Below are positions 1 through 64,000 of a DNA stretch of 64,000 bases, one piece after another. Origin of the DNA: a virus; IMG/VR virus record IMGVR_UViG_3300033571_011685, positions 1 to 64,000 of that record, one strand, 5' to 3'. Every line of letters begins with the position of its first letter. The first letter of the stretch is position 1. The notes below the pieces were generated by a model. The model made no database searches. It was not told where the DNA came from and worked only from the letters and a program-made list of their open reading frames with translations. The translations under genes and the position numbers were made by a program.

Positions 1-112
1 AGATAGGATCGGTCGTGTTATGCACAAATGCCATGAGAGCGCGCTTGATCAACTCTATATCTGACGTAGCAAATACGCCGCCCTTAGATTCTTTAGGTGC
101 CTTATATTCCAT
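1..112 (-). CDS. Partial hypothetical protein, paralogue of next gene
   Basis: The N-terminal 37 residues of a gene that runs off the left edge of the window. The ATG at 112 follows a GAGAG ribosome-binding site, and the frame stays open to base 1. The visible stretch GGVFATSDIELIKRALMAF matches the pattern SGTFVPSDVPVVKRALAVY of the gene just upstream (122-325), so the two look like tandem duplicates. The start is well supported. The function is unknown. Confidence 0.6.
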   Translation of the reverse strand, partial: MEYKAPKESKGGVFATSDIELIKRALMAFVHNTTDPI

Positions 113-121
113 AATACTCTC

Positions 122-325
122 TCAGTTAAGTCGACTTAGAAGATCTGCTATCTTGGTCAGATCGTCATGGTCTGTGTACTCTTGTTTTATGGCAGCCGCG
201 TAGACTGCCAAGGCTCTCTTGACTACAGGAACGTCAGAAGGCACGAATGTCCCGCTCTTAAGTTCACGCGGGATATCCATACCGAATGCGTCAGTGTTTC
301 TAGAACGACCTACAGTTTCACCCAT
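122..325 (-). CDS. Small hypothetical protein (67 aa)
   Basis: The ATG at 325 overlaps the stop of the upstream gene in the arrangement ATGGGTGA, which favours it over a longer reading to 406. The protein starts MGETVGRSRNTDAF and has a C-terminal helical half (KRALAVYAAAIKQEY, then DLTKIADLLSRLN). That half resembles the partial gene at 1-112. No enzymatic motif or membrane segment is seen. It probably belongs to an early unit with the genes at 1-112 and 318-497. Confidence 0.6.
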   Translation of the reverse strand: MGETVGRSRNTDAFGMDIPRELKSGTFVPSDVPVVKRALAVYAAAIKQEYTDHDDLTKIADLLSRLN

Positions 326-497
326 AGTTGCTCGACTTTGCTTCGATGAGCCAGCAGTTAGCTGACTCCATCCAGTTGATCTCAACTTCATCAAGCTTTT
401 CTCCACGACGCTGCGCGTTGAGAAGTTGACAAAACGTACGTTCCACGGCCACAGGATTGTCCATGGTAGGAAAGTTATATACTCTTACTTCAGTCAT
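318..497 (-). CDS. Small hypothetical protein (59 aa)
   Basis: The ATG at 497 is chosen because GGAGG lies 6 nt upstream. A longer start at 509 would consume that site as coding sequence. The protein begins MTEVRVYNFPTMDNP. It ends inside the start of the next gene (8-base overlap), which suggests translational coupling. No recognisable domain. Confidence 0.6.
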   Translation of the reverse strand: MTEVRVYNFPTMDNPVAVERTFCQLLNAQRRGEKLDEVEINWMESANCWLIEAKSSNYG

Positions 498-537
498 GAT
501 AACCTCCATATACTATGTATATGCTACAGTAAATGCT

Positions 538-822
538 TTAGCGGCTATACACGGTAAAATGAGTTGCATCGGCAAGCAGACAGTCCTGCATAGCGCGGAT
601 TCTGCAGCGCTTGTAGGTGTGGCCACCGACGCCGGTCATGGTGCGACCGATAGAAACGGCACGAGGACCGCGATAGCGCAGACGGACAGGAATGCCAGCA
701 GCGCGATAGGCCGCGAGTACAGTCTCACGCATTTCGATCGGCACCCAATAGGCGCGGACGCTGTCATAAAAATCAGCGTTGGCGGGCACGGTGTAGGTCG
801 ATTCAATCTGTTGAACGGTCAT
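538..822 (-). CDS. Hypothetical protein (94 aa)
   Basis: The start at 822 has GGAG 7 nt upstream. The alternative at 834 would put this ribosome-binding site inside the gene. The protein is basic, with an Arg-rich middle (PVRLRYRGPRAVSIGR) and a basic, Cys-containing segment (YKRCRIRAMQDC). It is the first gene after the promoter at 846-874. Function not recognised. Confidence 0.6.
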   Translation of the reverse strand: MTVQQIESTYTVPANADFYDSVRAYWVPIEMRETVLAAYRAAGIPVRLRYRGPRAVSIGRTMTGVGGHTYKRCRIRAMQDCLLADATHFTVYSR

Positions 823-845
823 AACAATCTCCATTTGATAGGTCC

Positions 846-874
846 ACCTTACTATACTTTTCAGAATATGTACA
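846..874 (-). promoter_or_regulatory. Early-type promoter TGTACA-N17-TAAGGT
   Basis: Read on the minus strand: TGTACA at 874-869, a 17-base spacer, then TAAGGT at 851-846. The expected transcript start is about 17 nt before the ATG at 822. It shares the motif and spacing with six other sites in the window. Confidence 0.65.
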
Positions 875-893
875 TGCTTAAAGCGCCTTTATA

Positions 894-932
894 GAGGACC
901 TTCTCAAGTTCTAGCACCGCCTCCCGGTCCTC
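894..932 (-). repeat. Inverted repeat after gene stop, possible weak terminator
   Basis: GAGGACC and GGTCCTC form a 7-bp stem around a 25-base loop, immediately downstream of the stop codon at 933. No T-run follows on the minus strand, so an intrinsic terminator is uncertain. It may instead be an RNA-processing or 3'-stabilising hairpin. Confidence 0.35.
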
Positions 933-1148
933 TTACTCGCCCGCCTCGATGGCGCTGCGTATTGCGGCTGACGTGTCAGCGCAACCAATGTCGAACCACT
1001 CCGCTTGCTCTTCGGTCCATCCAGCGGCGGGTTTCAACGGGTTTTCTTCGTAGCGTTTGACGAGCGCCACCACTGCCGCCCGTTCCGCCTCCCTGCCGCG
1101 CTGTTCGGCGTCTGCGCAGTTCACGCAATGGTCAACGAACTTCTGCAT
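933..1148 (-). CDS. Hypothetical protein (71 aa), GC-rich cassette
   Basis: The start at 1148 is set by GGGAGG 5 nt upstream. The protein has a Cys pair near the N-terminus (FVDHCVNCADAEQRG) and an Ala/Glu-rich helical body. It overlaps the upstream gene by 17 bases and is the last gene of a GC-rich run of overlapping small genes (933-2001). Function unknown. Confidence 0.6.
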   Translation of the reverse strand: MQKFVDHCVNCADAEQRGREAERAAVVALVKRYEENPLKPAAGWTEEQAEWFDIGCADTSAAIRSAIEAGE

Positions 1149-1506
1149 CGCTGCCTCCCAGCTTGGCGAGGAAGTCGCGGGCTATTGGCGCGGCACTGTG
1201 AGGGCCAAGTGGCGGGGCCTTCGTTATCCGTTCACACGCGGCCTTCGCCTCCTCCACCAGCGCTTTCAGGCGCGCTACGTCCTCAAGTGCCTCAAGGATT
1301 GACGAGTAGCCCAACCGTTGCGCTTCCTCACGCATCATGCGTGCAGTCGTCGCATCAGGCTCAATCCTCGCATTCTCTGCCGCCATGGCTGCGAGGGCGT
1401 CGGCGGCTTCAGCAAAATACGCAATGTCGGCTTTGTTGCGGAGGTATGGCAATCGCGCCCGCAGCCGCTCAATCAGCCCCTGCACATCGGTGTTGTCGTC
1501 GCTCAT
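1132..1506 (-). CDS. Hypothetical helical protein (124 aa)
   Basis: The ATG at 1506 overlaps the preceding stop (ATGA). The protein is Ala-, Arg- and Glu-rich and largely predicted helical (LIERLRARLPYL, DALAAMAAENARI, LKALVEEAKAACERI). This pattern is common in small phage proteins of GC-rich alphaproteobacterial phages. No catalytic motif. It is part of the 933-2001 cassette. Confidence 0.6.
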   Translation of the reverse strand: MSDDNTDVQGLIERLRARLPYLRNKADIAYFAEAADALAAMAAENARIEPDATTARMMREEAQRLGYSSILEALEDVARLKALVEEAKAACERITKAPPLGPHSAAPIARDFLAKLGGSDAEVR

Positions 1507-1718
1507 AGTCCCTCCAGTGCCTTGCGGGCGATGTCCATAAGGACCGCCCCGTCTCTGTGCAGAGCCGTGGATTTTACACCCTCCAACGCCTCCCGCATGG
1601 TCTCGTTCTCTGCCCGCAGCCGCCGCAGTTCAGCGATCAGGGCGGGCGTCATCTCCCAGCACACAAGTTCGTCTCTGGCGCCCCATGCGCTTTCGAGCGC
1701 GTCGAGGTCAGCCTTCAT
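1503..1718 (-). CDS. Hypothetical helical protein (71 aa)
   Basis: The start at 1718 rather than 1733 is supported by an ATGA overlap with the upstream stop and by GGGAG 8 nt upstream. A coiled-coil-like segment (IAELRRLRAENETMREALEG) resembles that of its downstream neighbour. Function unknown. Confidence 0.6.
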   Translation of the reverse strand: MKADLDALESAWGARDELVCWEMTPALIAELRRLRAENETMREALEGVKSTALHRDGAVLMDIARKALEGL

Positions 1719-1924
1719 TGCTGCAACTCCCATGACCAGTAGAGGGGCCAGAATGCGGCGGCGGGGAATGCTTCAAAGGCGATTTGCGCACTTTCGCACT
1801 CTCTCCAGACAGTATTTCCGTAGTTTGGACAAACCTTCGGCTGCGATGCCGAATGCCCGAACGTGAACAGCGCCATTGCTACCCACAGGCCCAGCGCGAT
1901 GGCTTTCAGCCTAGCCGCGCTCAT
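1715..1924 (-). CDS. Small membrane protein (69 aa)
   Basis: The start at 1924 has GGGAGG 7 nt upstream and overlaps the stop of a 26-residue gene (ATGA). Residues about 5-22 (LKAIALGLWVAMALFTFG) form a clear transmembrane segment or uncleaved signal. Two Cys follow (VCPNYGN, RECES), then a second aromatic hydrophobic stretch (AAAFWPLYWSW). It might act at the host inner membrane, but nothing identifies it as a holin or spanin. Confidence 0.55.
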   Translation of the reverse strand: MSAARLKAIALGLWVAMALFTFGHSASQPKVCPNYGNTVWRECESAQIAFEAFPAAAFWPLYWSWELQQ

Positions 1925-2001
1925 TGTCCGGCCTCCCGATCGATCCATGCGCGGATGGCATCGGCTGCTAAATATGTTTCGGTGTTGTCGTCATCCTTCA
2001 T
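1921..2001 (-). CDS. Tiny coupled gene (26 aa)
   Basis: The ORF begins MKDDDNTETYLAADAIRAW. It starts at 2001, sharing one base with the upstream stop (TAATG), with GGAGG 7 nt before the ATG. Its own stop overlaps the next start (ATGA). Overlaps on both sides plus a strong ribosome-binding site make it likely to be translated, either as a product or as a coupling leader. Function unknown. Confidence 0.5.
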   Translation of the reverse strand: MKDDDNTETYLAADAIRAWIDREAGQ

Positions 2002-2504
2002 TATGCATCCTCCATCTCGTCAAGGAGAACGCGAAGTTCTCCATCATCCAGAGCAAACTGCCCATTAATAAGCTCCCACGAAGCGGTGTAGTTCTCACGA
2101 CCAGCGGCAGGAACCATGACGTAGCTTTCAAACTTCGTCTTGATCTCACGACGCATCGAGCCACCGTATTCACCTGTGTTGTCGATCTCACGACGAGCAA
2201 CCCAGGTGCCATCGGAATAGAACAGGCGGAACGGAGTCTCCCATTCCTCACCCTCAGGAGCATCGTCGCTGACGACCTCGGCCGAGAGGATGTATTCCCG
2301 GAAGGACTCGTTGTTCTCTTCGATGAGAGAGGTGAGGGTAGGAATACCATCACGCTCAATACGAGCCTTCTGCGAGGGGGTGATGTTATCGACCACGAAG
2401 GTCGAACCACCCTTGAACTTCCAACGCTGCGGGCATGCACCCCGACCGTCCCAATCATGGGCGCCGTAGTTTTCGCAGATCTGAGTGTTGATAACGAGCT
2501 TCAT
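2001..2504 (-). CDS. Conserved-looking hypothetical protein (167 aa)
   Basis: The ATG at 2504 has GGAG 7 nt upstream. A TTG six bases earlier is rejected. The N-terminus (MKLVINTQICENYGAHDWDG) followed by CPQRWKFKGG is a type I associate with phage proteins of unknown function. The C-terminal half is acidic. It is the first gene after the promoter at 2529-2557 and heads the unit that continues into the GC-rich cassette. Confidence 0.65.
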   Translation of the reverse strand: MKLVINTQICENYGAHDWDGRGACPQRWKFKGGSTFVVDNITPSQKARIERDGIPTLTSLIEENNESFREYILSAEVVSDDAPEGEEWETPFRLFYSDGTWVARREIDNTGEYGGSMRREIKTKFESYVMVPAAGRENYTASWELINGQFALDDGELRVLLDEMEDA

Positions 2505-2528
2505 AACCAATCTCCGTGTTTATAATTC

Positions 2529-2557
2529 AATCTACACCACTTTTGAAAATAAGTACA
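2529..2557 (-). promoter_or_regulatory. Early-type promoter TGTACT-N17-TAGATT
   Basis: TGTACT at 2557-2552, a 17-base spacer and TAGATT at 2534-2529 on the minus strand. The predicted transcript start is about 18 nt before the ATG at 2504. Confidence 0.65.
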
Positions 2558-2567
2558 TGCCCTATTT

Positions 2568-2789
2568 TCACCAATCTCGAGCGTTAAGTCTCTGCTCGTG
2601 GAGGAGATTTGCGGTCTCCTTGAAGTGACGGATAGCAGCAGCTCGAGTCTTGACATTGTACTCCGCCAGCTCCTTGGCCATTTCAGGCACCTCTCGGCAC
2701 TCGACGATGAAGTCCCAGCCATCCTTGTTATAGTTCTCCAAGGCATGATCATAGACAGCCTGAGCATGAGTAAGGTACATATCCGACAT
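2568..2789 (-). CDS. Hypothetical protein (73 aa)
   Basis: The start at 2789 is preceded by AAGGA and lies 1 nt after the upstream stop. A longer frame to 2984 is a shadow of the upstream gene. The protein is helical and charged, with MSDMYLTHAQAVYDHAL at the N-terminus and ARDW at the C-terminus. Function unknown. Confidence 0.6.
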   Translation of the reverse strand: MSDMYLTHAQAVYDHALENYNKDGWDFIVECREVPEMAKELAEYNVKTRAAAIRHFKETANLLHEQRLNARDW

Positions 2790-2790
2790 A

Positions 2791-3012
2791 TTAATATCCT
2801 TCCGTATGCATTTGAATGCCTTCGATGCGAGGTGAGATCGTCTTGGCAGAGTACTGCACTCCGTCGATCTCGAAGAAGTGTCGACCACCGACCGGCCCAA
2901 CCTTTTCCCAACGAAGCTTGAGAGCTTCACCTTCACGGAAAGGGCTAATGCCGTGAGTCCAAGGGCGACCAGTCCGGAGCTCAAAGGCTCCGCCGGAGAG
3001 GTTGGTGATCAT
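2791..3012 (-). CDS. Hypothetical protein (73 aa)
   Basis: Several in-frame ATGs exist (3033, 3030, 3012). The ATG at 3012 is chosen because it has GAAGGA 7 nt upstream and because the promoter at 3040-3068 would start transcription near 3033, leaving the earlier ATGs leaderless. The protein looks like a small beta-rich domain (LKLRWEKVGPVGGRHFFEI). Function unknown. Confidence 0.6.
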   Translation of the reverse strand: MITNLSGGAFELRTGRPWTHGISPFREGEALKLRWEKVGPVGGRHFFEIDGVQYSAKTISPRIEGIQMHTEGY

Positions 3013-3039
3013 GTTTGCTTCCTTCTTCATCATGGTCCT

Positions 3040-3068
3040 ACCTTACCCTCTTTTTCAGAATAAGTACA
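3040..3068 (-). promoter_or_regulatory. Early-type promoter TGTACT-N17-TAAGGT
   Basis: TGTACT at 3068-3063, a 17-base spacer and TAAGGT at 3045-3040 on minus. It lies directly beyond the terminator at 3071-3106, so it opens a new transcription unit. Confidence 0.65.
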
Positions 3069-3070
3069 CA

Positions 3071-3106
3071 AAAAAACGCGCTCAGAACCAGCCAAGCGCG
3101 TTTTTA
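3071..3106 (-). terminator. Bidirectional intrinsic terminator after regA
   Basis: An 11-bp stem (AAAAACGCGCT paired with AGCGCGTTTTT) around a 12-base loop, with T-runs on both strands. It ends the 45-44-62-regA operon, 22 bases after the regA stop. Confidence 0.85.
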
Positions 3107-3127
3107 TTTTGCTTTAGAATCAAAGAC

Positions 3128-3532
3128 TTATTTTTTGGCTCTGCCGATGTTGTACTTGGCTACGAGTTTCCAGTCGTCTTTTTCCTTAAAAGGAAGGATC
3201 TTGATCTGTGAAAGGGGTGACACAGGATCTGAGGCAGCCTCAGGATTTGCAATCTTGACCAGTGCCCAATCTTCAAGCAGCTTGGCAATGGTATTGCGTC
3301 TGCCTTTGTCCTCATCTGAGAAGTTTGTAGGCTTGCCGTCCAGAGCGAACAGCTCCTTAAAATGGACGATGGCGTATCTACCTTGCTTGTGCAGGATATG
3401 ACAAGACTGATAGAGAATGTTCTCTTTCCTTGAAGCGACTCCGATTCTGGTCAGTGTTTCGCGTACTTTTAGGAAGTCGTCTTCGTGGCCGAGAGTGATC
3501 TCGACCCCGACCCCGTTAAAAATATCTGTCAT
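3128..3532 (-). CDS. regA: RegA translational repressor
   Basis: In T4, RegA binds the ribosome-binding regions of early mRNAs, including its own operon, and blocks their translation. The 134-residue product aligns along its length with T4 RegA (122 aa): VEITLGHEDDFLKVRETLTR, then LYQSCHILHKQGRYAIVHFKE, then LLEDWALVKI and DWKLVAKYNIG. The start overlaps the gp62 stop (ATGA). It is the last gene of the clamp/clamp-loader operon, as in T4, and a strong terminator follows. Confidence 0.93.
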   Translation of the reverse strand: MTDIFNGVGVEITLGHEDDFLKVRETLTRIGVASRKENILYQSCHILHKQGRYAIVHFKELFALDGKPTNFSDEDKGRRNTIAKLLEDWALVKIANPEAASDPVSPLSQIKILPFKEKDDWKLVAKYNIGRAKK

Positions 3533-3906
3533 TTCTTTGCACTCTCTATCTTTTCTCTCATAACTTTTAGTTGCTCTGATGAAAGAAGAGTGAGAGCTGA
3601 CTTTGCTTTGTCAATGCTGTACCCAAAACACTGCATGACCAACGTCAGATCACTGTCTTCTTTCTTCTTCGCCCACTTACTGAATCGCTTTCGGGGCCTG
3701 ACTATATTTATAAGATAGTGATACTGCAGTTTTGAGTCGAGATGATGGTTGAGGTTCATCTCGTTAGCATAGAGAATCGTGTCTGTAAAGTATGACAGAC
3801 CACGGTTGACGATATAGGCGTTATACTCCTTCTCAGATTGAGGATCCTGCATCAGATCCTTTTTGTTCTGACTGATAGAGTTGATGAAATCAAACGGCGT
3901 CGTCAT
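3529..3906 (-). CDS. gp62: Clamp loader small subunit gp62
   Basis: gp62 pairs with the gp44 ATPase to load the sliding clamp on DNA. The identification rests on position between 44 and regA and on the motif region YFTDTILYANEMNLNHHLDS, typical of T4-like gp62. At 125 aa it is shorter than T4 gp62 (187 aa). It overlaps the upstream zinc-ribbon gene by 17 bases and regA by 4. In T4 the 44 and 62 genes are adjacent and coupled; here a small gene separates them. Confidence 0.8.
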   Translation of the reverse strand: MTTPFDFINSISQNKKDLMQDPQSEKEYNAYIVNRGLSYFTDTILYANEMNLNHHLDSKLQYHYLINIVRPRKRFSKWAKKKEDSDLTLVMQCFGYSIDKAKSALTLLSSEQLKVMREKIESAKK

Positions 3907-4099
3907 CGTTCTCGTCCTTCTTACCGTTCAATACCTCAGCGGATTTCTCGAAGAAACGAGTACACTCTTGACATATCAAGACATCATGAGTCCCGTCTGC
4001 TGTGTTTAGACGCAGCTCATGAAACTTCTCTGCATATGGACGCTTGGCCTGACATATTGGACACTCTTTCTTCTTTTCGCGGAATAAGAATGGTATCAT
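3890..4099 (-). CDS. Zinc-ribbon-like small protein (69 aa)
   Basis: Two CxxC pairs (CPIC at residues 14-17 and CQEC further on) flank about 28 residues, as in a zinc ribbon. The tail is acidic (NGKKDENDDDAV). The start at 4099 is fixed by an ATGA overlap with the gp44 stop. It is inserted between the two clamp-loader genes. It may bind zinc and nucleic acid or protein; its function is not known. Confidence 0.6.
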   Translation of the reverse strand: MIPFLFREKKKECPICQAKRPYAEKFHELRLNTADGTHDVLICQECTRFFEKSAEVLNGKKDENDDDAV

Positions 4100-5034
4100 T
4101 TCCAAGCTGCCTCCATCATGATCTCTGTCAGACAGCAGACCAGATTGATCTCTGCATCAGCGACAAAAGCATGCTGATACTGATACTTGCCGATGATCAA
4201 GATGACCAACGGTACGGAGTCCTTTTGTAAGTGCTGGCTGGCCTGATCGTAAAACTTACGATAGATGTCGCTGACATCGCTGTCTGTGTTCTCTGCAACC
4301 CACTTACGCATATTCGTAAAGTCGCGGTTCTTGAGATGATCGACCAGAGTCTTGAGAGACACTTCGCCGATGTTGATCAGGATGCCAGTGTCGATCTTGC
4401 CAGTGGCAGAGTAGCGCTGCAGTTCGTTGATCACTCGACGCCAGTCAGGGAAGTGGCGCTTGATCAGCTCTGCTACCACAGCCTTGTCAAACTCCACCTT
4501 CTCGGTCTGTAGGATGTTGCAGACACGAAGCATGAAAGACTTGGCCAGTTCAGGCAGCTCAGCCTTACGGATCTTGAAGTCTACCACAGAACACCGAGAA
4601 TGGAGAGGCTCGATGATGCGGTTCTTGAAGTTACACGTCAGAATGAAGCCGCAGTTCTTGCTAAACTCTTCCATGAAGTTGCGCAGAGCTGGCTGAGTAG
4701 AGTTGGCATTGAGATAGTCGGCCTCGTCGAGGATGACATACTTTCGACCGCCAGCCAGAGAGACTGACGATGCAAAGTTACGAATCTCGTTGCGCAGCGT
4801 ATCGATGTTGCCGTTCATCGAGCCGTTGATGACGATGTAGTCACATCCAAGCTCTTCGAGCATGGCACGTGCAACTGTGGTCTTGCCGATACCAGCAGGA
4901 CCACTGAGCAGGAGATTAGGAATGTTCTTTTGATCTACGAACTGTTGGAATGTCTCCTTCAGTTCAGGCGTAAGGATCGTATCAGCGATCGTTTTAGGGC
5001 GATACTTTTCCACCCACAGGAATTCTTCTAGCAT
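4096..5034 (-). CDS. gp44: Clamp loader ATPase gp44
   Basis: AAA+ subunit of the T4-type clamp loader, which opens and places the gp45 clamp using ATP. Visible motifs: VEKYRPKTI at the N-terminus, Walker A GPAGIGKT (residues 45-52), Walker B VILDEADYL, and the SRC sensor/arginine-finger motif (LHSRCSV). The length (312 aa) matches the family (T4, 319). Its start lies 41 bases inside the 3' end of the epimerase-like gene, with GGAGG 9 nt upstream, so it is translated from within that gene. Confidence 0.95.
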   Translation of the reverse strand: MLEEFLWVEKYRPKTIADTILTPELKETFQQFVDQKNIPNLLLSGPAGIGKTTVARAMLEELGCDYIVINGSMNGNIDTLRNEIRNFASSVSLAGGRKYVILDEADYLNANSTQPALRNFMEEFSKNCGFILTCNFKNRIIEPLHSRCSVVDFKIRKAELPELAKSFMLRVCNILQTEKVEFDKAVVAELIKRHFPDWRRVINELQRYSATGKIDTGILINIGEVSLKTLVDHLKNRDFTNMRKWVAENTDSDVSDIYRKFYDQASQHLQKDSVPLVILIIGKYQYQHAFVADAEINLVCCLTEIMMEAAWK

Positions 5035-5743
5035 TCTTCACTTCCTCCATAATATCATACTTAGGTTGCCAGCCTAAGCTCAACAAAAGACTGGTGTCGG
5101 CGTGTGTCACGTCGCGTTCACCAGTAACACTCTTCATAGGCAGCTCTAGGCCATAGGCTTCGGCAACGTCTGCTACCTTTACAGGATTGCCTGTGCCAAT
5201 GTCTATTGTACCACAAAGATCATGATTTGAAATGCATAATTCAATGGCATCACAAACATCTTTGACGTGTGTCCAGTCTCTGAGATGGTCAGTCACATAC
5301 TTGACTTTGCCGTTCAGCATCATGTCATAGAACATGTCTGGCCTGCTGTTATGCCCGTATACCGTATGGAATCTCATACCCAATGAGTTTTCATTGGCAA
5401 CTTCTTCCATTGCTTTCTTTGAAGCAGCATACGGGTTCAACCACCACTCGTAGACAGAGGACGAAGAGGCATACAGACACCGTATACCTCTATCGTTGCA
5501 CCAATCAAATATCTTCTTGGAAGCTGAGACGTTGACTTCCCAATAATCGTTGGGCATGTCCCAGCTTCTACGAACACCAGCCAAAGCAGCAAGATGCAAC
5601 ACCACGTCAGGGTTACCGAGATATTCTTTTCCCCAATCTCGAATGTCACCCTGATACAGTGTTACATCGTGCTTGTCTTTTAGATGGCGCAGGACATTAC
5701 GACCGATAAAGCCTTCGTGTCCAGTGATTAAGATATTCAGCAT
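4994..5743 (-). CDS. NAD-dependent sugar epimerase/dehydratase (SDR)
   Basis: Extended short-chain dehydrogenase fold acting on nucleotide sugars. The Rossmann motif ITGHEGFIGR sits at the N-terminus, followed by VLHLAALAGV, the serine segment YASSSSVYEW, and the catalytic YAASK. The start at 5743 overlaps the gp45 stop by one base (TGATG). At 249 aa it is shorter than full-length GalE-type enzymes. It lies between clamp and clamp loader, an unusual place for a sugar enzyme, and may supply the glycosylation genes elsewhere in the window. The substrate is unknown. Confidence 0.85.
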   Translation of the reverse strand: MLNILITGHEGFIGRNVLRHLKDKHDVTLYQGDIRDWGKEYLGNPDVVLHLAALAGVRRSWDMPNDYWEVNVSASKKIFDWCNDRGIRCLYASSSSVYEWWLNPYAASKKAMEEVANENSLGMRFHTVYGHNSRPDMFYDMMLNGKVKYVTDHLRDWTHVKDVCDAIELCISNHDLCGTIDIGTGNPVKVADVAEAYGLELPMKSVTGERDVTHADTSLLLSLGWQPKYDIMEEVKNARRIPVGGKVSP

Positions 5744-6402
5744 CAGCCCTCGAACGTTGAGTTCTGCTCGACCGCAATCCAATACTCTACGTCGACGCCC
5801 TTGAAGTAGCTCAGTGCCTTGGACGAGATCTCGACTTCATAGTCACCGGGCAGAAGCTTCATGTTCTCTGCACGGATGATCATCTTAAAGGTAGCAGCGG
5901 TAGGTCCAACTTCGACCGAGTAGACGTCGCCGCTCGGGTTCTTGCTGTCGACAGCTTGTAGGCAGATGGTATTGCCATCACCGATCACAGCGATCTCAGG
6001 CAGACCGAGAGTGGACAGTGCCTTCATCACTTCTTGCAGATCGTCTGCGGTAACCTTGAAGCGAACCTCAGGATCAGGAAGCTTGATGTCCTTTTCAGGC
6101 GGCGCAACCACCAGTGAAGGTTCAGTGAACGTGTAGTTCAGCTTCTTCGAACCCTGTCGAATCTCCATGTACTTTTCCTGAATCTTGAATTCTGGATCAG
6201 AGAACAGCGAGACAGTGCTGAGGAAACGAGAGAGGTCATAGATGGCAAAGGTGCCAGGAAACTCTACAGCTGCCTTGGCCCGAGCCATGACGCTCTTCGA
6301 AGGATTGATAGTTGCCAGAGTGTTGCCTTCCTTGAATACGATGGAAGGATTGATGGAAGAAAAGTTCTTGAGAACCTGAATGGTGCGAGTGTCAAACTTC
6401 AT
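5743..6402 (-). CDS. gp45: Sliding clamp gp45
   Basis: Processivity clamp of the replisome, and in T4 also the mobile activator of late transcription with gp55. 219 aa against 228 in T4. The N-terminus (MKFDTRTIQVLKNFSSINPS) is typical of T4-like gp45. The ATG at 6402 has GGAG 7 nt upstream; an in-frame start at 6423 would lie at the predicted transcript start and is rejected. It is the first gene of the operon ending at the terminator at 3071-3106. Confidence 0.92.
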   Translation of the reverse strand: MKFDTRTIQVLKNFSSINPSIVFKEGNTLATINPSKSVMARAKAAVEFPGTFAIYDLSRFLSTVSLFSDPEFKIQEKYMEIRQGSKKLNYTFTEPSLVVAPPEKDIKLPDPEVRFKVTADDLQEVMKALSTLGLPEIAVIGDGNTICLQAVDSKNPSGDVYSVEVGPTAATFKMIIRAENMKLLPGDYEVEISSKALSYFKGVDVEYWIAVEQNSTFEG

Positions 6403-6430
6403 AATATAGCTCCGTTGTTGCAATCTTCAT

Positions 6431-6459
6431 AATATACTCAATATTTACAGCAATGTACA
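6431..6459 (-). promoter_or_regulatory. Promoter TGTACA-N17-TATATT for clamp operon
   Basis: TGTACA at 6459-6454, a 17-base spacer and TATATT at 6436-6431 on minus. The predicted start is about 22 nt before gp45. It drives the 45-epimerase-44-zinc ribbon-62-regA unit. Confidence 0.7.
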
Positions 6460-6461
6460 TA

Positions 6462-7028
6462 CTATTCCAAAGGAGAATTAGATAGATGCACGAGAGTAGC
6501 GTCTTCTAATTCTTTTCGATAATCAAAGCAGTTGGCTGCCCAGTCATACCACAGTTCGCGACCTTGATAGTCGTGAATAATGACATGAGCTGATTCCTTG
6601 ACCTTACGAGAAAGGAAGGCAGCGGTTGGACCACGACCGATGCCGTCTACCAAGAACACGTCGGCTGAAGTGATCAAGTCGATATCTGGACAGATGTACT
6701 CCGACAGACCGCAACCCATCTCTTCTTCAGGCCGAGCATAGTAAGTGTTTCTAATTTCTGGAGGAATAAGCAAAAAGACGTGGCGATCGATGTTTGGATG
6801 GTCCTTGATCTTTTCGCTGATGGTATCATACCAGTCTTCTGTGTGTTCGATAGACACCAAAGTCTGGCCTTCTTTTAGATGATCTAGAAAATAGATGGTC
6901 GAGCCTCCGCATCCCCATTCTACGAGAGTGCCATCGTCTGGCAGTAGATCGAAGATATATCCCGGTTCTACTTCAGTCATCAGAAGCGTGGTTGGTCCAC
7001 ACGTCTTGGAATCATACTCAATAGCCAT
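6462..7028 (-). CDS. Class I SAM-dependent methyltransferase-like
   Basis: 188 residues with a glycine-rich SAM motif LVEWGCGGSTIYFL followed by an acidic strand end (LVSIEHTEDW), as in Rossmann methyltransferases. Later strands read VFLVDGIGRG and VIIHDYQGRE. The target could be a glycan, a modified base or a small molecule; nothing in the sequence decides. It lies 5 bases downstream of a glycosyltransferase gene, probably in one operon. Confidence 0.7.
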   Translation of the reverse strand: MAIEYDSKTCGPTTLLMTEVEPGYIFDLLPDDGTLVEWGCGGSTIYFLDHLKEGQTLVSIEHTEDWYDTISEKIKDHPNIDRHVFLLIPPEIRNTYYARPEEEMGCGLSEYICPDIDLITSADVFLVDGIGRGPTAAFLSRKVKESAHVIIHDYQGRELWYDWAANCFDYRKELEDATLVHLSNSPLE

Positions 7029-7033
7029 AACGA

Positions 7034-7951
7034 TTACTTTCTGTTCTTAAGCTTAGCCAACTGTCCCGTGTTCTTCTGTACAGGTGCACCTACTCTGTTC
7101 TTCTTGATGGTCGAAACGTCTGCCGTAGCTGCAGCACCGATCTGTGCAAGATCTACCAGAGAGCCGCCGAATACGTACATCCCGACGTGACTGAGTTGCA
7201 TCCATGGGCAGAACCAGACTTTCATGCCAGCCTTACGTGTCCACTGACAGAACATGTAATCCTCTGACAGGTAGCGCTTGGTGTCAGGGCAGATAGGTGT
7301 GTCAAAGAATGCCATGATCTCCCGACTGCCGTCAAAGTGTTCAGTGCGAACGTGATCAGGCTTGTACATCTGTTCAGGATATGCTTCTTGAAACTTCTCG
7401 AAGGTGTTACGACGGATCATCATGAATCCAGTGCCAGCTTCAAGAACTTCGACAGGACGGTCGAGTGGGATCTGAGTGACGCCAGCCGCAGGGTTGAACA
7501 CATAGTCGCCTACATACTTTTCGAGGTTGTTTGCATTTTCGTCAGCAAATCCCTTATCGACAGCATGCTTGATCTTTTCCCAGCTGATACACTTCTTGGG
7601 ATAGGGACCAGCAATGATGTCATACTCGTCCTCGGTAGGATCTTGACTCTGCAGAGCAAGAAGAGCGATTACATCCTGGGCGTTAAAACCGATGTCAGAG
7701 TCGATGAACATCAAGTGAGTGTCACCAGACCGCATAAACTCATCTGCGCAGTAGTTGCGAGCTCGAGTAATTAGAGACTCATTGAACAAGAAGTAGAAGC
7801 GAACCTGAATGCCGTAGCTGGTACAGAGCGCCGAGAGGTCGGCGATGGAGCGAGTGAACATGCCGGCACACTGACCGCCATACATAGGCGCAGCTAAGAA
7901 TAGCTTACGCTCACGTAGCTTCTCGATAGGTACAGTAATTTCAATTCCCAT
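7034..7951 (-). CDS. GT-A glycosyltransferase-like protein
   Basis: The 305-aa protein has a nucleotide-sugar-type fold. Its metal-binding motif is HLMFIDSDIGF, a helix with YCADEFMRSG precedes it, and CPWMQLSHVG lies near the C-terminus. Such proteins occur in many T4-like phages of marine and soil bacteria. The target may be modified DNA or a virion or cell-surface glycan. Its place in the island with base-modification candidates makes DNA glycosylation possible, by inference only. Confidence 0.72.
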   Translation of the reverse strand: MGIEITVPIEKLRERKLFLAAPMYGGQCAGMFTRSIADLSALCTSYGIQVRFYFLFNESLITRARNYCADEFMRSGDTHLMFIDSDIGFNAQDVIALLALQSQDPTEDEYDIIAGPYPKKCISWEKIKHAVDKGFADENANNLEKYVGDYVFNPAAGVTQIPLDRPVEVLEAGTGFMMIRRNTFEKFQEAYPEQMYKPDHVRTEHFDGSREIMAFFDTPICPDTKRYLSEDYMFCQWTRKAGMKVWFCPWMQLSHVGMYVFGGSLVDLAQIGAAATADVSTIKKNRVGAPVQKNTGQLAKLKNRK

Positions 7952-7953
7952 GA

Positions 7954-8301
7954 TTAGTCCTTTTTGTTTTCAAGATCATGAACATGTAGTTGGATGATTG
8001 CGTAGTGAATGACCTTGAGAAGGTCCTTACGCCAGTCTTTTGGATTCCCTTTGTGCCCGTATCGTTGAGCGTACTTCAATACGTTTCCGATACAGAAACC
8101 AGTGCCGTGACCGCCGTCGATGATAAACTCTGTGGCCTGATACTTGTTTTGGGAGTAGTGCTCACCGTAGGTGGCGTTGATATATTCTGTGATTTCGCGA
8201 AGGAGCTTGCCTTCATTGTATTTATAATCGATTTCTGAAAGACTGTACAATTCTTTCTCTACGCTTTCAAGATGTTTCGTCAAGGTTTCACTCCTGATCA
8301 T
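7954..8301 (-). CDS. DUF3310-like protein
   Basis: The 115-aa protein has the C-terminal pattern GFCIGNVLKYAQRYGHKG, then WRKDLLKVIHYAIIQLH. This is the usual shape of DUF3310 phage proteins (a helical domain often near nucleotide kinases). The N-terminal half is helical. It overlaps the upstream gene by 4 bases. The biochemical role of the family is not established. Confidence 0.65.
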   Translation of the reverse strand: MIRSETLTKHLESVEKELYSLSEIDYKYNEGKLLREITEYINATYGEHYSQNKYQATEFIIDGGHGTGFCIGNVLKYAQRYGHKGNPKDWRKDLLKVIHYAIIQLHVHDLENKKD

Positions 8302-9338
8302 GAAAAAAAGTCCTCTAAGGTTGCTGGTTTCTGTTCAGATAGACCTGACCACTTACGGCCTTGCCAGTGTGGATACGATGCTCTAGATAGGTGCACTGAC
8401 TTCGGCTTTTCCATACACTCAAAGTCAAGTTCTCCCTTATCATTCATCAGATAGTCGACCCACTCGATAAGGTTGACACTGCTTGTAGCACACAGTTTCT
8501 TCATCTCGTCCTTGAAGATGAGGCGCACAGTCTCACGACTTGCCCAGTCTCCATAGAAAGGTGTGCCTTTGTAGTAGCCAGTCTTCGGGAGTACGCGAGA
8601 CTCATTCTCGATAGGAAGCAACTCATACACAGATACTTCTTCTGCGTCAAGCTTGACCAGCTGGTCGTGATAGCGATTCACTAGATCTCGAGTCGCTTGC
8701 TCAGGATTTGATTGTCGCATGAGATGATGGCGTACGTCGATGTTGCCAAAATAGAATTCAACGAGTCTGTGATGCGGTTCGATAAAGGTACTTAGACCTT
8801 CCTTCAATGCGCCATGTAGAGTCTTAAAAGGCACAGAGTTGACATGCCAACCAGGCCGATACATGCAAATAGCGTGACTGTCTCCAGCCACGGCACGATT
8901 GACACACTCGATTTCCTTGATGGTTTGCGACGTATTCTCGATACGCTTTAGATTTTCCCAGTCGACCTTGTGCCAGTCAGGATGAATGTCGCCCTTCAAA
9001 CGGGGCTCGAGCATCTCGCTGTACTTAGGATGGTCGATCCACAGAGAGTAGACAGTTTTTGAAGGATCGATCTTTGAGAAACGAATTAGATTGTCGATGT
9101 TACCATAATTTTTCATACCACCGAAAAGATTCAATGAACCGAACCAATCGTTGCCATGATACACGTAGATAGCATCGAACGAGTTGATATCAGGATGAAT
9201 GTCACCTGTCCTATCAAGATGCACATGACCACCGTTTTCTGTAGAAATCTGCTCTGCGTAGATGGCAGCCTGTGCTGCCCTATGAGAGTGGATGTTAGAG
9301 GAAACAGGTGTAAATGGAGATGTAATCAAAGACTTCAT
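8298..9338 (-). CDS. SGNH-hydrolase-like protein
   Basis: 346 aa. It contains a block I-like GDSHAICMYRPGW with the candidate nucleophile Ser, a block resembling FYFGNIDVRHHL, and a C-terminal Glu/His region (CMEKPKSVHLSRASY). These are in the order expected for SGNH/GDSL hydrolases, which remove acyl groups from glycans or lipids. The family match is by motif only. It sits between DUF3310 and a PLP-like enzyme in a run of genes with short overlaps. Confidence 0.5.
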   Translation of the reverse strand: MKSLITSPFTPVSSNIHSHRAAQAAIYAEQISTENGGHVHLDRTGDIHPDINSFDAIYVYHGNDWFGSLNLFGGMKNYGNIDNLIRFSKIDPSKTVYSLWIDHPKYSEMLEPRLKGDIHPDWHKVDWENLKRIENTSQTIKEIECVNRAVAGDSHAICMYRPGWHVNSVPFKTLHGALKEGLSTFIEPHHRLVEFYFGNIDVRHHLMRQSNPEQATRDLVNRYHDQLVKLDAEEVSVYELLPIENESRVLPKTGYYKGTPFYGDWASRETVRLIFKDEMKKLCATSSVNLIEWVDYLMNDKGELDFECMEKPKSVHLSRASYPHWQGRKWSGLSEQKPATLEDFFS

Positions 9339-10213
9339 AGATTTTTATCCCAATCACGATAAGATTCAACACGGTCATAGATCGTAGGATCTTGAAGGAC
9401 TGGTTCTTTTCCTACGTTCCAGAACAGTATATCACGTTTTGTGTTTTTTGGAATGTATTTCCAAACTTTTCCGTCGTATGTATCGATACACGGGAAAGGA
9501 GGCATGTTCTCGGGCTTTTCTTGAGAAGTAAACGCCAACGGTTCTGAGATGACTTCTTCGACTCGGCCTGCCTCACCGGCCTTAAGGTTACGAGCAACAG
9601 CCACACTGTGGAACTTGGCGTTTGGCCATGCAATCTGCAATGCCCGGCTCAGGACACCAGTGGAGATGGCTACGTATACCTCTTCGGGCTCTTTGATCTT
9701 GGATGCGGCGTGTACGATGCCTGCTGTGGCCAACTCATGCTTTAGTCCGAGTGGAACGAAGAGAGCATTGTTCTCTTCTGCATACTGCTTGGCATACAGA
9801 TTCAAGTTAGGCATGGCAGCGATACGCTTGAAGATAGGAATGGCACCTTGCTCGATGCAACATGCCTGATGCAGTGATATAGTCTTACAAGCTGGCATGA
9901 AGAGGATGATCTTCTTGTTATGATTACGAGCTACGTCCAACAGAGAAACGCCAGCCAGTCCAGTGCGTGGCTGCGAGTAGACGATAGTGCTGTAGTTGGA
10001 CTTAGATGCCAACAAGTCTCCAGCTCGTGTCTTTGTGCCTACAATAAGATCGTCACGAACAACTCTAACACCATCATGGACAGTAACCACAGGATCCGGG
10101 TTATAGGGGAACCATCCTTCGGCAAGAGACAGATAGTATTCCTTCGCGCCTTCCCATCCATAGATGCCGACATCCTTGTTGTAACCATCGAGTACGTGTT
10201 TGTTATGTGCCAT
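9335..10213 (-). CDS. PLP-dependent enzyme-like (fold type II)
   Basis: 292 aa. The sequence KTRAGDLLASK, then YSQPRTGLAGVSLLDVARNH, then KIILFMPACKTISLHQ resembles the cofactor-binding half of fold type II PLP enzymes (threonine synthase, ACC deaminase and relatives). Those use a lysine Schiff base for elimination, replacement or deamination. A later STGVLSRALQIAWP may hold the phosphate. PLP enzymes process the amino-acid side groups of hypermodified thymines in some phages, which fits the neighbours. The assignment is tentative. Confidence 0.5.
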   Translation of the reverse strand: MAHNKHVLDGYNKDVGIYGWEGAKEYYLSLAEGWFPYNPDPVVTVHDGVRVVRDDLIVGTKTRAGDLLASKSNYSTIVYSQPRTGLAGVSLLDVARNHNKKIILFMPACKTISLHQACCIEQGAIPIFKRIAAMPNLNLYAKQYAEENNALFVPLGLKHELATAGIVHAASKIKEPEEVYVAISTGVLSRALQIAWPNAKFHSVAVARNLKAGEAGRVEEVISEPLAFTSQEKPENMPPFPCIDTYDGKVWKYIPKNTKRDILFWNVGKEPVLQDPTIYDRVESYRDWDKNL

Positions 10214-11211
10214 TAATTCAGCCTGTCATATTGATTGGTGCGAAGCGACCACTCGTTAGGATATACCCAATCATAAGGAATCTGTGCGGTCTGAGACTTT
10301 ACACCAAACTTCACAGCCATGTATTTGTAGTGCATGCAAAGCTTGTCTTCGAGGTTCAGGTACTGATGAGTATGAATAGGATTTGAAGGATGAGACTTGA
10401 GGTAGTTCATGTGTTCTACCTGCATCTTGGCTGCATCGTTCAACGGAACATACTCGCCGAACTCGTTGATCTCGTACTTACTCTTACTCATGAGATTAGG
10501 GCAATCAAACACTTGACTGAGACCATCAAAGTAGCCTGTGCCTCCATGAAGGAACGAGTCAGGATCTGCCCATTCCGGATGACTCATTGCCACATGTCGA
10601 GCCGCGTTCTTACAAGGATACATGGCATTCCTAAAGCCATAGTCTCTGACGAAGATCTCGTTCAGCGTCTTGGCTAATTCCATCATTGTATACGGCCTGT
10701 TCAGAGAAGTAAATACTTTCTCTGAATGTTTTTCAGCAAAATCTTTGGGAACCTCACAAATCCATTCCTTGACATTGGTATCCTTTGGATAGTATATCTG
10801 GAACAAGTCATTACGAGCATGCCGTTCAGTCAAGAAACGCTGTCGCATGGCATCTGCGCTGCCAGCTCGCCATGAACGGAATGTCTGCCAATGTTCGTTA
10901 GTGAAAGAGAATACGAGGCATGCTTCTAGCACCGTCTGAGGATCTGATATCTGAATGACCTCATCCACGAACGGACATTCATGCCAGTGGAGTCGGTGAC
11001 TAAACTGCTGATAGTTGTCACGAAGCAACGAGTCTCTGCGCATGTCATACTCACGACAGAACTCGAAGAACTTCTCAGTCCGTTCTTCCTGAGTCCAATC
11101 TTTCATCCATGACCGCTTAGGCTTACCCTTCTCGTCGTACTCTACCTCTGCGATGTTAGGATACTTTATGTCATGCTCGTAATCGCCGAGCATCTCAGCC
11201 AAGTAGTTCAT
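10213..11211 (-). CDS. aGPT-Pplase / DNA base transferase-like protein A
   Basis: 332 aa. The signature half reads YPCKNAARHVAMSHPEWADP, then FLHGGTGYFDGLSQVF, and the C-terminus has NLEDKLCMHYKYMAVKFG. The order (conserved Asn/Arg helix, GTG-x-x-GL turn, then an acidic LC-x4-KY helix) matches what I know of the helical domain of alpha-glutamyl/putrescinyl-thymine pyrophosphorylases and the related hydroxymethyl-dU kinase helical domain. It overlaps its apparent relative (11195-12349) by 17 bases. I infer a role in adding a group to a thymine-derived base. Confidence 0.5.
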   Translation of the reverse strand: MNYLAEMLGDYEHDIKYPNIAEVEYDEKGKPKRSWMKDWTQEERTEKFFEFCREYDMRRDSLLRDNYQQFSHRLHWHECPFVDEVIQISDPQTVLEACLVFSFTNEHWQTFRSWRAGSADAMRQRFLTERHARNDLFQIYYPKDTNVKEWICEVPKDFAEKHSEKVFTSLNRPYTMMELAKTLNEIFVRDYGFRNAMYPCKNAARHVAMSHPEWADPDSFLHGGTGYFDGLSQVFDCPNLMSKSKYEINEFGEYVPLNDAAKMQVEHMNYLKSHPSNPIHTHQYLNLEDKLCMHYKYMAVKFGVKSQTAQIPYDWVYPNEWSLRTNQYDRLN

Positions 11212-12349
11212 TCACTTTTGCCTTATACTCGTCTACGCTCATGCCTACTTGCTTGAGAACAGCGTCGTCTGATGGATGGGCAGTCATGCCGTTGAAAGTC
11301 TTTACGAGACCAAGATCTAGCATCGGCTTCTGACGACCGAACGGATGGTCCTTGATTCGACAACTTGACCAAACAGAGTCGAAGCAGAGATGGTCGTAGT
11401 CGGATCCAGGCTTGACGTAATTTTCTACCCAACGAATGAAGTCACAGCACACATCTTCTGCGTTATAGGGAAATGCACCAGTGTCTGCATAGATCTGTTC
11501 CATAACTGTATCGAGGAACTTTTCCTTCTGCAGCTTCTTGGTATTGATGCCAAGATACGAGATACATTCCACTGCATTCGTTCCGTAATAGAACGGGCTC
11601 TCGAGGTTTACGTACTGTGGATACCAATCGGCGATGTCTGCAACGAATGCTGCATACTGAAAGCGATACACTCTCAGACCATGGCGTGTATTCCAATCGA
11701 ATAGCCACTCGCCGATCTCGCGTAGATCCTTTTTGGCGTTACTTTGTTCGAGCCACTCTGCAAGTTCACGACACAGTTTAGGCGCAAACTCGCTGAGATA
11801 GTAGTCTCCGCCTCGCTTATAGTTGGTGCCAGCTGGAATCTTGGGGAAAGATGGGAACTGGTAACCTACAGACGTGTAGAATGGATGAGGATAGTGGTTG
11901 ATAAAACGAACCATCTCCTCGATCGTACGAAAGTTGTACAGATGAGGCAGCACAGTGTTGTGATATCCACTGGGCTTCTGTGAGTAGTTGATACCTGAAC
12001 CGGTCACACGATGCAGCAGGAATACATACAGCCATTCAGGCAACTTGAAGTCTGCGTGCTTACCAGTCCAGTCTGTGGCAATCTGCTTGCGCTGACGAGT
12101 GTGGATGCCCTGTTCCATCTTATGGAAGTATGGATGTTCAGGTGTCCAGCCATAGAACACGTCGTTGACGATCTGCGAGAAGCCAGCAAACTTGCGTTCG
12201 ACAACGTCATAGAGCTCTACGTTCTCCATAAGGTCGTCGTTCATGTTTGATTCTAGATACGGCACAGTGCCAAGGTTACACTTTGCCTGTTGATCTTTGG
12301 CCAGATGAAAGTAGCGGATGTACTCGTCGTAGTACTTAGTCTGTTCCAT
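11195..12349 (-). CDS. aGPT-Pplase / DNA base transferase-like protein B
   Basis: 384 aa. The core reads VYRFQYAAFVADIADWYP, then SPFYYGTNAVECISYLG, and the C-terminal helix EDVCCDFIRWVENYV has the acidic-Cys-Arg/Trp layout also seen in the neighbouring gene. I read it as a diverged member of the same superfamily, with the GTNA turn replacing GTG. The two may form a heteromer or act in sequence on one modified base. Function inferred from motifs and context. Confidence 0.5.
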   Translation of the reverse strand: MEQTKYYDEYIRYFHLAKDQQAKCNLGTVPYLESNMNDDLMENVELYDVVERKFAGFSQIVNDVFYGWTPEHPYFHKMEQGIHTRQRKQIATDWTGKHADFKLPEWLYVFLLHRVTGSGINYSQKPSGYHNTVLPHLYNFRTIEEMVRFINHYPHPFYTSVGYQFPSFPKIPAGTNYKRGGDYYLSEFAPKLCRELAEWLEQSNAKKDLREIGEWLFDWNTRHGLRVYRFQYAAFVADIADWYPQYVNLESPFYYGTNAVECISYLGINTKKLQKEKFLDTVMEQIYADTGAFPYNAEDVCCDFIRWVENYVKPGSDYDHLCFDSVWSSCRIKDHPFGRQKPMLDLGLVKTFNGMTAHPSDDAVLKQVGMSVDEYKAKVNELLG

Positions 12350-12752
12350 GGATATATGCTCTCAATCGTTCTATCAAATCCAGCTCGTACTGTCGAGAAT
12401 TCAAATTCCTATTCCGCGGAGAAGGATGATCAATTTTTAGGTGAGGTATATTATACTTATAGCAGATTTTGGAGACTACTCCACCGAGTGCAATGATTTT
12501 TTTGCGGCTCTTTGTTTTCTCTAAAAGGAGATCTACGTTGACCATACTAGGATGCATGCCATTGACTACGTCTGGTATGACGTTATGAAAGTCCCATTCT
12601 GTCAGACCAACTTCATCACACCAACTCTTGAGACGAGCAAATGTGCCGTTCTTGAAAGGCACAGTCTTGGAAGACGGCGAAAGTCCGAGGATGATTATGT
12701 CCTCGGACCTCCGATGATTTTCAATAAAGTCAGGTACAGATTTAAGCCGCAT
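12336..12752 (-). CDS. Uracil-DNA glycosylase superfamily-like protein
   Basis: 138 aa. A UDG-fold layout is visible: motif 1 region IIILGLSPSSKTVPF, then WDFHNVIPD, the strand KIIALGG, and motif 2 DHPSPRNRN. Canonical enzymes have an Asp, Glu or Asn in motif 1 (GQDPYH, GEAPG, GINPG); here it is GLSPS, so ordinary uracil excision is doubtful. It might bind or process an unusual base. It overlaps the genes on both sides (11 and 14 bases). Confidence 0.6.
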   Translation of the reverse strand: MRLKSVPDFIENHRRSEDIIILGLSPSSKTVPFKNGTFARLKSWCDEVGLTEWDFHNVIPDVVNGMHPSMVNVDLLLEKTKSRKKIIALGGVVSKICYKYNIPHLKIDHPSPRNRNLNSRQYELDLIERLRAYIHGTD

Positions 12753-12933
12753 TGCGAATCTTTTGCAAGACAGAATCTACGCGCTCTTCTACCCATTGAC
12801 AGGAACCATCTACCATAGACACACCAGTTCCTAGAACATTACCTAGCGCATCTTTTCTTTCAAAAATCTTGGTAATATGAGCTACATTAAAATAGGCAGC
12901 TTGGCCTACTACATCGAGATATATAAAATGCAT
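12742..12933 (-). CDS. Small hypothetical protein (63 aa)
   Basis: It begins MHFIYLDVVGQAAYFNVAH. AAGG lies upstream of the ATG, and the gene starts 1 base after the stop of the thymidylate synthase-like gene. It may be a compact beta-rich domain with a C-terminal helix (WVEERVDSVLQKI). Not recognised. Confidence 0.5.
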   Translation of the reverse strand: MHFIYLDVVGQAAYFNVAHITKIFERKDALGNVLGTGVSMVDGSCQWVEERVDSVLQKIRNAA

Positions 12934-12934
12934 A

Positions 12935-13582
12935 TTACTTCACCTTATCAAAGTGGCGCTCATATACATGGAGAGAGCCAACGTTCCAAATAATCTTGCG
13001 AGAGCCAAGACCTAGAGCAGTTTGCAACAGACTAGCCACATGGTCTTGCCATGCCCAGTCATTGCGATAGCCGAACACTACGTCATTGCTACGCATCTGA
13101 ACGACTGCAATGAGTTGGTCACCACGAATCATGTACTGCACCGCATTGGTACACATGAAGTCAGACATGCCATTGCGATTATAGTCGAGCCACATCGAAG
13201 GACGAGTGTAGATCATGATGGCACGCCGGCTGTTTGGATTTTGAGTCAGTTCGTTGTAGACTTTCCAATACTGAGCACCGTTGTCGTCAGACCAGATACA
13301 CCAACCATAGTTTGAGTTGATGAAGCCGTCCTTGTCAGCCACCTGTTTCCAGATCTGAGGAACAGGAGCAGGGATATCATTGACGTTGAGAGACTTGGAC
13401 TTATACCAACTAAGCTCGCGTTCGACGTAGTCTTCGTTGATCTCGCCGAAGATGGTAGGCTCATCTGCTTCGAAGCTCTGACCAATCAATTCGATAGTTT
13501 TAACGCCAGTCTTGTCAGTTACAAATCGTTCACACCGCAGTTCTTCAATGAAGTATTCGCGGATATGTTCTACCTTAAGCAT
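12935..13582 (-). CDS. Thymidylate synthase-fold enzyme (dUMP/dCMP hydroxymethylase candidate)
   Basis: 215 aa with thymidylate-synthase landmarks in order: YGWCIW and QYWKVYNELTQNPNSRRAIM (arginines 119-120), the candidate catalytic Cys144 in SDFMCTNAVQYMIR, RSNDVVFGYRND (164-175) and GSLHVYERH (202-210). The usual Pro-Cys-His is Met-Cys-Thr, and the PFN segment is altered. I infer a nucleotide hydroxymethylase rather than an ordinary synthase. Such enzymes supply 5-hydroxymethyl-pyrimidines in phages with modified DNA. Confidence 0.75.
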   Translation of the reverse strand: MLKVEHIREYFIEELRCERFVTDKTGVKTIELIGQSFEADEPTIFGEINEDYVERELSWYKSKSLNVNDIPAPVPQIWKQVADKDGFINSNYGWCIWSDDNGAQYWKVYNELTQNPNSRRAIMIYTRPSMWLDYNRNGMSDFMCTNAVQYMIRGDQLIAVVQMRSNDVVFGYRNDWAWQDHVASLLQTALGLGSRKIIWNVGSLHVYERHFDKVK

Positions 13583-13982
13583 TCAAGTCATCTCCAAACT
13601 GATCATCGACTGCAGTAGTCGACTTACCGGCTGCAGAGGTAGTCTTTATCGGTCGATTGAGAAAGTCTCGACTAGGATCTTGACCGTCCATCTTGCCACG
13701 ACAGTATGAGACCACGAACGAGGCGTAGTTGATCAGATCTTTGGCCGAATCTTCGATCGACTCGAAGTTGGGAGTGTAGGTCGGATCTTTTTCCATTGCC
13801 TCGATCACTGACTGCATGCGCAGAGTCTTGGCATAGATGAGATCAAGGATGGTGGCTACGCCACGCGGATAGTAGTCAGCTTGACGAATGCGAGACGCTT
13901 CGTTCTGGTAGTCTTTAGACTTCTTGAGCTGGACTTCAGCACATTCTTGCAGGACTTTGATTGATTCACGTTCTTTAGACAT
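13575..13982 (-). CDS. Nmad1/DUF1599-like protein
   Basis: 135 aa. The pattern KKSKDYQNEASRIRQADYYP, then ILDLIYAKTLRMQSV, then ESIEDSAKDLINYASFVV resembles the nucleotide-modification-associated domain 1 (DUF1599). This all-helical domain is repeatedly found beside base-modification genes. The C-terminus is low complexity (TTSAAGKSTTAVDD). It overlaps the thymidylate synthase-like gene by 8 bases. Confidence 0.6.
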   Translation of the reverse strand: MSKERESIKVLQECAEVQLKKSKDYQNEASRIRQADYYPRGVATILDLIYAKTLRMQSVIEAMEKDPTYTPNFESIEDSAKDLINYASFVVSYCRGKMDGQDPSRDFLNRPIKTTSAAGKSTTAVDDQFGDDLNA

Positions 13983-14442
13983 ATTCTTCTACCTTTTCAA
14001 TTTTATTGAAATCGAACCGATCATTACCATTACGCTTTATGTGTTCTAAAGCGAGCTTGGCGTCGACAACACCAAGTATAGTATACTCAACTTCGTCATT
14101 TAAGTACAACCTTTTATAGCCATTTGTCCATTTCCAGACAACAAGATTTTTGATTCTGCCTGCAGCTATCTGCTTTTGGATCCACGGACTAACATGAACT
14201 CCTTCTTGCGAATACAACTTATAGTCTAAAGTTTCTAAATCTTCATGCGTTGTGTCGAAAGTGGCACCTTCATGAAGAGTCTGTTTCGGATCGATCTCAC
14301 ATTGGTGATGTTCTGGAAATTCACATTCTACGCCGAATATTCCACGAGTATAATCTGCCGCCTTACGATTGCAGTGATCTATAAACTTTTGATTGACTGT
14401 TCCCTTGTATCTTCCTACAAGGAGTTTGGTTCTAGCGATCAT
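13975..14442 (-). CDS. Hypothetical protein (155 aa)
   Basis: The start at 14442 has CGGAG upstream and lies just past the previous stop; the TTG at 14448 is rejected. The N-terminus reads MIARTKLLVGRYKGTVNQKF. The middle has VSPWIQKQIAAGRI and LVVWKWTNGYKRLY. Possibly two small alpha/beta units. Nothing diagnostic. It overlaps the Nmad1-like gene by 8 bases. Confidence 0.6.
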   Translation of the reverse strand: MIARTKLLVGRYKGTVNQKFIDHCNRKAADYTRGIFGVECEFPEHHQCEIDPKQTLHEGATFDTTHEDLETLDYKLYSQEGVHVSPWIQKQIAAGRIKNLVVWKWTNGYKRLYLNDEVEYTILGVVDAKLALEHIKRNGNDRFDFNKIEKVEEYV

Positions 14443-14444
14443 AA

Positions 14445-14708
14445 TCAAATGCTCCGGTAATGTTTATCCCAGGATGAATCAGTCACTCGCAGGCCCTGAG
14501 AAGCCAAGTAAGGACGCCACATCGACTCGCAGACGTATGCCGATGTGTTGGCATTTTGGATGTCATATGTGAGACGATTGACTGCAGCCTTTTGACGAAC
14601 AGTCTTGGTCGGGAATGTGGCAATAATCTCCAGAGCCTTGGATTTGGCTTCCGCTAAGGGAAGCTTGTCCAGGCTCTGGAGCACGGCGAGTTGATCGTCT
14701 TTGGTCAT
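14445..14708 (-). CDS. Hypothetical protein (87 aa)
   Basis: Mostly helical (LAVLQSLDKLPLAEAKSKAL, VRQKAAVNRLTYDI). First gene after the promoter at 14737-14765, so it is the likely head of the long unit running down to 6462. Function unknown. Confidence 0.6.
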   Translation of the reverse strand: MTKDDQLAVLQSLDKLPLAEAKSKALEIIATFPTKTVRQKAAVNRLTYDIQNANTSAYVCESMWRPYLASQGLRVTDSSWDKHYRSI

Positions 14709-14736
14709 GATGTAGCTTTCTCCAATTGATATACTA

Positions 14737-14765
14737 ACTATACATCAAAAAGAGAAATATGTACA
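14737..14765 (-). promoter_or_regulatory. Early-type promoter TGTACA-N17-TATAGT
   Basis: TGTACA at 14765-14760, a 17-base spacer and TATAGT at 14742-14737 on minus, about 22 nt before the leader of the gene ending at 14445. It probably drives the modification island. Confidence 0.7.
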
Positions 14766-14781
14766 TGTCTTATTTTCGTAA

Positions 14782-15183
14782 TTAAATCAAAGCCTTGAGA
14801 TTACCATGGTTACCTTCATGGCTGGGAGCTTGCCATCCCTCAGGCTTGATGAGGTCTGGGAGACCGAGGGGATTAGGCCGACTGGCCTTGACGCCTACCT
14901 GCTTGTTCATGTTGGCATCGAGGACTTCGTTCCATGCCCGATGACTGTCGATATCAAAGGCATCGAGGGTGCCGATAGCAACGACGCAGAGGTCGATCAG
15001 AGCATCTACGATTTCCTCGGGGTTGTTCATGTTTGACTTAAGCTCGTCGAGTTCCTCCTGAAGGAAGTCTACACGAAACTGCAGGAACTGCTTGAGTTTG
15101 TCTGCATCTAGCTTCTTGATTGCCTCATGCACGCCGTAGTGCTTGTGCATGTCATTGATATCTTGAACCCAATTCTGTGACAT
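14782..15183 (-). CDS. MazG-like NTP pyrophosphohydrolase
   Basis: 133 aa. The all-alpha NTP-PPase pattern is FRVDFLQEELDEL (metal-binding EELDE), then NPEEIVDALIDLCVVAIG, then AWNEVLDANMNKQVG. Family members hydrolyse nucleoside triphosphates or related compounds and help phages adjust nucleotide pools. The start at 15183 has GGAG 6 nt upstream; a TTG at 15195 is rejected. It may remove unmodified or competing dNTPs for the modification pathway, by inference. Confidence 0.8.
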   Translation of the reverse strand: MSQNWVQDINDMHKHYGVHEAIKKLDADKLKQFLQFRVDFLQEELDELKSNMNNPEEIVDALIDLCVVAIGTLDAFDIDSHRAWNEVLDANMNKQVGVKASRPNPLGLPDLIKPEGWQAPSHEGNHGNLKALI

Positions 15184-15208
15184 TTGCGTCTCCAATGTTG
15201 ATCATGTT

Positions 15209-15237
15209 ATAGTACGCTGACTTTTTGATAAAGTACA
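15209..15237 (-). promoter_or_regulatory. Early-type promoter TGTACT-N17-TACTAT
   Basis: TGTACT at 15237-15232, a 17-base spacer and TACTAT at 15214-15209 on minus. The predicted start is about 19 nt before the MazG-like gene. Confidence 0.65.
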
Positions 15238-15240
15238 TGC

Positions 15241-15795
15241 TTAATCGGTAAACCACTTAAGTAGTTGTTCCTGATCCTTATTTAGTGGTCCCTGTGTCTT
15301 CTTGGCAATGCGAGCGATCTTTTTCTGCTGCTTCTTGGCAGCCTCAAGATGGAAGCGATTGGCCCGAGAAGTAAACGCGATGCCATCCAGATGATCTAGC
15401 TCATGCTGAAATACTCGCGATGTCATGCCATCCAAGCGACGAGTTACGATGTTGCCGTCCGGAGTGGTATAACGAACACGAATGACGCGAGGTCTCTTTA
15501 CTTTGACAAAGAGATTTGGATAGGAGAGACAACCTTCTTCGAGGTAGATCTGTTCATTTCCATATGCTGTGACGATTGGATTGAAGCATCCTATGATCTC
15601 TTGACTACGAATAGCAAAGGCTCTGTAAGGTAGGCCGATCTGAGGAGCTGCCACTCCCAGAGCATCAGTCTTTTGAATGACTTCACCAAGAAGGTTGTAT
15701 AGTTCCACCGGATTCATTGGTGGATTGTTGAAGTCAAATCTCTCTGTACCTTCCTTGAGAACGGGATCGTTACAGTCTACTAGTTCTCTAATCAT
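15241..15795 (-). CDS. def: Peptide deformylase
   Basis: Removes the N-formyl group from nascent proteins in the cytoplasm. All three family motifs are intact: GVAAPQIG (47-54), EEGCLSYP (86-93, metal ligand Cys89) and QHELDH (130-135, metal-binding and catalytic residues). The length of 184 aa is normal for a bacterial-type enzyme and longer than many compact phage versions; the extra C-terminus is Lys/Gln-rich. Other T4-like phages carry one, possibly to support bursts of host or phage protein synthesis. Confidence 0.95.
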   Translation of the reverse strand: MIRELVDCNDPVLKEGTERFDFNNPPMNPVELYNLLGEVIQKTDALGVAAPQIGLPYRAFAIRSQEIIGCFNPIVTAYGNEQIYLEEGCLSYPNLFVKVKRPRVIRVRYTTPDGNIVTRRLDGMTSRVFQHELDHLDGIAFTSRANRFHLEAAKKQQKKIARIAKKTQGPLNKDQEQLLKWFTD

Positions 15796-15974
15796 AATCT
15801 GTCTTCCTTAATCATCCTACCCAAGTCACGTTGCAGTGTGGTGAAGAATCCATTCTTACCCACAGCAGACACGCGAATCTTTTCTAGATCTTCTAGGTTG
15901 TCGCATCGCTCGATGAGGTGACCATAGACGTCTCTAATCACATCGATCTGATCGACAAGTTGTTTAGGTGTCAT
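15792..15974 (-). CDS. Hypothetical protein (60 aa)
   Basis: The start at 15974 is fixed by ATGA overlap with the upstream stop and an AGGA 8 nt before it. The protein is helical and charged (QLVDQIDVIRDVYGHLIERC), ending GRMIKEDRL. It overlaps the deformylase start by 4 bases. Function unknown. Confidence 0.6.
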   Translation of the reverse strand: MTPKQLVDQIDVIRDVYGHLIERCDNLEDLEKIRVSAVGKNGFFTTLQRDLGRMIKEDRL

Positions 15975-16246
15975 GCTGCAATCCTGCTCTTTAACCACTT
16001 AGTATAATCTTCTGCGAAGTTTGGGCTTCGCATCCACTTATATGTGGCATAGTTGCATGGGCCTTCTGCCCACGATCTCCAACTATAATGCCTGCGCTTA
16101 CCTCGACCCCAAAGAATGAAACCGTACTTAGTTATCTCAAGTCTATATTTGTGTACACCCTTTCCACAAGGTGACACAAACACGTATGGGTGAAACAATC
16201 CTCGGGCCTTGAAGCGTATATAATGGTAAGCATATTTAAGGCGCAT
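15971..16246 (-). CDS. Basic hypothetical protein (91 aa)
   Basis: Rich in Arg, Lys, Tyr and Trp (YHYIRFKARG, WGRGKRRHYSWRSW), suggesting a nucleic-acid contact. The ATG at 16246 follows the gp46 stop. It ends SRIAA, exactly like gp46, and the DNA around both stops is repeated. Function unknown. Confidence 0.6.
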   Translation of the reverse strand: MRLKYAYHYIRFKARGLFHPYVFVSPCGKGVHKYRLEITKYGFILWGRGKRRHYSWRSWAEGPCNYATYKWMRSPNFAEDYTKWLKSRIAA

Positions 16247-16248
16247 AA

Positions 16249-17964
16249 TCACGCTGCAATCCTACTGAAGTTAGAGTGCTTCTCGAACTTGATCACGGAG
16301 TGGAACTTGTCATAGAGCTGATCGCCCTTATGAGAGATGATAAAGACGTTGGAGTCTGCAGTCAACCCTTCGAGGATCTTCAGAAACTCTTCAGTGCCAC
16401 CGCCGTCGAGCGATGAGTCCATGACCTCGTCCATGATCAGAAGGTTGGTACTGGCCGAGTTGCGTAGCTTAGCAATGGCTCTCCACGTAAACATGAGGGC
16501 CAAGTCAATACGCATCTTTTCACCTTCAGAGAAGGATGCATAGCTAAACTCGTCTCTGAACCTGGACTTGATAGACTCTTCAAACTTCTCGTTGAGCTCA
16601 AACTGAACGAAGAAGTCGAGAGCCGCCAGATACTTATTCACCAGTTTGTTGATGATAGGCACATACTGACGAATGATCTTGGTCTTGATGCCAGTATCCT
16701 TGAGTAGCACTGCAGCAACATCCAGCACCTCACGATGCTGTAGTAGCTTTTCTTTCTTGTCGTTCTCGTTCTTCAGGCTCTTCTTTAACTTCTCGATCTC
16801 TGTGTCGTTGACAGTGATCTGATTGGTATTGTTACGAATGCTTTCGATCTCCAACTCCAACGTAGAGATACTCGACCGCCATGAACGGATGTCTGAGTTG
16901 TATTCTGCACACTTAGTGTTCATGTTGATGATCTTGGAATTGATATTAGAAATCTCATTGATCCGAGCGTCCAATGTCTGAATCTCTACTTCGATCTTCT
17001 TGAGCGCAACATCTACTTCAGCTGCCTTAGTCTTACGATTCTCTACACGCTCATCTTTAAAATGAGCATCTATGCCTTGCTTGCAAGTTGGGCAATTGTC
17101 ATTATCATGAAAGAAATTGATTTCTTTCTTCAGCTTCTTGGCCATGGTCTCAAGTTCAGACTCCATATTCAAAAGTTTATGACGACGCATAGTGACTTTG
17201 GAATGGTCTGAGATTGTATCAGAAAGCTCTTTGATTTGTGCAGTCAACTCAGCGAGCGAGGCCTCTGCGCCATGGATACGATCGTTTAGTTCAGCGATCA
17301 TCTCTTGTTTGGCTCGAATCAGCTCGTCGTTGTTGGCGATAAGAGAGTCGACGTGCTTTTCCTGCATCTCTATCTCCTTCTCAAGAAGAGCGATGCGATG
17401 ATCGTTCTCGTTGATGTCTGCCTTGTTCGAGTTGACCTTGTCCTTGAGCAGGCTGTTCATGATCGAGAAGATCTGAATGTCCAATAGATCTTCTACAACA
17501 GGCCGACGTTCCCATGCCTTGAGCTGCATGAACGGAGTATAGTTGGCAGAACCAAGAACGACCACTTGGCCAAAAGACTTGTGATTCATCTTCAAGATGT
17601 TCTTCTCGAGCATCTCTTGATACTCAGACATCGATGCAGACTGATTGACAAGCTGGCCATTGATGTACACTTCAAAGACGTTAGGCTTCATGCCTCGCTT
17701 GATCATGTATTCTTTGTTGCCTACGCTGAACTCAATCTCGACAACCATGTTCTTTCCAGTCATGGTATTGATCAGCTGCGGCTTGTTGATGTCGCGGAAC
17801 GGTTTGCCATACAGTACAAACGACAGCGCGTCAAGGATCGTAGACTTGCCAGCCCCGTTTTCCCCGACGATGAGTGTAGACTTAGACCTATTGAGATCGA
17901 TCTCAGTAAACTGGTTACCCGTCGACAGCATGTTCTGCCAACGGAGTTTCTTAAATACAATCAT
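16249..17964 (-). CDS. gp46: Recombination nuclease subunit gp46 (Rad50/SbcC-like)
   Basis: ATPase of the gp46-gp47 complex that resects DNA ends for recombination-dependent replication. Walker A GENGAGKS is at residues 34-41. Two long coiled coils flank a zinc hook (CPTCKQG, near residue 290). The C-terminal ATPase half has the signature FSEGEKMRIDLALMF and Walker B LLIMDEVMD. 571 aa against 560 in T4. It is separated from gp47 by one small gene. Confidence 0.96.
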   Translation of the reverse strand: MIVFKKLRWQNMLSTGNQFTEIDLNRSKSTLIVGENGAGKSTILDALSFVLYGKPFRDINKPQLINTMTGKNMVVEIEFSVGNKEYMIKRGMKPNVFEVYINGQLVNQSASMSEYQEMLEKNILKMNHKSFGQVVVLGSANYTPFMQLKAWERRPVVEDLLDIQIFSIMNSLLKDKVNSNKADINENDHRIALLEKEIEMQEKHVDSLIANNDELIRAKQEMIAELNDRIHGAEASLAELTAQIKELSDTISDHSKVTMRRHKLLNMESELETMAKKLKKEINFFHDNDNCPTCKQGIDAHFKDERVENRKTKAAEVDVALKKIEVEIQTLDARINEISNINSKIINMNTKCAEYNSDIRSWRSSISTLELEIESIRNNTNQITVNDTEIEKLKKSLKNENDKKEKLLQHREVLDVAAVLLKDTGIKTKIIRQYVPIINKLVNKYLAALDFFVQFELNEKFEESIKSRFRDEFSYASFSEGEKMRIDLALMFTWRAIAKLRNSASTNLLIMDEVMDSSLDGGGTEEFLKILEGLTADSNVFIISHKGDQLYDKFHSVIKFEKHSNFSRIAA

Positions 17965-18189
17965 TTACTTCCCATCATCCCAATAAAGCTTCATGGTGTC
18001 ATAACGAGCTTGTAGATAACCTTCGCGATAAGCTGCCTTCAGCCACTCAAGAATACGATCGGGCCGGCCTCCACTAGTAAGGTGATCTAATTCGTCATAA
18101 AAACGTTCGCCTCGAAGAGCAAAGCCTTCAATCTCATTGAACCAATCACTAAACTTGGCTTCTATCTGCTTGTCCGGATCTTGACTCAT
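17965..18189 (-). CDS. Small protein between gp47 and gp46 (74 aa)
   Basis: The start at 18189 has GGAG 5 nt upstream, just past the gp47 stop. The protein is acidic and helical (DKQIEAKFSDWFNEIEGFAL, ILEWLKAAYREGYLQARYD). Small unknown genes occupy this site in other T4-like phages. A role with the nuclease is plausible but unproven. Confidence 0.6.
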   Translation of the reverse strand: MSQDPDKQIEAKFSDWFNEIEGFALRGERFYDELDHLTSGGRPDRILEWLKAAYREGYLQARYDTMKLYWDDGK

Positions 18190-18191
18190 AA

Positions 18192-19256
18192 TCACTCCAC
18201 CATCAAAGCTTCATTGTACAACGAAGTGAGGAAGTTGTTAATGCTTTTCTTGTCTACTTTAGACTCGATCTGATCTACGACCTTATTGAGGATTGTCAGA
18301 GTATCCTCAGCGTCGTTGGCAATATTAGTGTCGTCTTCCAGCTGCAGGTTCAGGTTATCTTCTACCACCTGCAAATCAACAACACCAAGCTTCTCGATGG
18401 CATCGATGAACATGTCGAACCAATAAGGATTGTTCTTGGTGTGGACGATGACCTTGACAAACGTGCCAGTCAGGTTCTCAGTCACTGCTGCCATGACAGT
18501 ATCAAGGTCGTTGCTGCTGTCGTCGTAGTGGACCTTGTTGAACATGGTGATAGGATTCTCGATGAACGTCAGTTCGCGAGTATCTGTATCAAAGATGTGG
18601 AACCCCTTTGGATCGTTCCAGTCCGACCACGTGATCTCGTATGGAGTACCGAGATAGTGGATGTTGCCGCGAGACGACCGATGGTGGAAATGACCAGAGC
18701 AGACCACGTCAAACTTGTTGAAGATCGATGAGTCAAAGCCATGATCATTGACCGAGCCACGATACATCTCAAAGCCCGCGATCTCAAGGTGACCAAGAAG
18801 GATCTGAGCGTCAGTGTCCTTCAGAAACTGCATACTCTCATCGTAATTGCCCGAGCATACCCAAGGTAGTATAGCGATCTTAGTGCCATCAAAGTCCACT
18901 TCAGTAGGACCTTCGTACCATTTCAGACCGCTGTAGATAGTATGATCGTACAGCTCACGCATACAGTTGACGTCGTTAGTGTTCTTGTATGTGGTGTCGT
19001 GGTTGCCGATGATCACATGGATGTTGATGTTCTCTGCAGAACACTTGTCCATGAACTTGCGCAAGTTGCGAGCAGTCATGAAGTTGATGTACTTGCGCCT
19101 ATCACAGATGTCACCGAGGTGCACGATAGTGTCGATGTCGTTCTCCTCGAGATAAGGAAAGAACTGCTCGTAGTAGAACCTATTGAAGTACTCAGCAAAT
19201 GCAATGCTGTCACCTCGTGCACCCCAGTGGGTGTCTGTGATAAATGCTATCTTCAT
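18192..19256 (-). CDS. gp47: Recombination nuclease subunit gp47 (Mre11/SbcD-like)
   Basis: Calcineurin-like phosphoesterase that cuts DNA with gp46. Metal-binding motifs are in order: ITDTHWG (residues 6-12), HLGDICDRR, IGNHDTTYKN, LLGHLEIAG and CSGHFHHRS. 354 aa against 339 in T4. Its ATG overlaps the stop of a 55-residue gene (ATGA). Confidence 0.96.
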   Translation of the reverse strand: MKIAFITDTHWGARGDSIAFAEYFNRFYYEQFFPYLEENDIDTIVHLGDICDRRKYINFMTARNLRKFMDKCSAENINIHVIIGNHDTTYKNTNDVNCMRELYDHTIYSGLKWYEGPTEVDFDGTKIAILPWVCSGNYDESMQFLKDTDAQILLGHLEIAGFEMYRGSVNDHGFDSSIFNKFDVVCSGHFHHRSSRGNIHYLGTPYEITWSDWNDPKGFHIFDTDTRELTFIENPITMFNKVHYDDSSNDLDTVMAAVTENLTGTFVKVIVHTKNNPYWFDMFIDAIEKLGVVDLQVVEDNLNLQLEDDTNIANDAEDTLTILNKVVDQIESKVDKKSINNFLTSLYNEALMVE

Positions 19257-19420
19257 ACTCGGACTTTTTTACCTTTGCGTTCGTACTCTTTAAGAGCCTT
19301 GTCACAGTAGTCACGAATGTTCAACATCGTCTGATAGTAGTTAAATTGAATAGACGGAGTTTCACCACGCATCATGTTTTCTTTATACTGTTCGATCAGC
19401 GGAGGGATATTGTTCTTCAT
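19253..19420 (-). CDS. Small hypothetical protein (55 aa) upstream of gp47
   Basis: An ORF from ATG 19420 with GAGGA 8 nt upstream, ending in ATGA overlap with gp47. It begins MKNNIPPLIEQYKENM and ends KGKKVRV. Without it there would be a 176-base gap between gp55 and gp47, and the tight coupling supports a real gene. Function unknown. Confidence 0.65.
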   Translation of the reverse strand: MKNNIPPLIEQYKENMMRGETPSIQFNYYQTMLNIRDYCDKALKEYERKGKKVRV

Positions 19421-19432
19421 TTTTATGTTCCT

Positions 19433-19999
19433 CTACGTCTCATCGCTTTCATCGATGATCTTTTCTAATACTGTCTTTGGCTTCTCTCTCTTCTGTTTCA
19501 TGGCGGTCTCGAATCTCTCGATGACGTCGTTAGATCTATCAGTACCGCTGTTTGTCAAGAAAGATTGAAAGTGAGATACATCATCAGGCGCCATGCCAAC
19601 TAGTTCGTTCATGATCGCCGCATTATGCATACTCTTGTGCTTTATATATTGCTGTTTCTGTTCTTTTTGAATTCTGCGAACAAATGCAAAGTATATGATC
19701 TGAGTAAAGTATGCAAACGGATTGTTAGATTTTTCTGGATTAAAGTTATGCAGATACATCAAACAATTCTCGATGCCGTCTCCGATCATCTCTTCTCTGT
19801 ACGAATATCCTATGAAATTGGGACGCAGAGATAATTTGTTGGCGATTAGATAGATCGCTGTGCCAATTGAGTCAGGGATTCGAGGCAGAGGCAAGTCCTT
19901 TGCCTTGGCGTCGTTTAGCTCGTTTAGATAGTGTATCATGTCTCCGTACAATTTCTTGTTGTCGACGTAGTGTACACCTTTACCTCTGGTTGATTTCAT
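19433..19999 (-). CDS. gp55: Late-transcription sigma factor gp55
   Basis: Divergent sigma factor that directs host RNA polymerase to TATAAATA late promoters, working with the gp45 clamp in T4. 188 aa against 185 in T4. The diagnostic segment NPFAYFTQIIYFAFVRRIQK corresponds to sigma region 2. TATAAATA boxes upstream of most capsid and tail genes in this window are the expected targets. Confidence 0.92.
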   Translation of the reverse strand: MKSTRGKGVHYVDNKKLYGDMIHYLNELNDAKAKDLPLPRIPDSIGTAIYLIANKLSLRPNFIGYSYREEMIGDGIENCLMYLHNFNPEKSNNPFAYFTQIIYFAFVRRIQKEQKQQYIKHKSMHNAAIMNELVGMAPDDVSHFQSFLTNSGTDRSNDVIERFETAMKQKREKPKTVLEKIIDESDET

Positions 20000-20006
20000 G
20001 TGGTTC

Positions 20007-20351
20007 TCAGTTTATGCTATGTGGTTTCATATTTTTTAGAAAATCTACTACGGCAGATTCGGCGTCTGATATCTTGTTCTTGACAAAACTAGACTTATAG
20101 TTGTCTATCAGTTCTTTAGTAACCTTAGTAGTATAAGTTATAACATGATTTTCATTGATTGTAAACGTTTTTTCTTCAGAATACATCATAAAAGGAAACA
20201 AACGGGCCGTGACTCGATTACTTTCCATGCCCCAATAGATCTGTTTGGGCTCAGTGATAACAATTTTACCGTCGATCATACCAATTGAGGAGTCAACTGA
20301 CTCCCCGATGATCTCTTCGCCAGTAATTAACTTGATTAAAACATGTGTCAT
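20007..20351 (-). CDS. Hypothetical protein with Sm-like N-terminus (114 aa)
   Basis: It starts MTHVLIKLITGEEIIGESVD, a strand pattern like the Sm1 motif of Lsm/Hfq-fold proteins, and continues with IVITEPKQIYW and a helical C-terminus. The start overlaps the uvsW stop (ATGA). Unknown proteins of this type sit near uvsW in T4-like phages of cyanobacteria. RNA binding is only a suggestion. Confidence 0.6.
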   Translation of the reverse strand: MTHVLIKLITGEEIIGESVDSSIGMIDGKIVITEPKQIYWGMESNRVTARLFPFMMYSEEKTFTINENHVITYTTKVTKELIDNYKSSFVKNKISDAESAVVDFLKNMKPHSIN

Positions 20352-21850
20352 TGTAACCTCACGTTGTGTATCTCGAACTCAAACTTTTCAGCATCATAGA
20401 TCTGACAACGCTCTAAGAAATGTCTGAGTGTAAAGTTTTGTTTACCTTTGTAGGAAAGATCATCTACGACGTCGTACAGCACAGCCTCTTCTTTGTCTTT
20501 GTGCATGCGTAACATACGACCGATAGACTGAAGCACCTTGATCTTTGACTTAGACGGGCTTGCAGCTATCATGTGGTGTAACTTATTTATGCTGACACCA
20601 GTAGACGTAGTACCCAACGAAGCGATCAGCGTGGCGTTGTGTTCTTCCTCGATAGCTTTACGAATGTCTTCGCGCGAAGTTCCATCTACGCTGCCGTCGA
20701 TATAGAACACGTTGTGCTGGCTGGCTCCAGTAATAAGATCATACATCTTCTTGCCGTGATCGATGATTCTAAAGAAAAGCAATTTGTTACCCTTCAAAGA
20801 CAACGTCAACTTCTTCAGAAACTCGTTGCGGGCTTCATAGTCTACGAGGAAATCGATCTCCTCTTGATAAGTCTTGTACTTTTTCTTTGTAGATCCAATG
20901 ATGGGGATGCCGCGATGAAACTCTTTGCACACCTCTTCAGGATACTTGAGGACGATGCACTTGATCTTGAGCTTCGAGACGTGGCCGCTCTCCATCAAGT
21001 CTTTTGTTGTGACCGATTTATAGCGAGGTCCGAAGAGCCCTTCGATCGTCGTCTCGTTGAGCGGGTCTCCATCGAGGGTGCCTGTAGTACCGAACCGATA
21101 TTTGCATCCTTCGAGGCTAGATAAGATTTGTATGAGACTCGTTGCCTTTGCGCCGTGAGCTTCATCTCCAAACACGCACCCGAATTGGGAGTACCAGGAC
21201 TTGTGCATCTTGGTTTTTCCGTTGTTGAGCGACTGCCATGTCGTGATAACCGCTGCAGCGGGTATATCATCGCCACGATCGATACCATTAGTACTGAGGC
21301 TGACATTATCGACATATCCATAATCCCTAAAATCGCTTTCCATCTGGTTGACCAGCCCAATAGTCGGGACGATGATCAGACACTTATGGCCAAACTGTTG
21401 ATACCATCTCATGATGACATAGATCATGAAAGACTTGCCTGAGGAAGTAGGACTAATTAGTGTCCTTCTGCCTGAGGTTATGCACTTGACGATCGAATCG
21501 ACCTGATAGTCACGGCTCTCAAACTTTTCAGGGATATTGAGAGTCTTGATAAAGTCTTTGACTTGGTCTGCAGTGATGTCTGTGTACTGTAACTCTTTGT
21601 CAAAGCTAAACGTGTATCCTCGAGTGTCGCAGAATCTTTTGATCCTCTTTGCCAGACCAGCGTATACGTAGCCAGACATACCATTGACTAGTCGAATCTT
21701 GCCGTCCCACACTCGAGCTTTATACTTTGGATTGAAGCGATAGTTAGGCGCCATGAAGGTCAGAGCTTCTGACAACTCCATGATAGTAGAAGCGTCTGCC
21801 TCCACCTTGACGTGTACTGCGTTGATGTATTTGAGATGGACGTCAGTCAA
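20348..21850 (-). CDS. uvsW: UvsW helicase
   Basis: Superfamily 2 helicase that unwinds R-loops, regresses forks and migrates branches in T4 recombination. An N-terminal UvsW domain (YRFNPKYKARVWDGKIRL) precedes Walker A SPTSSGKS (133-140), the DEAH box GDEAHGAK and C-terminal motif SIGRMLRMH. 500 aa, as in T4 (503). The start is a TTG at 21850, directly after the uvsY stop, where alignment with the family begins; no nearby ATG fits. Confidence 0.95.
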   Translation of the reverse strand: MTDVHLKYINAVHVKVEADASTIMELSEALTFMAPNYRFNPKYKARVWDGKIRLVNGMSGYVYAGLAKRIKRFCDTRGYTFSFDKELQYTDITADQVKDFIKTLNIPEKFESRDYQVDSIVKCITSGRRTLISPTSSGKSFMIYVIMRWYQQFGHKCLIIVPTIGLVNQMESDFRDYGYVDNVSLSTNGIDRGDDIPAAAVITTWQSLNNGKTKMHKSWYSQFGCVFGDEAHGAKATSLIQILSSLEGCKYRFGTTGTLDGDPLNETTIEGLFGPRYKSVTTKDLMESGHVSKLKIKCIVLKYPEEVCKEFHRGIPIIGSTKKKYKTYQEEIDFLVDYEARNEFLKKLTLSLKGNKLLFFRIIDHGKKMYDLITGASQHNVFYIDGSVDGTSREDIRKAIEEEHNATLIASLGTTSTGVSINKLHHMIAASPSKSKIKVLQSIGRMLRMHKDKEEAVLYDVVDDLSYKGKQNFTLRHFLERCQIYDAEKFEFEIHNVRLQ

Positions 21851-22285
21851 TTATGCACCTACTTTGAAACGCTCCCACTCGATCGCTGCCTTGACATTGA
21901 AACTTCTCTGGGCAATGGTCTTGAGTATGGAAGATAGGAGATCTACCTTCTCGCTCTGCATACCGATCTTCAGAGAAAGTTCGATGATGTCTTTGTCTGC
22001 TTCGATGTAAGTGGGAATGTCGGACTTAAGAGGCCGTCCTACCGCTGGAAGTTCCCAGCCAGCATCACGCGTCTCTTCGGTCGGACCTAGAAGAAAGAAC
22101 TCATGTTTTGCCAGACGCAGCTGCTTCATCTCGGATTCATACTTCCGAAGGACGAGCCGTTCGTTGACAAAGATACGATAGTACTTGTTATGTAGTTGGG
22201 AAATGTTGAGAGCTGCGTCGCCTAGCTCTGCCTTGTTGACCTTACTGTCTTGTTCCCACAACGAAAAAATATCATCAAGCTTCAT
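21851..22285 (-). CDS. uvsY: UvsY recombination mediator
   Basis: UvsY loads the UvsX recombinase on gp32-coated single strands. 144 aa (T4, 137). It matches the family in position beside uvsW and in layout: N-terminal MKLDDIFSLWEQDSKV, the middle LRLAKHEFFLLG, and C-terminal YIEADKDIIELSLKI, then IAQRSFNVKAAIEWERF. GGAG precedes the ATG by 5 nt. Confidence 0.85.
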   Translation of the reverse strand: MKLDDIFSLWEQDSKVNKAELGDAALNISQLHNKYYRIFVNERLVLRKYESEMKQLRLAKHEFFLLGPTEETRDAGWELPAVGRPLKSDIPTYIEADKDIIELSLKIGMQSEKVDLLSSILKTIAQRSFNVKAAIEWERFKVGA

Positions 22286-22304
22286 AATAACTCCATATTA
22301 TAAT

Positions 22305-22820
22305 TTATACGACTACGATTTCAGGCCTCAAGAATCTAAAGGTTACAGTGGCAGTCACGTAGTCTACGTCGCTCAGCGTGGCGTCCATTGTCATCTCGCT
22401 GAGATCGATAGGGAACGCGTCATAGAACTTGTATCTGACGTTTGGCTTCATCGCACTATTCAGTATACTAACAGTCACGTCAGATTTAAACCCATAATCC
22501 GCTTCACCGTAAGATTTATTTGCCAGAGCTTTAGCTCCGTCAAAATTAACAGCTGCCCCGATATCTGTAATCCAGTTAAAGATCTCGAGATAGTTGGTCA
22601 AATCTTCGGCAACCTTAAAGGTGACAGTTAAGTCACCATATGACATGCTAGTAGGATGAGAGATAGGTGTAAAGGGAGTAAGCTGTGTACCGAAGGCCAG
22701 ATTAACCCCTGGAATAGACACAGATTGAACAAAGTACTCCGTATTAGGAGTCCTCTTCATAGACATTCTGAAGCCAAATGGGCTTAGAAAGTTCTTATTG
22801 GGCGGTTGATATGCAGACAT
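22305..22820 (-). CDS. Tail-tube-fold structural protein (gp3/gp54/gp19 type)
   Basis: 171 aa. The pattern VQSVSIPGVNL, then GDLTVTFKVAEDLTNYLEIF-NWI, then DVTVSILNS and VTATVTFRFLR matches the tail-tube fold shared by gp19, gp48 and gp54. Its place between gp23 and uvsY is where cyanophages carry gp3, the tail completion protein, and the length is close to T4 gp3 (176). It is therefore a tail-tube terminator or baseplate-tube protein. It is preceded by overlapping early- and late-type promoter motifs. Confidence 0.6.
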   Translation of the reverse strand: MSAYQPPNKNFLSPFGFRMSMKRTPNTEYFVQSVSIPGVNLAFGTQLTPFTPISHPTSMSYGDLTVTFKVAEDLTNYLEIFNWITDIGAAVNFDGAKALANKSYGEADYGFKSDVTVSILNSAMKPNVRYKFYDAFPIDLSEMTMDATLSDVDYVTATVTFRFLRPEIVVV

Positions 22821-22841
22821 TATATTAGGCTCTTAATAGCT

Positions 22842-22869
22842 ATTATACCATAACCTATTTATATGTACA
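22842..22869 (-). promoter_or_regulatory. Overlapping early-type and late promoter motifs
   Basis: On minus, TGTACA (22869-22864) is followed by a 16-base spacer and TATAAT (22847-22842). The late box TATAAATA (22863-22856) begins directly after TGTACA. Either motif would start transcription just before the gene at 22820, which could then be made both early and late. Confidence 0.6.
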
Positions 22870-22874
22870 TGAAA

Positions 22875-22905
22875 AAAGAGGGAGGATCTTTCGATCCCCC
22901 CTCCT
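22875..22905 (-). terminator. Intrinsic terminator with GAAA loop
   Basis: On minus, a stem of up to 13 pairs (two G-T wobbles) closes a GAAA tetraloop and runs into TTTTTT. It ends transcripts coming from the capsid and GIY-YIG genes, directly before the promoter at 22842-22869. Confidence 0.85.
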
Positions 22906-22942
22906 AGTCCTAATACTAAGTCCGATTAACTCGGATCTGGTT

Positions 22943-23515
22943 CTAATCTATATATGCTTTTTTGAGCTTCCATGTTTGTTTTAATGATTCTGAAGTTTTT
23001 TTCTTGGCTTCAGAGCTTCTAGATGTTCCCAATTTAGCTTCTCGTAATTTTTGTCTATGTTCGTCTGAAAAGCCTCCACGAGCAATTAGCGCTTTCTTTT
23101 TAGCTTCGCTGATATTGCGACGGCGTTCTTCAGACATTGGCCCATTCTTTACGCCCTTTTTAGCTTCAGATATTTTTTGCCCGATAGTTTTGACATGCTT
23201 ATCATATTGATGCCACAGATTACCAACATGTGTATTAAGATTATAATATCTAGGTTTGGCATTAAGTGGTTTTATTTCTTCCTTCTTAATCATGTTAAGC
23301 CATCGCTGTTCTTCAATATACATGTCTGGTCTATGTCGAATATTCGTTTTCAATATTCTTCTCTTAAAATCTTTCATTCTATTTTTATAAGCCTTCTTCA
23401 TCCATGAAGAGCTACAAATATACCCATCATTTTCATTTCCCCAGTGGCAGCCTATATAATATCTCTTGTGTTTGCGATCATACCAGAGATATACAAATCC
23501 ATATTTTTCTTGCAT
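22943..23515 (-). CDS. GIY-YIG homing endonuclease (Seg-like)
   Basis: 190 aa. The N-terminal GIY-YIG nuclease pattern is YGFVYLWYD, then KRYYIGCHWG. Lys-rich NUMOD3-type DNA-binding repeats follow (RRNISEAKKKALIARGGFSD, HRQKLREAKLG). Free-standing endonucleases of this type spread by cutting related phages at their insertion site. The gene is more AT-rich and Lys-rich than its neighbours. Its ATG immediately follows the T-run of the gp23 terminator, with no ribosome-binding site. Confidence 0.88.
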   Translation of the reverse strand: MQEKYGFVYLWYDRKHKRYYIGCHWGNENDGYICSSSWMKKAYKNRMKDFKRRILKTNIRHRPDMYIEEQRWLNMIKKEEIKPLNAKPRYYNLNTHVGNLWHQYDKHVKTIGQKISEAKKGVKNGPMSEERRRNISEAKKKALIARGGFSDEHRQKLREAKLGTSRSSEAKKKTSESLKQTWKLKKAYID

Positions 23516-23551
23516 AAAAATACTCCCAGAGTTTCCCCTGGGAGTATTTAT
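23516..23551 (-). terminator. Intrinsic terminator after gp23 (bidirectional)
   Basis: A 12-bp perfect stem (AAATACTCCCAG with CTGGGAGTATTT) around an 8-base loop, with T5 on minus. It lies 26 bases after the major capsid stop. Confidence 0.88.
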
Positions 23552-23576
23552 TAAATTCGAACTTTAAAAGTTCAAA

Positions 23577-24929
23577 TCACATCAGGTTGTTAACCAGAAC
23601 GCGACGATAGTAGACGTTCGAGTCCTGCTCAAGGACAGCATTGGCATCAGCCGCTGTGGTACCCTTGGCGAACGGATTCGGCGCCATGCCGTAGCGTGTC
23701 TTGAAACCGATCTTCGGCTGGAAGGTGTTCTGATCAACCGCGCGAACCATCTGAAGCGGAACGTACGGGCAATAGAACAGGCCAGCGTCGTACGGATTCG
23801 AACCCTTGTAACCGACAACCATGTAGTTTGTCAGAGCATAAGGATCGATGTATACGCGCATACGACCATTGAGAACGCCGGCGAACGTGTTGCCAGTGTC
23901 ATCGATGTTCAGGTTGTTGCTGTTAAGAGCCGGAGCGTAGTCAAGAACACCAGCCATCTGAAGAGCCGAAGCAACGTCCGACGAACAGATGATGATGTTA
24001 CCCTTACCGCGACGGGTGTCTTTAGCGATCTTGTTGGCTTCGCGTTCGATCTGGAACAGGAGACCCTTGAACTTTTCAACTGACCAACGGCCGTTTGAGT
24101 CGGTGTCAAGATCGAAGATACCCGAAGTTGTAGTACCTTCTGTCGCACCCTGCTGAGCAGTGATGATGATCGAGCGAACAACTTCACGGTTGATTTCCGC
24201 AAGGATTTCAGCCGAAAGAATGTTTGACAGCTCGCTCTCGGCGTCAAGACCGTGAATTGCCTTCAGGTCCTGTGCGAGTTCAAGCGAGTATTCAGCCTTC
24301 AGGGCGCGCGTCTTAGCAGACACTGTGACCTTCTCGATGCTGAACGCCATTTCCGGGAAGATGGCTGTCGAGTTTGAACCCAGAGCTTCGGCTGTTCCGA
24401 GGATCAGACCAGCTGTGGTGTTGTATGTGGTATTACCGGCGTTGTTCGAAGCATACAGAGCTGTCGAGACAGTGTTACCACCGACGGCTGTTTCAGAAGC
24501 AGCGCCTGTAGCAGCATAGCCAGAGTTCGAGCCGAGGCGCGAAGCGTGACCTGTGTTGGCTTCGTTGTAGAAGGCTTCGTCGCCACCCTGTGTGCCATAA
24601 CGCGAGCGCATAGCGAAGATGAGGCCGGTAGGACCGGTCATCGGCTGAACGCCGCAGATGTCATAGGCGATCAGGTTCGGCATCGAGCGACGCACGAGCG
24701 AGATCAGAACGGGGTCGAAGTTGTCTACAGACGAACCAGTTGAGTTGGTGGGAACAGCTTCACCCAGAAGCTGCTGTGAAGATCCCATGGCACCAGCTTC
24801 ACGCAGAGCGTTCTCGGTGTTTTCAAGGATCTGTGCAGTGACGGCGCGCTTATGAGCAGAACCGATCTCCGGGAGATCGTCATGCTCTAGAACAGCCTTC
24901 CACTTGTTTTGAATTTCCTCAGCTAACAT
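23577..24929 (-). CDS. gp23: Major capsid protein gp23
   Basis: HK97-fold shell protein. 450 aa (T4, 521). Sequences typical of T4-like gp23 include FDPVLISLVRRSMPNLIAYD, GVQPMTGPTGLIFAMRSRYG and, near the C-terminus, VYIDPYALTNYMVVGYKG. A likely gp21 cleavage site is LGE|A after residue 57 (L55-G56-E57), which would remove the N-terminal delta domain. GGAG precedes the start, a late-promoter-like box lies 32 bases upstream, and a terminator follows. Confidence 0.97.
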   Translation of the reverse strand: MLAEEIQNKWKAVLEHDDLPEIGSAHKRAVTAQILENTENALREAGAMGSSQQLLGEAVPTNSTGSSVDNFDPVLISLVRRSMPNLIAYDICGVQPMTGPTGLIFAMRSRYGTQGGDEAFYNEANTGHASRLGSNSGYAATGAASETAVGGNTVSTALYASNNAGNTTYNTTAGLILGTAEALGSNSTAIFPEMAFSIEKVTVSAKTRALKAEYSLELAQDLKAIHGLDAESELSNILSAEILAEINREVVRSIIITAQQGATEGTTTSGIFDLDTDSNGRWSVEKFKGLLFQIEREANKIAKDTRRGKGNIIICSSDVASALQMAGVLDYAPALNSNNLNIDDTGNTFAGVLNGRMRVYIDPYALTNYMVVGYKGSNPYDAGLFYCPYVPLQMVRAVDQNTFQPKIGFKTRYGMAPNPFAKGTTAADANAVLEQDSNVYYRRVLVNNLM

Positions 24930-24960
24930 CTTACTATTCTCCTTTTTAGGACTGACTTAT

Positions 24961-24968
24961 TATTTATT
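24961..24968 (-). promoter_or_regulatory. Late promoter variant before gp23
   Basis: AATAAATA on minus, one mismatch from TATAAATA, 32 bases upstream of the gp23 ATG and overlapping the gp22 stop. Confidence 0.45.
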
Positions 24969-25959
24969 ATTTACTTGTTTTCGAAATAGCAGCCACGTAC
25001 TTTGCCATGTGTCCGGGGACTGGCGCGGACTCTTCAAGACCTTCAACTGCTTCGTTGATTAGATTAGCAGTCGATGAGGGCTTTCCGTTGCCAAAGTACT
25101 TTTCTTTGATGATCTCGAGCTTCTTCTTGTATGTCTCTTCGTTATTAAACTCGATGCCTTCAACCATAGTACGCAGCTTCTCGGTCTGAGTAGCTACGAG
25201 ACCTTCAGAAACTTGATCGAAGATGGCTTCCTTGTTGGCCTCGTTTACAAGAGCTTCAAGCTCCATCTTGGCCGTCAGTTCTTCGTCAAGCTTGCTACGA
25301 AGCGCTTCGTTCTCGGCAGCGAGCTCGCCGATAACGTCGACTTGATCGTCGGGTACTGTGATGTAAGACTCAGCAAAGAGGTTACGCAGGCCTTCGATAA
25401 AGTCTTCTGCGATTCTTGTGCGAATCGAAGACTCAATAGCAATCTGATTCTCTTCGATCCACTGCTCAACTACATAGTCGAGGTACTGATCGAGCTTATT
25501 GGTCAGGTCTTCACGGATAGAAGTAACTTCTTCCTCAAGACGCTGCTCAAACTCTTCTTCGAGCTTGGCTGCTTCGAGAACGACGCGCGCGTTGACCGCG
25601 GCTTCGAAGATCACTTCAGCCTTCTCTTTGAATTCTTCTGTTAGGTCTTCGCCTGAAAACATCTCTTCGACGTCTTCTTTAACACCAAGCTTTGCCATCG
25701 GCATTTGTCCCAGAGCAGGACCACCACCAGGCGCAGTAGCGTTAGGAACGTTGCCTGTCTCTACCTTCTTCAGAGCGTCGTTCAGGAAGTGCGAAAGATC
25801 TTCCTTACCCAGCTGTGAAAGAAGCGAAGTGAAGGTCGAAAGCATTTCAGCGCGAGTGCCGCCTTGGCTACCGGGCTTTAGAGTATCTGCAGCTGCAGAT
25901 TCTTCCAGCTCTGTACCTTCGGCCGCAACGATATCTTCGTTTTCTAAATTCGGATCCAT
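24967..25959 (-). CDS. gp22: Prohead scaffold gp22
   Basis: Core protein around which the prohead assembles, later digested by gp21. 330 aa, strongly acidic and coiled coil (FEQRLEEEVTSIREDLTNKL, EALRSKLDEELTAKMELEAL), as expected. The N-terminal part is Gly/Pro-rich (GGGPALGQMP). It sits between gp21 and gp23 as in T4. The ATG has GAGGAG upstream. Confidence 0.88.
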   Translation of the reverse strand: MDPNLENEDIVAAEGTELEESAAADTLKPGSQGGTRAEMLSTFTSLLSQLGKEDLSHFLNDALKKVETGNVPNATAPGGGPALGQMPMAKLGVKEDVEEMFSGEDLTEEFKEKAEVIFEAAVNARVVLEAAKLEEEFEQRLEEEVTSIREDLTNKLDQYLDYVVEQWIEENQIAIESSIRTRIAEDFIEGLRNLFAESYITVPDDQVDVIGELAAENEALRSKLDEELTAKMELEALVNEANKEAIFDQVSEGLVATQTEKLRTMVEGIEFNNEETYKKKLEIIKEKYFGNGKPSSTANLINEAVEGLEESAPVPGHMAKYVAAISKTSK

Positions 25960-25984
25960 GTTTAACTCCTCTGAGATTTTATTT

Positions 25985-25992
25985 TATTTATA
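25985..25992 (-). promoter_or_regulatory. Late promoter TATAAATA before gp22
   Basis: Exact TATAAATA on minus, 25 bases upstream of the gp22 ATG and overlapping the gp21 stop codon. Confidence 0.7.
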
Positions 25993-26647
25993 CTTGTTTT
26001 GACTTCGAAACTTTGTTCAGAAATCTTTCAAAAATCATTAGCTTCTGTTCTTCCAAGTTTCTGGATCTTACAGCGGCTTCGACGGCTTTTTTGGCTTGTT
26101 GAGCGATCAACTGATTGCCTTCCCAAATCCATTCGACTCCTTCCATGATACCATTTACAAAGGCACCAGGTGCAGAAGGATCGGCAACGATGTCAGCAGC
26201 GGTGGCAATGTGATAGTCGTCTTTGACATACATTGTGCCGTTCTTTTCTACTAGCGAACCCATTCCGCGCGATGATACACCGAGCGTACCGCCAGATTCC
26301 ATGATACCACGAGCGATATCTCCCATCGGAGTCTCTGTGATTTTCGCCTTGCCTACCCATACATCTCCATCGCGCTTAAGCTCTGTGATGATGTGAGACA
26401 CACGATCAAGATTGATTGAAGGACCATCAGGATGGCCTAGTTCACCATAAGCGCGATTCTTGCTAACGTAGTTTTCAATATAGGGATTGATAGCCTTTTC
26501 AAGGACGTTTGCAGAATAGATGCGCCCGTTACGATTCTTCTGTTCGCCTACCATGAACGGACCAGTAATGTACAGGTTCTTCTTCCCGTCTTCACGAGTC
26601 TCTGTAATATACTTGACGTCTTCTACGAGTTCAGTGATAAGCTTCAT
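25988..26647 (-). CDS. gp21: Prohead protease gp21
   Basis: Serine protease that matures the prohead by cutting capsid and core proteins. 219 aa (T4, 212). The catalytic His lies in ELGHPDG (His72) and the nucleophile Ser in LGVSSRG (122-128), with GPFMVGEQKNRNGRIY near the N-terminus. This is the herpesvirus-type protease layout. Confidence 0.93.
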   Translation of the reverse strand: MKLITELVEDVKYITETREDGKKNLYITGPFMVGEQKNRNGRIYSANVLEKAINPYIENYVSKNRAYGELGHPDGPSINLDRVSHIITELKRDGDVWVGKAKITETPMGDIARGIMESGGTLGVSSRGMGSLVEKNGTMYVKDDYHIATAADIVADPSAPGAFVNGIMEGVEWIWEGNQLIAQQAKKAVEAAVRSRNLEEQKLMIFERFLNKVSKSKQV

Positions 26648-26658
26648 TTGACTATCCC

Positions 26659-27069
26659 TTAAGTGTTTCTTTGATTGATATAGTCTGAGGTAAACGTTCC
26701 AACCTTCTGGAGTTCGAGATAGACATAAGCATTTGCTGTGCCCACAAACTCTACAGAGAGATTGGCTGCTTGACCTACAGTCAAAGCCATACCACTACCA
26801 GCGTAGTCGACGAAGCCAGTGGAATCGTATACAGCCACGACACCAGATCCACGCTTAATAACAGCATATCCATTTGGATCGATGCCAAAGAAAGCTTGAG
26901 TGATGTACACTCCGCCTAGACTCTCGTCGCCGATGGCGATACATGTGCTAGTGCCACCTACGTTGGTTGTAGTGCTATTACCTGAGCAGACGATATTACC
27001 GCTGTTAGCAGAAGCTACGTGCAGATAGAGATTGGTGTTCTTCTTGTTAGAAGTAATAGTAACAGCCAT
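26659..27069 (-). CDS. Probable virion structural protein (136 aa)
   Basis: Thr-, Gly-, Ser- and Asn-rich beta protein (NLYLHVASANSGNIVCSG, YVYLELQKVGTF). It lies between the prohead core and protease genes, so a head decoration or vertex role is possible. The start overlaps the upstream stop (TAATG). No family recognised. Confidence 0.55.
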   Translation of the reverse strand: MAVTITSNKKNTNLYLHVASANSGNIVCSGNSTTTNVGGTSTCIAIGDESLGGVYITQAFFGIDPNGYAVIKRGSGVVAVYDSTGFVDYAGSGMALTVGQAANLSVEFVGTANAYVYLELQKVGTFTSDYINQRNT

Positions 27070-28148
27070 TATTCACCCCTCAGCTCTCTCGAAGCTTTGA
27101 TAGAAAAGTCTAGAGCTTTATCCAGACCTTCTTCGCTCTCGCACATTGCAATAAACTTCTGTTGATTGTCGGCATTCAGCTCTTCAAAAACTGACATCAG
27201 AAGATTGGCATTCGCTTCTGTAGTGATGTCGTAGAAATATTCTTCGACTTCTTCCTTAGTCAGCCGATCTACTGCGCGACCGATGCCCGTCTGACGCTTA
27301 TTCATCGAATCGATATTTGCTTTAGATTTCTCATTATTAGCGATCTTCAGGCCGGCTGTAATGCCCTGTGTTCCAACACGCGTTACAGCTTTATTGACAT
27401 ATGAACGTAAGGTTGCTTTGCCTTGAGGAGTATTTCCGATTTCGTCCAATTGTTCTTCTTCTAGACGATTGACGCCTAGCTTCACGCGGACTGCCTTGGC
27501 CAATTTCGATGCATCTACACCGAAGTCATTAGCAGCTGAGCGAACGTGGCTCTTACGAACATTGTCGCCGTAGCGCTTAATGAGATGCGCAGCTACCTTC
27601 GCTGATTCATCTAGATCTTCGACTTCTTCAGTCTTCAGACTTTCACCGCGCTTGCGTAGGATTTTGCCAGACATTTGAGCGCCAGCGGATCTCTTACGAA
27701 GTGTCTTGGTATTGACCTGATCTTTCGACCAGTCTCCGCCGCCTACCTTCATATTATCGATGATCTTGTTTCCTTGAGCGCGTGCCTTCTTGCGATAGCT
27801 TTGAAGAGTTGCGGTTTCGAGCTCTTCTAGCTCTTCAGCCTCTTCAGCGACTTTCTTCTTTTTACGAAGAAGATGGAAGTCATGAGCATCGACCTTGCCA
27901 TTCTTGTTGGCATCGATCTTGTGCTGGTTGCCCTTCAGCTCTTCGTATACTTTATCATCCTCGCCGGGATTATAGCCCTTGCGATCTTTCTTACGATCTA
28001 CTGTTTTGATATTGGTGGCTTGGAAGACGTCGTCTCCGTTGCCGTTACGATCCTTATTCTTGACAGTAACGTGCTTGTCGACGAAGCGCTGCTCGTCAGC
28101 TGACTTAGGTCTGTAAACCTCTAAGAATTGCTCAAGCGTCTTGGCCAT
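27069..28148 (-). CDS. Prohead core-like protein with EF-hand loop
   Basis: 359 aa, highly charged, in the position of gp68 between 67 and 21. An EF-hand-type calcium loop is visible at residues 79-90 (DANKNGKVDAHD, with D, N, N, D and D at positions 1, 3, 5, 9 and 12). A second loop-like DRNGNGDD is at 33-40. Two related segments (ATLQSYRKKA and ATLRSYVNKA) suggest an internal repeat. Acidic EE-rich stretches resemble core proteins degraded by gp21. Function inferred from position. Confidence 0.55.
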   Translation of the reverse strand: MAKTLEQFLEVYRPKSADEQRFVDKHVTVKNKDRNGNGDDVFQATNIKTVDRKKDRKGYNPGEDDKVYEELKGNQHKIDANKNGKVDAHDFHLLRKKKKVAEEAEELEELETATLQSYRKKARAQGNKIIDNMKVGGGDWSKDQVNTKTLRKRSAGAQMSGKILRKRGESLKTEEVEDLDESAKVAAHLIKRYGDNVRKSHVRSAANDFGVDASKLAKAVRVKLGVNRLEEEQLDEIGNTPQGKATLRSYVNKAVTRVGTQGITAGLKIANNEKSKANIDSMNKRQTGIGRAVDRLTKEEVEEYFYDITTEANANLLMSVFEELNADNQQKFIAMCESEEGLDKALDFSIKASRELRGE

Positions 28149-28482
28149 CGTCTTCTAGTCCTTCTAAATCTACGTCTAGGTCTATGTCTTCGAGATCATC
28201 TAGTTCGATGTCGTCCCAATCTTCGTCTTCGATATCGAGATCATCGTCGTCTAGATCATCGTCATCAAGCTCTTCGTCTTCGTCGTCGAAGTCGATGTCA
28301 TCTTCATCTTCCTGCTCTTCTTCCTCTGGATCACCATAGAGAGACTGAGCCAACTGGCTCTTCATCGACTCTAGAGCTTCTACACTCTTTTGACCGAGGA
28401 TGTGATTCACAGCGTCCTGAACTTTCGTCGGGCTCTGCTGCGCAGTAAGGTCAATGATATCATCTAAATTATATTCGGACAT
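28132..28482 (-). CDS. gp67: Acidic prohead core protein, gp67-like
   Basis: 116 aa. A helical N-terminal half (PTKVQDAVNHILGQKSVEAL) is followed by a tail made almost only of Asp, Glu, Leu and Ile. T4 gp67 has the same design (short helical part and acidic tail) and the same position directly after gp20. The start at 28482 has GGAG 6 nt upstream. It overlaps the next gene by 17 bases. Confidence 0.65.
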   Translation of the reverse strand: MSEYNLDDIIDLTAQQSPTKVQDAVNHILGQKSVEALESMKSQLAQSLYGDPEEEEQEDEDDIDFDDEDEELDDDDLDDDDLDIEDEDWDDIELDDLEDIDLDVDLEGLEDDGQDA

Positions 28483-28504
28483 CTTTTTCTCCAAATCTAC
28501 AATC

Positions 28505-28512
28505 TATTTATA
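28505..28512 (-). promoter_or_regulatory. Late promoter TATAAATA before gp67-like gene
   Basis: Exact TATAAATA on minus, 22 bases upstream of the ATG at 28482 and just before the gp20 stop at 28514. Confidence 0.7.
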
Positions 28513-28513
28513 A

Positions 28514-30076
28514 CTATTTATTCTCAGAAGGAGCCGGGCCGTCTGTAGGACCATCTGGACCATCTACAGGAGCTACAGGTTCAGGAGGATTATACTGGGG
28601 ATTATCCAGCTCCTCGCCGATCTGCTCGTCGATCTCTTCAATCTCTTCGTCTGTCTGATACAACACGTGCTTTCTTACCCATTCATGTGAGTAGTACTTG
28701 CCGACGTAGTCGTCTACGTCTCTGAGCATGGCGATACGATCGCGCAGGATCTCGGTGTTGCGTAGCTCTGCAAAGTGATTGTCTTCGCTGTACTCGTACT
28801 TGAAGTATTCTTTAAAATCATCCCATTCTTCGAGTGTGCAGATACCCTTGAGGATACACTGCTTCTCTAGGATCTTTGTGAATACATCGGAGAAGCGAGC
28901 GCGCAAGCGCTGAATAAACTTGGCAAACTTGACTTCGTCGCGAGTGATCTCTGTCGCACGACCAAAGTTGAATGCAACTTCAGGATCGAGGCGAGTGATA
29001 GGAACGTTCAGCGACTTGTATAGCTTGCGTTGGAAGTATACGATGTCGTCGATCTGACTGAGGTTCTGACCACCAGGCAGTGTGGTGATCTCTGTACCAC
29101 GACCGCCTTCACGGCGAGGTAGCCAGAAATCTTCGAGCATGGTCATGAACTTGCGATCGTCTCTGATCTCACCTGTGGTGGCATCGTATACCACTTTATT
29201 CTTAAAACGAGTCATGATGTCACGTAGATATTGTTCAGCCTTCATCTTCGGCAAGTTACCCACGTCGATGTAGAAGATACGACGTTCAGGTGCACGTGAT
29301 AGGCGATAGATGACCAACGAGTCTTCGAGAGACTTCAGCTGGTTGAGAGGCTTGATAGCTTTGTGTAGATAAGATACGACCAAGTCACCCTTTGGATTTT
29401 GTAACCCTGAGGTTGTGTGAATGATCGAGTCTGCTGAAATCTTGATGCCTGCAACAGAACCGTCGCTGACGATGCCGGACGTTCCAGTCGACTTGGCAAA
29501 ACCTTTGTCGTTGTAGACATAGTACTCAGAAGTGATCTGCTGAAGCGGAACTCCGTTTTTTGACTTCTTCTTACTAATTTGTTTGATCTTACGGATCTTA
29601 CGAGGATCTACGTAACGTAGCTCTCTGATTCCTAGACCTGGATTCTTCTCGTCGATGATCACGTGATAGTATAGACGAGCGTCCACATACCAGCGTCTAA
29701 AGATATCGTATGACAACCGATGAAACTCGAGAAGTTCTTTGACGTTCTTGAATTCTTCGCGAATCATCTCTTTGATGTTGTCTGGCTGTTCTAGGTCATC
29801 AAGATTTAGCTCGACGATTTCCTTCTGAGGATCGTTGACGATGGCTTCATTGATGATGTCTTCTAGAGCTAGCTCGACATCGGGGTGGCTAGCCATCTCC
29901 CGATATTTACTGACGAGCTCTGCGTCTGTACGGATTGAACCGTCAAGATCGACGTAAGTTCCATAGACGCCGCCGGCCGAGACCATGGTTGCACCCTCCT
30001 CGTTCGGAGGAGGGGCAAACGAAACTACCGGCTCAACCGGCTGACGTCGTTGTATCTGGAAACCGAAGAGTTCCAT
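28514..30076 (-). CDS. gp20: Portal protein gp20
   Basis: Dodecameric ring at the packaging vertex through which DNA enters and leaves. 520 aa (T4, 524). Characteristic segments include ELVSKYREMASHPDVELALE, DARLYYHVIIDEKNPGLGI, RAPERRIFYIDVGNLPKMKA and DDIVYFQRKLYKSLNVP. AAGGA precedes the ATG. The C-terminus is Pro-rich (PEPVAPVDGPDGPTDGPAPS). Confidence 0.97.
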   Translation of the reverse strand: MELFGFQIQRRQPVEPVVSFAPPPNEEGATMVSAGGVYGTYVDLDGSIRTDAELVSKYREMASHPDVELALEDIINEAIVNDPQKEIVELNLDDLEQPDNIKEMIREEFKNVKELLEFHRLSYDIFRRWYVDARLYYHVIIDEKNPGLGIRELRYVDPRKIRKIKQISKKKSKNGVPLQQITSEYYVYNDKGFAKSTGTSGIVSDGSVAGIKISADSIIHTTSGLQNPKGDLVVSYLHKAIKPLNQLKSLEDSLVIYRLSRAPERRIFYIDVGNLPKMKAEQYLRDIMTRFKNKVVYDATTGEIRDDRKFMTMLEDFWLPRREGGRGTEITTLPGGQNLSQIDDIVYFQRKLYKSLNVPITRLDPEVAFNFGRATEITRDEVKFAKFIQRLRARFSDVFTKILEKQCILKGICTLEEWDDFKEYFKYEYSEDNHFAELRNTEILRDRIAMLRDVDDYVGKYYSHEWVRKHVLYQTDEEIEEIDEQIGEELDNPQYNPPEPVAPVDGPDGPTDGPAPSENK

Positions 30077-30109
30077 GTCAATCCTTTCATATTAAAGTAA
30101 TAACGACTA

Positions 30110-30658
30110 TTATACGCCTGGGCGGCCAGTGACACCACCGACAACTTCCCAGTTATCATAAGCAAAAGATACTGTAAACGTTTCAATGGTGTCTGTTCCA
30201 CCCCAATCGAGTTCAATCGGGCTGATTTCCAGCGGAAATAGGCCGTTAAACTTGTATTGGCGTAGAGAAGAACCGGTGCGACTGTACTGAGTTACCAGAG
30301 CAGTCGACTTATACAACGAAGGCTGAGATCCGCCAAACGTGCGAAGGTTGGTCAGAAGTCCGTTGATGCGGTTTGACCATTCTTCCATTGCGTTGCGGAT
30401 CAGGAAGTCTTCATCGTTGATGACTGTGACTGTCCACGTGTCAAACGTTCTGTCACCAGCCAACTTGATCTTCCTACCGAAGTACGAGACTTCGATAGGA
30501 GCCAGAGTCGATGCTGGGATCTGAGCCGTCTGAATCATGAACTCAGACTTATTATCAGCCGCGCTATTTGCTGGATTGAAGATCTTCACTGAGAACAGTG
30601 TAGGTCTTGCACCACCAAATACTAGATTCGACTTCATGTCATTGATACTGAAAGCCAT
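30110..30658 (-). CDS. gp19: Tail tube protein gp19
   Basis: Subunit of the inner tail tube. 182 aa (T4, 163). Typical features: N-terminal FGGARPTLFSVKIFNPAN, IPASTLAPIEVSYFGRKIKL, WTVTVINDEDF and C-terminal FPLEISPIELDWGGTDTIE with FTVSFAYDNWE. It sits between sheath and portal as in T4, with GGAG upstream. Confidence 0.95.
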   Translation of the reverse strand: MAFSINDMKSNLVFGGARPTLFSVKIFNPANSAADNKSEFMIQTAQIPASTLAPIEVSYFGRKIKLAGDRTFDTWTVTVINDEDFLIRNAMEEWSNRINGLLTNLRTFGGSQPSLYKSTALVTQYSRTGSSLRQYKFNGLFPLEISPIELDWGGTDTIETFTVSFAYDNWEVVGGVTGRPGV

Positions 30659-30677
30659 TTGAGTTTCTCCTTATCTC

Positions 30678-30685
30678 TATTTATT
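30678..30685 (-). promoter_or_regulatory. Late promoter variant before gp19
   Basis: AATAAATA on minus, 19 bases before the gp19 ATG, overlapping the gp18 stop. Confidence 0.4.
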
Positions 30686-33011
30686 AGAATTGGCCAGCGA
30701 TTTCGGAGAACTCAACGCCTGAGCGAACAGCGACGAAGTTGAGCTGAATGTAGTTGATCGCTTTCGCCGGTTTGATATAGATGTCACCGACGAATCTCTG
30801 CGAGTCTACTACTTCCGGCGTGTTGTTTGTTTCGTCACACACAACGCGGAAATCATAGATACCGCGGCGGCCTTGAACGTCTCTGAGGAATGGCTCTACG
30901 AGGTTGACGAACGAAGCTCTCGTGAACTCGTCGTTGAACTCGAACAGTGAAGACTTGGCAGCGTTCGCGATTGCCTTTTCAAGAACAATGAATAGGCGAC
31001 GAACGTTGATGCGATCGAACGCAGAAGGCTTAGACAGAAGCGTCTTATCACCGAAGAGTACCGTACCCTGACCAGGGAAAGTAACTACCGGATTGATACG
31101 ATTCTTATAGAGCTCATCGCGATCGGCCTTCGAAGGATTGTAGGCCAGCTTGATGATGTTCTTGATCTGACCACGATTGAATCCTGCAGGTGAGAACCAA
31201 GGATCATTTTCGTTGTCTGTGCGAACACATAGACCGGCAACGTCACCGTTTAGAGGGATCCAGCGATACACGTCGCTATACTTATCGTACTGATACTTGT
31301 ATCCGCTGTCGAGAACACCAAATGATGTATTTCTAAGCTGGAATGCAAAGTCTTTGACGTTCTGTAGTGCTGATTGTGCCGCGATACCTACTACGTCGTT
31401 TTGCTGCGGAGAACCGAAGACGACGCAATCTTTTCTATTGCCAGCGATATTGTCTAGCAGATAGTTGAACACCTGTTCACCTTGCGTACCGCCGCGTGAC
31501 TTGCCTGTCAGAACAAGCGAGATGTCTACAGTGTCTTTATCAGCAAAGAGATCATACGCAGTCAACACATTCTGAAGCGCGATGTTGCTTTCGCTTTCGG
31601 CGTCTGTACCACCTGCCATCGAGTAGGCAGCCACTGTGTTGTTGGACACTGCACTAATGTTGGCTGCAGTGTTCGACTGTGCACTAGGAAGATCTGAAGC
31701 AGCCCAAATATACTGTGAGAAGTCGTTGATGACTGTCTTGTAGTAGTTGGCTGTGTAAGATCCGGCTTTCTTCGCGTCAGTGGCACGTGAAAGACCTTGG
31801 AATACTTCAAGGACTGTGCCAGGATTGCCGCTGATTTCGCCGTCTTCGTCGATGACTACGACGTGCATTTCGTCCTTGGCAGAGGTATTAGAGTTGTAAG
31901 TTGCAACCCAATCTGACTGGCCAGGAGCGGCATCGACCTGATTGAAAGCTTCCCAATATCTTGACAGAGAGTTTGTGCTATAGTCTGTTCCCAGCTTATA
32001 GTTGTCTGTAAAGGTCAAGTTGAAAGTTGCAGTGTTAGCGCGATTCGCACCCGTTGCAGTGATCGTTGTCGTTCCGTTGGCAACCACGTATGCAGATGCA
32101 GTCGAGACAGTAAAGGCCGTCGAGTTGATCTGTGTAGCTATCGTCGCCGAAATGGCAGTATTGACCGCATCGACGTTGGCTGAGTTCGACAGAGTGTCGC
32201 CGACCTTAAGATTTAGGCCGGTAAAGGTGTTACCACTAATAACCAGCGTGTTAGCGCCGATATCGGTGTTACCTACGACTGTGAAGTTGGCAACAGAGTT
32301 GGTCGGCGTAATAGCAGGAGCTGACTTAGTCTTAATCTTCAGATATTGCGTACCGATCGTAGAGTTGCCTACGAGGACGAAGTCTCCTACTGAAAGAGCA
32401 TCGTAAACGCTATAAGCTGCAGTATTATCTGTAGCGTCTGCTGTTTGTGTATTGCCGAATGAAAGCGTGCCGGTAGTTCCACCGATCAGAACGCTGAAAG
32501 TACCAGGAATGGTGCTGTTGGCGAGAGCTACTGTGCTGTTATACTGGTTGGCGTTGGTGCAAGTCGTGATACGCAGCGAGTTGCCCAATGCGCCAGGATA
32601 CTTGGCAACAAAGTGGACGTCTGTGTCGAAGGTCACGCCGTCATAAAGATCAGCGTTGTCAACATCTTGCGAACCAGCAGTGTATGTGCCGCTGTTGGCG
32701 ACGGCAGCAAACTGCGTAGCAGAATCTGCGCGCGAGACATACAGCTTGTTACCATATGAAAGGAAGTTAGCAGCAGTGAACCATGTTTCAGGGTTCAAGT
32801 CACCCTTAGGCTTGCCGTAACGAGCAACCAGAGCATTCTCTGAGTCGATCAGAATGTACTTGCCTACAGGACCCCAACGAAACACACCCGCGATAGCACC
32901 CTCTGTAGTCGAGGTTGCTGGAACGACTGTGGTTAGATCGATTTCAGAAATGTTGATGCCAGGACTTACTTGAAATCCGCCACCGCCAGTGCCTAAATTA
33001 GTAACGGCCAT
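30684..33011 (-). CDS. gp18: Tail sheath protein gp18
   Basis: Contractile sheath. 775 aa against 659 in T4. The N-terminal domain (VSPGINISEIDLTTVVPATS) and the C-terminal core (RRLFIVLEKAIANAAKSSLFE, RGIYDFRVVCDETNN) are conserved. The extra length lies at roughly residues 150-340, a Thr/Asn-rich beta insertion. Part of it (GDTLSNSANVDAVN, then INSTAFTV) resembles modules in the large structural proteins at 55.7-64 kb. This outer domain would be exposed on the tail. Confidence 0.95.
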   Translation of the reverse strand: MAVTNLGTGGGGFQVSPGINISEIDLTTVVPATSTTEGAIAGVFRWGPVGKYILIDSENALVARYGKPKGDLNPETWFTAANFLSYGNKLYVSRADSATQFAAVANSGTYTAGSQDVDNADLYDGVTFDTDVHFVAKYPGALGNSLRITTCTNANQYNSTVALANSTIPGTFSVLIGGTTGTLSFGNTQTADATDNTAAYSVYDALSVGDFVLVGNSTIGTQYLKIKTKSAPAITPTNSVANFTVVGNTDIGANTLVISGNTFTGLNLKVGDTLSNSANVDAVNTAISATIATQINSTAFTVSTASAYVVANGTTTITATGANRANTATFNLTFTDNYKLGTDYSTNSLSRYWEAFNQVDAAPGQSDWVATYNSNTSAKDEMHVVVIDEDGEISGNPGTVLEVFQGLSRATDAKKAGSYTANYYKTVINDFSQYIWAASDLPSAQSNTAANISAVSNNTVAAYSMAGGTDAESESNIALQNVLTAYDLFADKDTVDISLVLTGKSRGGTQGEQVFNYLLDNIAGNRKDCVVFGSPQQNDVVGIAAQSALQNVKDFAFQLRNTSFGVLDSGYKYQYDKYSDVYRWIPLNGDVAGLCVRTDNENDPWFSPAGFNRGQIKNIIKLAYNPSKADRDELYKNRINPVVTFPGQGTVLFGDKTLLSKPSAFDRINVRRLFIVLEKAIANAAKSSLFEFNDEFTRASFVNLVEPFLRDVQGRRGIYDFRVVCDETNNTPEVVDSQRFVGDIYIKPAKAINYIQLNFVAVRSGVEFSEIAGQF

Positions 33012-33049
33012 TTTAATCTCCTCTTTAAAGGCTTTTATCTACTCGTTTT

Positions 33050-33104
33050 TATTTATAAAATGACAAAAGTGCTGTTGTCGTTTATATCCATCGTCTTATT
33101 TATA
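33050..33104 (-). promoter_or_regulatory. Tandem late promoters before gp18
   Basis: Two exact TATAAATA boxes on minus, at 33057-33050 (38 bases from the ATG) and 33104-33097 (overlapping the gp17 stop). A weak hairpin (GACAA/TTGTC) lies between them. Two boxes may reflect the need for much sheath protein. Confidence 0.65.
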
Positions 33105-34767
33105 AGTTGAACATTTCCCGCTTGTCCAAGTCAGAGTTCCAAAACTCATCCTTACGATCGTTGCTGACCTTGGATAAAGACTCGTTCAAGTCTGTATCGT
33201 GTTCATGATCTCCGCTGGAATACATGCCAAACGGCAGCATCTCTTCTTCGAACATCTTTTCATTCTGTTCGAATATCTTCTTTCTGATATCAAGATCTGT
33301 GATTTCTTTGAGATACGGCTGAGTCGTCAGCCACCCAAAGAGAACGCAGCACATTGCCAAGTCATCGTGACCTTCTTCAGCCTCGTATGATTGTCCTTTG
33401 AGAGAGAATCTCGACAGCTCGTAAATAATGTCGTAGTCTTCGATGATAAACTTGTCTGACTCTACTAGCGTCTTGAGAGTAGCACAGCCAATTCTCTTGA
33501 CCTGCTTGGTCGTTCTGACACCTCTGTGTGTCGTTGTGGCAAAACCCCCTGACAGCGATTGACCAGCTCTGCCGCTATTGGCAGTTACAAAGACTCCGTC
33601 ATACTCGATGTCATGATGGAGAATGTCTGCTACCTGTTGTCCTATATCGTTCGTCTCGACTAGAACTAGAGCTTCGTTGTATTTCTTGGCCACCTCATAG
33701 ATGACATTGGGAAAGATAAGAGGACTAATGAGATTGTTTCTAAACGTGGCAACGATCTTATATGGGAAAGTATTGACGTTGACCACTATGAATGCGCTGT
33801 AGTCTCCTCCAGCGCCTCGAGCAGTATCTACTACCACTGCATATATGATCTTCTCTTCCGGCTCTTCATAGACCTTAAGACCGAGATCGTTTTGCTGAAT
33901 AGGTGTACGAAACGTCATGGCAGCCAATTTTCTGGGATTGATCAGCGTATTAGATGATCCCAAAAACTCGCACTCGAATTCCTGTCTAAACTGATCTTCT
34001 GAAGTGTTGGAGATGGTCTCTTCTCTCCATACTTCGTCTCTACCCGGAATCTGTGACCAATGAACGTCTACTCGCTCGTACTTATTTCTACCTTCTTCTG
34101 AGTCGACCCATATCTTATAGAACATGTTCATGCCGTTGGGAGTCGACGTGATAAGAACCTTCGTGGTCTGTCCGGACGAAATGGTCGGATATACGGAGGC
34201 GAAGAATTCTTCTTGAATATTGTTGGGAACGAATGCAAACTCGTCGAGGTAGACTAGGTTGAAAGATCCACCGCGAATGGCTGACGATGAGGTGGCAGCT
34301 GACAGAATCTCTGAGCCGTTCTCTAACTCGATGTTGCCCTTGTTCCATTGTCTGACGCCCATCTGCAACCATTTAGGGAGATGTTCGTACATCAGCTGGA
34401 TACGAGACAAGATCTCTCGAGCCTGTCTGTCTTTGTTGGCAAGGATAGCGATGCTGTATTGCTCTGTAAACAGGATCTTCCACAGCATGAAGCCCGCGAC
34501 AGTGGTCGTCTTACCGACCTGACGAGGCATCTTACAGATGACGTAACGATTGTCTTCAAACTTTCTAATCATTTCTTCCTGAAACGGCCACAGTTCGAAG
34601 TTGATCAATCCGCGATCGACGTTGACGATCTTACAGTAAGTTTTGATAAAGTAGATCTGATCGTTCATGCACCTGAGATACTCCTCCAACTGCTCTGGAG
34701 TGTACTCGATTCTTGCATCGGCGCGTTTGAGTTTAGGATTACCTAAGTATGAATCAGCTCTCGACAT
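33100..34767 (-). CDS. gp17: Terminase large subunit gp17
   Basis: DNA-packaging motor ATPase and headful nuclease. 555 aa (T4, 610). Walker A is PRQVGKTT (81-88), Walker B LVYLDEFAF (171-179), the coupling motif is in LITSTPNGMNMFY, and the RNase H-like nuclease starts at AVVVDTARGAGGDYSAF. The C-terminus is acidic. It overlaps the gp16 gene by 14 bases. Confidence 0.97.
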   Translation of the reverse strand: MSRADSYLGNPKLKRADARIEYTPEQLEEYLRCMNDQIYFIKTYCKIVNVDRGLINFELWPFQEEMIRKFEDNRYVICKMPRQVGKTTTVAGFMLWKILFTEQYSIAILANKDRQAREILSRIQLMYEHLPKWLQMGVRQWNKGNIELENGSEILSAATSSSAIRGGSFNLVYLDEFAFVPNNIQEEFFASVYPTISSGQTTKVLITSTPNGMNMFYKIWVDSEEGRNKYERVDVHWSQIPGRDEVWREETISNTSEDQFRQEFECEFLGSSNTLINPRKLAAMTFRTPIQQNDLGLKVYEEPEEKIIYAVVVDTARGAGGDYSAFIVVNVNTFPYKIVATFRNNLISPLIFPNVIYEVAKKYNEALVLVETNDIGQQVADILHHDIEYDGVFVTANSGRAGQSLSGGFATTTHRGVRTTKQVKRIGCATLKTLVESDKFIIEDYDIIYELSRFSLKGQSYEAEEGHDDLAMCCVLFGWLTTQPYLKEITDLDIRKKIFEQNEKMFEEEMLPFGMYSSGDHEHDTDLNESLSKVSNDRKDEFWNSDLDKREMFNL

Positions 34768-35152
34768 CTCTGTTCTTCAAATATTTTTGAAGCTCGGCCG
34801 TAGATCCAACGAATAGGTTATTCGTTACTTGCTGCGGAGAAGCGTCAGGTTCATTTTCAAGAAGTTTCTTCTTCTTGGCTTGCAGGTCGAGCAAGTCTTT
34901 GCTGGCACCGACCATGGTATTCATAAGTGTAGATAGAACCTCGTATGCTCTTGGGTGTTGGCTCTGTTTAGCCACATCCATGAGATCGAACAGGGCCGCT
35001 TGTCCTTTTGAAATAACGTCCATCAAGTTTTCACGAGCAAACTGAAAATCGTCTTGAACCTGAGCATCACCGGTAGAATCTTGTTTTTGAAAAGGAACAA
35101 GCTCTGTGCTCTTTGCTGGTTCTACGTTCAATACATCGTCTAAATGTTTCAT
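34754..35152 (-). CDS. gp16: Terminase small subunit gp16
   Basis: Recognises DNA for packaging and regulates gp17. 132 aa (T4, 164). The conserved core is DDFQFARENLMDVISKGQAA, then SQHPRAYEVLSTLM. It is followed by a Lys-rich coiled coil (LLDLQAKKKKLLENE). Position next to gp17 agrees. Confidence 0.9.
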   Translation of the reverse strand: MKHLDDVLNVEPAKSTELVPFQKQDSTGDAQVQDDFQFARENLMDVISKGQAALFDLMDVAKQSQHPRAYEVLSTLMNTMVGASKDLLDLQAKKKKLLENEPDASPQQVTNNLFVGSTAELQKYLKNRDVES

Positions 35153-35161
35153 AACTACCTC

Positions 35162-36013
35162 TTAGGGATCTGTAGTAAAGTCTATGATAAAGGCATAGTC
35201 GTCTGTAGGTTGCACTAAACTTCTGTCTATCGCCACAGCAGAATTTGTAGTAGGATCTCCGTTGGCATCTAATCCAGGAGTCACCTTGACAGTCAGGTCA
35301 TATTCTATACCCGTGTCATTGTTTATGGCATAGTTGAAGGTTAGTTCGCGATCTACAGCATTAAAGTTAGCTTCTACTTGTGTGATTAGCCCGCCTTCTC
35401 CCATACCGCTCTTCTGTGTTATGGTCGGACCGAACAGCGCGCCTTTCATAGTAAACTCAAGAGTCCAGATGATTGCTCTTCTCTGCATGAAGTCGCCTTC
35501 ATAGCTATCTTCTGTACTAACGCTGTTCAAGATGACTGGGACGTCCAACTTGAAATCGATGTCTGGCATGATGTTGAGCGTGTTGGTCCACTCAGGCGTA
35601 AAGTACGGTAAAATCTGTTCGACTATCTTTGTGCCATCTTCAGCGTTCTTGACCATGATGCTCAGCTGAAACGTCATGTCATATGGGACTGGTCGGTATT
35701 GATATGCTACGCCGTTTGTAAGAAACTTAAAGTCTTTGTTAATAGTAGTTAATTTTCTTTCAGGAGCATAACGAATGCCTGTCATCTCAAAAGCCATGCG
35801 CGGAAGAGTCATGGCAATAGGATTTTGCAGATCGGGATTGCCTTCTAACCTGGCCAAGAACTTTTCTTTCGGGCCATAGTTTAGCGGCACCTTAAGAGTC
35901 TGTATGTTCTCTCCGCTAGAATTCTTACGATTGATGTACAGGTTGTTGAACAGTGTGCCAAAATAAATGACATACTTTCTCAGTGTTCCGTGATGCCACG
36001 TCTTACCAAACAT
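35162..36013 (-). CDS. gp15: Tail sheath stabiliser gp15
   Basis: Caps the contracted or extended tail and joins it to the neck. 283 aa (T4, 272). Conserved parts: MFGKTWHHGTLRKYVIYFGT, KVPLNYGPKEKFLARLEGNP and LPRMAFEMTGIRYAPERKL. The ATG overlaps the gp14 stop (TAATG). The order 13-14-15-16 matches T4. Confidence 0.93.
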   Translation of the reverse strand: MFGKTWHHGTLRKYVIYFGTLFNNLYINRKNSSGENIQTLKVPLNYGPKEKFLARLEGNPDLQNPIAMTLPRMAFEMTGIRYAPERKLTTINKDFKFLTNGVAYQYRPVPYDMTFQLSIMVKNAEDGTKIVEQILPYFTPEWTNTLNIMPDIDFKLDVPVILNSVSTEDSYEGDFMQRRAIIWTLEFTMKGALFGPTITQKSGMGEGGLITQVEANFNAVDRELTFNYAINNDTGIEYDLTVKVTPGLDANGDPTTNSAVAIDRSLVQPTDDYAFIIDFTTDP

Positions 36014-36747
36014 TAGATAATCCTCTCACTAAACGGGTCGATATCGGTCCAATCGATGATGTCTTTTGCCACTTGTTCGGTTTGAATCTCGTCGTTGTCT
36101 GCAAAAACGTCTTGTGCTTGTGTATCTAAGCTGTATTGTTCTTGAACTATATCGAAACCGTCTTCGTCTGTGATAACGTCGCCGTCTTCAGTCTTCAGAC
36201 CAAAAGTCGACATATTGGTCGAGTACTTACGCTCGATGTCATCGATCTCTTTGATGCCTGTATTGAGTTTCTCGCCACTGTACTCATAGAGCTCGCATGT
36301 CAGATCGTACATCTGCAGAGAACCGAGTTGATAGAAGATGGCCTTATTTTCTACATACTTGATGATGAACAGTCGACGCATCATTGTAGAATAGATCAAG
36401 TCGCCCTCTTGTGGGCGATCGATAGCCTCTATAGATCCTATATCATTATCAAACGTTCTGATTGCCAAAGTAAACGTGGTTTGATCTCTGATCTGCAAGT
36501 TAAACTTTGATAAGAAGTTTCCGTCGCATTCAAACGACTGAAAGTTCTTGATGTACATCTCTACAAAGTATGCTGAGCGATACTCTGAGACAGGATCTTC
36601 GCCGTAGATGTCGTCTTTATTAATCAACGTGCGCGGACAATAGTATACGTCGTGGCCATAGATCTTGATAGATTCTATGATCAAGTCTTCGATCAAGATT
36701 TGCTCTTGACTATTTCCAAAGTTGTTAAAGAATACTGAAGTCGACAC
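36013..36747 (-). CDS. gp14: Neck protein gp14
   Basis: Head-completion and neck connector. 244 aa (T4, 256). Typical features: IEDLIIESIKIYGHDVYYCP, then GEDPVSEYRSAYFVEMYIKN and LYEYSGEKLNTG. The start is a GTG at 36747 with AGGA upstream. Position between 13 and 15 agrees. Confidence 0.92.
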   Translation of the reverse strand: MSTSVFFNNFGNSQEQILIEDLIIESIKIYGHDVYYCPRTLINKDDIYGEDPVSEYRSAYFVEMYIKNFQSFECDGNFLSKFNLQIRDQTTFTLAIRTFDNDIGSIEAIDRPQEGDLIYSTMMRRLFIIKYVENKAIFYQLGSLQMYDLTCELYEYSGEKLNTGIKEIDDIERKYSTNMSTFGLKTEDGDVITDEDGFDIVQEQYSLDTQAQDVFADNDEIQTEQVAKDIIDWTDIDPFSERII

Positions 36748-36761
36748 AGCGCAATCCTATG

Positions 36762-37505
36762 TTAGCCAATCATATCCATGACCGGGAGCGAGTGTGTATT
36801 GATCATCTCTTGCTCCATCTTATCCAATTCGGCTCGAGCATCGTCGAGTATCTTCTCGCCGTTGAACTGTACTCCGCCGGGCAGAGACAGACCAGAAAAC
36901 TTGGTCAGATTGGATCCCCACTGGTACTTTATCTTGGCAGTGCAATAATTCTGTAACCAACGATCACCCCATGCATCTGTCCAAACATCAGGATCAATGA
37001 CCTCGTATGCCTGAACGAGGAGAAAGTCTCCAGTTCTCATAGTGGTCCAGTCCATGTCAATGTGCAGACGGTCTTTGTGGCGTGAGTAGCGAATCGGTTG
37101 CTTGCCGACCAGAAGCTCTGTCAACAGACCGAGGTGTTCCATGACCATGTAGTATGGAATCAGGGAAATGTTGGTGAGTGTATATAAATCATTAAGGGCA
37201 ATCTGATAGCGGATGTTAAACAGGTCATCTGTGCGAATGGAAGGATCGCCCATAGAGAACACGCTCACTGCACCGATAATATTTTCAGGTAAAGTGATAT
37301 ATTTGTTCGCTTTATCTGTGTCAGTTATCGGATGCTTGTAGTATATTAGTTCAGAGCCATCGAAGTGATAGTCCCAGTAGTAGCGTAAAGACTCGTCGAT
37401 GCGATCTTCGATCTGATCATCATCTACGTTGATTTCGATTACTGGCTTGCCGAGTTTTCTCAGGCAATACTCTTTGAATTCAGATCTACTTGCTGGAACG
37501 GCCAT
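36762..37505 (-). CDS. gp13: Neck protein gp13
   Basis: Head-completion protein that forms the neck with gp14. 247 aa (T4, 309). Conserved: MAVPASRSEFKEYCLRKLGK, IEINVDDDQIEDRIDESLRY and YYMVMEHLGLLTELLVGK. It is the first gene of the leftward morphogenesis run, next to the plus-strand island, with a late promoter just upstream. Confidence 0.92.
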   Translation of the reverse strand: MAVPASRSEFKEYCLRKLGKPVIEINVDDDQIEDRIDESLRYYWDYHFDGSELIYYKHPITDTDKANKYITLPENIIGAVSVFSMGDPSIRTDDLFNIRYQIALNDLYTLTNISLIPYYMVMEHLGLLTELLVGKQPIRYSRHKDRLHIDMDWTTMRTGDFLLVQAYEVIDPDVWTDAWGDRWLQNYCTAKIKYQWGSNLTKFSGLSLPGGVQFNGEKILDDARAELDKMEQEMINTHSLPVMDMIG

Positions 37506-37522
37506 TATGCACCTCTTTTACT

Positions 37523-37550
37523 TGTATTTATAATGAGGCAGATATATAGT
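37523..37550 (+). promoter_or_regulatory. Plus-strand promoter TGTATT-N16-TATAGT
   Basis: Plus strand: TGTATT at 37523-37528, a 16-base spacer and TATAGT at 37545-37550. The predicted start is about 13 nt before the cupin gene, with GGAG at 37561-37564. One base differs from the minus-strand consensus. Confidence 0.5.
37525..37532 (-). promoter_or_regulatory. Late promoter TATAAATA before gp13
   Basis: Exact TATAAATA on minus, 19 bases before the gp13 ATG. It overlaps the plus-strand promoter motif in a 64-base divergent gap. Confidence 0.7.
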
Positions 37551-37569
37551 ATTATGATACGGAGATAGT

Positions 37570-37914
37570 ATGGGAACCAAATCCGCTAAAGTGTGGGGCA
37601 CCACAGAGCTGGTGTTGTCAAACTCTCAGTTTGAATTTCACAGAATAGTTTTCAAAAAAGGTTATAAGTGCTCTGAGCACAAGCACAAGACGAAGTCAAA
37701 CGGCTTCTTCATCGAATCTGGTTACATGTTGGTCAGAGTCTGGGACGGAGACGACGTCAACGAGATTAAGTTAGGGCCAGGAGATTTTACTGCTGTGCCT
37801 CCTGGCGTATTTCATCAGTTCGAAGGATTAGCAGACGGCGTGGCCTTCGAGCTTTACTGGGCAGAGTTCGATCCCAACGACATTGAACGCAGAACGTTAG
37901 GATGTAAAGCATAA
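37570..37914 (+). CDS. Cupin-domain protein
   Basis: 114-aa single cupin barrel. Motif 1 is CSEHKHKTKSNGFFIESGYM (His ligands and Glu) and motif 2 is GPGDFTAVPPGVFHQFEG (His). Relatives include sugar-phosphate isomerases and nucleotide-sugar enzymes. As the first gene of the KDO operon it may act on a sugar or be a sensor. GGAG lies 5 nt before the ATG. The exact reaction is unknown. Confidence 0.8.
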   Translation: MGTKSAKVWGTTELVLSNSQFEFHRIVFKKGYKCSEHKHKTKSNGFFIESGYMLVRVWDGDDVNEIKLGPGDFTAVPPGVFHQFEGLADGVAFELYWAEFDPNDIERRTLGCKA

Positions 37915-38690
37915 TGAGAATCATTGCAGGACCATGCCAGCACGAATCTTTCGAACACTCTAACATGATCGCAGAGCACTGCTCTACTGTCTGTAAAAAG
38001 TATGGTATAGAATACTATTTCAAGGCCAGCTACGACAAGGCCAATCGCAGCAGAATTACTTCGAAGCGCGGTCAAGGTCTAAAGAACACCATGAAAGACT
38101 TTGATCTTTTGAAGGCTGAGATTCCTGGTCTGAAGATTCTCACAGACGTACATGACGTCGAGCAAGTGTATCTGATCGCAGACGAATACAGCAGATGTGT
38201 AGACGTCTTACAGATTCCAGCCTTTCTATGCAGACAGACGGATCTTATCATTGCAGCTTCTAGCACTAGAAAGATCGTCAACATCAAGAAAGGCCAGTTC
38301 GTCGCTCCGTGGGACGTCGAAGACATCCTCGATAAGGCAAAGGATGCCAGAGAAGTTTGGATCACCGAGCGTGGCACATGTTTCGGGTACAATCGTTTGG
38401 TGGTAGATTTCACTGGCCTAGACTTTATGTTGACCAACTACCCAAATGTGGTGTTCGACGTTACTCACAGCGTGCAAGAACCCGGCGTAGGAGGCAATAG
38501 ATCTTTTGTTCCTGGCCTAGCTCGAGCTGCATCAGCCATGGGCGTCAAGAACTTCTTCTTTGAAGTCCACGACAATCCACCAGAGGCTCCGTCTGACGGA
38601 GACAACATGATTTATTTAGAAGACTTCGAAGAGGTCGTAGATATGATAGTAGGGTGTCATTATGTCAACAGCGATTATTATCCCAGCTAG
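37914..38690 (+). CDS. kdsA: KDO-8-phosphate synthase KdsA
   Basis: Condenses phosphoenolpyruvate with arabinose-5-phosphate to KDO-8-phosphate. 258 aa (E. coli, 284). Family motifs: FKASYDKANRSRITSKRGQG, ILTDVHDVEQ, DVLQIPAFLCRQTDL, VNIKKGQFVAPWD and VFDVTHSVQEPG. The N-terminal GPCQHES has Cys8 where metal-independent enzymes have Asn. With His in DVTH, Glu in EVHDNP and Asp in PSDGDN, it looks like a metal-dependent form. The start overlaps the cupin stop (TAATG). Confidence 0.92.
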   Translation: MRIIAGPCQHESFEHSNMIAEHCSTVCKKYGIEYYFKASYDKANRSRITSKRGQGLKNTMKDFDLLKAEIPGLKILTDVHDVEQVYLIADEYSRCVDVLQIPAFLCRQTDLIIAASSTRKIVNIKKGQFVAPWDVEDILDKAKDAREVWITERGTCFGYNRLVVDFTGLDFMLTNYPNVVFDVTHSVQEPGVGGNRSFVPGLARAASAMGVKNFFFEVHDNPPEAPSDGDNMIYLEDFEEVVDMIVGCHYVNSDYYPS

Positions 38691-39297
38691 ACTCAAGTCT
38701 ACACGATTCCCAAATAAGATGCTTGCCGACATGGGAAATGGCAAGACGCTTATTCGTCACGTAGTCGATAAGTGCTGGTCATTTGGCTACGACGTCTATG
38801 TGGCCACAGACAGCGATGAGATTGCCAGAGAAGTTGGCTACAACGTCATCAAGACCAGTAAGCTGCACGAAAACGGCACGAGTCGTTGCTCTGAGGCCGC
38901 AGAGAAGTTGAACTATGATTGCTTCGTCAATGTTCAAGGCGACATGCCGGATATCACTCAAGAAGTCGTAGATGCAGTTGTAGGAAAATTAGATATTGCC
39001 AATGTCTCCACCGCATGCGCCAAGAACAAGTCTTCTGTACATGTTACACATTCCAACGACATGGCTCGCTGGTTTAGTCGTCATATTCCATACGGGGACG
39101 GGCACTTAGGTGTATACGGTTACACTAAAGAAGCATTAATTCGCTATCGCACTCTCAAAAAGTTTCCTGAAGAAGACTTAGAAAGCTTAGAGCAGTTACG
39201 CTGGCTACAAAATGGAATTGCTGTTGCAGTAGCAAACACTAACTTTAGCGGAATGGAGATCAATACTCCAGAAGATCTCGCAGCATGGCGAACTTAA
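38662..39297 (+). CDS. kdsB: CMP-KDO synthetase KdsB
   Basis: Activates KDO with CTP to CMP-KDO. 211 aa, shorter than bacterial KdsB (about 248). Motifs: IIPARLKSTRFPNKML, ATDSDEIA, NGTSRCSEA, CFVNVQGDMPDI, HIPYGDGHLGVYGYTKEAL and LESLEQLRWLQNG. It overlaps kdsA by 29 bases with AGTAGGG upstream of its ATG. KdsA plus KdsB give an activated sugar from host precursors, though the KDO-8-phosphate phosphatase would have to be the host's. Confidence 0.9.
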   Translation: MSTAIIIPARLKSTRFPNKMLADMGNGKTLIRHVVDKCWSFGYDVYVATDSDEIAREVGYNVIKTSKLHENGTSRCSEAAEKLNYDCFVNVQGDMPDITQEVVDAVVGKLDIANVSTACAKNKSSVHVTHSNDMARWFSRHIPYGDGHLGVYGYTKEALIRYRTLKKFPEEDLESLEQLRWLQNGIAVAVANTNFSGMEINTPEDLAAWRT

Positions 39298-39860
39298 TAT
39301 TCAGCGGAAAGATAACAGAAGATGAGTTAGCTCGAGTAAGACGTGACATAGATCTTATACGTCCGCTTATTAAACCTGCAGCGGTTTATGGCAAAAAGAA
39401 GACTTACACCGACAAAAGCTTTCGCGACTGTCTAATATATCACCTGAAACAAGAGCAGTCTCCATTTATCTTCAATTGCCTAAATTCGTATATTTTAGAG
39501 CTATATTCTTGGACAGACTTAGATTTGACAGAAATGCCAGAAGTCCAATTTTCTAGATATGAAAAGGGTGGAAAGTTTAATTGGCACAGAGATGATATCA
39601 GAACTGGTAAAGAGAAGATTCGAGGGTTCACCTTTGTCATGAATCTATCTGATCCAGATAGCTATCGAGGCGGAGAGTTACTGGTTCAAGTAGGAGATCA
39701 GCAGTTGGTATTAGACAAGAGTCCTGGATCGTTCATCATCTTTCCTTCCATATTAAGACACATGGCATGTGAGGTAAAGTCTGGAGTCAGAGAGTCTCTA
39801 GTGCTTTGGACACATTTTAACAAGCAAGATATTAAATGGATAGAGAAGAACGCAAGCTAA
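39285..39860 (+). CDS. 2-oxoglutarate/Fe(II) oxygenase (prolyl hydroxylase-like)
   Basis: 191-aa double-stranded beta-helix enzyme. The metal motif HxD is in FNWHRDD, the distal His in LRHMACEV, and the 2OG-binding Arg in GVRESLVLW. GELLVQVGDQQLVLDKSPGS is typical of prolyl-4-hydroxylase-type proteins. It hydroxylates a protein, sugar or other small substrate; which one is not evident. It overlaps kdsB by 13 bases and the GT2 gene by 25. Confidence 0.85.
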   Translation: MANLIFSGKITEDELARVRRDIDLIRPLIKPAAVYGKKKTYTDKSFRDCLIYHLKQEQSPFIFNCLNSYILELYSWTDLDLTEMPEVQFSRYEKGGKFNWHRDDIRTGKEKIRGFTFVMNLSDPDSYRGGELLVQVGDQQLVLDKSPGSFIIFPSILRHMACEVKSGVRESLVLWTHFNKQDIKWIEKNAS

Positions 39861-40531
39861 CTCTCGGGACTACGTACTATAACAATCCCGAGCATCTAGT
39901 TAGGTTTGTAAAAAATCATTTGCCTTACGTCGACGAGCTTATCGTGGTCGACGACGCGTCTCCTGATCCTGCGATAGATCATCTACCTCAAGATCCAAAG
40001 ATCAAGCTGTATCGTGTGACCAAGGACTATGGTTTCAATTCACACGGCTGTCGCAATCTTATTATGAAAGAGAGTTCGAACGACTGGGTAATCTTGTTAG
40101 ATGTAGACAGAAACTTTCCTCATGCAGACCATGACATTCCATATCTCAAGCGCCGGCCTCTGAAAGAAGACACGCTCTATAGATTCATGGCCAACACGAT
40201 ATGGAATCTAAACAAAGGGGCACATGAATCTGTCAATGACTTTATGATCCATCGATCACACTTCTTCAGCGCAGGAGGATACGACGAAGAACTTATTGGC
40301 GTCAGAGACGGTGATAGACAGTATTTCGAACAGCTTAAGCACTTTGGTACTGAAGAGTTGTTGCCTCAGATTCATATGTACTTGATGCGGAAGCCGTCTC
40401 GCGGCAAAAAAGAACGCTCCCCAAAAGATAAGAAGGGGAGCGCTTACATATATGGAAAGATCAGGAGAAGAATGAAGAGACCTGATCCGAACAAACCCAT
40501 CTTGACCTTTGAATGGACTCAGCTCTTATAG
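39836..40531 (+). CDS. Family 2-type glycosyltransferase
   Basis: 231 aa, GT-A fold. The N-terminal LGTTYYNNPEHL, ELIVVDDASPDPA and the metal-binding WVILLDVDRNF are clear, with SAGGYDEELIG later. The C-terminus is Lys/Arg-rich. Its coding sequence there also encodes a minus-strand terminator (40406-40442). Its 3' end overlaps the convergent methyltransferase gene by 13 bases. It is the last gene of the KDO operon and may use CMP-KDO or another donor. Confidence 0.8.
   Translation: MDREERKLTLGTTYYNNPEHLVRFVKNHLPYVDELIVVDDASPDPAIDHLPQDPKIKLYRVTKDYGFNSHGCRNLIMKESSNDWVILLDVDRNFPHADHDIPYLKRRPLKEDTLYRFMANTIWNLNKGAHESVNDFMIHRSHFFSAGGYDEELIGVRDGDRQYFEQLKHFGTEELLPQIHMYLMRKPSRGKKERSPKDKKGSAYIYGKIRRRMKRPDPNKPILTFEWTQLL
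40406..40442 (-). terminator. Minus-strand terminator inside GT2 gene
   Basis: On minus, CGCTCCCC, a 12-base loop and GGGGAGCG are followed by TTCTTTTTT. On plus, no T-run follows. It stops leftward transcripts of the 40.5-46 kb operon before they run into the KDO genes. Confidence 0.75.
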
Positions 40532-41094
40532 ACTACGATTACGTATAGATCTATGATGGTGGTCTCTTTATCCTTCCTGACATTGTGCCAGATCCAGTTT
40601 GTATTGACTCTTACATTCTTGGTCTTACTAGGATATACTTCTATACGATAGTCGCCGACGTTCTTTATTCTGTCTACGATGATGTCTAGACATTCTTTTC
40701 CCATGACATCTTCGATGACGTAGGCATGTTCAAACACGTCACATAGATTTTCGAACGTCTGAATGATGTGCTTATAGAAGTGTGAACCGTCGTCTATAAT
40801 GACGTCGTAGTTTCCTAAAATATCTTTGATTGCTGGATCAGTAGAATCGTGTAACACGATCTTCGCGCCAGATGCTTCTATCGAGGCATCAAACTTTGCA
40901 TCAGTAATATCCACGCCAGTCAAATCACAGTAAGGGAAAAGAGTGGCCCAAGCGAGCAGCGAGTGTCCCTTTAGAACGCCCACTTCCAAGATGGATTTAG
41001 GCGGATCTACAAAAACCTTCTCATATACTTCGTGATAGTTGTGTGAGCCAGCTTTGTCTGTCAGACAGGTTTCAAAGACTTCCTTAATCTTCAT
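40519..41094 (-). CDS. Class I methyltransferase-like (MycE/CmcI type)
   Basis: 191 aa. SAM-binding motif SILEVGVLKGHSLLAWATLF, then LTGVDIT, and NYDVIIDDGSHFYKHIIQTF, a pattern of small-molecule or sugar O-methyltransferases of the mycinamicin/cephalosporin family. It is the last gene of the leftward operon and overlaps the radical SAM gene by 11 bases. A paralogue with the same motifs lies at 44747-45511. Likely target: a glycan. Confidence 0.72.
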   Translation of the reverse strand: MKIKEVFETCLTDKAGSHNYHEVYEKVFVDPPKSILEVGVLKGHSLLAWATLFPYCDLTGVDITDAKFDASIEASGAKIVLHDSTDPAIKDILGNYDVIIDDGSHFYKHIIQTFENLCDVFEHAYVIEDVMGKECLDIIVDRIKNVGDYRIEVYPSKTKNVRVNTNWIWHNVRKDKETTIIDLYVIVVYKS

Positions 41095-42067
41095 GCTTGA
41101 AATCGCCTAGATCGAACTTGGTGCCCTTCATCTTATTGATGGCGACCATGTCGTTGTTCTTCCAGACCAACACTTCGTTGTCCTCATAGAGAAAGTCGCA
41201 GTCCTTACAGAATGATACCTCGTCGAATCTCTTCTCGGCATGCATCTGACGAAGCCACTGGTAGCGTTCACCGTTCCATACTTCCTCAAGTGACTTGCCT
41301 TCGAGTGTACCGAGGTCTGCTTCTGCGTCTCGTCCAAGTGTCTGACAACATGGAGCTACAGTCAACTTGCCGCCGTTGACTCCGCCTGCCCGAACTGTCA
41401 GGTCAGGACTAAACGGTCGGCCACAAGTCTTACGCTCGCCTCTGCGCTTATAGTCCACATCATAGACGCCAGACCAGTTGTGCATCTTCCAGATCTCAGC
41501 TTTCGTGCCGACTCTGTCGATAAAGTTTTTCTGATACTGTTCTACTTCCCAATCTACTTTATCGTTGTCCAAGATCAAGTGATACGAGGCCACAGTACAG
41601 TCAGCCTCTTTAAGAGCTATATAATTTATCATGTTTTGCGCATTGGAAATTACGTGCTCGAAAGCGTCACGATCCATCCACTGCTTATACGTCTCGCGAT
41701 CGTAACCGATGACTGAGAATCTCGCGAGTGCTAGACCGGCATCGACACATTCGCGCATTAAGTCTCCACGTAGGTTGAATCCATTCGTGTAGATGAAAGG
41801 CTTTGCGCCATACTTACGAACGATGGCGATGTATTCGGGCAGATTACGATTCAGTGTAGGTTCGCCAGATCCTTCAAGATTAACGACGTTTAATCCTGCT
41901 GCAGCTGCCTCTGCTACGATACGTTCGAAGTCTTCAAGAGACATTTTCTTGAGCCAGTCTTTGCCACGACCAGGATTTGTCTGCGGGCACATCTGACAAG
42001 AGTAGTTACATCCTCCGTTGATCTCGATGACTGCTCTGTCAATAGACAAAGGTATTGAATAGCTCAT
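41084..42067 (-). CDS. Radical SAM/SPASM protein
   Basis: 327 aa. The N-terminal cluster motif Cx3Cx2C is in INGGCNYSCQMCPQ, followed by VNLEGSGEPTLN and FIYTNGFNL. C-terminal Cys groups (KTCGRPF, APCCQTLG, FCKDCDF) fit a SPASM domain with extra iron-sulfur clusters. SPASM enzymes often modify peptides or proteins, and sometimes sugars. AGAAG precedes the ATG, and it overlaps the upstream gene by 29 bases. The substrate may be a neighbouring product. Confidence 0.88.
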   Translation of the reverse strand: MSYSIPLSIDRAVIEINGGCNYSCQMCPQTNPGRGKDWLKKMSLEDFERIVAEAAAAGLNVVNLEGSGEPTLNRNLPEYIAIVRKYGAKPFIYTNGFNLRGDLMRECVDAGLALARFSVIGYDRETYKQWMDRDAFEHVISNAQNMINYIALKEADCTVASYHLILDNDKVDWEVEQYQKNFIDRVGTKAEIWKMHNWSGVYDVDYKRRGERKTCGRPFSPDLTVRAGGVNGGKLTVAPCCQTLGRDAEADLGTLEGKSLEEVWNGERYQWLRQMHAEKRFDEVSFCKDCDFLYEDNEVLVWKNNDMVAINKMKGTKFDLGDFKHED

Positions 42068-42815
42068 GATCTTCTGCCTTCTTATAATCTGTTAAGTACT
42101 TCTCGTACATTCTTCGCACTTCGTTCACTCTCACTTTGGCTTTACGCGCATACACCCGCGGATCTGCATCTAAGTATCTCTGTGGATCTTTCTCGAGTAC
42201 AGCTTGCGGTATCAATACGCTGTTGAGTTTTCTACGCCTGCACAACACCACTAGAGGCTTCCACATAAACTTGAACAGCTGATGTGCCAAGCCATCGTAC
42301 CCGATGCCCCACTCACACGTTCGAATCAGCTCCACGACTTCGGCCACGGGTGTACGATATGTGACCTCTCGCACGTCGTATCCCATATCAGCAAGCTTGT
42401 CTCGAATGGCAGGCCAGTGTTTGATAGCCGGATCTTTTCCCATTCCTGGAAAACTGACGTTGTGTTCGCTCGTCCACATGACAACTCTCTGAGGAACTAT
42501 CTCGTTCTGCAACGTAGAGTACCACAACCCATGCAAAGGATTCCACTCGTCTAACTGATTGTAGAACCTAAACTTCGGCGTACTGTTGAACTCATGAGAC
42601 ACTGTGACATCGCCGTCTCTCATGATACTCTTTATGTATTCGCATCTGTCGTGTAGAGTTTCTACGTCTGTCTCATGAAACAGATGATCTCGCGACTCCG
42701 ACCAATGAAACTTTATTTCGACCGAACGCTGATACTTTAGACTGGCGGTATAGGCGTATCCTAGACCGGTGACAAAGTCACCGTACCCGACTCCAGTCCT
42801 CCACTCTACCTTCAT
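42039..42815 (-). CDS. GT-B (heptosyltransferase/GT9-like) protein
   Basis: 258 aa. The N-terminal TGVGYGDFVTGLGYAYTASL and the C-terminal CEWGIGYDGLAHQLFKFMWK, then PLVVL, resemble the acceptor loop and nucleotide-sugar site of GT9-type enzymes. Between them the protein is Trp/Arg-rich. The assignment is by fold pattern only. The start overlaps the upstream stop (ATGA), and it lies among other glycan genes. Confidence 0.5.
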   Translation of the reverse strand: MKVEWRTGVGYGDFVTGLGYAYTASLKYQRSVEIKFHWSESRDHLFHETDVETLHDRCEYIKSIMRDGDVTVSHEFNSTPKFRFYNQLDEWNPLHGLWYSTLQNEIVPQRVVMWTSEHNVSFPGMGKDPAIKHWPAIRDKLADMGYDVREVTYRTPVAEVVELIRTCEWGIGYDGLAHQLFKFMWKPLVVLCRRRKLNSVLIPQAVLEKDPQRYLDADPRVYARKAKVRVNEVRRMYEKYLTDYKKAEDHELFNTFVY

Positions 42816-43471
42816 AGAATCTCTACGTCAAACTCACCGCCCGAGATGTCAGTGATCATGTCTTTCCACATCTCTTTGTGATCGATGACAAATGCGATAG
42901 TAACTCGCTGCTTCTTGGTCTCGGCCATGTGCCAAAACTCTTTGCCCTTTTCAGTCTTTTCATTTGGATAGTATCCTACACGTACGTTCCAACCAGGCTG
43001 ATCTTGAAGCTTGACTATATCTTTCTTGTCATGATCCCAAAATGAGAAGTTGCCGTCTCCGTCCTGAGAATACGTGAATAGAATGTTGTAACCAGGAGCG
43101 TTACCGTTGTGGTGCCATCCGATATATCCGTCGTCTGGATAGCCCATGATCAGAGCATTTCTCTGAACACCGAGACGACGAATGACTAGGCTGATCTTAT
43201 CCCTCAGGCGCTCTACTGGCTCTGGATCTCTGTGATGCACCTGAGTCATACCGAATCCCCAGACTCCTTGCGGATATCCATAGTGGCGCCAATCATGTTT
43301 CATCGCCTCGTTAAGATATTCGCGGCTAGTCGGATGCAGATCAGGGATTCTTTTGTCTACGATAGGTTTGCTCGACTTGATGATCTTGTCTACTTCACCA
43401 GTATAGAAATCTTCAATTATATTCGATAATAGAGTCAGCAGCCGATCGTTTTTTAACGGTACGTTTTTCAT
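42812..43471 (-). CDS. 2OG-Fe(II) oxygenase-like protein with HxN motif
   Basis: 219 aa. The core GYPDDGYIGWHHNGN, then YNILFTYSQDGDGNFSFWD, then FWHMAETKKQRVTIAFVID has the beta-helix layout of 2OG oxygenases, including distal His and Arg. The first metal motif reads HxN or HHN instead of HxD/E, which could change or remove iron chemistry. It overlaps the upstream gene by 59 bases; no better start was found. Function uncertain. Confidence 0.65.
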   Translation of the reverse strand: MKNVPLKNDRLLTLLSNIIEDFYTGEVDKIIKSSKPIVDKRIPDLHPTSREYLNEAMKHDWRHYGYPQGVWGFGMTQVHHRDPEPVERLRDKISLVIRRLGVQRNALIMGYPDDGYIGWHHNGNAPGYNILFTYSQDGDGNFSFWDHDKKDIVKLQDQPGWNVRVGYYPNEKTEKGKEFWHMAETKKQRVTIAFVIDHKEMWKDMITDISGGEFDVEIL

Positions 43472-44270
43472 TAATCTTGTCCTGTATATTTTGCCACGTG
43501 GCTGGCATCTTACTCCAAGTCGACTTATCGACCTGAGTAATCACTGGTGGACCGTCAAGATCTTCTGGAAGGTCTTGTCCTGTGGAATTCCACCTACGTG
43601 ACAAGATCTTGATGTCCAAAGGATTGAATTTACTGTACTGAGGAAACATGCCGATTCTACTTCCAACCGTCATGGTCCATAGAGTAAACATATCAAACTG
43701 CTGCCACTCACGATATGCAAACTTTTCATGTGGCCACTTCGTTCGTCGCTGTTTGACATACTCATCAAACCAAGTCTGCATAAAGTCTAGGTTCAAGTCA
43801 GTGGTATGATATCCCCACATAGATCCATGATAGATCGGCTCATATTTCCTAGCTTTATCTATATGCGCCCACTTTGGATTTCCTACAGTATAGAGCAAAT
43901 TACTTCCACAGAACAGATCACACTCGTCTAGAAAATCATGCATCTTCTTGATGTCTCTGTGTCGAATCATAGAATCTGCGTCGATGTAGATCGTCCGTTT
44001 TGTGTAAGGAGTGCGGGCCATGCACCACATCTTTGTCCTATAGTGAATAGGAATGTCTGTAATAATAGTGTCAAATAACTCTTCTGCTCTGCCTTCCTCG
44101 TCGACGAAGTTCTCATGAGTAAACAACGTGACGTGAGCATCAGGATAGTAGTCTCTGAGAGTTTGACAAGATATTAGAGCTAGCTCATAATATAGAACGT
44201 CGCGAGAAGCTACGTAGATGAATCCTACGTCTTTCTCTCTGCCGTTATCATACCGGATCTTGAGGCTCAT
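43413..44270 (-). CDS. GT-A glycosyltransferase (GT8-like)
   Basis: 285 aa. FIYVASRDVLYYELALISCQ at the N-terminus, the acceptor-helix region, and the metal motif TIYIDADSMI (DxD) are visible. Later come GYHTTDLNLDFMQTW and REWQQFDMFTLW. The start at 44270 lies 23 bases inside the upstream gene with an AAGAAGAAG stretch before it. A longer start at 44312 would add a Lys/Arg-rich tail read through that gene and is less likely. Confidence 0.75.
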   Translation of the reverse strand: MSLKIRYDNGREKDVGFIYVASRDVLYYELALISCQTLRDYYPDAHVTLFTHENFVDEEGRAEELFDTIITDIPIHYRTKMWCMARTPYTKRTIYIDADSMIRHRDIKKMHDFLDECDLFCGSNLLYTVGNPKWAHIDKARKYEPIYHGSMWGYHTTDLNLDFMQTWFDEYVKQRRTKWPHEKFAYREWQQFDMFTLWTMTVGSRIGMFPQYSKFNPLDIKILSRRWNSTGQDLPEDLDGPPVITQVDKSTWSKMPATWQNIQDKINEKRTVKKRSAADSIIEYN

Positions 44271-44769
44271 TCTTCTTCTTTTCTTTTTCGAACTGCATGT
44301 CTTCGATCTCATCGAAGATGTCGATGAAGGACTTTCCAGTTTCCTTCATATATTCTGTGCATAATACAGATAGGACTAAGTTTAGCAAATGAATGCTTGG
44401 TGCTCTGCGCACTGCAGCCTTATTTTGAGGAGCTGCGTTTTGAACAAAAGGTAACTCGAATGCTCGTGTCTTGGCATCAAACAGTTGCTTTAGAATGTCG
44501 TTCTGAACAGCAGCCTTGCGCTTCTTATCATGAAACTCTGCGTCTCTACGGCGCTTGGTTTCTAGATCATTACGCGCCTTACGCATAGCCTCTACGTCGT
44601 GTTCGTCCATGATTCGATCCCAAAGATCGCTCACTCCACGAACTCGATTCTTAGGAACTTCGATCTCAGCATTGGTCTCGACGCCGTTCTCGGCGACCAA
44701 GATCATGCGCACTCGACTCTTTTCAAGATCGATGAATTCAGGTCTCTTAATTATCGGATATTTGGTCAT
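44248..44769 (-). CDS. Hypothetical protein (173 aa)
   Basis: The N-terminal beta part (VRMILVAENGVETNAEIEVP) is followed by charged helices (EAMRKARNDLETKRRRDAEF, DKKRKAAVQND) and an acidic Lys-rich end. It is embedded in the glycan operon but shows no transferase motif; it could be structural or regulatory. It overlaps genes on both sides (22-23 bases). Confidence 0.6.
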   Translation of the reverse strand: MTKYPIIKRPEFIDLEKSRVRMILVAENGVETNAEIEVPKNRVRGVSDLWDRIMDEHDVEAMRKARNDLETKRRRDAEFHDKKRKAAVQNDILKQLFDAKTRAFELPFVQNAAPQNKAAVRRAPSIHLLNLVLSVLCTEYMKETGKSFIDIFDEIEDMQFEKEKKKNEPQDPV

Positions 44770-45511
44770 GCTCTTTCTTTCTTAATACGACGATATACTC
44801 GGTGGTGTTATCATATTTTCCTTTGGTGACCATCTTGGCACCTAGATTGTCGTGTGAATACACGTTTATCTCGTGACCTTCTTTTTCAAGCTCTACCAAT
44901 TTATTATTCAAAGCCAACAGCTCTAGTTCGCCGTAGCGATGGCTGACGTCTTCAATAAAATATAGACCTCCTGGCTTTAGATATTCCCAGCCATTTGTCA
45001 ACGTAGGGAGCTGTTCGTTAGAAGGATGGTGTCCGCCATCGTCTATAATGACGTCAAATTCTTTACCCCACAGTTCATACCAATCTGTCTCCTGCCTTGT
45101 ATCAAAGTAACACTTTTTGATAGTATTGTACACAGGAAATCTGCGAGAAATCTCTTGCATCTCTGCAGTTCTCGATGGATCGATGACGTTGTCGATGCCG
45201 GTGAGCTTGGCATTCTTGAAGTATCTCTGCCAAGCCAAAAGACTCCATCCGAAGAAGATACCTATCTCTAATATGTCTAAAGCTTCATCTCGCTTAGAAG
45301 AGAGATACTTGCTATAGACTCTGTCGTATCCTCTCCATCCGGCTCGATCAGTCTCATCTGCCTTACGACCGACTTTGATCAGCGCTGGGTTAGAAGCCAC
45401 CTGTTTGGCAGTGTATCGATTGTGGTGTGGATTATAGTTTAAATACTCTCTGAGAGTTGGATCACTCTCAGGCAAGTACGTATATGGTATAGCATGATCA
45501 AATATCATCAT
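44747..45511 (-). CDS. Class I methyltransferase (MycE-like)
   Basis: 254 aa. The SAM motif LDILEIGIFFGWSLLAWQRY, then LTGIDNV, and FDVIIDDGGHHPSNEQ with LKPGGLYFIEDVSHRYGE matches sugar O-methyltransferases of the mycinamicin type, including the Asp-Asp-Gly-His metal/acceptor segment. The start overlaps the upstream stop (ATGA). It is a paralogue of the gene at 40519-41094. It probably methylates a sugar made or transferred by neighbouring enzymes. Confidence 0.8.
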   Translation of the reverse strand: MMIFDHAIPYTYLPESDPTLREYLNYNPHHNRYTAKQVASNPALIKVGRKADETDRAGWRGYDRVYSKYLSSKRDEALDILEIGIFFGWSLLAWQRYFKNAKLTGIDNVIDPSRTAEMQEISRRFPVYNTIKKCYFDTRQETDWYELWGKEFDVIIDDGGHHPSNEQLPTLTNGWEYLKPGGLYFIEDVSHRYGELELLALNNKLVELEKEGHEINVYSHDNLGAKMVTKGKYDNTTEYIVVLRKKEHDQISDN

Positions 45512-46158
45512 ATCTTTTTAAACTCATGAAACTTCTCCGGAGGCCAATGCTCTGGATGCTTATTGCAAAAATGATCTACAGTATTACCGACTTCATCGTT
45601 CATTACCTGGTTACTACATGCAACGTACTTCTTATGACGCTCACTGACCACCGTATTTTTCCAGTCAGAGTATGCAGCGATGTGTCCGTAAGGTCCGCAA
45701 CCTATAATACTATCTATACACCTTGTCACGAGCTCTTTTGCAAACTGTGGTTGAATAACGTAGCTACCCATTGCAGCTTTGTCGTAGAAGATCATTCCAT
45801 ATGAAGGATCATACCAAAGCTTTTCCGGATGTTCGAGGTATGTATCGTGTTCTAACACCATGATGGGTTCGTTTAAAAATACGGATTCTTGCCACAGTTG
45901 AAAATGACTGTACCAACAGGCACGTTCTGTGGGAGTGATGTCTGCCTTAAGGCCATGCATCAGATACTTCTTGTCTGTCCGATACTTGACAAACTTCAGC
46001 TCTTTTAGTCTGTGCAGATCGTCAGGAGTTACTGCGTCGAAGCGTTCTACTTTAATGCCGACCGCTTCCCACGACGGTGTACAGTAGTCGGCGTAGTACT
46101 CTGAAGCTTTGTTTCCTTTGACCACGATCATGTAGCATTTCAAATCAGATAGTTTCAT
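45508..46158 (-). CDS. Family 25 glycosyltransferase-like protein
   Basis: 216 aa. CYMIVVKGNKASEYYADYC at the N-terminus, ITPTERACWYSHFQLWQ and EPIMVLEHDTYLEHP follow the GT25 (LOS galactosyltransferase) pattern, with EHD in place of the usual ExD. AGGA precedes the ATG. It is the first modification gene after the Tyr-repeat protein and starts 12 bases past its stop, so the two are probably cotranscribed. Confidence 0.82.
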   Translation of the reverse strand: MKLSDLKCYMIVVKGNKASEYYADYCTPSWEAVGIKVERFDAVTPDDLHRLKELKFVKYRTDKKYLMHGLKADITPTERACWYSHFQLWQESVFLNEPIMVLEHDTYLEHPEKLWYDPSYGMIFYDKAAMGSYVIQPQFAKELVTRCIDSIIGCGPYGHIAAYSDWKNTVVSERHKKYVACSNQVMNDEVGNTVDHFCNKHPEHWPPEKFHEFKKI

Positions 46159-46169
46159 ATCATTCCTAA

Positions 46170-48239
46170 TTATGGGAGGTCAGCCGTGTATGTCTTGTCG
46201 TACACATTATCGTATGCTTCTCCATAAGATAGATCATACTGCGCATCATATGACTCATCGAACGTATTGTCATAGTCTGTTGCATATGGAGATTCATATA
46301 GAGAAGTGTATGTAACTTCGAAGTTTCCTGTATAGTCTGTATCATACAGAGACGTTTCGAACGTGCCCACATAAGTCACGACATTGGTGTCCGAAAGATA
46401 TGTCGTGTCGTATACTTCTGTTTCGAAAGAAACATCGTATGAAGATTCGAATGACACGTCATACTCTGTCACCAACTCATAGTTTGTTGCAGCCGAATAT
46501 ACACCGCCGTAGACGTTTTCATACGTAAGATCATAAGTCGTCGTGTAGTCTGTCAGATAGTCTATCGCATAGAGTGTTGTGAACGTGGCGGTGTAACCTA
46601 GAGTATAGTCTGTAGTATAGTCAGAGGCATACGCTGGACCGACGTATGTATCAGAGAAAGCTGCCGTTGTAGTAAAGTCTGCTTCATAGTTTGCAGCACT
46701 CTGATATTGAATTGAACCAAAGTCTCCGGTGTAGGTAGCGCCTCCACCAAAAGATGCTGCATCATAATCTTCAGGACCGAGAAAGAAATCAATATTTTTG
46801 ACACCGTTGAAGAATACTACGCCCTGGAATTCTCCTGTCCCGGTATAGCTCAGCGTATATTGTAAAGAGGCAAAGTCTGATTGATATGCGCCGGTGTAGC
46901 CTATGAACCCAGCATAAGTTCCAACATAAGTGGTGCTGCCAGTGTAGTCAGTGGTGTATGACCCCGCAAAATCTCCGGTATACGTAGCGGAAAAGTTTAC
47001 GTTGAAGTCGGTATTAAAGCCTACATCAGAATAGTCTGTGGTATAGCTGTTCTGATAATTCGTATCGAATCCCAGATTATATTCTGCAGCATAAGATAGC
47101 GCAGAAGTAAAGTCTATGAAGCCAGAGTAATCTGCGCTGACCGTGTATAGTGTCGCTGGTCCCACATAAACAATGTCGTACAACGTAGCATAGTCTGCAG
47201 AGTATGTTGGACCGACAAAGTTTCTAATATAGACGCCGCCGTATTCGTCGGTATAGTCATCGATAAAGCTAGCGTCATAGTCTTCAGCGGCATAAGGTGG
47301 GCTGACGAATGGACCAATGTAGTTCTGATTAAACCCGGCAGCTACATAGTTAGTTCCATCATAAGTTCCAAGATATGGACCTGTATAAGTTATAGATTCA
47401 TACGATGTTGTAGTGAAGCTTGCTCCGTCATAGTTTTGGGCAGCTGGCCCGCTATATGTTGCAAGATATGATACTGTTGGTCCTACGTATGTTAATACGT
47501 ACGGAGCGCCTTCGAAGTCGCCTTCATATGTCCGGAGATATGAGGGGTTGTAGGTATTAGTATAAGTGGCAGTTGATCCATATAAACCAGAAAAGTCTGT
47601 GCCAGCATATGACAGGACGTAAGACAGCTGATAGCCGCCGCTGGGCCCAGCGTATATCGCAACAAGAGTATCATACTCTAGAGCTGGTGTTACTTCTGTT
47701 GAATATATAGCGTTGAAGTCTGCTAAATAATCACTGCCTCCGTAGCTGTTGCCGGCGCCGGCATTGGCATACAACAAATCGTCATAGTCTGTGTTACCTC
47801 CAGAATAACTTAGAGCATAGCCCGTCTCAAGAGTTATATAGTCTCCTACGAAGTCTAATAGGTAGTCTGACTGATATTCTGTAAGATATTCATCTAACAC
47901 ATAACTCAAAGCGTAGTGCGCAGTATACGTCCCAGCATATGCTGTGTCGTATGTAGCAAGATATAAAGCGGTAAAGTCGCCTTGATATACTATATCGTAG
48001 TTAGATTCGAAAGTGGCAAGATAAGAGTCTTGGAATGAACCTTCATACACACCCACAAATTGGTTGTCGAAAGTTCCAGTGTAAGTGTCTGAGAAGGCAG
48101 AATCATACGCGCCAAGATATGTCGTGTCATAAGTTCCAAGATAAGGCACACCATAAGAACCGACGTAAGAGCTCTCATAGCTCGGGCCCGAGTCTGCTAT
48201 AATTGGGCTTAATCTTACAGTCTTGAACCTTACGACCAT
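46170..48239 (-). CDS. Aromatic-tetrad-repeat protein (probable tail fibre/adhesin)
   Basis: 689 aa made mainly of Tyr/Phe, Asp, Thr, Gly, Ser and Ala. From Tyr21 to Tyr113 every fourth residue is Tyr or Phe, 24 times without a break (units such as YLGT, YDTT, YLGA, YDSA). A second unbroken run of 14 covers residues 632-684. Between them the spacing is mostly 4, with short insertions. Near residue 470 there is FQGVVFFNGVKNIDFFLGP, shared with the protein at 52613-54778. No signal, enzymatic motif or known repeat family is recognised. Location among fibre genes suggests a tail adhesin. The ribosome-binding site is weak. Confidence 0.7.
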   Translation of the reverse strand: MVVRFKTVRLSPIIADSGPSYESSYVGSYGVPYLGTYDTTYLGAYDSAFSDTYTGTFDNQFVGVYEGSFQDSYLATFESNYDIVYQGDFTALYLATYDTAYAGTYTAHYALSYVLDEYLTEYQSDYLLDFVGDYITLETGYALSYSGGNTDYDDLLYANAGAGNSYGGSDYLADFNAIYSTEVTPALEYDTLVAIYAGPSGGYQLSYVLSYAGTDFSGLYGSTATYTNTYNPSYLRTYEGDFEGAPYVLTYVGPTVSYLATYSGPAAQNYDGASFTTTSYESITYTGPYLGTYDGTNYVAAGFNQNYIGPFVSPPYAAEDYDASFIDDYTDEYGGVYIRNFVGPTYSADYATLYDIVYVGPATLYTVSADYSGFIDFTSALSYAAEYNLGFDTNYQNSYTTDYSDVGFNTDFNVNFSATYTGDFAGSYTTDYTGSTTYVGTYAGFIGYTGAYQSDFASLQYTLSYTGTGEFQGVVFFNGVKNIDFFLGPEDYDAASFGGGATYTGDFGSIQYQSAANYEADFTTTAAFSDTYVGPAYASDYTTDYTLGYTATFTTLYAIDYLTDYTTTYDLTYENVYGGVYSAATNYELVTEYDVSFESSYDVSFETEVYDTTYLSDTNVVTYVGTFETSLYDTDYTGNFEVTYTSLYESPYATDYDNTFDESYDAQYDLSYGEAYDNVYDKTYTADLP
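46188..46346 (-). repeat. C-terminal aromatic tetrad run (14 units)
   Basis: Encodes residues 632-684 with Tyr or Phe at every fourth position, a 12-base period in DNA. The codons between are degenerate, so the repeat is a protein repeat rather than a recent DNA duplication. Confidence 0.85.
47901..48179 (-). repeat. N-terminal aromatic tetrad run (24 units)
   Basis: Encodes residues 21-113 with Tyr or Phe at exactly every fourth residue. Two-tetrad units of the form YxGxYDxx recur (YLGTYDTT, YLGAYDSA). Confidence 0.9.
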
Positions 48240-48245
48240 GTTACG

Positions 48246-49697
48246 TCACTTTACAAGCATAGATTCTAGATACTCTATCCGTTGTTTGAGCGACCTGATC
48301 TCATTCAACATAGGCACTATTAATTTATTATAGCTAACACCGCGGAGTTGTGGTTGACCGTCCACCACGTCGTAGAATACCAGACTGGGATTGACCAGCT
48401 CTGTCTCTTCTGCGATCAGACCATACTCTATAGGAGATTCTGCCTCTTCAGTATAGTTGCCTACTACATCCTTCTTTCGATAGTTGAAAGAGACTGGTCG
48501 TAGATCGTGTAACCACGCCGTATTGGTCATGGTTTCGATGTTAGTCTTGGCAGCTTGAATAGAAGACACGTAGCCCATCAAGCCAGTGTCATCGATGAAC
48601 AGGTCACGATTTGTGACGCCTACTGTCGTGTTGTAGATCGTTTGAGCAGTTATGGTTGTCGCACCGTATAGTGTGATTCCGTTGTTGGAGATCACCACGT
48701 TGGCCGTGGTGTTGCCGATGTCGAGCATTGCCATGTTGGCTAGCAGCTCTCCAGAAACATAGACGTTTCCGCTGACACTCAACTTATCTGCAGGAATAGA
48801 GTTGCCAAAACCGATGTTGCCGTTTGTTACGAAGTATGCAGATGTGCCGACTGTGAATGCATTGACAGAATACGTCAGTGCGCCGGAACCTGTTCTACCT
48901 AGTTTAGAAGTAGTGTCAGCGTTACCAAACACTATGTAGCCGTTATTGGCGCTTTGTTGTCCTCTAATACCGATCGTATCTGCAGTATTGATGTCGCCTA
49001 TCCAGGCATCGTCGCCGACTTTGTAGTTTTGACCATTGCCATTATTGGTCGACAATACTTGATCTGCAGTTATGGATGTAGAATTGATAGTGGTGTTTAC
49101 AGAAGAGTTGCCGACATAGATGTTAGTGCCAGTAAACGCCACGTTGGCTTGAAAAGTGTGTGTATTAGTCCAGGTATACTGCGCAGCTGTATTGATCGAC
49201 GCCGCGCCTGGACTTGACCAATATACACTAGACCCATCAGAAGTAAGTAATTGTCCACTACCACCTAAGCTATTGTTGGCGTATATGCCGAAGATGGACA
49301 TATCGATAGGTGTATTAAACCTAAAAGCTCCCGATTGAGAAGAACTTAACGTATTTGCATAGATGTTAAATACAGCGCGTTGACCGCCGGCAGTGTTTGT
49401 GGTATAAAACACAAAGTTATCATCGCTCTGTTGTCTCATTCCGACAGAATTGCCGCTTAAAGCTTTAAAGCTTAAGCCAACTTCGTTATTAAGAGTAATG
49501 GATGAAGTGATTGATAAGTTTGTAAGATTTGAGCCCACCTCAAACGACGCAGAGCCGTTAGATGAGAAGAGCTTCTTGTCAGCTAGGTTGACCGCGAATT
49601 CGCCTGCATCGATGTACGCTCCGTTGGAGCTGTTCGTGGTATTAGGCGTTCTGCCTGACACAGACGTACGCTTGATCTGAATCTTAGTATTGGCCAT
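48246..49697 (-). CDS. Tail fibre with C-terminal S74 chaperone domain
   Basis: 483 aa. The N-terminal adaptor ANTKIQIKRTSVSGRTPN, with GEFAVNLADKKLF, resembles that of the fibre at 49980-51989. A Thr/Asn-rich beta repeat body follows. The C-terminus, from about residue 355, has the intramolecular chaperone pattern of peptidase S74 domains: RDLFIDDTGLMGYVSS, LRPVSFNYRK, EYGLIAEETELVNPSLVFYD and YNKLIVPMLNEIRSL, then a coiled coil. S74 domains trimerise fibres and often cleave themselves off. AGAGGA precedes the ATG. Confidence 0.88.
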   Translation of the reverse strand: MANTKIQIKRTSVSGRTPNTTNSSNGAYIDAGEFAVNLADKKLFSSNGSASFEVGSNLTNLSITSSITLNNEVGLSFKALSGNSVGMRQQSDDNFVFYTTNTAGGQRAVFNIYANTLSSSQSGAFRFNTPIDMSIFGIYANNSLGGSGQLLTSDGSSVYWSSPGAASINTAAQYTWTNTHTFQANVAFTGTNIYVGNSSVNTTINSTSITADQVLSTNNGNGQNYKVGDDAWIGDINTADTIGIRGQQSANNGYIVFGNADTTSKLGRTGSGALTYSVNAFTVGTSAYFVTNGNIGFGNSIPADKLSVSGNVYVSGELLANMAMLDIGNTTANVVISNNGITLYGATTITAQTIYNTTVGVTNRDLFIDDTGLMGYVSSIQAAKTNIETMTNTAWLHDLRPVSFNYRKKDVVGNYTEEAESPIEYGLIAEETELVNPSLVFYDVVDGQPQLRGVSYNKLIVPMLNEIRSLKQRIEYLESMLVK

Positions 49698-49736
49698 ATT
49701 ATCCTCTATATAGAGTACTCAGAAGACTATGTAGTC

Positions 49737-49931
49737 TTAGAATTCGCCGTCTGCAAGCTTAGCTTTCTTGTCTGCTTTATTCTGAAGCTTCTTCAGCTCA
49801 GCTTGAAGATCGGCGTTCTGTTTTTCAAGAAGAGCAATCTTGCTCTCGGCCATGATCTCTCTTAATGTAACATCGACTAACTTATTCTTCATGGTCTCGA
49901 TGTAAATATTTACGAATTCTACGTCATTCAC
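49737..49931 (-). CDS. Small coiled-coil protein (64 aa)
   Basis: The sequence VEFVNIYIETMKNKLVDVTL and the coiled coil LLEKQNADLQAELKKLQNKA are like small proteins found among fibre genes of T4-like cyanophages. It ends LADGEF, similar to the ends of two neighbouring structural proteins. It could be a fibre-assembly helper. Confidence 0.6.
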   Translation of the reverse strand: MNDVEFVNIYIETMKNKLVDVTLREIMAESKIALLEKQNADLQAELKKLQNKADKKAKLADGEF

Positions 49932-49979
49932 TGTTTACATTCCCGTACAATTGTGTATAATGGGATTATCCCCTAATAA

Positions 49980-51989
49980 TTAGAACGTTCCGCCATCCAG
50001 AGAATTCCAAACAGGAATTCCTGAAGCCATCTGAAGGACCGTGCCCTCAGTATTGGCTGCCAACTTGGCCAGCGTATTTGTAGCTGAAGCATAGATCAAG
50101 TCGCCAGTGGCGTACGTATTCAAGCCTGTACCGCCAGAAGTCGGCGCCAAAGCTGTTGCCAATGTAAGCGAGTTGGCAGTGATAGACACTGCTACCGTTG
50201 AGTTGGCTGTTATCGAGACGTTTGTGGCATTAGCGACAAAAGCACCAGTGGTTAGATATGCTTCAAGTGTGGCTAGAGTGTAACCTGTAGCAGCAGTATT
50301 GACTGTAGTCGAGGGTTCTTCGGCCGAACCTGTGAAGAGTTTATAGACACCGTCGGTGGCATCTCTGAAAAGACCGGTAAACTTGGCTCCAGTGGCTCCA
50401 TACTGTCCGTATAGACCGATGTCAAGGATGTCTGTGGACGAGTTGCCGTTGGCAAGTTCGATCAGAGAATCTTTTACTGTCAGGTTTGTGGTGTCGACCG
50501 TCGTCAGAGTACCTAGAACGTTTAGGTTTCCTGACAATGATAAGTCAGTGATCGACAGAGCCGAGTTGACGTGCACACCGGTGCTGTTCAGAGTCAGTGT
50601 AGAACCAGTGGTCAGAGTGACAGCGTCGGCAAGTACACTGATACCGTTAGCCGCACCCACATGTACGCCCGTGGCATTAGATACTAGGCCGTCGCCACCT
50701 ACTACATTGATGCCAGATGCATCGACTGAGATGCCGTTGGCACCGTCCGCAAATACGCCTGTCGAGTTGGCAATGATACCGTTGTTGGCTACGACTGCGA
50801 TCGTAGGTGTTCCGCCTTCTGTAGTAGAAGATCCAGAAATACCTACACCGGCAGAGATTGTAGCTACATAGTTGCCAGACGTCTGTGTGCCTAGAGCGAC
50901 GTCGCCTGACAATTGTGAGGTGGCGATAGAGAGCGTCGCATCGTTGACGTATAGGCCAGTGGCATTGGCGATCAGTGTGGAGTCGCCAGATACGTTGATG
51001 AAGACGCCTGTAGAATTCGCTACAAGACCAGAGTTGGCAAGGACGTTAACTCCGTCAGCCGTTACGCTGATACCGTTTGCTCCATCTACCGAGACAGTGT
51101 CTGTAGCTACCGTGATACCGTTTCCAGCACCGACGTCGAGAGTCACGTCTCCTGAACTGCCACCACCCGTCAGACCGTTGCCGGCCGTTACACCAGTGAC
51201 GTCGCCTGTAGTAGGCGTAGTCCAGTAAACTGTAGATCCGTTGGATGTCAGAACTTGACCAGCTGTACCAAGGCCACCGTTGGCTGAGATGCCAGTAGTA
51301 GTTCCGATAGTAAGTTGAGTGCTGTTGGCGATTATCGAGCTGCCTACACTAATTATGGCAGCGTTGACAGTCGATGTAGCAAAGACGTTAGCTGTAGTAA
51401 GGGTTGTGCCGGTCAAAGACGAATATACAGAGTCATTGCCAGCAGCAAGATCTGTAGTATTGATACGACCAGAAACACCGACTCCACCCGCGACTGTGAG
51501 AGCGCCTGTTGTGGTATTGGAACTGGTCGTAGTGCCAGTGATAGCAGCATTTCCTACAGAGACTTTGTCGGTCGTCTTATTATAGGTAAATCCAGCGTCA
51601 CCCGCCAGAGAACCGCCATCGTTAAACTGAACTTGTGTGTCAGAACCTGCAACGCCAGATGTGGGAGTAGCCCAATATACACCGCCAGTAGAGTTTGATG
51701 ATAGAACCTGTCCACCTGTACCAGAAGCTCCGTTGGCATAGATATAGGATGGTTGAAGGTTGGCAACGATGATCTTATCGATACCAGAGGTCGAGTTGGC
51801 GACTAGGGCCTGATTGGCCGTAAGTACACCAGGATTTCTCAGACCGCCGATAGCGACCGATGTTCCGTTTCCGTTAGGCGCACCAATAAAGAGTACTTCA
51901 CTCGCCGAGGTATAAGCTAGCTCGCCGTTGGCAAGTCCTGTGACTGTACCGTTGGCGGTAGACCTTTTGATTTGAATCTTATTGGCCAC
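49980..51989 (-). CDS. Tail fibre, beta-helix type (669 aa)
   Basis: The GTG start at 51989 has GGAG 9 nt upstream. The N-terminal adaptor ANKIQIKRSTANGTV, GELAYTSASEVLFIG is a common phage fibre start. The body holds repeats around ANGISVxADGVNV and GLVxNSTGVxV, about 20 residues each, typical of beta-helix or trimeric fibre shafts. The C-terminus ends NSLDGGTF. No S74 domain is seen. Confidence 0.8.
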   Translation of the reverse strand: MANKIQIKRSTANGTVTGLANGELAYTSASEVLFIGAPNGNGTSVAIGGLRNPGVLTANQALVANSTSGIDKIIVANLQPSYIYANGASGTGGQVLSSNSTGGVYWATPTSGVAGSDTQVQFNDGGSLAGDAGFTYNKTTDKVSVGNAAITGTTTSSNTTTGALTVAGGVGVSGRINTTDLAAGNDSVYSSLTGTTLTTANVFATSTVNAAIISVGSSIIANSTQLTIGTTTGISANGGLGTAGQVLTSNGSTVYWTTPTTGDVTGVTAGNGLTGGGSSGDVTLDVGAGNGITVATDTVSVDGANGISVTADGVNVLANSGLVANSTGVFINVSGDSTLIANATGLYVNDATLSIATSQLSGDVALGTQTSGNYVATISAGVGISGSSTTEGGTPTIAVVANNGIIANSTGVFADGANGISVDASGINVVGGDGLVSNATGVHVGAANGISVLADAVTLTTGSTLTLNSTGVHVNSALSITDLSLSGNLNVLGTLTTVDTTNLTVKDSLIELANGNSSTDILDIGLYGQYGATGAKFTGLFRDATDGVYKLFTGSAEEPSTTVNTAATGYTLATLEAYLTTGAFVANATNVSITANSTVAVSITANSLTLATALAPTSGGTGLNTYATGDLIYASATNTLAKLAANTEGTVLQMASGIPVWNSLDGGTF

Positions 51990-51990
51990 T

Positions 51991-52257
51991 TTAGAATTCT
52001 CCGCCGTCTAGTTGTAGGTTTTCGGTGGTTAAGTCACCGACATCTAATTTTCTTACCTCATATTTATCTCTGGAAGTATTATACACCAGAGTTGCACCAT
52101 TGGAGACGTCGATCTCGTCAACGTCTGTAATATCTTCTATGCTTCTGATCTCTGTGACTTGATTCTTGAGTGTGATAGGCGCAGAAGGAGTCATGGCAGC
52201 GCCAGTACCAACGACTTTAACCTTCTGCGTCGTAGTTCTGGCTATCTGGGCTTTCAT
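51991..52257 (-). CDS. Small virion protein ending DGGEF (88 aa)
   Basis: It starts MKAQIARTTTQKVKVVGTG and ends LTTENLQLDGGEF. It looks like a short connector or baseplate-associated subunit. It lies 1 base before the fibre start at 51989, and its last codons hold that gene's ribosome-binding site. Function inferred from location. Confidence 0.55.
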   Translation of the reverse strand: MKAQIARTTTQKVKVVGTGAAMTPSAPITLKNQVTEIRSIEDITDVDEIDVSNGATLVYNTSRDKYEVRKLDVGDLTTENLQLDGGEF

Positions 52258-52260
52258 GGC

Positions 52261-52587
52261 TTACCTCGTAACTTGTGGAGTTACAGTGACCAAACCTTCG
52301 ATGATTCTCGTGACGACTGAACCGTTCGTGATCTCACAGTCGTATACGTATCTGCCAGCAGCGATATTGGCTGTAGTGTTGGCTGTCATAGAGAGCGTGA
52401 CTTCGCCGGCTGCCCCATTGACCGCGACAGTAAAGGCGGTAGATGTCAGAGAAGTGTAGTGTTTGCGTAGCTGAGCTGCACCTGTATACCCAGCAAGGTT
52501 TACAGGCTCATCGTCGTCGTCTGTTACGTTGATGGTAGTCTCGAAGCTCGCGCCTTGATCTATTACCAGATTGCCTTTAATTGCCAT
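52261..52587 (-). CDS. Ig-like/beta virion protein (108 aa)
   Basis: GNLVIDQGASFETTINVTDD, then DEPVNLAGYTGAAQLRKHY, then ANIAAGRYVYDCEI is a known pattern of small beta-sandwich proteins near phage baseplate and fibre genes (BppU-like N-terminal domain). A late promoter lies 22 bases upstream and GAGG precedes the ATG. Confidence 0.6.
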   Translation of the reverse strand: MAIKGNLVIDQGASFETTINVTDDDDEPVNLAGYTGAAQLRKHYTSLTSTAFTVAVNGAAGEVTLSMTANTTANIAAGRYVYDCEITNGSVVTRIIEGLVTVTPQVTR

Positions 52588-52609
52588 GATGCCTCTCGCT
52601 AGTTCTTCT

Positions 52610-52617
52610 TATTTATA
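52610..52617 (-). promoter_or_regulatory. Late promoter TATAAATA within 3' end of upstream gene
   Basis: Exact TATAAATA on minus, 22 bases before the ATG at 52587 and overlapping the stop at 52613. Confidence 0.65.
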
Positions 52618-54778
52618 AAAGAACCTTGCTCTTTGAGGAGATTGATTTCAACTCAGAAGTTTCAAGGTCGCCCAATTCGATGGCTTCCCAAGTAGTTCCG
52701 TTTGTAGAAGCCAAAATAGGATAAAGAATGTCGTCTGTAATGATATAGAAACGATTGAGGGTTGTAGAGAATGTGATGTCCACGATGTTTGTAGAAGGAT
52801 CTAGAGCTTGAATTGCTCCGGATGATTCTCCAGTATTTGACCACGTAGCTCCGCCGTCTGTGCTGGTTACTAGACCGCGCGATTCTCCTACTGCCACCAA
52901 AATACTTGCAGTGGGGCTATACTCTACTGCATTAAAGTTAAACGAGTCTAGAGCAGTGCCTGTATATGCACCCTCATAAGACGTGCTATACGTTCCAGTA
53001 TATCCACCGGTATATGTAACTTCATACGAAGTAGTGTAAACTGTATCATATGTAGAAGTATAGTCTCCTTCATATGTATTGACATACGTACCAGCGTAAC
53101 TTGTTTCATATAGGCCGCTCGTAGTGGGGCTAACAAAAGTTCCGATATAAGTTAGATCGTACGCTGTTTCATATGGTATCGGATCGGCAAAGCTATTTGT
53201 GTAGAGTGTGGCATATAACGCTGGAGTTATGAATGCTGGGCCAAGATAGTCTGTGCTACTGTCATATCCGACTCCAGCCCCCTGCGTATAAGTGGCCGTA
53301 AAGTTCGCAGGACCCTGAAACTCTCCTACATCTTTAGTACCATTAAAGAACACTACTCCTTGGAAAAAATCAAATCCTGTTCCAGAATAAGTCATTATAT
53401 ATGAAATACTACTTCCTGAGTCGTAAATGATTCCGCTATTATAGACGGGTTCATAAGCACCTGCATACAAATCGTCAGTGTAGTCAGTACCATAATCATG
53501 CGAGTATGTTGCTATATAAGTCGTCGTAAATGTTGCTCCAATGTACTCGTTCTCATACGTAATACCACCGAAAGTAGGTCCAGCATACTGTTGAGTAAAT
53601 GGAGTTGATCCATCAAAATTAGCATTGAAAGATCCGAGATACGTGAGATCAAAGGCTGCATCATAGTTGGTGTCAAATGTAGTAGATTGATACTCGTTGA
53701 TGTCAGCAAAAATGGTGCCGTCATAAGAGGTAGCAAATTCTTGACCGTACTGCGCTAGACCATATCCTGTAAAGGCCGTTCCTCCATATACAAGATCCTG
53801 ATAGCCTCCAGTGACATATGCGTCGTACGAAGTTCCACCAAAATTATCTAGATCTGCGACTGCTCCAGGTCCAACGTAAGTAGTTGCTGGACCATCATAG
53901 AATGTAGAGTAGTCTATGTTATAGATTGTTTCTGCTATTTCATACTCACTTGCACTATACGAATCATACGATATATTAGGCCCGGCGTAGCTTAAAGCAC
54001 CAAGGTAGGACGGCACGCCAGCTACATACGCGGTATCATTTGAATAATTTGCTTCGTATACAATATCATATACTGTGTTATCATAGTTAGTGACAGAGGG
54101 GATATATCCCAAATCCCACATACTCAATGGATTTCTAGCATAGAGAAGTCCACCCCCGCTGCATGCAGCCACAAACGTGTTACTGGATGAGTCGAAAGTG
54201 ATATCTTTGATGTCGACGTTTGTGGGCATGTCGACTTTGGTCCATGACCCGGGGATGCCTGTACTAGAGACAAACATAGTACCAGCATCGCCTGCCGCGA
54301 GATAGAGATCACGAGTGGTAGAGTAGTATGCTGCGTTTAGTTTATCTCCCGGAGTAAGATTGGTATCGTTCCAACTACTTACACCAGTCTCTGAGTCGAC
54401 TACAAAAGCATCTAAATACTTGCCGCCTACAACGATCCACTTGGCTTTAGTGGTACCGTCGGCATTCTCGTTGACGACGATATCATTGAGATCGTAGTTA
54501 TAACTACCTGCAGCGTCGAGCCACAACTCTCCACTAGTTCTACTATAATAGATATTTCTGTTGGGCGTCTCTGTAGTAGTCGCGACGAGCAAGTCTGATA
54601 CAGCAAAGATCTTATTAAAATCTACTGCAACGTTTGTGATTCTTTCGTTCCACGTGACGCCGTCGTTACTTCTATAGATGGCAGCTTTTCCATCCGTAGT
54701 CTTTCCTGCAACGACTAACTCGAAAGCAATGGTGGTTTGAGATGATGATGCCAGCATTGCCAGCATAGCGCCGCTCAT
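52613..54778 (-). CDS. BNR beta-propeller interrupted by aromatic tetrad repeat
   Basis: 721 aa in three parts. Residues 1 to about 224 carry Asp-box/BNR-type blades (YRSNDGVTWNE, STGIPGSWTKVDMP). Residues about 225-608 are Tyr-rich tetrad sequence, with an unbroken run of 13 at 557-605. Residues 609-721 return to propeller blades (TSTDGGATWSNTGE, ASTNGTTWEAIEL). The repeat domain is therefore inserted into the propeller. A block with FFQGVVFFNGTKDVGEFQGP is shared with the protein at 46170-48239. Probably an exposed, receptor-binding tail component. Confidence 0.75.
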   Translation of the reverse strand: MSGAMLAMLASSSQTTIAFELVVAGKTTDGKAAIYRSNDGVTWNERITNVAVDFNKIFAVSDLLVATTTETPNRNIYYSRTSGELWLDAAGSYNYDLNDIVVNENADGTTKAKWIVVGGKYLDAFVVDSETGVSSWNDTNLTPGDKLNAAYYSTTRDLYLAAGDAGTMFVSSTGIPGSWTKVDMPTNVDIKDITFDSSSNTFVAACSGGGLLYARNPLSMWDLGYIPSVTNYDNTVYDIVYEANYSNDTAYVAGVPSYLGALSYAGPNISYDSYSASEYEIAETIYNIDYSTFYDGPATTYVGPGAVADLDNFGGTSYDAYVTGGYQDLVYGGTAFTGYGLAQYGQEFATSYDGTIFADINEYQSTTFDTNYDAAFDLTYLGSFNANFDGSTPFTQQYAGPTFGGITYENEYIGATFTTTYIATYSHDYGTDYTDDLYAGAYEPVYNSGIIYDSGSSISYIMTYSGTGFDFFQGVVFFNGTKDVGEFQGPANFTATYTQGAGVGYDSSTDYLGPAFITPALYATLYTNSFADPIPYETAYDLTYIGTFVSPTTSGLYETSYAGTYVNTYEGDYTSTYDTVYTTSYEVTYTGGYTGTYSTSYEGAYTGTALDSFNFNAVEYSPTASILVAVGESRGLVTSTDGGATWSNTGESSGAIQALDPSTNIVDITFSTTLNRFYIITDDILYPILASTNGTTWEAIELGDLETSELKSISSKSKVLL
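52964..53110 (-). repeat. Aromatic tetrad run (13 units)
   Basis: Encodes residues 557-605 of the propeller protein with Tyr at every fourth position (YETS, YAGT, YVNT, YEGD and so on). Same repeat type as in the gene at 46170-48239. Confidence 0.85.
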
Positions 54779-54779
54779 A

Positions 54780-55532
54780 TTACAGTACTCCGGCGCCTGA
54801 GATATACCAAATATTAGTCTCTGTCTGAATGAGTGTCACTATAGCATTGTTAGAGATAGTGCGAGTAGAACCTGTAGTTGTAGATTGACCGCCCAATCTA
54901 AACTCGACGCCAGCTGCATTAGCGAGATACATCGTGTTGCCAGCGTTGATAATCATGATAGCTTCATGGAGCGGAATGTTTACTGTGGCATTATTTGCGA
55001 CAGTCAACGTCCAAGTTCCTGAGGTATTTGTTCCGTATACGTGATGAGCTACGTCGTTTGCCGCCAGAGTATAGTCTGTGTTCTTGACTCGCTGCGGAAT
55101 ATTTCTGTAGCCGATCTTGACATTGTTGACAGTGCTGTTAGCTCCTGACAGAGCTAAGTTGCCTGTAACATCTACTAACGAAGTATTAACCGCTACTAGA
55201 CCTACCAAATTAGCAGTGGTAGATACGTTGAAAGCAGCGGTATTGATCTGAACGTTGGCGTTTAGAGTCGCCACGTTGACTGTATTACTGACACCTACAC
55301 GAGAAGTAATGTTCAATGTGTTGGAGGTGGTATTGTTACCTCCACGCAGCGCATCTTCGGCCACCAAAGTATTGGCGGAAAATATACCAAATACTCTGGC
55401 ATTACCAGTAGTCGTCGCTAAAGTAGAGTTGGCCGTGACGATGTTATTGGAAACATAAGTCGCGACTTCATTTACTTTATCGAAGTAGTCTTTAAATGTC
55501 GCTGTCGCGATGTCTACATTAGCTACGGCCAT
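54780..55532 (-). CDS. Virion structural protein (250 aa)
   Basis: Ala/Thr/Asn-rich N-terminal half with shaft-like repeats (NTLNITSRVGVSNTVNVATL), and a C-terminal globular part (DYTLAANDVAHHVYGTNTSG, TWTLTVANNATVNIP, EAIMIINAGN) like small phage fibre head domains. GGAAG precedes the ATG. It overlaps the upstream coiled-coil gene by 14 bases. Confidence 0.65.
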   Translation of the reverse strand: MAVANVDIATATFKDYFDKVNEVATYVSNNIVTANSTLATTTGNARVFGIFSANTLVAEDALRGGNNTTSNTLNITSRVGVSNTVNVATLNANVQINTAAFNVSTTANLVGLVAVNTSLVDVTGNLALSGANSTVNNVKIGYRNIPQRVKNTDYTLAANDVAHHVYGTNTSGTWTLTVANNATVNIPLHEAIMIINAGNTMYLANAAGVEFRLGGQSTTTGSTRTISNNAIVTLIQTETNIWYISGAGVL

Positions 55533-55737
55533 TGTTTCTTCCGTTTAAAAATTCCATCAAAAGATTCTTGATGTCTTTAATCTCTGATTCCAGATCTTCA
55601 ACCTTTTGTTCGAAGCTCTGTTTCTCTTTGGCGAGTCTTCTTTCATTCAGAATTCTCTGATAGTCAGCATCATTAGTATTTATGACTGCACCTTCAGGCG
55701 TTTTAAAATAGCCAGGGATGTCGGTCTTTACTAACAT
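55519..55737 (-). CDS. Small coiled-coil virion-associated protein (72 aa)
   Basis: The N-terminal KTDIPGYFKTPEGAVINTND is followed by a strong coiled coil (FEQKVEDLESEIKDIKNLLM). Similar small proteins lie among the structural genes of T4-like phages of cyanobacteria. The start overlaps the upstream stop (TAATG). Confidence 0.65.
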   Translation of the reverse strand: MLVKTDIPGYFKTPEGAVINTNDADYQRILNERRLAKEKQSFEQKVEDLESEIKDIKNLLMEFLNGRNNGRS

Positions 55738-58265
55738 TATGCAGAGACTCCTACGACTTGAACTGTGTCTACCTTGGGAACGACTTGCACAGAAGGAGAC
55801 AGCAGCACGATCTTAAGCTGTACAGAGTCGTACGTATCATACTCTTGTCTAGAGGCAGAGTAGTAACGAACGATGCCGTCGTTCTGAACGTTTGTGAAAG
55901 CGATTTCAGGATAGAGGACACGATCGATTTTAAATCCAGAACCAGCCATGCTATTGTTGCTGATAGGTTGAGACAACACGATGGCTGTAGAGTTAACTGA
56001 TGCGGCAACAGCGACTTGATAGTTATCAGGAAACAGATCGCTGTAGATACGAATCACGTCGTTGTTGACTAGATACGTTGTTGGATTTACGTCTACTGCA
56101 GCCACGACACTATTAGAAACCTGTGTTACGAAGGATCCAGCGAGAGTGTTTGCTGTCTCGGAATACTTAGGCAGCGAGTAAGTATATTCGGTGTATGACT
56201 CTACTTCTGGGTTGCCGTAGATGTTGGCGTTCTCAGTAATTACAAGAGGAGTCCAAGCTTTGTCATCAAAGGTTTCAGGATCTTGACTATTGTAGAGCTT
56301 GGCATACACACGAATATCAGTAGCTCTGGCGCTAGGGACTACCTCTAATTCTGGATCCCAACAAATAGCTTCATTGACCTTTGGTCTATATCCTGTAACA
56401 TATACCTTGAGATCTTCTGCAAACCGATTGTTGGCAAAAGTCAGTTTCTTGGCAATGTGCTTGCTCTTTGCAATACCTTTATTTCCGACTTCAGTATCGA
56501 CAGAAAGGTTGTTATTGCGCTGAGTAGCGTCATTGACAGTTAGTTTGTACGTATTGTCAATGATGTATTGGTTAATGACGATATTGGGATCAGGGATTCC
56601 TGCATCGTCTCCTCCATCTACTGGGCTTGGGCACCGAGTGTCTGGAAAAACGAAGGTGTTAGAAGTAACAGTAGTGTTAACTCCAGGAATATTTCTCTTC
56701 TTAAATCTAATGATCTTTCTGACTGATCTGCTCTTCTCGGCACCTTCTCCGAGAAAATCGTGCTGACACTCAACAGATCTAGAAAGGACGCGAGCTCTGT
56801 ACTTTCTCATCGCGTTGCGCTCTTTATTTCTAAGCGCAGCCTTATGACCTTCTACGTTAGACGTATCTAAGTTGTATGCACCGTTAGATTGTCTGTTGAC
56901 AAACAGGTGTTCGGTTACGACGTCGACGTCTCCGTGTCCAGGACGAATGTTAAACATAGGAATATGCTCAGACACGGGAAGCTCTTCAAAGTTGTCGATA
57001 TAGACGCTGGCTCCTGTCATCACACCTATGATTTGAGAGTTGACAGAAAATCTAAACGTCGAGTTGGCAGCGTTACTGTTGCTTAGAACAAGCCTACGAC
57101 GAGCTTTATTGAAATCCTCTACAGTGCCAACGACGGTGTCTAAGATCTTGGCATTTGCTGAAGTAAATGAAGGAGGCTCAACTAGGACCATGGCAGTAGA
57201 GTTGATGACATAGTCTATAGTCAGCGCATCGAACTCTGCGTTTGCTCCAGCTCTAGGGCCTGTATCGTCTCTAAAAATTAGAACGTCAGACTTTAAGTTA
57301 TCAAAAGAAGTCCCTACGCCGAGGATAGTCGTATTTCCTTTCGTAAAGGATACGTTGCCAGCAATGGGATCGGTCTGTTGATAGACGTATTCTCCTCCCA
57401 GAAATTCGCGACCGTTTGTAGTGATGCTTTTGTATGCAAAGGTGGGAAGACTGGAATTTTGAGAAGACTTGACTTTCAAGAATTCGTACGGTTTGTTGAC
57501 GAAAACTTGTTCTCTGACGTCAGAGTTGGCAGACAACTTTAATGCATTGACACGAAACTTGAGGTCACGATCTATGATAGGCTTTATTCCACCCGCTTCG
57601 TCGTTTGTCCTTCTGTAATACTTACCTCCATGACGATGTTTATAGAGGCCAGAAGATTTAATTCCTGGAAGATCGAAAGTCACGTCTGTCGTAGCACCGA
57701 CGCCCACCTCAGGAACACCGATCTGATTCTTACAAGTCACATAGCCTGGATCTTCGTGCTTGATAATGATAGCATAGTGCTTATTGACTTTAAGTCTTAT
57801 CTTACCTAAGAGAACCTTGGTATAGATGTCTTTGCCGCTGCCGACGTTGATGTCATGATAACGTAGGCGTCTAATCGTGTGTGGAATAATCCTATCTACT
57901 CGTGGCTTTTCGTCTTCGACTTCAGCTAGAGCAACGACTACTCCTGGCTCTTCAATACCAGAAGCGTTCTTGACAGGATCTGGCTTCATATCAAAGAATA
58001 TGTCTATAGAACTGATAGTAGTCTCTTGAATGCCGAAGACTTTATCGTCTGTTATGATAAATGTCTGAGCTTCATCAAAGTCTGCGAAGTCTTCGTGAGT
58101 AGACGCTGATTTGGTTTCAGGAGTATCACCGACAAGAAGAACGTTGGAGGCAATAAATGTGTTAGTGCCAGCAGCAGAGGTCGGATTCGGAGCAGTACTG
58201 CCTCCGCCCAAATACTCTAGAAGACCTTCTTGTTTGTTGTAACTTGTAAAATCTATCAGCTTCAT
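55737..58265 (-). CDS. Large virion structural protein (842 aa)
   Basis: Mostly beta, with KLIDFTSYNKQEGLLEYLGG at the N-terminus, a conserved-looking IPHTIRRLRYHDINVGSG, and two segments resembling the module in the giant neighbour (YVINSTAMVLV, AASVNSTAIVLS). Its location between fibre genes and the giant protein suggests a baseplate or side-tail component of the kind cyanophages carry. A late promoter lies upstream. No T4 counterpart is clear. Confidence 0.7.
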   Translation of the reverse strand: MKLIDFTSYNKQEGLLEYLGGGSTAPNPTSAAGTNTFIASNVLLVGDTPETKSASTHEDFADFDEAQTFIITDDKVFGIQETTISSIDIFFDMKPDPVKNASGIEEPGVVVALAEVEDEKPRVDRIIPHTIRRLRYHDINVGSGKDIYTKVLLGKIRLKVNKHYAIIIKHEDPGYVTCKNQIGVPEVGVGATTDVTFDLPGIKSSGLYKHRHGGKYYRRTNDEAGGIKPIIDRDLKFRVNALKLSANSDVREQVFVNKPYEFLKVKSSQNSSLPTFAYKSITTNGREFLGGEYVYQQTDPIAGNVSFTKGNTTILGVGTSFDNLKSDVLIFRDDTGPRAGANAEFDALTIDYVINSTAMVLVEPPSFTSANAKILDTVVGTVEDFNKARRRLVLSNSNAANSTFRFSVNSQIIGVMTGASVYIDNFEELPVSEHIPMFNIRPGHGDVDVVTEHLFVNRQSNGAYNLDTSNVEGHKAALRNKERNAMRKYRARVLSRSVECQHDFLGEGAEKSRSVRKIIRFKKRNIPGVNTTVTSNTFVFPDTRCPSPVDGGDDAGIPDPNIVINQYIIDNTYKLTVNDATQRNNNLSVDTEVGNKGIAKSKHIAKKLTFANNRFAEDLKVYVTGYRPKVNEAICWDPELEVVPSARATDIRVYAKLYNSQDPETFDDKAWTPLVITENANIYGNPEVESYTEYTYSLPKYSETANTLAGSFVTQVSNSVVAAVDVNPTTYLVNNDVIRIYSDLFPDNYQVAVAASVNSTAIVLSQPISNNSMAGSGFKIDRVLYPEIAFTNVQNDGIVRYYSASRQEYDTYDSVQLKIVLLSPSVQVVPKVDTVQVVGVSA

Positions 58266-58290
58266 GTTTAAAATGCCTATTTGTTTTGAC

Positions 58291-58298
58291 TATTTATA
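58291..58298 (-). promoter_or_regulatory. Late promoter TATAAATA before 842-aa gene
   Basis: Exact TATAAATA on minus, 25 bases before the ATG at 58265, just after the stop of the giant gene. Confidence 0.7.
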
Positions 58299-58312
58299 GA
58301 GACGTCCATAAA

Positions 58313-61300
58313 TTAAACTTTATCAACTTGTTCAGTTTCTGTGCCCTTAGTAGCAAACATAAGCCTAGTACCAATATCTGCACCAGACGCCGATGATCCA
58401 TCTAAGTTGTCTGTAGACGTTGAATCTGCAGTAGCAACACTAGTGACTGGTACAACAGATGGCGTCGTAGTAGGCTGAACAACCGCCTCTGACTCATTCG
58501 TGCTATTCACATAGTCTGTAGTAAACGAGGGTTGAGAAATGGTTGTTACTGCGCTAGAAGTTTGATCTTCTGATACAACCACTAACATTCTATCGCCTCT
58601 ATTAGTGGATCTCTGATCTCTCAGAGTTTCACTCAACTGAGTCTGACTAGTCGTTTTTAATTCGTTTAGATATACGGTAGCCACAATCTTTCCGTACTTG
58701 TCTGCGACTAAGTCTTCAGTTATATCTTTCCCTACCTGACGAACGAACTGTGATATCTTATAGCCGTCGAGGATAAACTCATGTTTGGTATTTGGTTTCA
58801 GACCGCACAGCTCAATGCGAATAGCTTGGTCTGCTTCTACCCACGGCTTCGTAGGAATCCTGCTAATTCTTCTTGTATCTCTGAAAGGTCTCAAGATACG
58901 AATTGGCGATTTTCTGTTCACTGCGCCGCGATGAATGATCTTATCGATAACGATCGTTCTTTCTAACTTCTTGGAGAAGTAATCTTCAGGATAAAGAACG
59001 ACAATCTTTCCTTCGTCTACGAAAGTTAATGCTTCTGGAACAAACCTCTCGGCGCGACCTGCTGGTAAAGGTCTATCTTCTACGCGATAGACCACTATCT
59101 TGTAGAACCTACCGCCAGATGGGTTATGATTCCATGTGATCACTGATGAGCCTCTGACAACGTTGACGCCAGAAACTGTGGTAGAAGAGAATGTTTGATA
59201 CTTGACCAATCGAAGAGATCTTTGTCTCTTTTCTTGATTGGTCAATGCGACTGCAGACTCTGAAGTTATCAACGGAGTCAGCACGTCTACACCAGGAACA
59301 AATGTTCTTGAGGTACCTTGATAAACTTCTACACGATAAGATGCATATGGCACGTCGACATATACTTTTGCTTGACCGGCAGAAGAGCTAAACTCTATAG
59401 GACCCTGTGTTCTAAACTTCGAAAGGTCTGTAGCCACTGTGCCGTAGTCTGTCGTAGCGTATCCGACAAAGATCTGCGTTCTTTGTAAGATCAGCGTAGT
59501 ATCTGTCGGAATAGCATTTGCTTCCGTGCAGGGTTCTGGCTCGATCACAGGCTCTTCAGTGCCGCCATCCTCAGGATCTTTTGGCTGGACAGGAATTATG
59601 AGCTGTTCGACTTTAGGCACAAGCTTGTTGTCGTAGATGCTGCAGCTGTACTCTGGATTATCCAGATCTGATAGCTTGTCATCATTAAAATTATCTACGT
59701 AGAAGCCAAACTTGTAGCGATTCAACGCCGCGCTCGATGAGCTGGCGATGTAACGCGAGTTGACAGCAGTCTCAGCTAGAGTGAACGATACGTAGTATTC
59801 GAGGTCACGAATACGGCGTTCGAGTTGACCGATGTCGGTCATCTTGTAGGCTCTCGGCTGAAGTGCCTGTCTTTGATCTACTGTAACATTCTGTGTTACC
59901 TGATACTTCTTCAACCTCTGAGCTAGCAACTTCTCGTTGCCCATGTTCGTATCGATGTACTTGATGGTGTCTTCAGACAGAGCATAAGGATACGAAGGAT
60001 AAGGAGGAATGTTTAGCAAGTTCAGCGTCATGCTATGGGCCGGCTGTGGAGGTACGCTCGGTCCGTTAGGAGAAGTGTCTCCGCTAAGCACTCTAATCTT
60101 GTTATCTGAGTCGACTACCACGCGATCTATGCGAGGCAGGTAATATTCTATCGTCGCGCTGATAGCAGAACCGGGGACTGGGAAGTTCTTATTTGAAGTA
60201 TTATACTTCGAAGTTCCTGTAGGCTCTGTCGGATTGATAGGCGCATATCTGAAGTTTCCGTTTGCAGACGCAGTGTTGTTTGCAAACGGTCTAAAGTCTA
60301 GGCTGTCGCGAAGATCATAGTATTCTCCCTTACGATTGCCATAGAGTTCAGGAATTTCGGCAGTATTGATGTATGTATTTGTGGCGTTCGCAAACGATAC
60401 TGCGTCATTGACTTGATATGACTTAATAGTCTTAAGTCCTTCGCCAGTTCTGGTGAATACGTCGATCTTAATCAGAAGAACATCATTGTTGGAATAAGTA
60501 TTCGAAGTAATGTTTGCATTTCTGTATAGATACGAAGTATTGTATGAGTCTTCAGTCTGATTGCTGTCGACGTAGAATTGATCTGTGACGTCGTAGACAC
60601 CATATGTATCAGGACCAAAATACAGAGGAGCTCCGACGAATTGGTGTTCTTGACTACTCGATATCGCTGCTACAGAGATGACTCCCCCGGACGAGTTAGC
60701 AATCTTAAACGTCGTGCTAGTAGTATTGGCTATATAGTATGTGTTGCCGCCTGTAAGGCCGGTAATAGGAGTGCCAGCGACAGTGTTAGAGACTGTGACA
60801 GTTGCGGTGGCATTCGTCAGGCCGATTGCCGTGTTGGTCGTAAAGTGTGTGGAATTGACCGTGGCGACTTTGGCAGAAATGTTTGTGTTGACCACTTGAG
60901 TGTTGGAAGAACCGACTACGAGGTCATTGACATTGATGCCAGTATTGCTGCCTATAACGAAGACTGTAGGTGCAGCGCTGTTTGCTGTTACAGATATGCT
61001 CGTATTGGTAACAACGCTTGGAACAGTATAGACTACTGAATCGCCGTTGGCGAATGGAAGAGACTCTACTGTAAATACGTTTGCCGACACGTCGCTGTTT
61101 GAATTGAAGGTAATAGTCGTGTTCGCAGCGCCGTTGGCTGCATAGACTCCTCTGAGTCTGAAGACGTCAGAGAAACCTAATGCCCACGGTCCACGACCAT
61201 AGTCATATTCACCACCAAATCCCAGGCTGGCGATGGCGCTCTGAGCAGCCTCGTTGTTTGCTAGTTTAAGTCTTACATAGATGCTACGTAGAGAGTTCTT

Positions 61301-64000
61301 TGTTACGGGAGCATCTGCGTTTGTGATCACATAGTTGTACGAAGCCACAGCGTTTCCAGAGGCGGCGAGCGAAGTACCGAGGCCTAGGACAAGATTCGTA
61401 TTTGAAGTGGCATTTGCAATTCTATCTGTTCTCAATAGATCTACTGGAACGTTCTTGGGGAAGTGCAAGTATACGTTGCCGCTGGTCACTACAGACGAAG
61501 GAGTCGTGGCAAGTTGAATAGCTGTGGCATTGATGACGTTAGTGATTCTGCCGTATACTGTATTTGCACCACCGACGATCTTGATATTGTCTCCAGCATA
61601 GAACGTGGTATGAAATACTGTATCGGAACCAGTAACCACATTCGAAGTGGTGGTGGTCGTAGTATTTCCTGTGGAGATCACGTTCGAAGTCAAGTTGGCT
61701 ACAGGGATCAGATCGATCAGACGAGCGTTGATAGAAGAATACGTGTTGTTACCAGTCAGCGTGATGGTGGTGTTGCCGTTGACGTCTAGCGTAACTTCTG
61801 AAGTTTGTCTAGAAGTATAAGAAGTGGCATTGACTGACTTAAGAGCGGGCTTATCGATAGAGAATATCAGAGTTGAATTCTCACTGTCATATAGAGAAGC
61901 AGTAGTGATGTAAGTATTAACGAACGAAACTGTGGCCGTGCCGTTACCTGTCGCGACAGCTGTGTTTACTGTAAATGCTGTGGCGTTGATGATCGACGTG
62001 ACTTCGCATACGATGTCAGTGTTGACCTTGGCAAGATCGCCGCTTCGTGTCAGCTTGTCGCCGATTCTAATTCTACGCTTCCGACCCCATCTAGGACGTT
62101 GTATGCCAGAACGATACTTAAAGTTTTGGTCGACGTCAAAGTCGTTGTCTCTATCTTCGTACTGTTCCTTAAACAGCGGCATGAAAAATGGTGTGCCGAT
62201 GCCGCGAGAAGGCTCAGTCGTGTCAGTGACCGGATCAGTAGTATTACCTGACACTAGGACGATGGTAGTGTTTGCGCCTGTATTGGCTAAGATCTGAATG
62301 GGAGTTTCTACGACGATAGTATCTACCACTACGTCAGCGATGCCGTCGTAGTCGTTGTCTTGATAGATAGAGCGAATATCGGCAAAGTTTTCGCCGGCAT
62401 TCATCACAATGTCAAAGAGGTAAACGCGATAGACTGCTTCAGGTGTACCAGCAACACCGCGCTCATGCAAGACAGAACGCACTCTGGCTGTACCGACCTC
62501 AGAACCAGCCGCCGTGATGTTTCCTCCGCCGTTTGTGAGGAACTGCGCAAACTCGCTTCTCAACGAGATCACGTCACCCGTGGTGAAGTTAAACTTGCCG
62601 CCTAGTTCCTTGACACGAATGAAGTTTCCGTAATTGATCTGCTTAGAAACGGTCGTAGTGGCAGTGTTGATTGCCTTATCAGTCTTGACGCTGTAGTTGT
62701 AGTATGTCTGTACTCGCTTGCCTTCGATATATGCGAGACCGGGATCCACGACAACGCTGAAAGAGTTTGCTTCTTCAGCGAACGTTGTGCGTGACTTTGT
62801 GGTCGTCAAGAACTGGTCGAGGACGTAGTTTCCAGACTCTTCATAGGTTCTACGAGCAAACTCTTCGGCGATGCCGTTGTATTGAGTCTGTGTGAAGCGC
62901 TTTGCTGGATAGCCTTCTGAAAACTCGATAATCGGAAGGAAGCGAGTATTGGCTTCGGCCTCTTCCTTTGTCAGAGTCACCAGTGTCGGAGACAACTTGA
63001 GACGATTGGCGCCAGGAGCAGTAGCGTTTGGAGTTCCGAGAGAGTTGTCGAGCAGCGACGTGTCTTGATTGCTGTTGATGATCTCTTCTTTGGTGTCGAA
63101 ACCTACGACTACTTGGTCTGGAAGAGCGCTGTAGCGATCAACGATAACTGTCTGTGGAAGAACCTTTGTGAAGTAGCCCTTCTGATAGACGATGCCTTCG
63201 CCTACTGACACCGCATAGCCAGAGCCGACTGGGTTATCAAGAGCTCCTAGAACTGTCAACCGAGCCTTATAAGTCTGCGGCTCTAGTTGCAACGTATCGA
63301 TCTCTGCAACGCCGCCAGTAGAAGTTTGAACTGTAACGTGCGGAGCGATGTTGTAGTCTAGACCTTTCTCAGAGATGTTGATCGAGGTAATAGTACCTCC
63401 ACCAGCACCAGCAGTCGTAGCCAGAGTGGCTTCTGCATTAGAACCAAAGACTGTTACGATAGTGCCGTTGACTTGGTTATTTGCAGCTGAGACGAAGGTG
63501 TCGTTAGAAGCCACGGTCCACTTGATAGCCGTAAGTTCGGTGTTGGCAAGGTCAGCCGACACCGGCTTGACTTTAAGAATAACTACTTCTGAGTTGGTCG
63601 TAGTGTCGATGTCTGTAATGATCAGATTCGCCGAAGCAGTATAGATCTGATCGTCCACAGAGAATACGTTGGCGAAAGTGTTTCCGCCTGTTGTGTTCTG
63701 TACGGCGATAGCAGGAACAAACACGACAGTGTCATTGTTCGAGAAGCCCGCGCTGCCGTTGAGGATACGAATACTTTCGATGGGAGTATTGACGTCGTAT
63801 ACTGTCAGGACCTGATTAGCAGAGAAGGCAGAAGTGTTTCCACTAGTTCCTGAATTCTGATAACGAACGTACAGAGTCTTCTTGTCTTCGCGCGACTCGA
63901 ATCCTGGAGCCGTCTGAATGATGACAGCCTGCAGGTTGCTAGACTCATGACGAATGCGATAGCCTTGCAGGTCAGAAACGTTGATAGACGAGATGCCGTC
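58313..64000 (-). CDS. Giant virion structural protein, DUF4815-like, 5' end outside window
   Basis: At least 1895 aa. The frame is open to the right edge, so the GTG at 63724 is only an internal codon. A DUF4815-like segment is visible (YQKGYFTKVLPQTVIVDRYS, GFDTKEEIIN, EFSEGYPAKRFTQ, YEESGNYVLDQF). Thr/Asn-rich beta modules follow, several with I-N-x-T-A motifs. The C-terminal third has PRIDRVVVD, RRIRDLEYYVSFTLAE and Ser/Thr-rich ends. Probably a large tail or baseplate protein. T4 has nothing of this size; cyanophage-type relatives do. Confidence 0.75.
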   Translation of the reverse strand, partial: DGISSINVSDLQGYRIRHESSNLQAVIIQTAPGFESREDKKTLYVRYQNSGTSGNTSAFSANQVLTVYDVNTPIESIRILNGSAGFSNNDTVVFVPAIAVQNTTGGNTFANVFSVDDQIYTASANLIITDIDTTTNSEVVILKVKPVSADLANTELTAIKWTVASNDTFVSAANNQVNGTIVTVFGSNAEATLATTAGAGGGTITSINISEKGLDYNIAPHVTVQTSTGGVAEIDTLQLEPQTYKARLTVLGALDNPVGSGYAVSVGEGIVYQKGYFTKVLPQTVIVDRYSALPDQVVVGFDTKEEIINSNQDTSLLDNSLGTPNATAPGANRLKLSPTLVTLTKEEAEANTRFLPIIEFSEGYPAKRFTQTQYNGIAEEFARRTYEESGNYVLDQFLTTTKSRTTFAEEANSFSVVVDPGLAYIEGKRVQTYYNYSVKTDKAINTATTTVSKQINYGNFIRVKELGGKFNFTTGDVISLRSEFAQFLTNGGGNITAAGSEVGTARVRSVLHERGVAGTPEAVYRVYLFDIVMNAGENFADIRSIYQDNDYDGIADVVVDTIVVETPIQILANTGANTTIVLVSGNTTDPVTDTTEPSRGIGTPFFMPLFKEQYEDRDNDFDVDQNFKYRSGIQRPRWGRKRRIRIGDKLTRSGDLAKVNTDIVCEVTSIINATAFTVNTAVATGNGTATVSFVNTYITTASLYDSENSTLIFSIDKPALKSVNATSYTSRQTSEVTLDVNGNTTITLTGNNTYSSINARLIDLIPVANLTSNVISTGNTTTTTTSNVVTGSDTVFHTTFYAGDNIKIVGGANTVYGRITNVINATAIQLATTPSSVVTSGNVYLHFPKNVPVDLLRTDRIANATSNTNLVLGLGTSLAASGNAVASYNYVITNADAPVTKNSLRSIYVRLKLANNEAAQSAIASLGFGGEYDYGRGPWALGFSDVFRLRGVYAANGAANTTITFNSNSDVSANVFTVESLPFANGDSVVYTVPSVVTNTSISVTANSAAPTVFVIGSNTGINVNDLVVGSSNTQVVNTNISAKVATVNSTHFTTNTAIGLTNATATVTVSNTVAGTPITGLTGGNTYYIANTTSTTFKIANSSGGVISVAAISSSQEHQFVGAPLYFGPDTYGVYDVTDQFYVDSNQTEDSYNTSYLYRNANITSNTYSNNDVLLIKIDVFTRTGEGLKTIKSYQVNDAVSFANATNTYINTAEIPELYGNRKGEYYDLRDSLDFRPFANNTASANGNFRYAPINPTEPTGTSKYNTSNKNFPVPGSAISATIEYYLPRIDRVVVDSDNKIRVLSGDTSPNGPSVPPQPAHSMTLNLLNIPPYPSYPYALSEDTIKYIDTNMGNEKLLAQRLKKYQVTQNVTVDQRQALQPRAYKMTDIGQLERRIRDLEYYVSFTLAETAVNSRYIASSSSAALNRYKFGFYVDNFNDDKLSDLDNPEYSCSIYDNKLVPKVEQLIIPVQPKDPEDGGTEEPVIEPEPCTEANAIPTDTTLILQRTQIFVGYATTDYGTVATDLSKFRTQGPIEFSSSAGQAKVYVDVPYASYRVEVYQGTSRTFVPGVDVLTPLITSESAVALTNQEKRQRSLRLVKYQTFSSTTVSGVNVVRGSSVITWNHNPSGGRFYKIVVYRVEDRPLPAGRAERFVPEALTFVDEGKIVVLYPEDYFSKKLERTIVIDKIIHRGAVNRKSPIRILRPFRDTRRISRIPTKPWVEADQAIRIELCGLKPNTKHEFILDGYKISQFVRQVGKDITEDLVADKYGKIVATVYLNELKTTSQTQLSETLRDQRSTNRGDRMLVVVSEDQTSSAVTTISQPSFTTDYVNSTNESEAVVQPTTTPSVVPVTSVATADSTSTDNLDGSSASGADIGTRLMFATKGTETEQVDKV

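Follow-up and report, generated by a model that had tools for sequence, protein, structure and literature searches.

A phage protein with tyrosine or phenylalanine at every fourth residue: a candidate aromatic beta-ribbon in a marine T4-like phage

The locus and its phage

The DNA analysed here, called the window throughout, is a stretch of 64,000 nucleotides from the IMG/VR virus record IMGVR_UViG_3300033571_011685 (G000), which comprises 133,314 bases. Its main feature is a gene on the minus strand (46170..48239) that encodes protein A, a 689 amino acid long protein with an N-terminal segment of 20 residues and a ladder of regularly spaced aromatic residues that extends up to the C-terminus. 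On the plus strand, the same interval contains many stop codons. The record matches the T4 portal protein (gp20), the T4 major head protein (gp23), gp6 and gp5, and its nearest cultured gp23 homologues, with 62-67% identity, are mostly those of Kyanoviridae phages of Pelagibacter, Methylophilales and Synechococcus. These matches identify the source, a marine phage, as T4-like and Kyanoviridae-like.

Six bases upstream of A, a tail-fibre gene (48246..49697, minus strand) encodes a protein with a C-terminal Peptidase_S74 chaperone domain. A directly follows this gene and occupies the position of a gp38 adhesin gene, which in T2- and S16-type phages follows gp37 (PMC6851490; PMC12892980). The gene immediately downstream of A encodes a family-25 glycosyltransferase (45508-46158; E 2e-12) and is accompanied by a methyltransferase gene (44747-45511). 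Within approximately 9 kb of A, there are also genes for a radical SAM/SPASM protein (41084-42067), a 2OG-Fe(II) oxygenase (39285-39860), a family-2 glycosyltransferase (39836-40531) and CMP-sugar synthesis. The target of these sugar, oxygenase and methyltransferase enzymes could be either the fibre or the host surface. Two neighbouring genes, one DAHP/KDO-8-P-synthase-like (37914-38690 of the window) and the other CMP-sugar cytidylyltransferase-like (38662-39297), would form a phage-borne pair for the activation of a sugar, possibly KDO.

A six-frame scan of the whole record revealed exactly three ladder-encoding open reading frames, A and two further ones, B and C, that the sequence-only reading of this DNA had overlooked. 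Protein B (52613..54778, minus strand) is the second ladder protein of the window; its ladder covers approximately residues 213-615 of 721 and contains runs of up to 13 aromatics. It is followed by a segment (residues 605-721; 52616..52966, minus strand) that weakly resembles BNR/Ycf48 proteins, under the curated cut-off. As the part preceding the ladder scores as beta-propeller-like at an E-value of 0.19 only, it is only suggested by the sequence that the ladder of B interrupts a beta-propeller. Protein C is encoded outside the window (G000:72268-75108, equivalent to L007:8268-11108, minus strand) and consists of an N-terminal ladder with runs of up to 10 aromatics and a helical part that is weakly similar to tape-measure proteins. 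Its gene adjoins or overlaps a gene for a gp5 hub that is reduced to the OB domain, lacking both lysozyme and needle, and C may replace the gp5 needle.

The aromatic ladder of protein A

Protein A contains 149 Tyr and Phe residues, and the distance between successive aromatics is exactly four in 98 of 148 cases. The longest uninterrupted run, with 24 aromatics at spacing 4, spans residues 21-113 (47901..48179, minus strand), a second one with 14 aromatics spans residues 632-684 close to the C-terminus (46188..46346, minus strand), and a third one with 12 aromatics is located at residues 537-581. By comparison, the longest run in 2000 composition shuffles of A was 8. These data bear out the sequence-only reading, which had described Tyr or Phe at every fourth residue and runs of 24 and 14. 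The repeat unit that it had proposed, YxGxYDxx, describes part of the ladder fairly but is not a strict unit. Tyr accounts for 78% of the aromatics in the regular runs, the position +2 after the aromatic is mostly occupied by Gly, Thr, Ala or Ser, and Asp, Thr and Ser are frequent at positions +1 and +3, which gives a low-complexity composition rich in Y, G, S, T and D.

Tandem Repeats Finder detected no tandem DNA array between positions 46000 and 55000, and the synonymous codon usage of A is mixed for Thr, Gly, Ala, Ser, Leu and Val. The ladder is thus maintained at the protein level on diverged DNA, and its pattern looks like the result of selection on the protein. Recent slippage of the DNA was considered as the origin of the ladder and is ruled out by the same two observations.

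Sequence comparison did not assign A to any described family. It has no match in Pfam at E<=1, none in PHROGs or NCBIfam and none among PDB chains in a sequence search, and no Pfam-A profile for RHS/YD repeats, collagen or other repeats matches A. The earlier view that the repeat belongs to no named family and differs from YD/RHS repeats and collagen therefore holds for these libraries. Neither A nor B was found by tblastn among 50,697 phage records, a search limited by the low-complexity filter of BLAST, and a search for related loci with A or C retrieved no relative. The motif FQGVVFFNG, which A shares with B, was not found when used as a pattern against viral contigs. Among the papers searched on aromatic repeats at every fourth residue, on tetrapeptide repeats of cyanophage fibres and on phage C48C1, no description of such a repeat was present.

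Among annotated phages, clear ladders occur only in Phage C48C1 (OQ984149, Kyanoviridae), in which CDS0201 encodes a 3347-residue 'hypothetical protein' with as many as 70 aromatics in a row at spacing 4. This protein shares an N-terminal domain with a family of ladder proteins from IMG/VR (43% identity to one of them, L086), but it contains additional non-ladder domains, and beyond its annotation as hypothetical no description of it was found. In six related cultured phages, there is no stretch of eight aromatics spaced by four. The S-RIM2 cyanophages were matched via an aliphatic VTGN tetrapeptide array in the structural protein SWTG_00067, which likewise has a period of four with a hydrophobic residue followed by T-G-N, but uses Val or Leu instead of Tyr or Phe and forms only short arrays.

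Ladder proteins in other viral contigs

Further ladders were gathered from IMG/VR by searching the DNA for eight TAY codons spaced 12 bases apart and then by a family search; many of the pattern matches were excluded because they were antisense frames or simple low-complexity proteins. The remaining set contains many ladder proteins, relatives in kind of A, with very variable ladder lengths. A belongs to this class as far as the latter is characterized by runs of Tyr, Phe or Trp at spacing 4 that lie far above those in shuffles. Its resemblance to the other members is one of pattern and composition, which does not prove common descent. One family ladder gene (L230, CALPIE020000128.1) is located on a short contig of a metagenome-assembled genome labelled Bifidobacterium breve, which is likely a mis-binned phage contig.

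In one family, L133-L212, three homologous units make up an N-terminal domain, which is followed by the ladder and a C-terminal strand. In the alignment, the ladder lies between the last two beta-strands of unit 3, where units 1 and 2 have a short loop, and the ladder is therefore an insertion into a hairpin of the host domain. The AlphaFold2 model of this host domain is of high confidence, and a Foldseek search of PDB and BFVD gave no match for it at E<=0.001. The three-unit domain is absent from A, in which the family profile matches ladder parts only.

Ladders of the L133-L212 type contain spacing irregularities, mostly gaps of six residues, that recur at mirrored places about a central tip, for instance ILYYSGYVGG. 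In L166, the succession of gaps reads 4^9 6 4^4 6 4^4 6 4^4 [3 7] 4^3 6 4^4 6 4^4 6 4^9, and in L171 it reads 4^5 6 4^4 6 4^3 [3 5] 4^2 6 4^4 6 4^5. The symmetry was evaluated with a single ungapped axis against 1000 shuffles of the gap order, a test that has no power for ladders in which nearly all gaps are 4. Mirror symmetry reached p<=0.01 in 17 and p<=0.05 in 23 of 41 distinct ladders, which are related sequences and do not represent 41 independent tests. In nearly all significant ladders, the axis divides the ladder at about 0.50 of its length and the tip motif coincides with the turn, and usually more than 80% of the aromatics are mirrored; the best axis of L164 is off-centre, at 0.70. 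The mirror fails in L133, L143, L197, L205 and L208 and in the L221 ladders. When residues are paired in antiparallel orientation by eye, six-residue steps with (A/P)K face steps with T(S/G) in L162, L166, L171, L179 and L182.

Mirrored spacing is also present in very long ladders. The 1461-residue ladder of L190 has a mirror z of 6.7. L222, a protein of 3146 amino acids and the complete form of L073, contains a zone of period 4, followed by zones of period 12 (8+4) and period 4 and by a globular part, after which the zones recur in reverse order. Its 12-residue zones comprise 660 and 656 residues and its inner 4-residue zones 452 and 460 residues on either side of a tip of 175 residues, and this palindrome scores z 16 when compared with shuffles and z 7 when compared with block shuffles. 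The two arms keep the 8+4 spacing although their sequences differ (QVPEQYVGAYTG versus ERQQDITYEGLY types). For L073, Pfam matches to NA-iREase3 and DUF1677 and a PDB match to 23fj were judged to be low-complexity artefacts. In L093, 63 and 61 residues separate Cys clusters at the base, the tip and again the base, and the protein has no match outside the ladder. The Cys/His clusters HTCH, CDRCCHAH and CSRC flank and tip this ladder (L093:3086-4846) as if metal ions or disulfides clamped its base and tip.

No significant mirror was detected in A, B or C. The best local axis of A falls on the FQGVVFFNG motif, in the FQGVVFFNGVKNIDFFLG region common to A and B (residues 470-487; 46779..46832, minus strand), with non-significant p values of 0.06-0.14, and a residue-level test of A gave a z of -0.5.

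AlphaFold2 models of two relatives point in the same direction as the mirrored spacing. L144, which has the shortest ladder, is drawn as a continuous beta-hairpin with strands 230-269 and 272-313 and a turn at residues 270-271 in the tip motif, with a pLDDT of about 95 at the base that declines to about 39 close to the tip. In L171, with a ladder pLDDT of about 40, the strand pairs 259-279/387-415, 286-291/377-382 and 310-323/341-355 can be read from the strand order. Both models agree with the mirror, although as structures they are weak. Together, the mirrored spacing and the predicted hairpin argue for an out-and-back ribbon, and the idea of a solenoid, raised in the sequence-only reading, is not favoured.

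Several ladders share a chain with adhesin domains. A Gp38 domain is present in L223:6325-9309 (E 6e-10) and in L221 (E 1e-7), and L017 contains a LamG lectin domain (E 4e-16). On contig G004, genes for a gp37-like distal fibre, for a protein with ladder and Gp38 domain and for the ladder protein L190 follow each other. The gp38 proteins of S16 and PP01 recognize their receptors with the distal loops that connect Gly-rich motifs (PMC6851490; PMC12892980). In L221, a poly-Gly motif and a subsequent Gly-rich stretch are separated by approximately 1080 ladder residues, and L223 has a short loop at this place. Because the second Gly-rich stretch alone does not match PF05268, the reading of L221 as a split Gp38 domain relies on visible similarity.

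A candidate extendable arm of tail-fibre adhesins

Taking pattern, phage type and gene position together, A is likely a tail-fibre or adhesin protein, and on balance we favour the interpretation that it is a virion protein consisting almost entirely of an aromatic-ladder beta-ribbon, from a class that forms antiparallel out-and-back arms. We infer the ribbon fold of A from its relatives in kind, and its virion location, oligomeric state and ligand are likewise inferences. In such a ribbon, Tyr or Phe at every fourth residue would line one face, with Gly, Thr, Ser or Ala in between, and polar residues would occupy the other face. The arms of the class would exit the host domain at a hairpin, reach a tip made of a globular domain or of no more than a short turn, and return antiparallel and in register. 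The aromatics could pack across the ribbon or between chains to produce a stiff fibre, or they could present an aromatic face to host polysaccharides.

A close parallel is the Gp38 adhesin (PF05268) of S16, T2 and PP01, which resembles the ladder proteins in the position of A behind a tail-fibre gene, in long loops that extend from a host domain and carry, or in the ladders would carry, receptor binding, and in the Gp38 domain that some ladder proteins contain. In contrast to Gp38, A has no Gly-rich PGII-sandwich domain, which among the ladder proteins is found in L221 and L223 only, and the ladders have an aromatic at every fourth residue and are not polyglycine II helices.

The C-terminal beta-helix of T4 gp5 is built from the octapeptide VxGxxxxx. 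It shares with the ladder a short regular repeat, Gly at position +2 and the context of a T4-like tail protein, and the YxGxYDxx pattern of A resembles its octapeptide. A could accordingly be pictured as a one-directional trimeric beta-helix or prism like the gp5 needle, with Tyr and Phe in place of the core Val, and the location of C behind a gp5 hub gene without needle fits such a picture. The aliphatic VTGNLTGN ladder of S-RIM2 also matches gp5 chains, but weakly (best E 0.003) and at low-complexity grade, whereas the aromatic ladder gave no direct match to gp5 in the PDB sequence search and A does not follow the VxGxxxxx rule. The ladder is, moreover, aromatic with a period of four, and a one-way helix would predict neither the mirrored, out-and-back spacing of the relatives nor their insertion into a hairpin, so that we consider a gp5-like needle unlikely.

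It appears quite unlikely that the ladder forms a disordered segment of stickers and spacers, in which evenly distributed Tyr and Phe would serve as flexible glue for surfaces or polysaccharides. The low-complexity composition rich in Y, G, S, T and D, the low pLDDT of the ladders and their very variable lengths are compatible with disorder, but disorder does not require an exact spacing of four or irregularities that are mirrored in register, nor the 8+4 spacing that both arms of L222 share despite different sequences. The enzymes encoded around A, with the family-25 glycosyltransferase just downstream and the other sugar and oxygenase genes within about 9 kb, raise the further idea that the ladder is a template for modification, on which Tyr, Thr and Ser would be hydroxylated or glycosylated to yield a decorated fibre. 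Such genes may instead act on host LPS or on phage products in general, and we regard this explanation as very unlikely.

Returning to the antiparallel ribbon, we see about an even chance that the ladders represent an undescribed fibrous fold of marine T4-like phages: a two-armed antiparallel aromatic beta-ribbon of about 55 to about 2700 residues, of which A would be an almost pure specimen. The ribbon would emerge as an inserted loop from adhesin domains of tail fibres, namely from the three-unit domain, probably also from Gp38 and possibly from a beta-propeller, and would serve as an extendable, tipped arm. The kind of function, a tail-fibre adhesin, is known, and for the repeat, the libraries and papers searched contain no described family. 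The proposal makes a clear structural prediction, namely that the arms pair antiparallel about the tip, and the ladder would provide a simple template for the design of protein fibres. The host choice of phages is set by the tips of their tail fibres, and little is known about these fibres in uncultured marine phages. A repeat that occurs in many viral contigs and has no match in Pfam, PHROGs, NCBIfam or PDB would thus add a fibre architecture to those already described.
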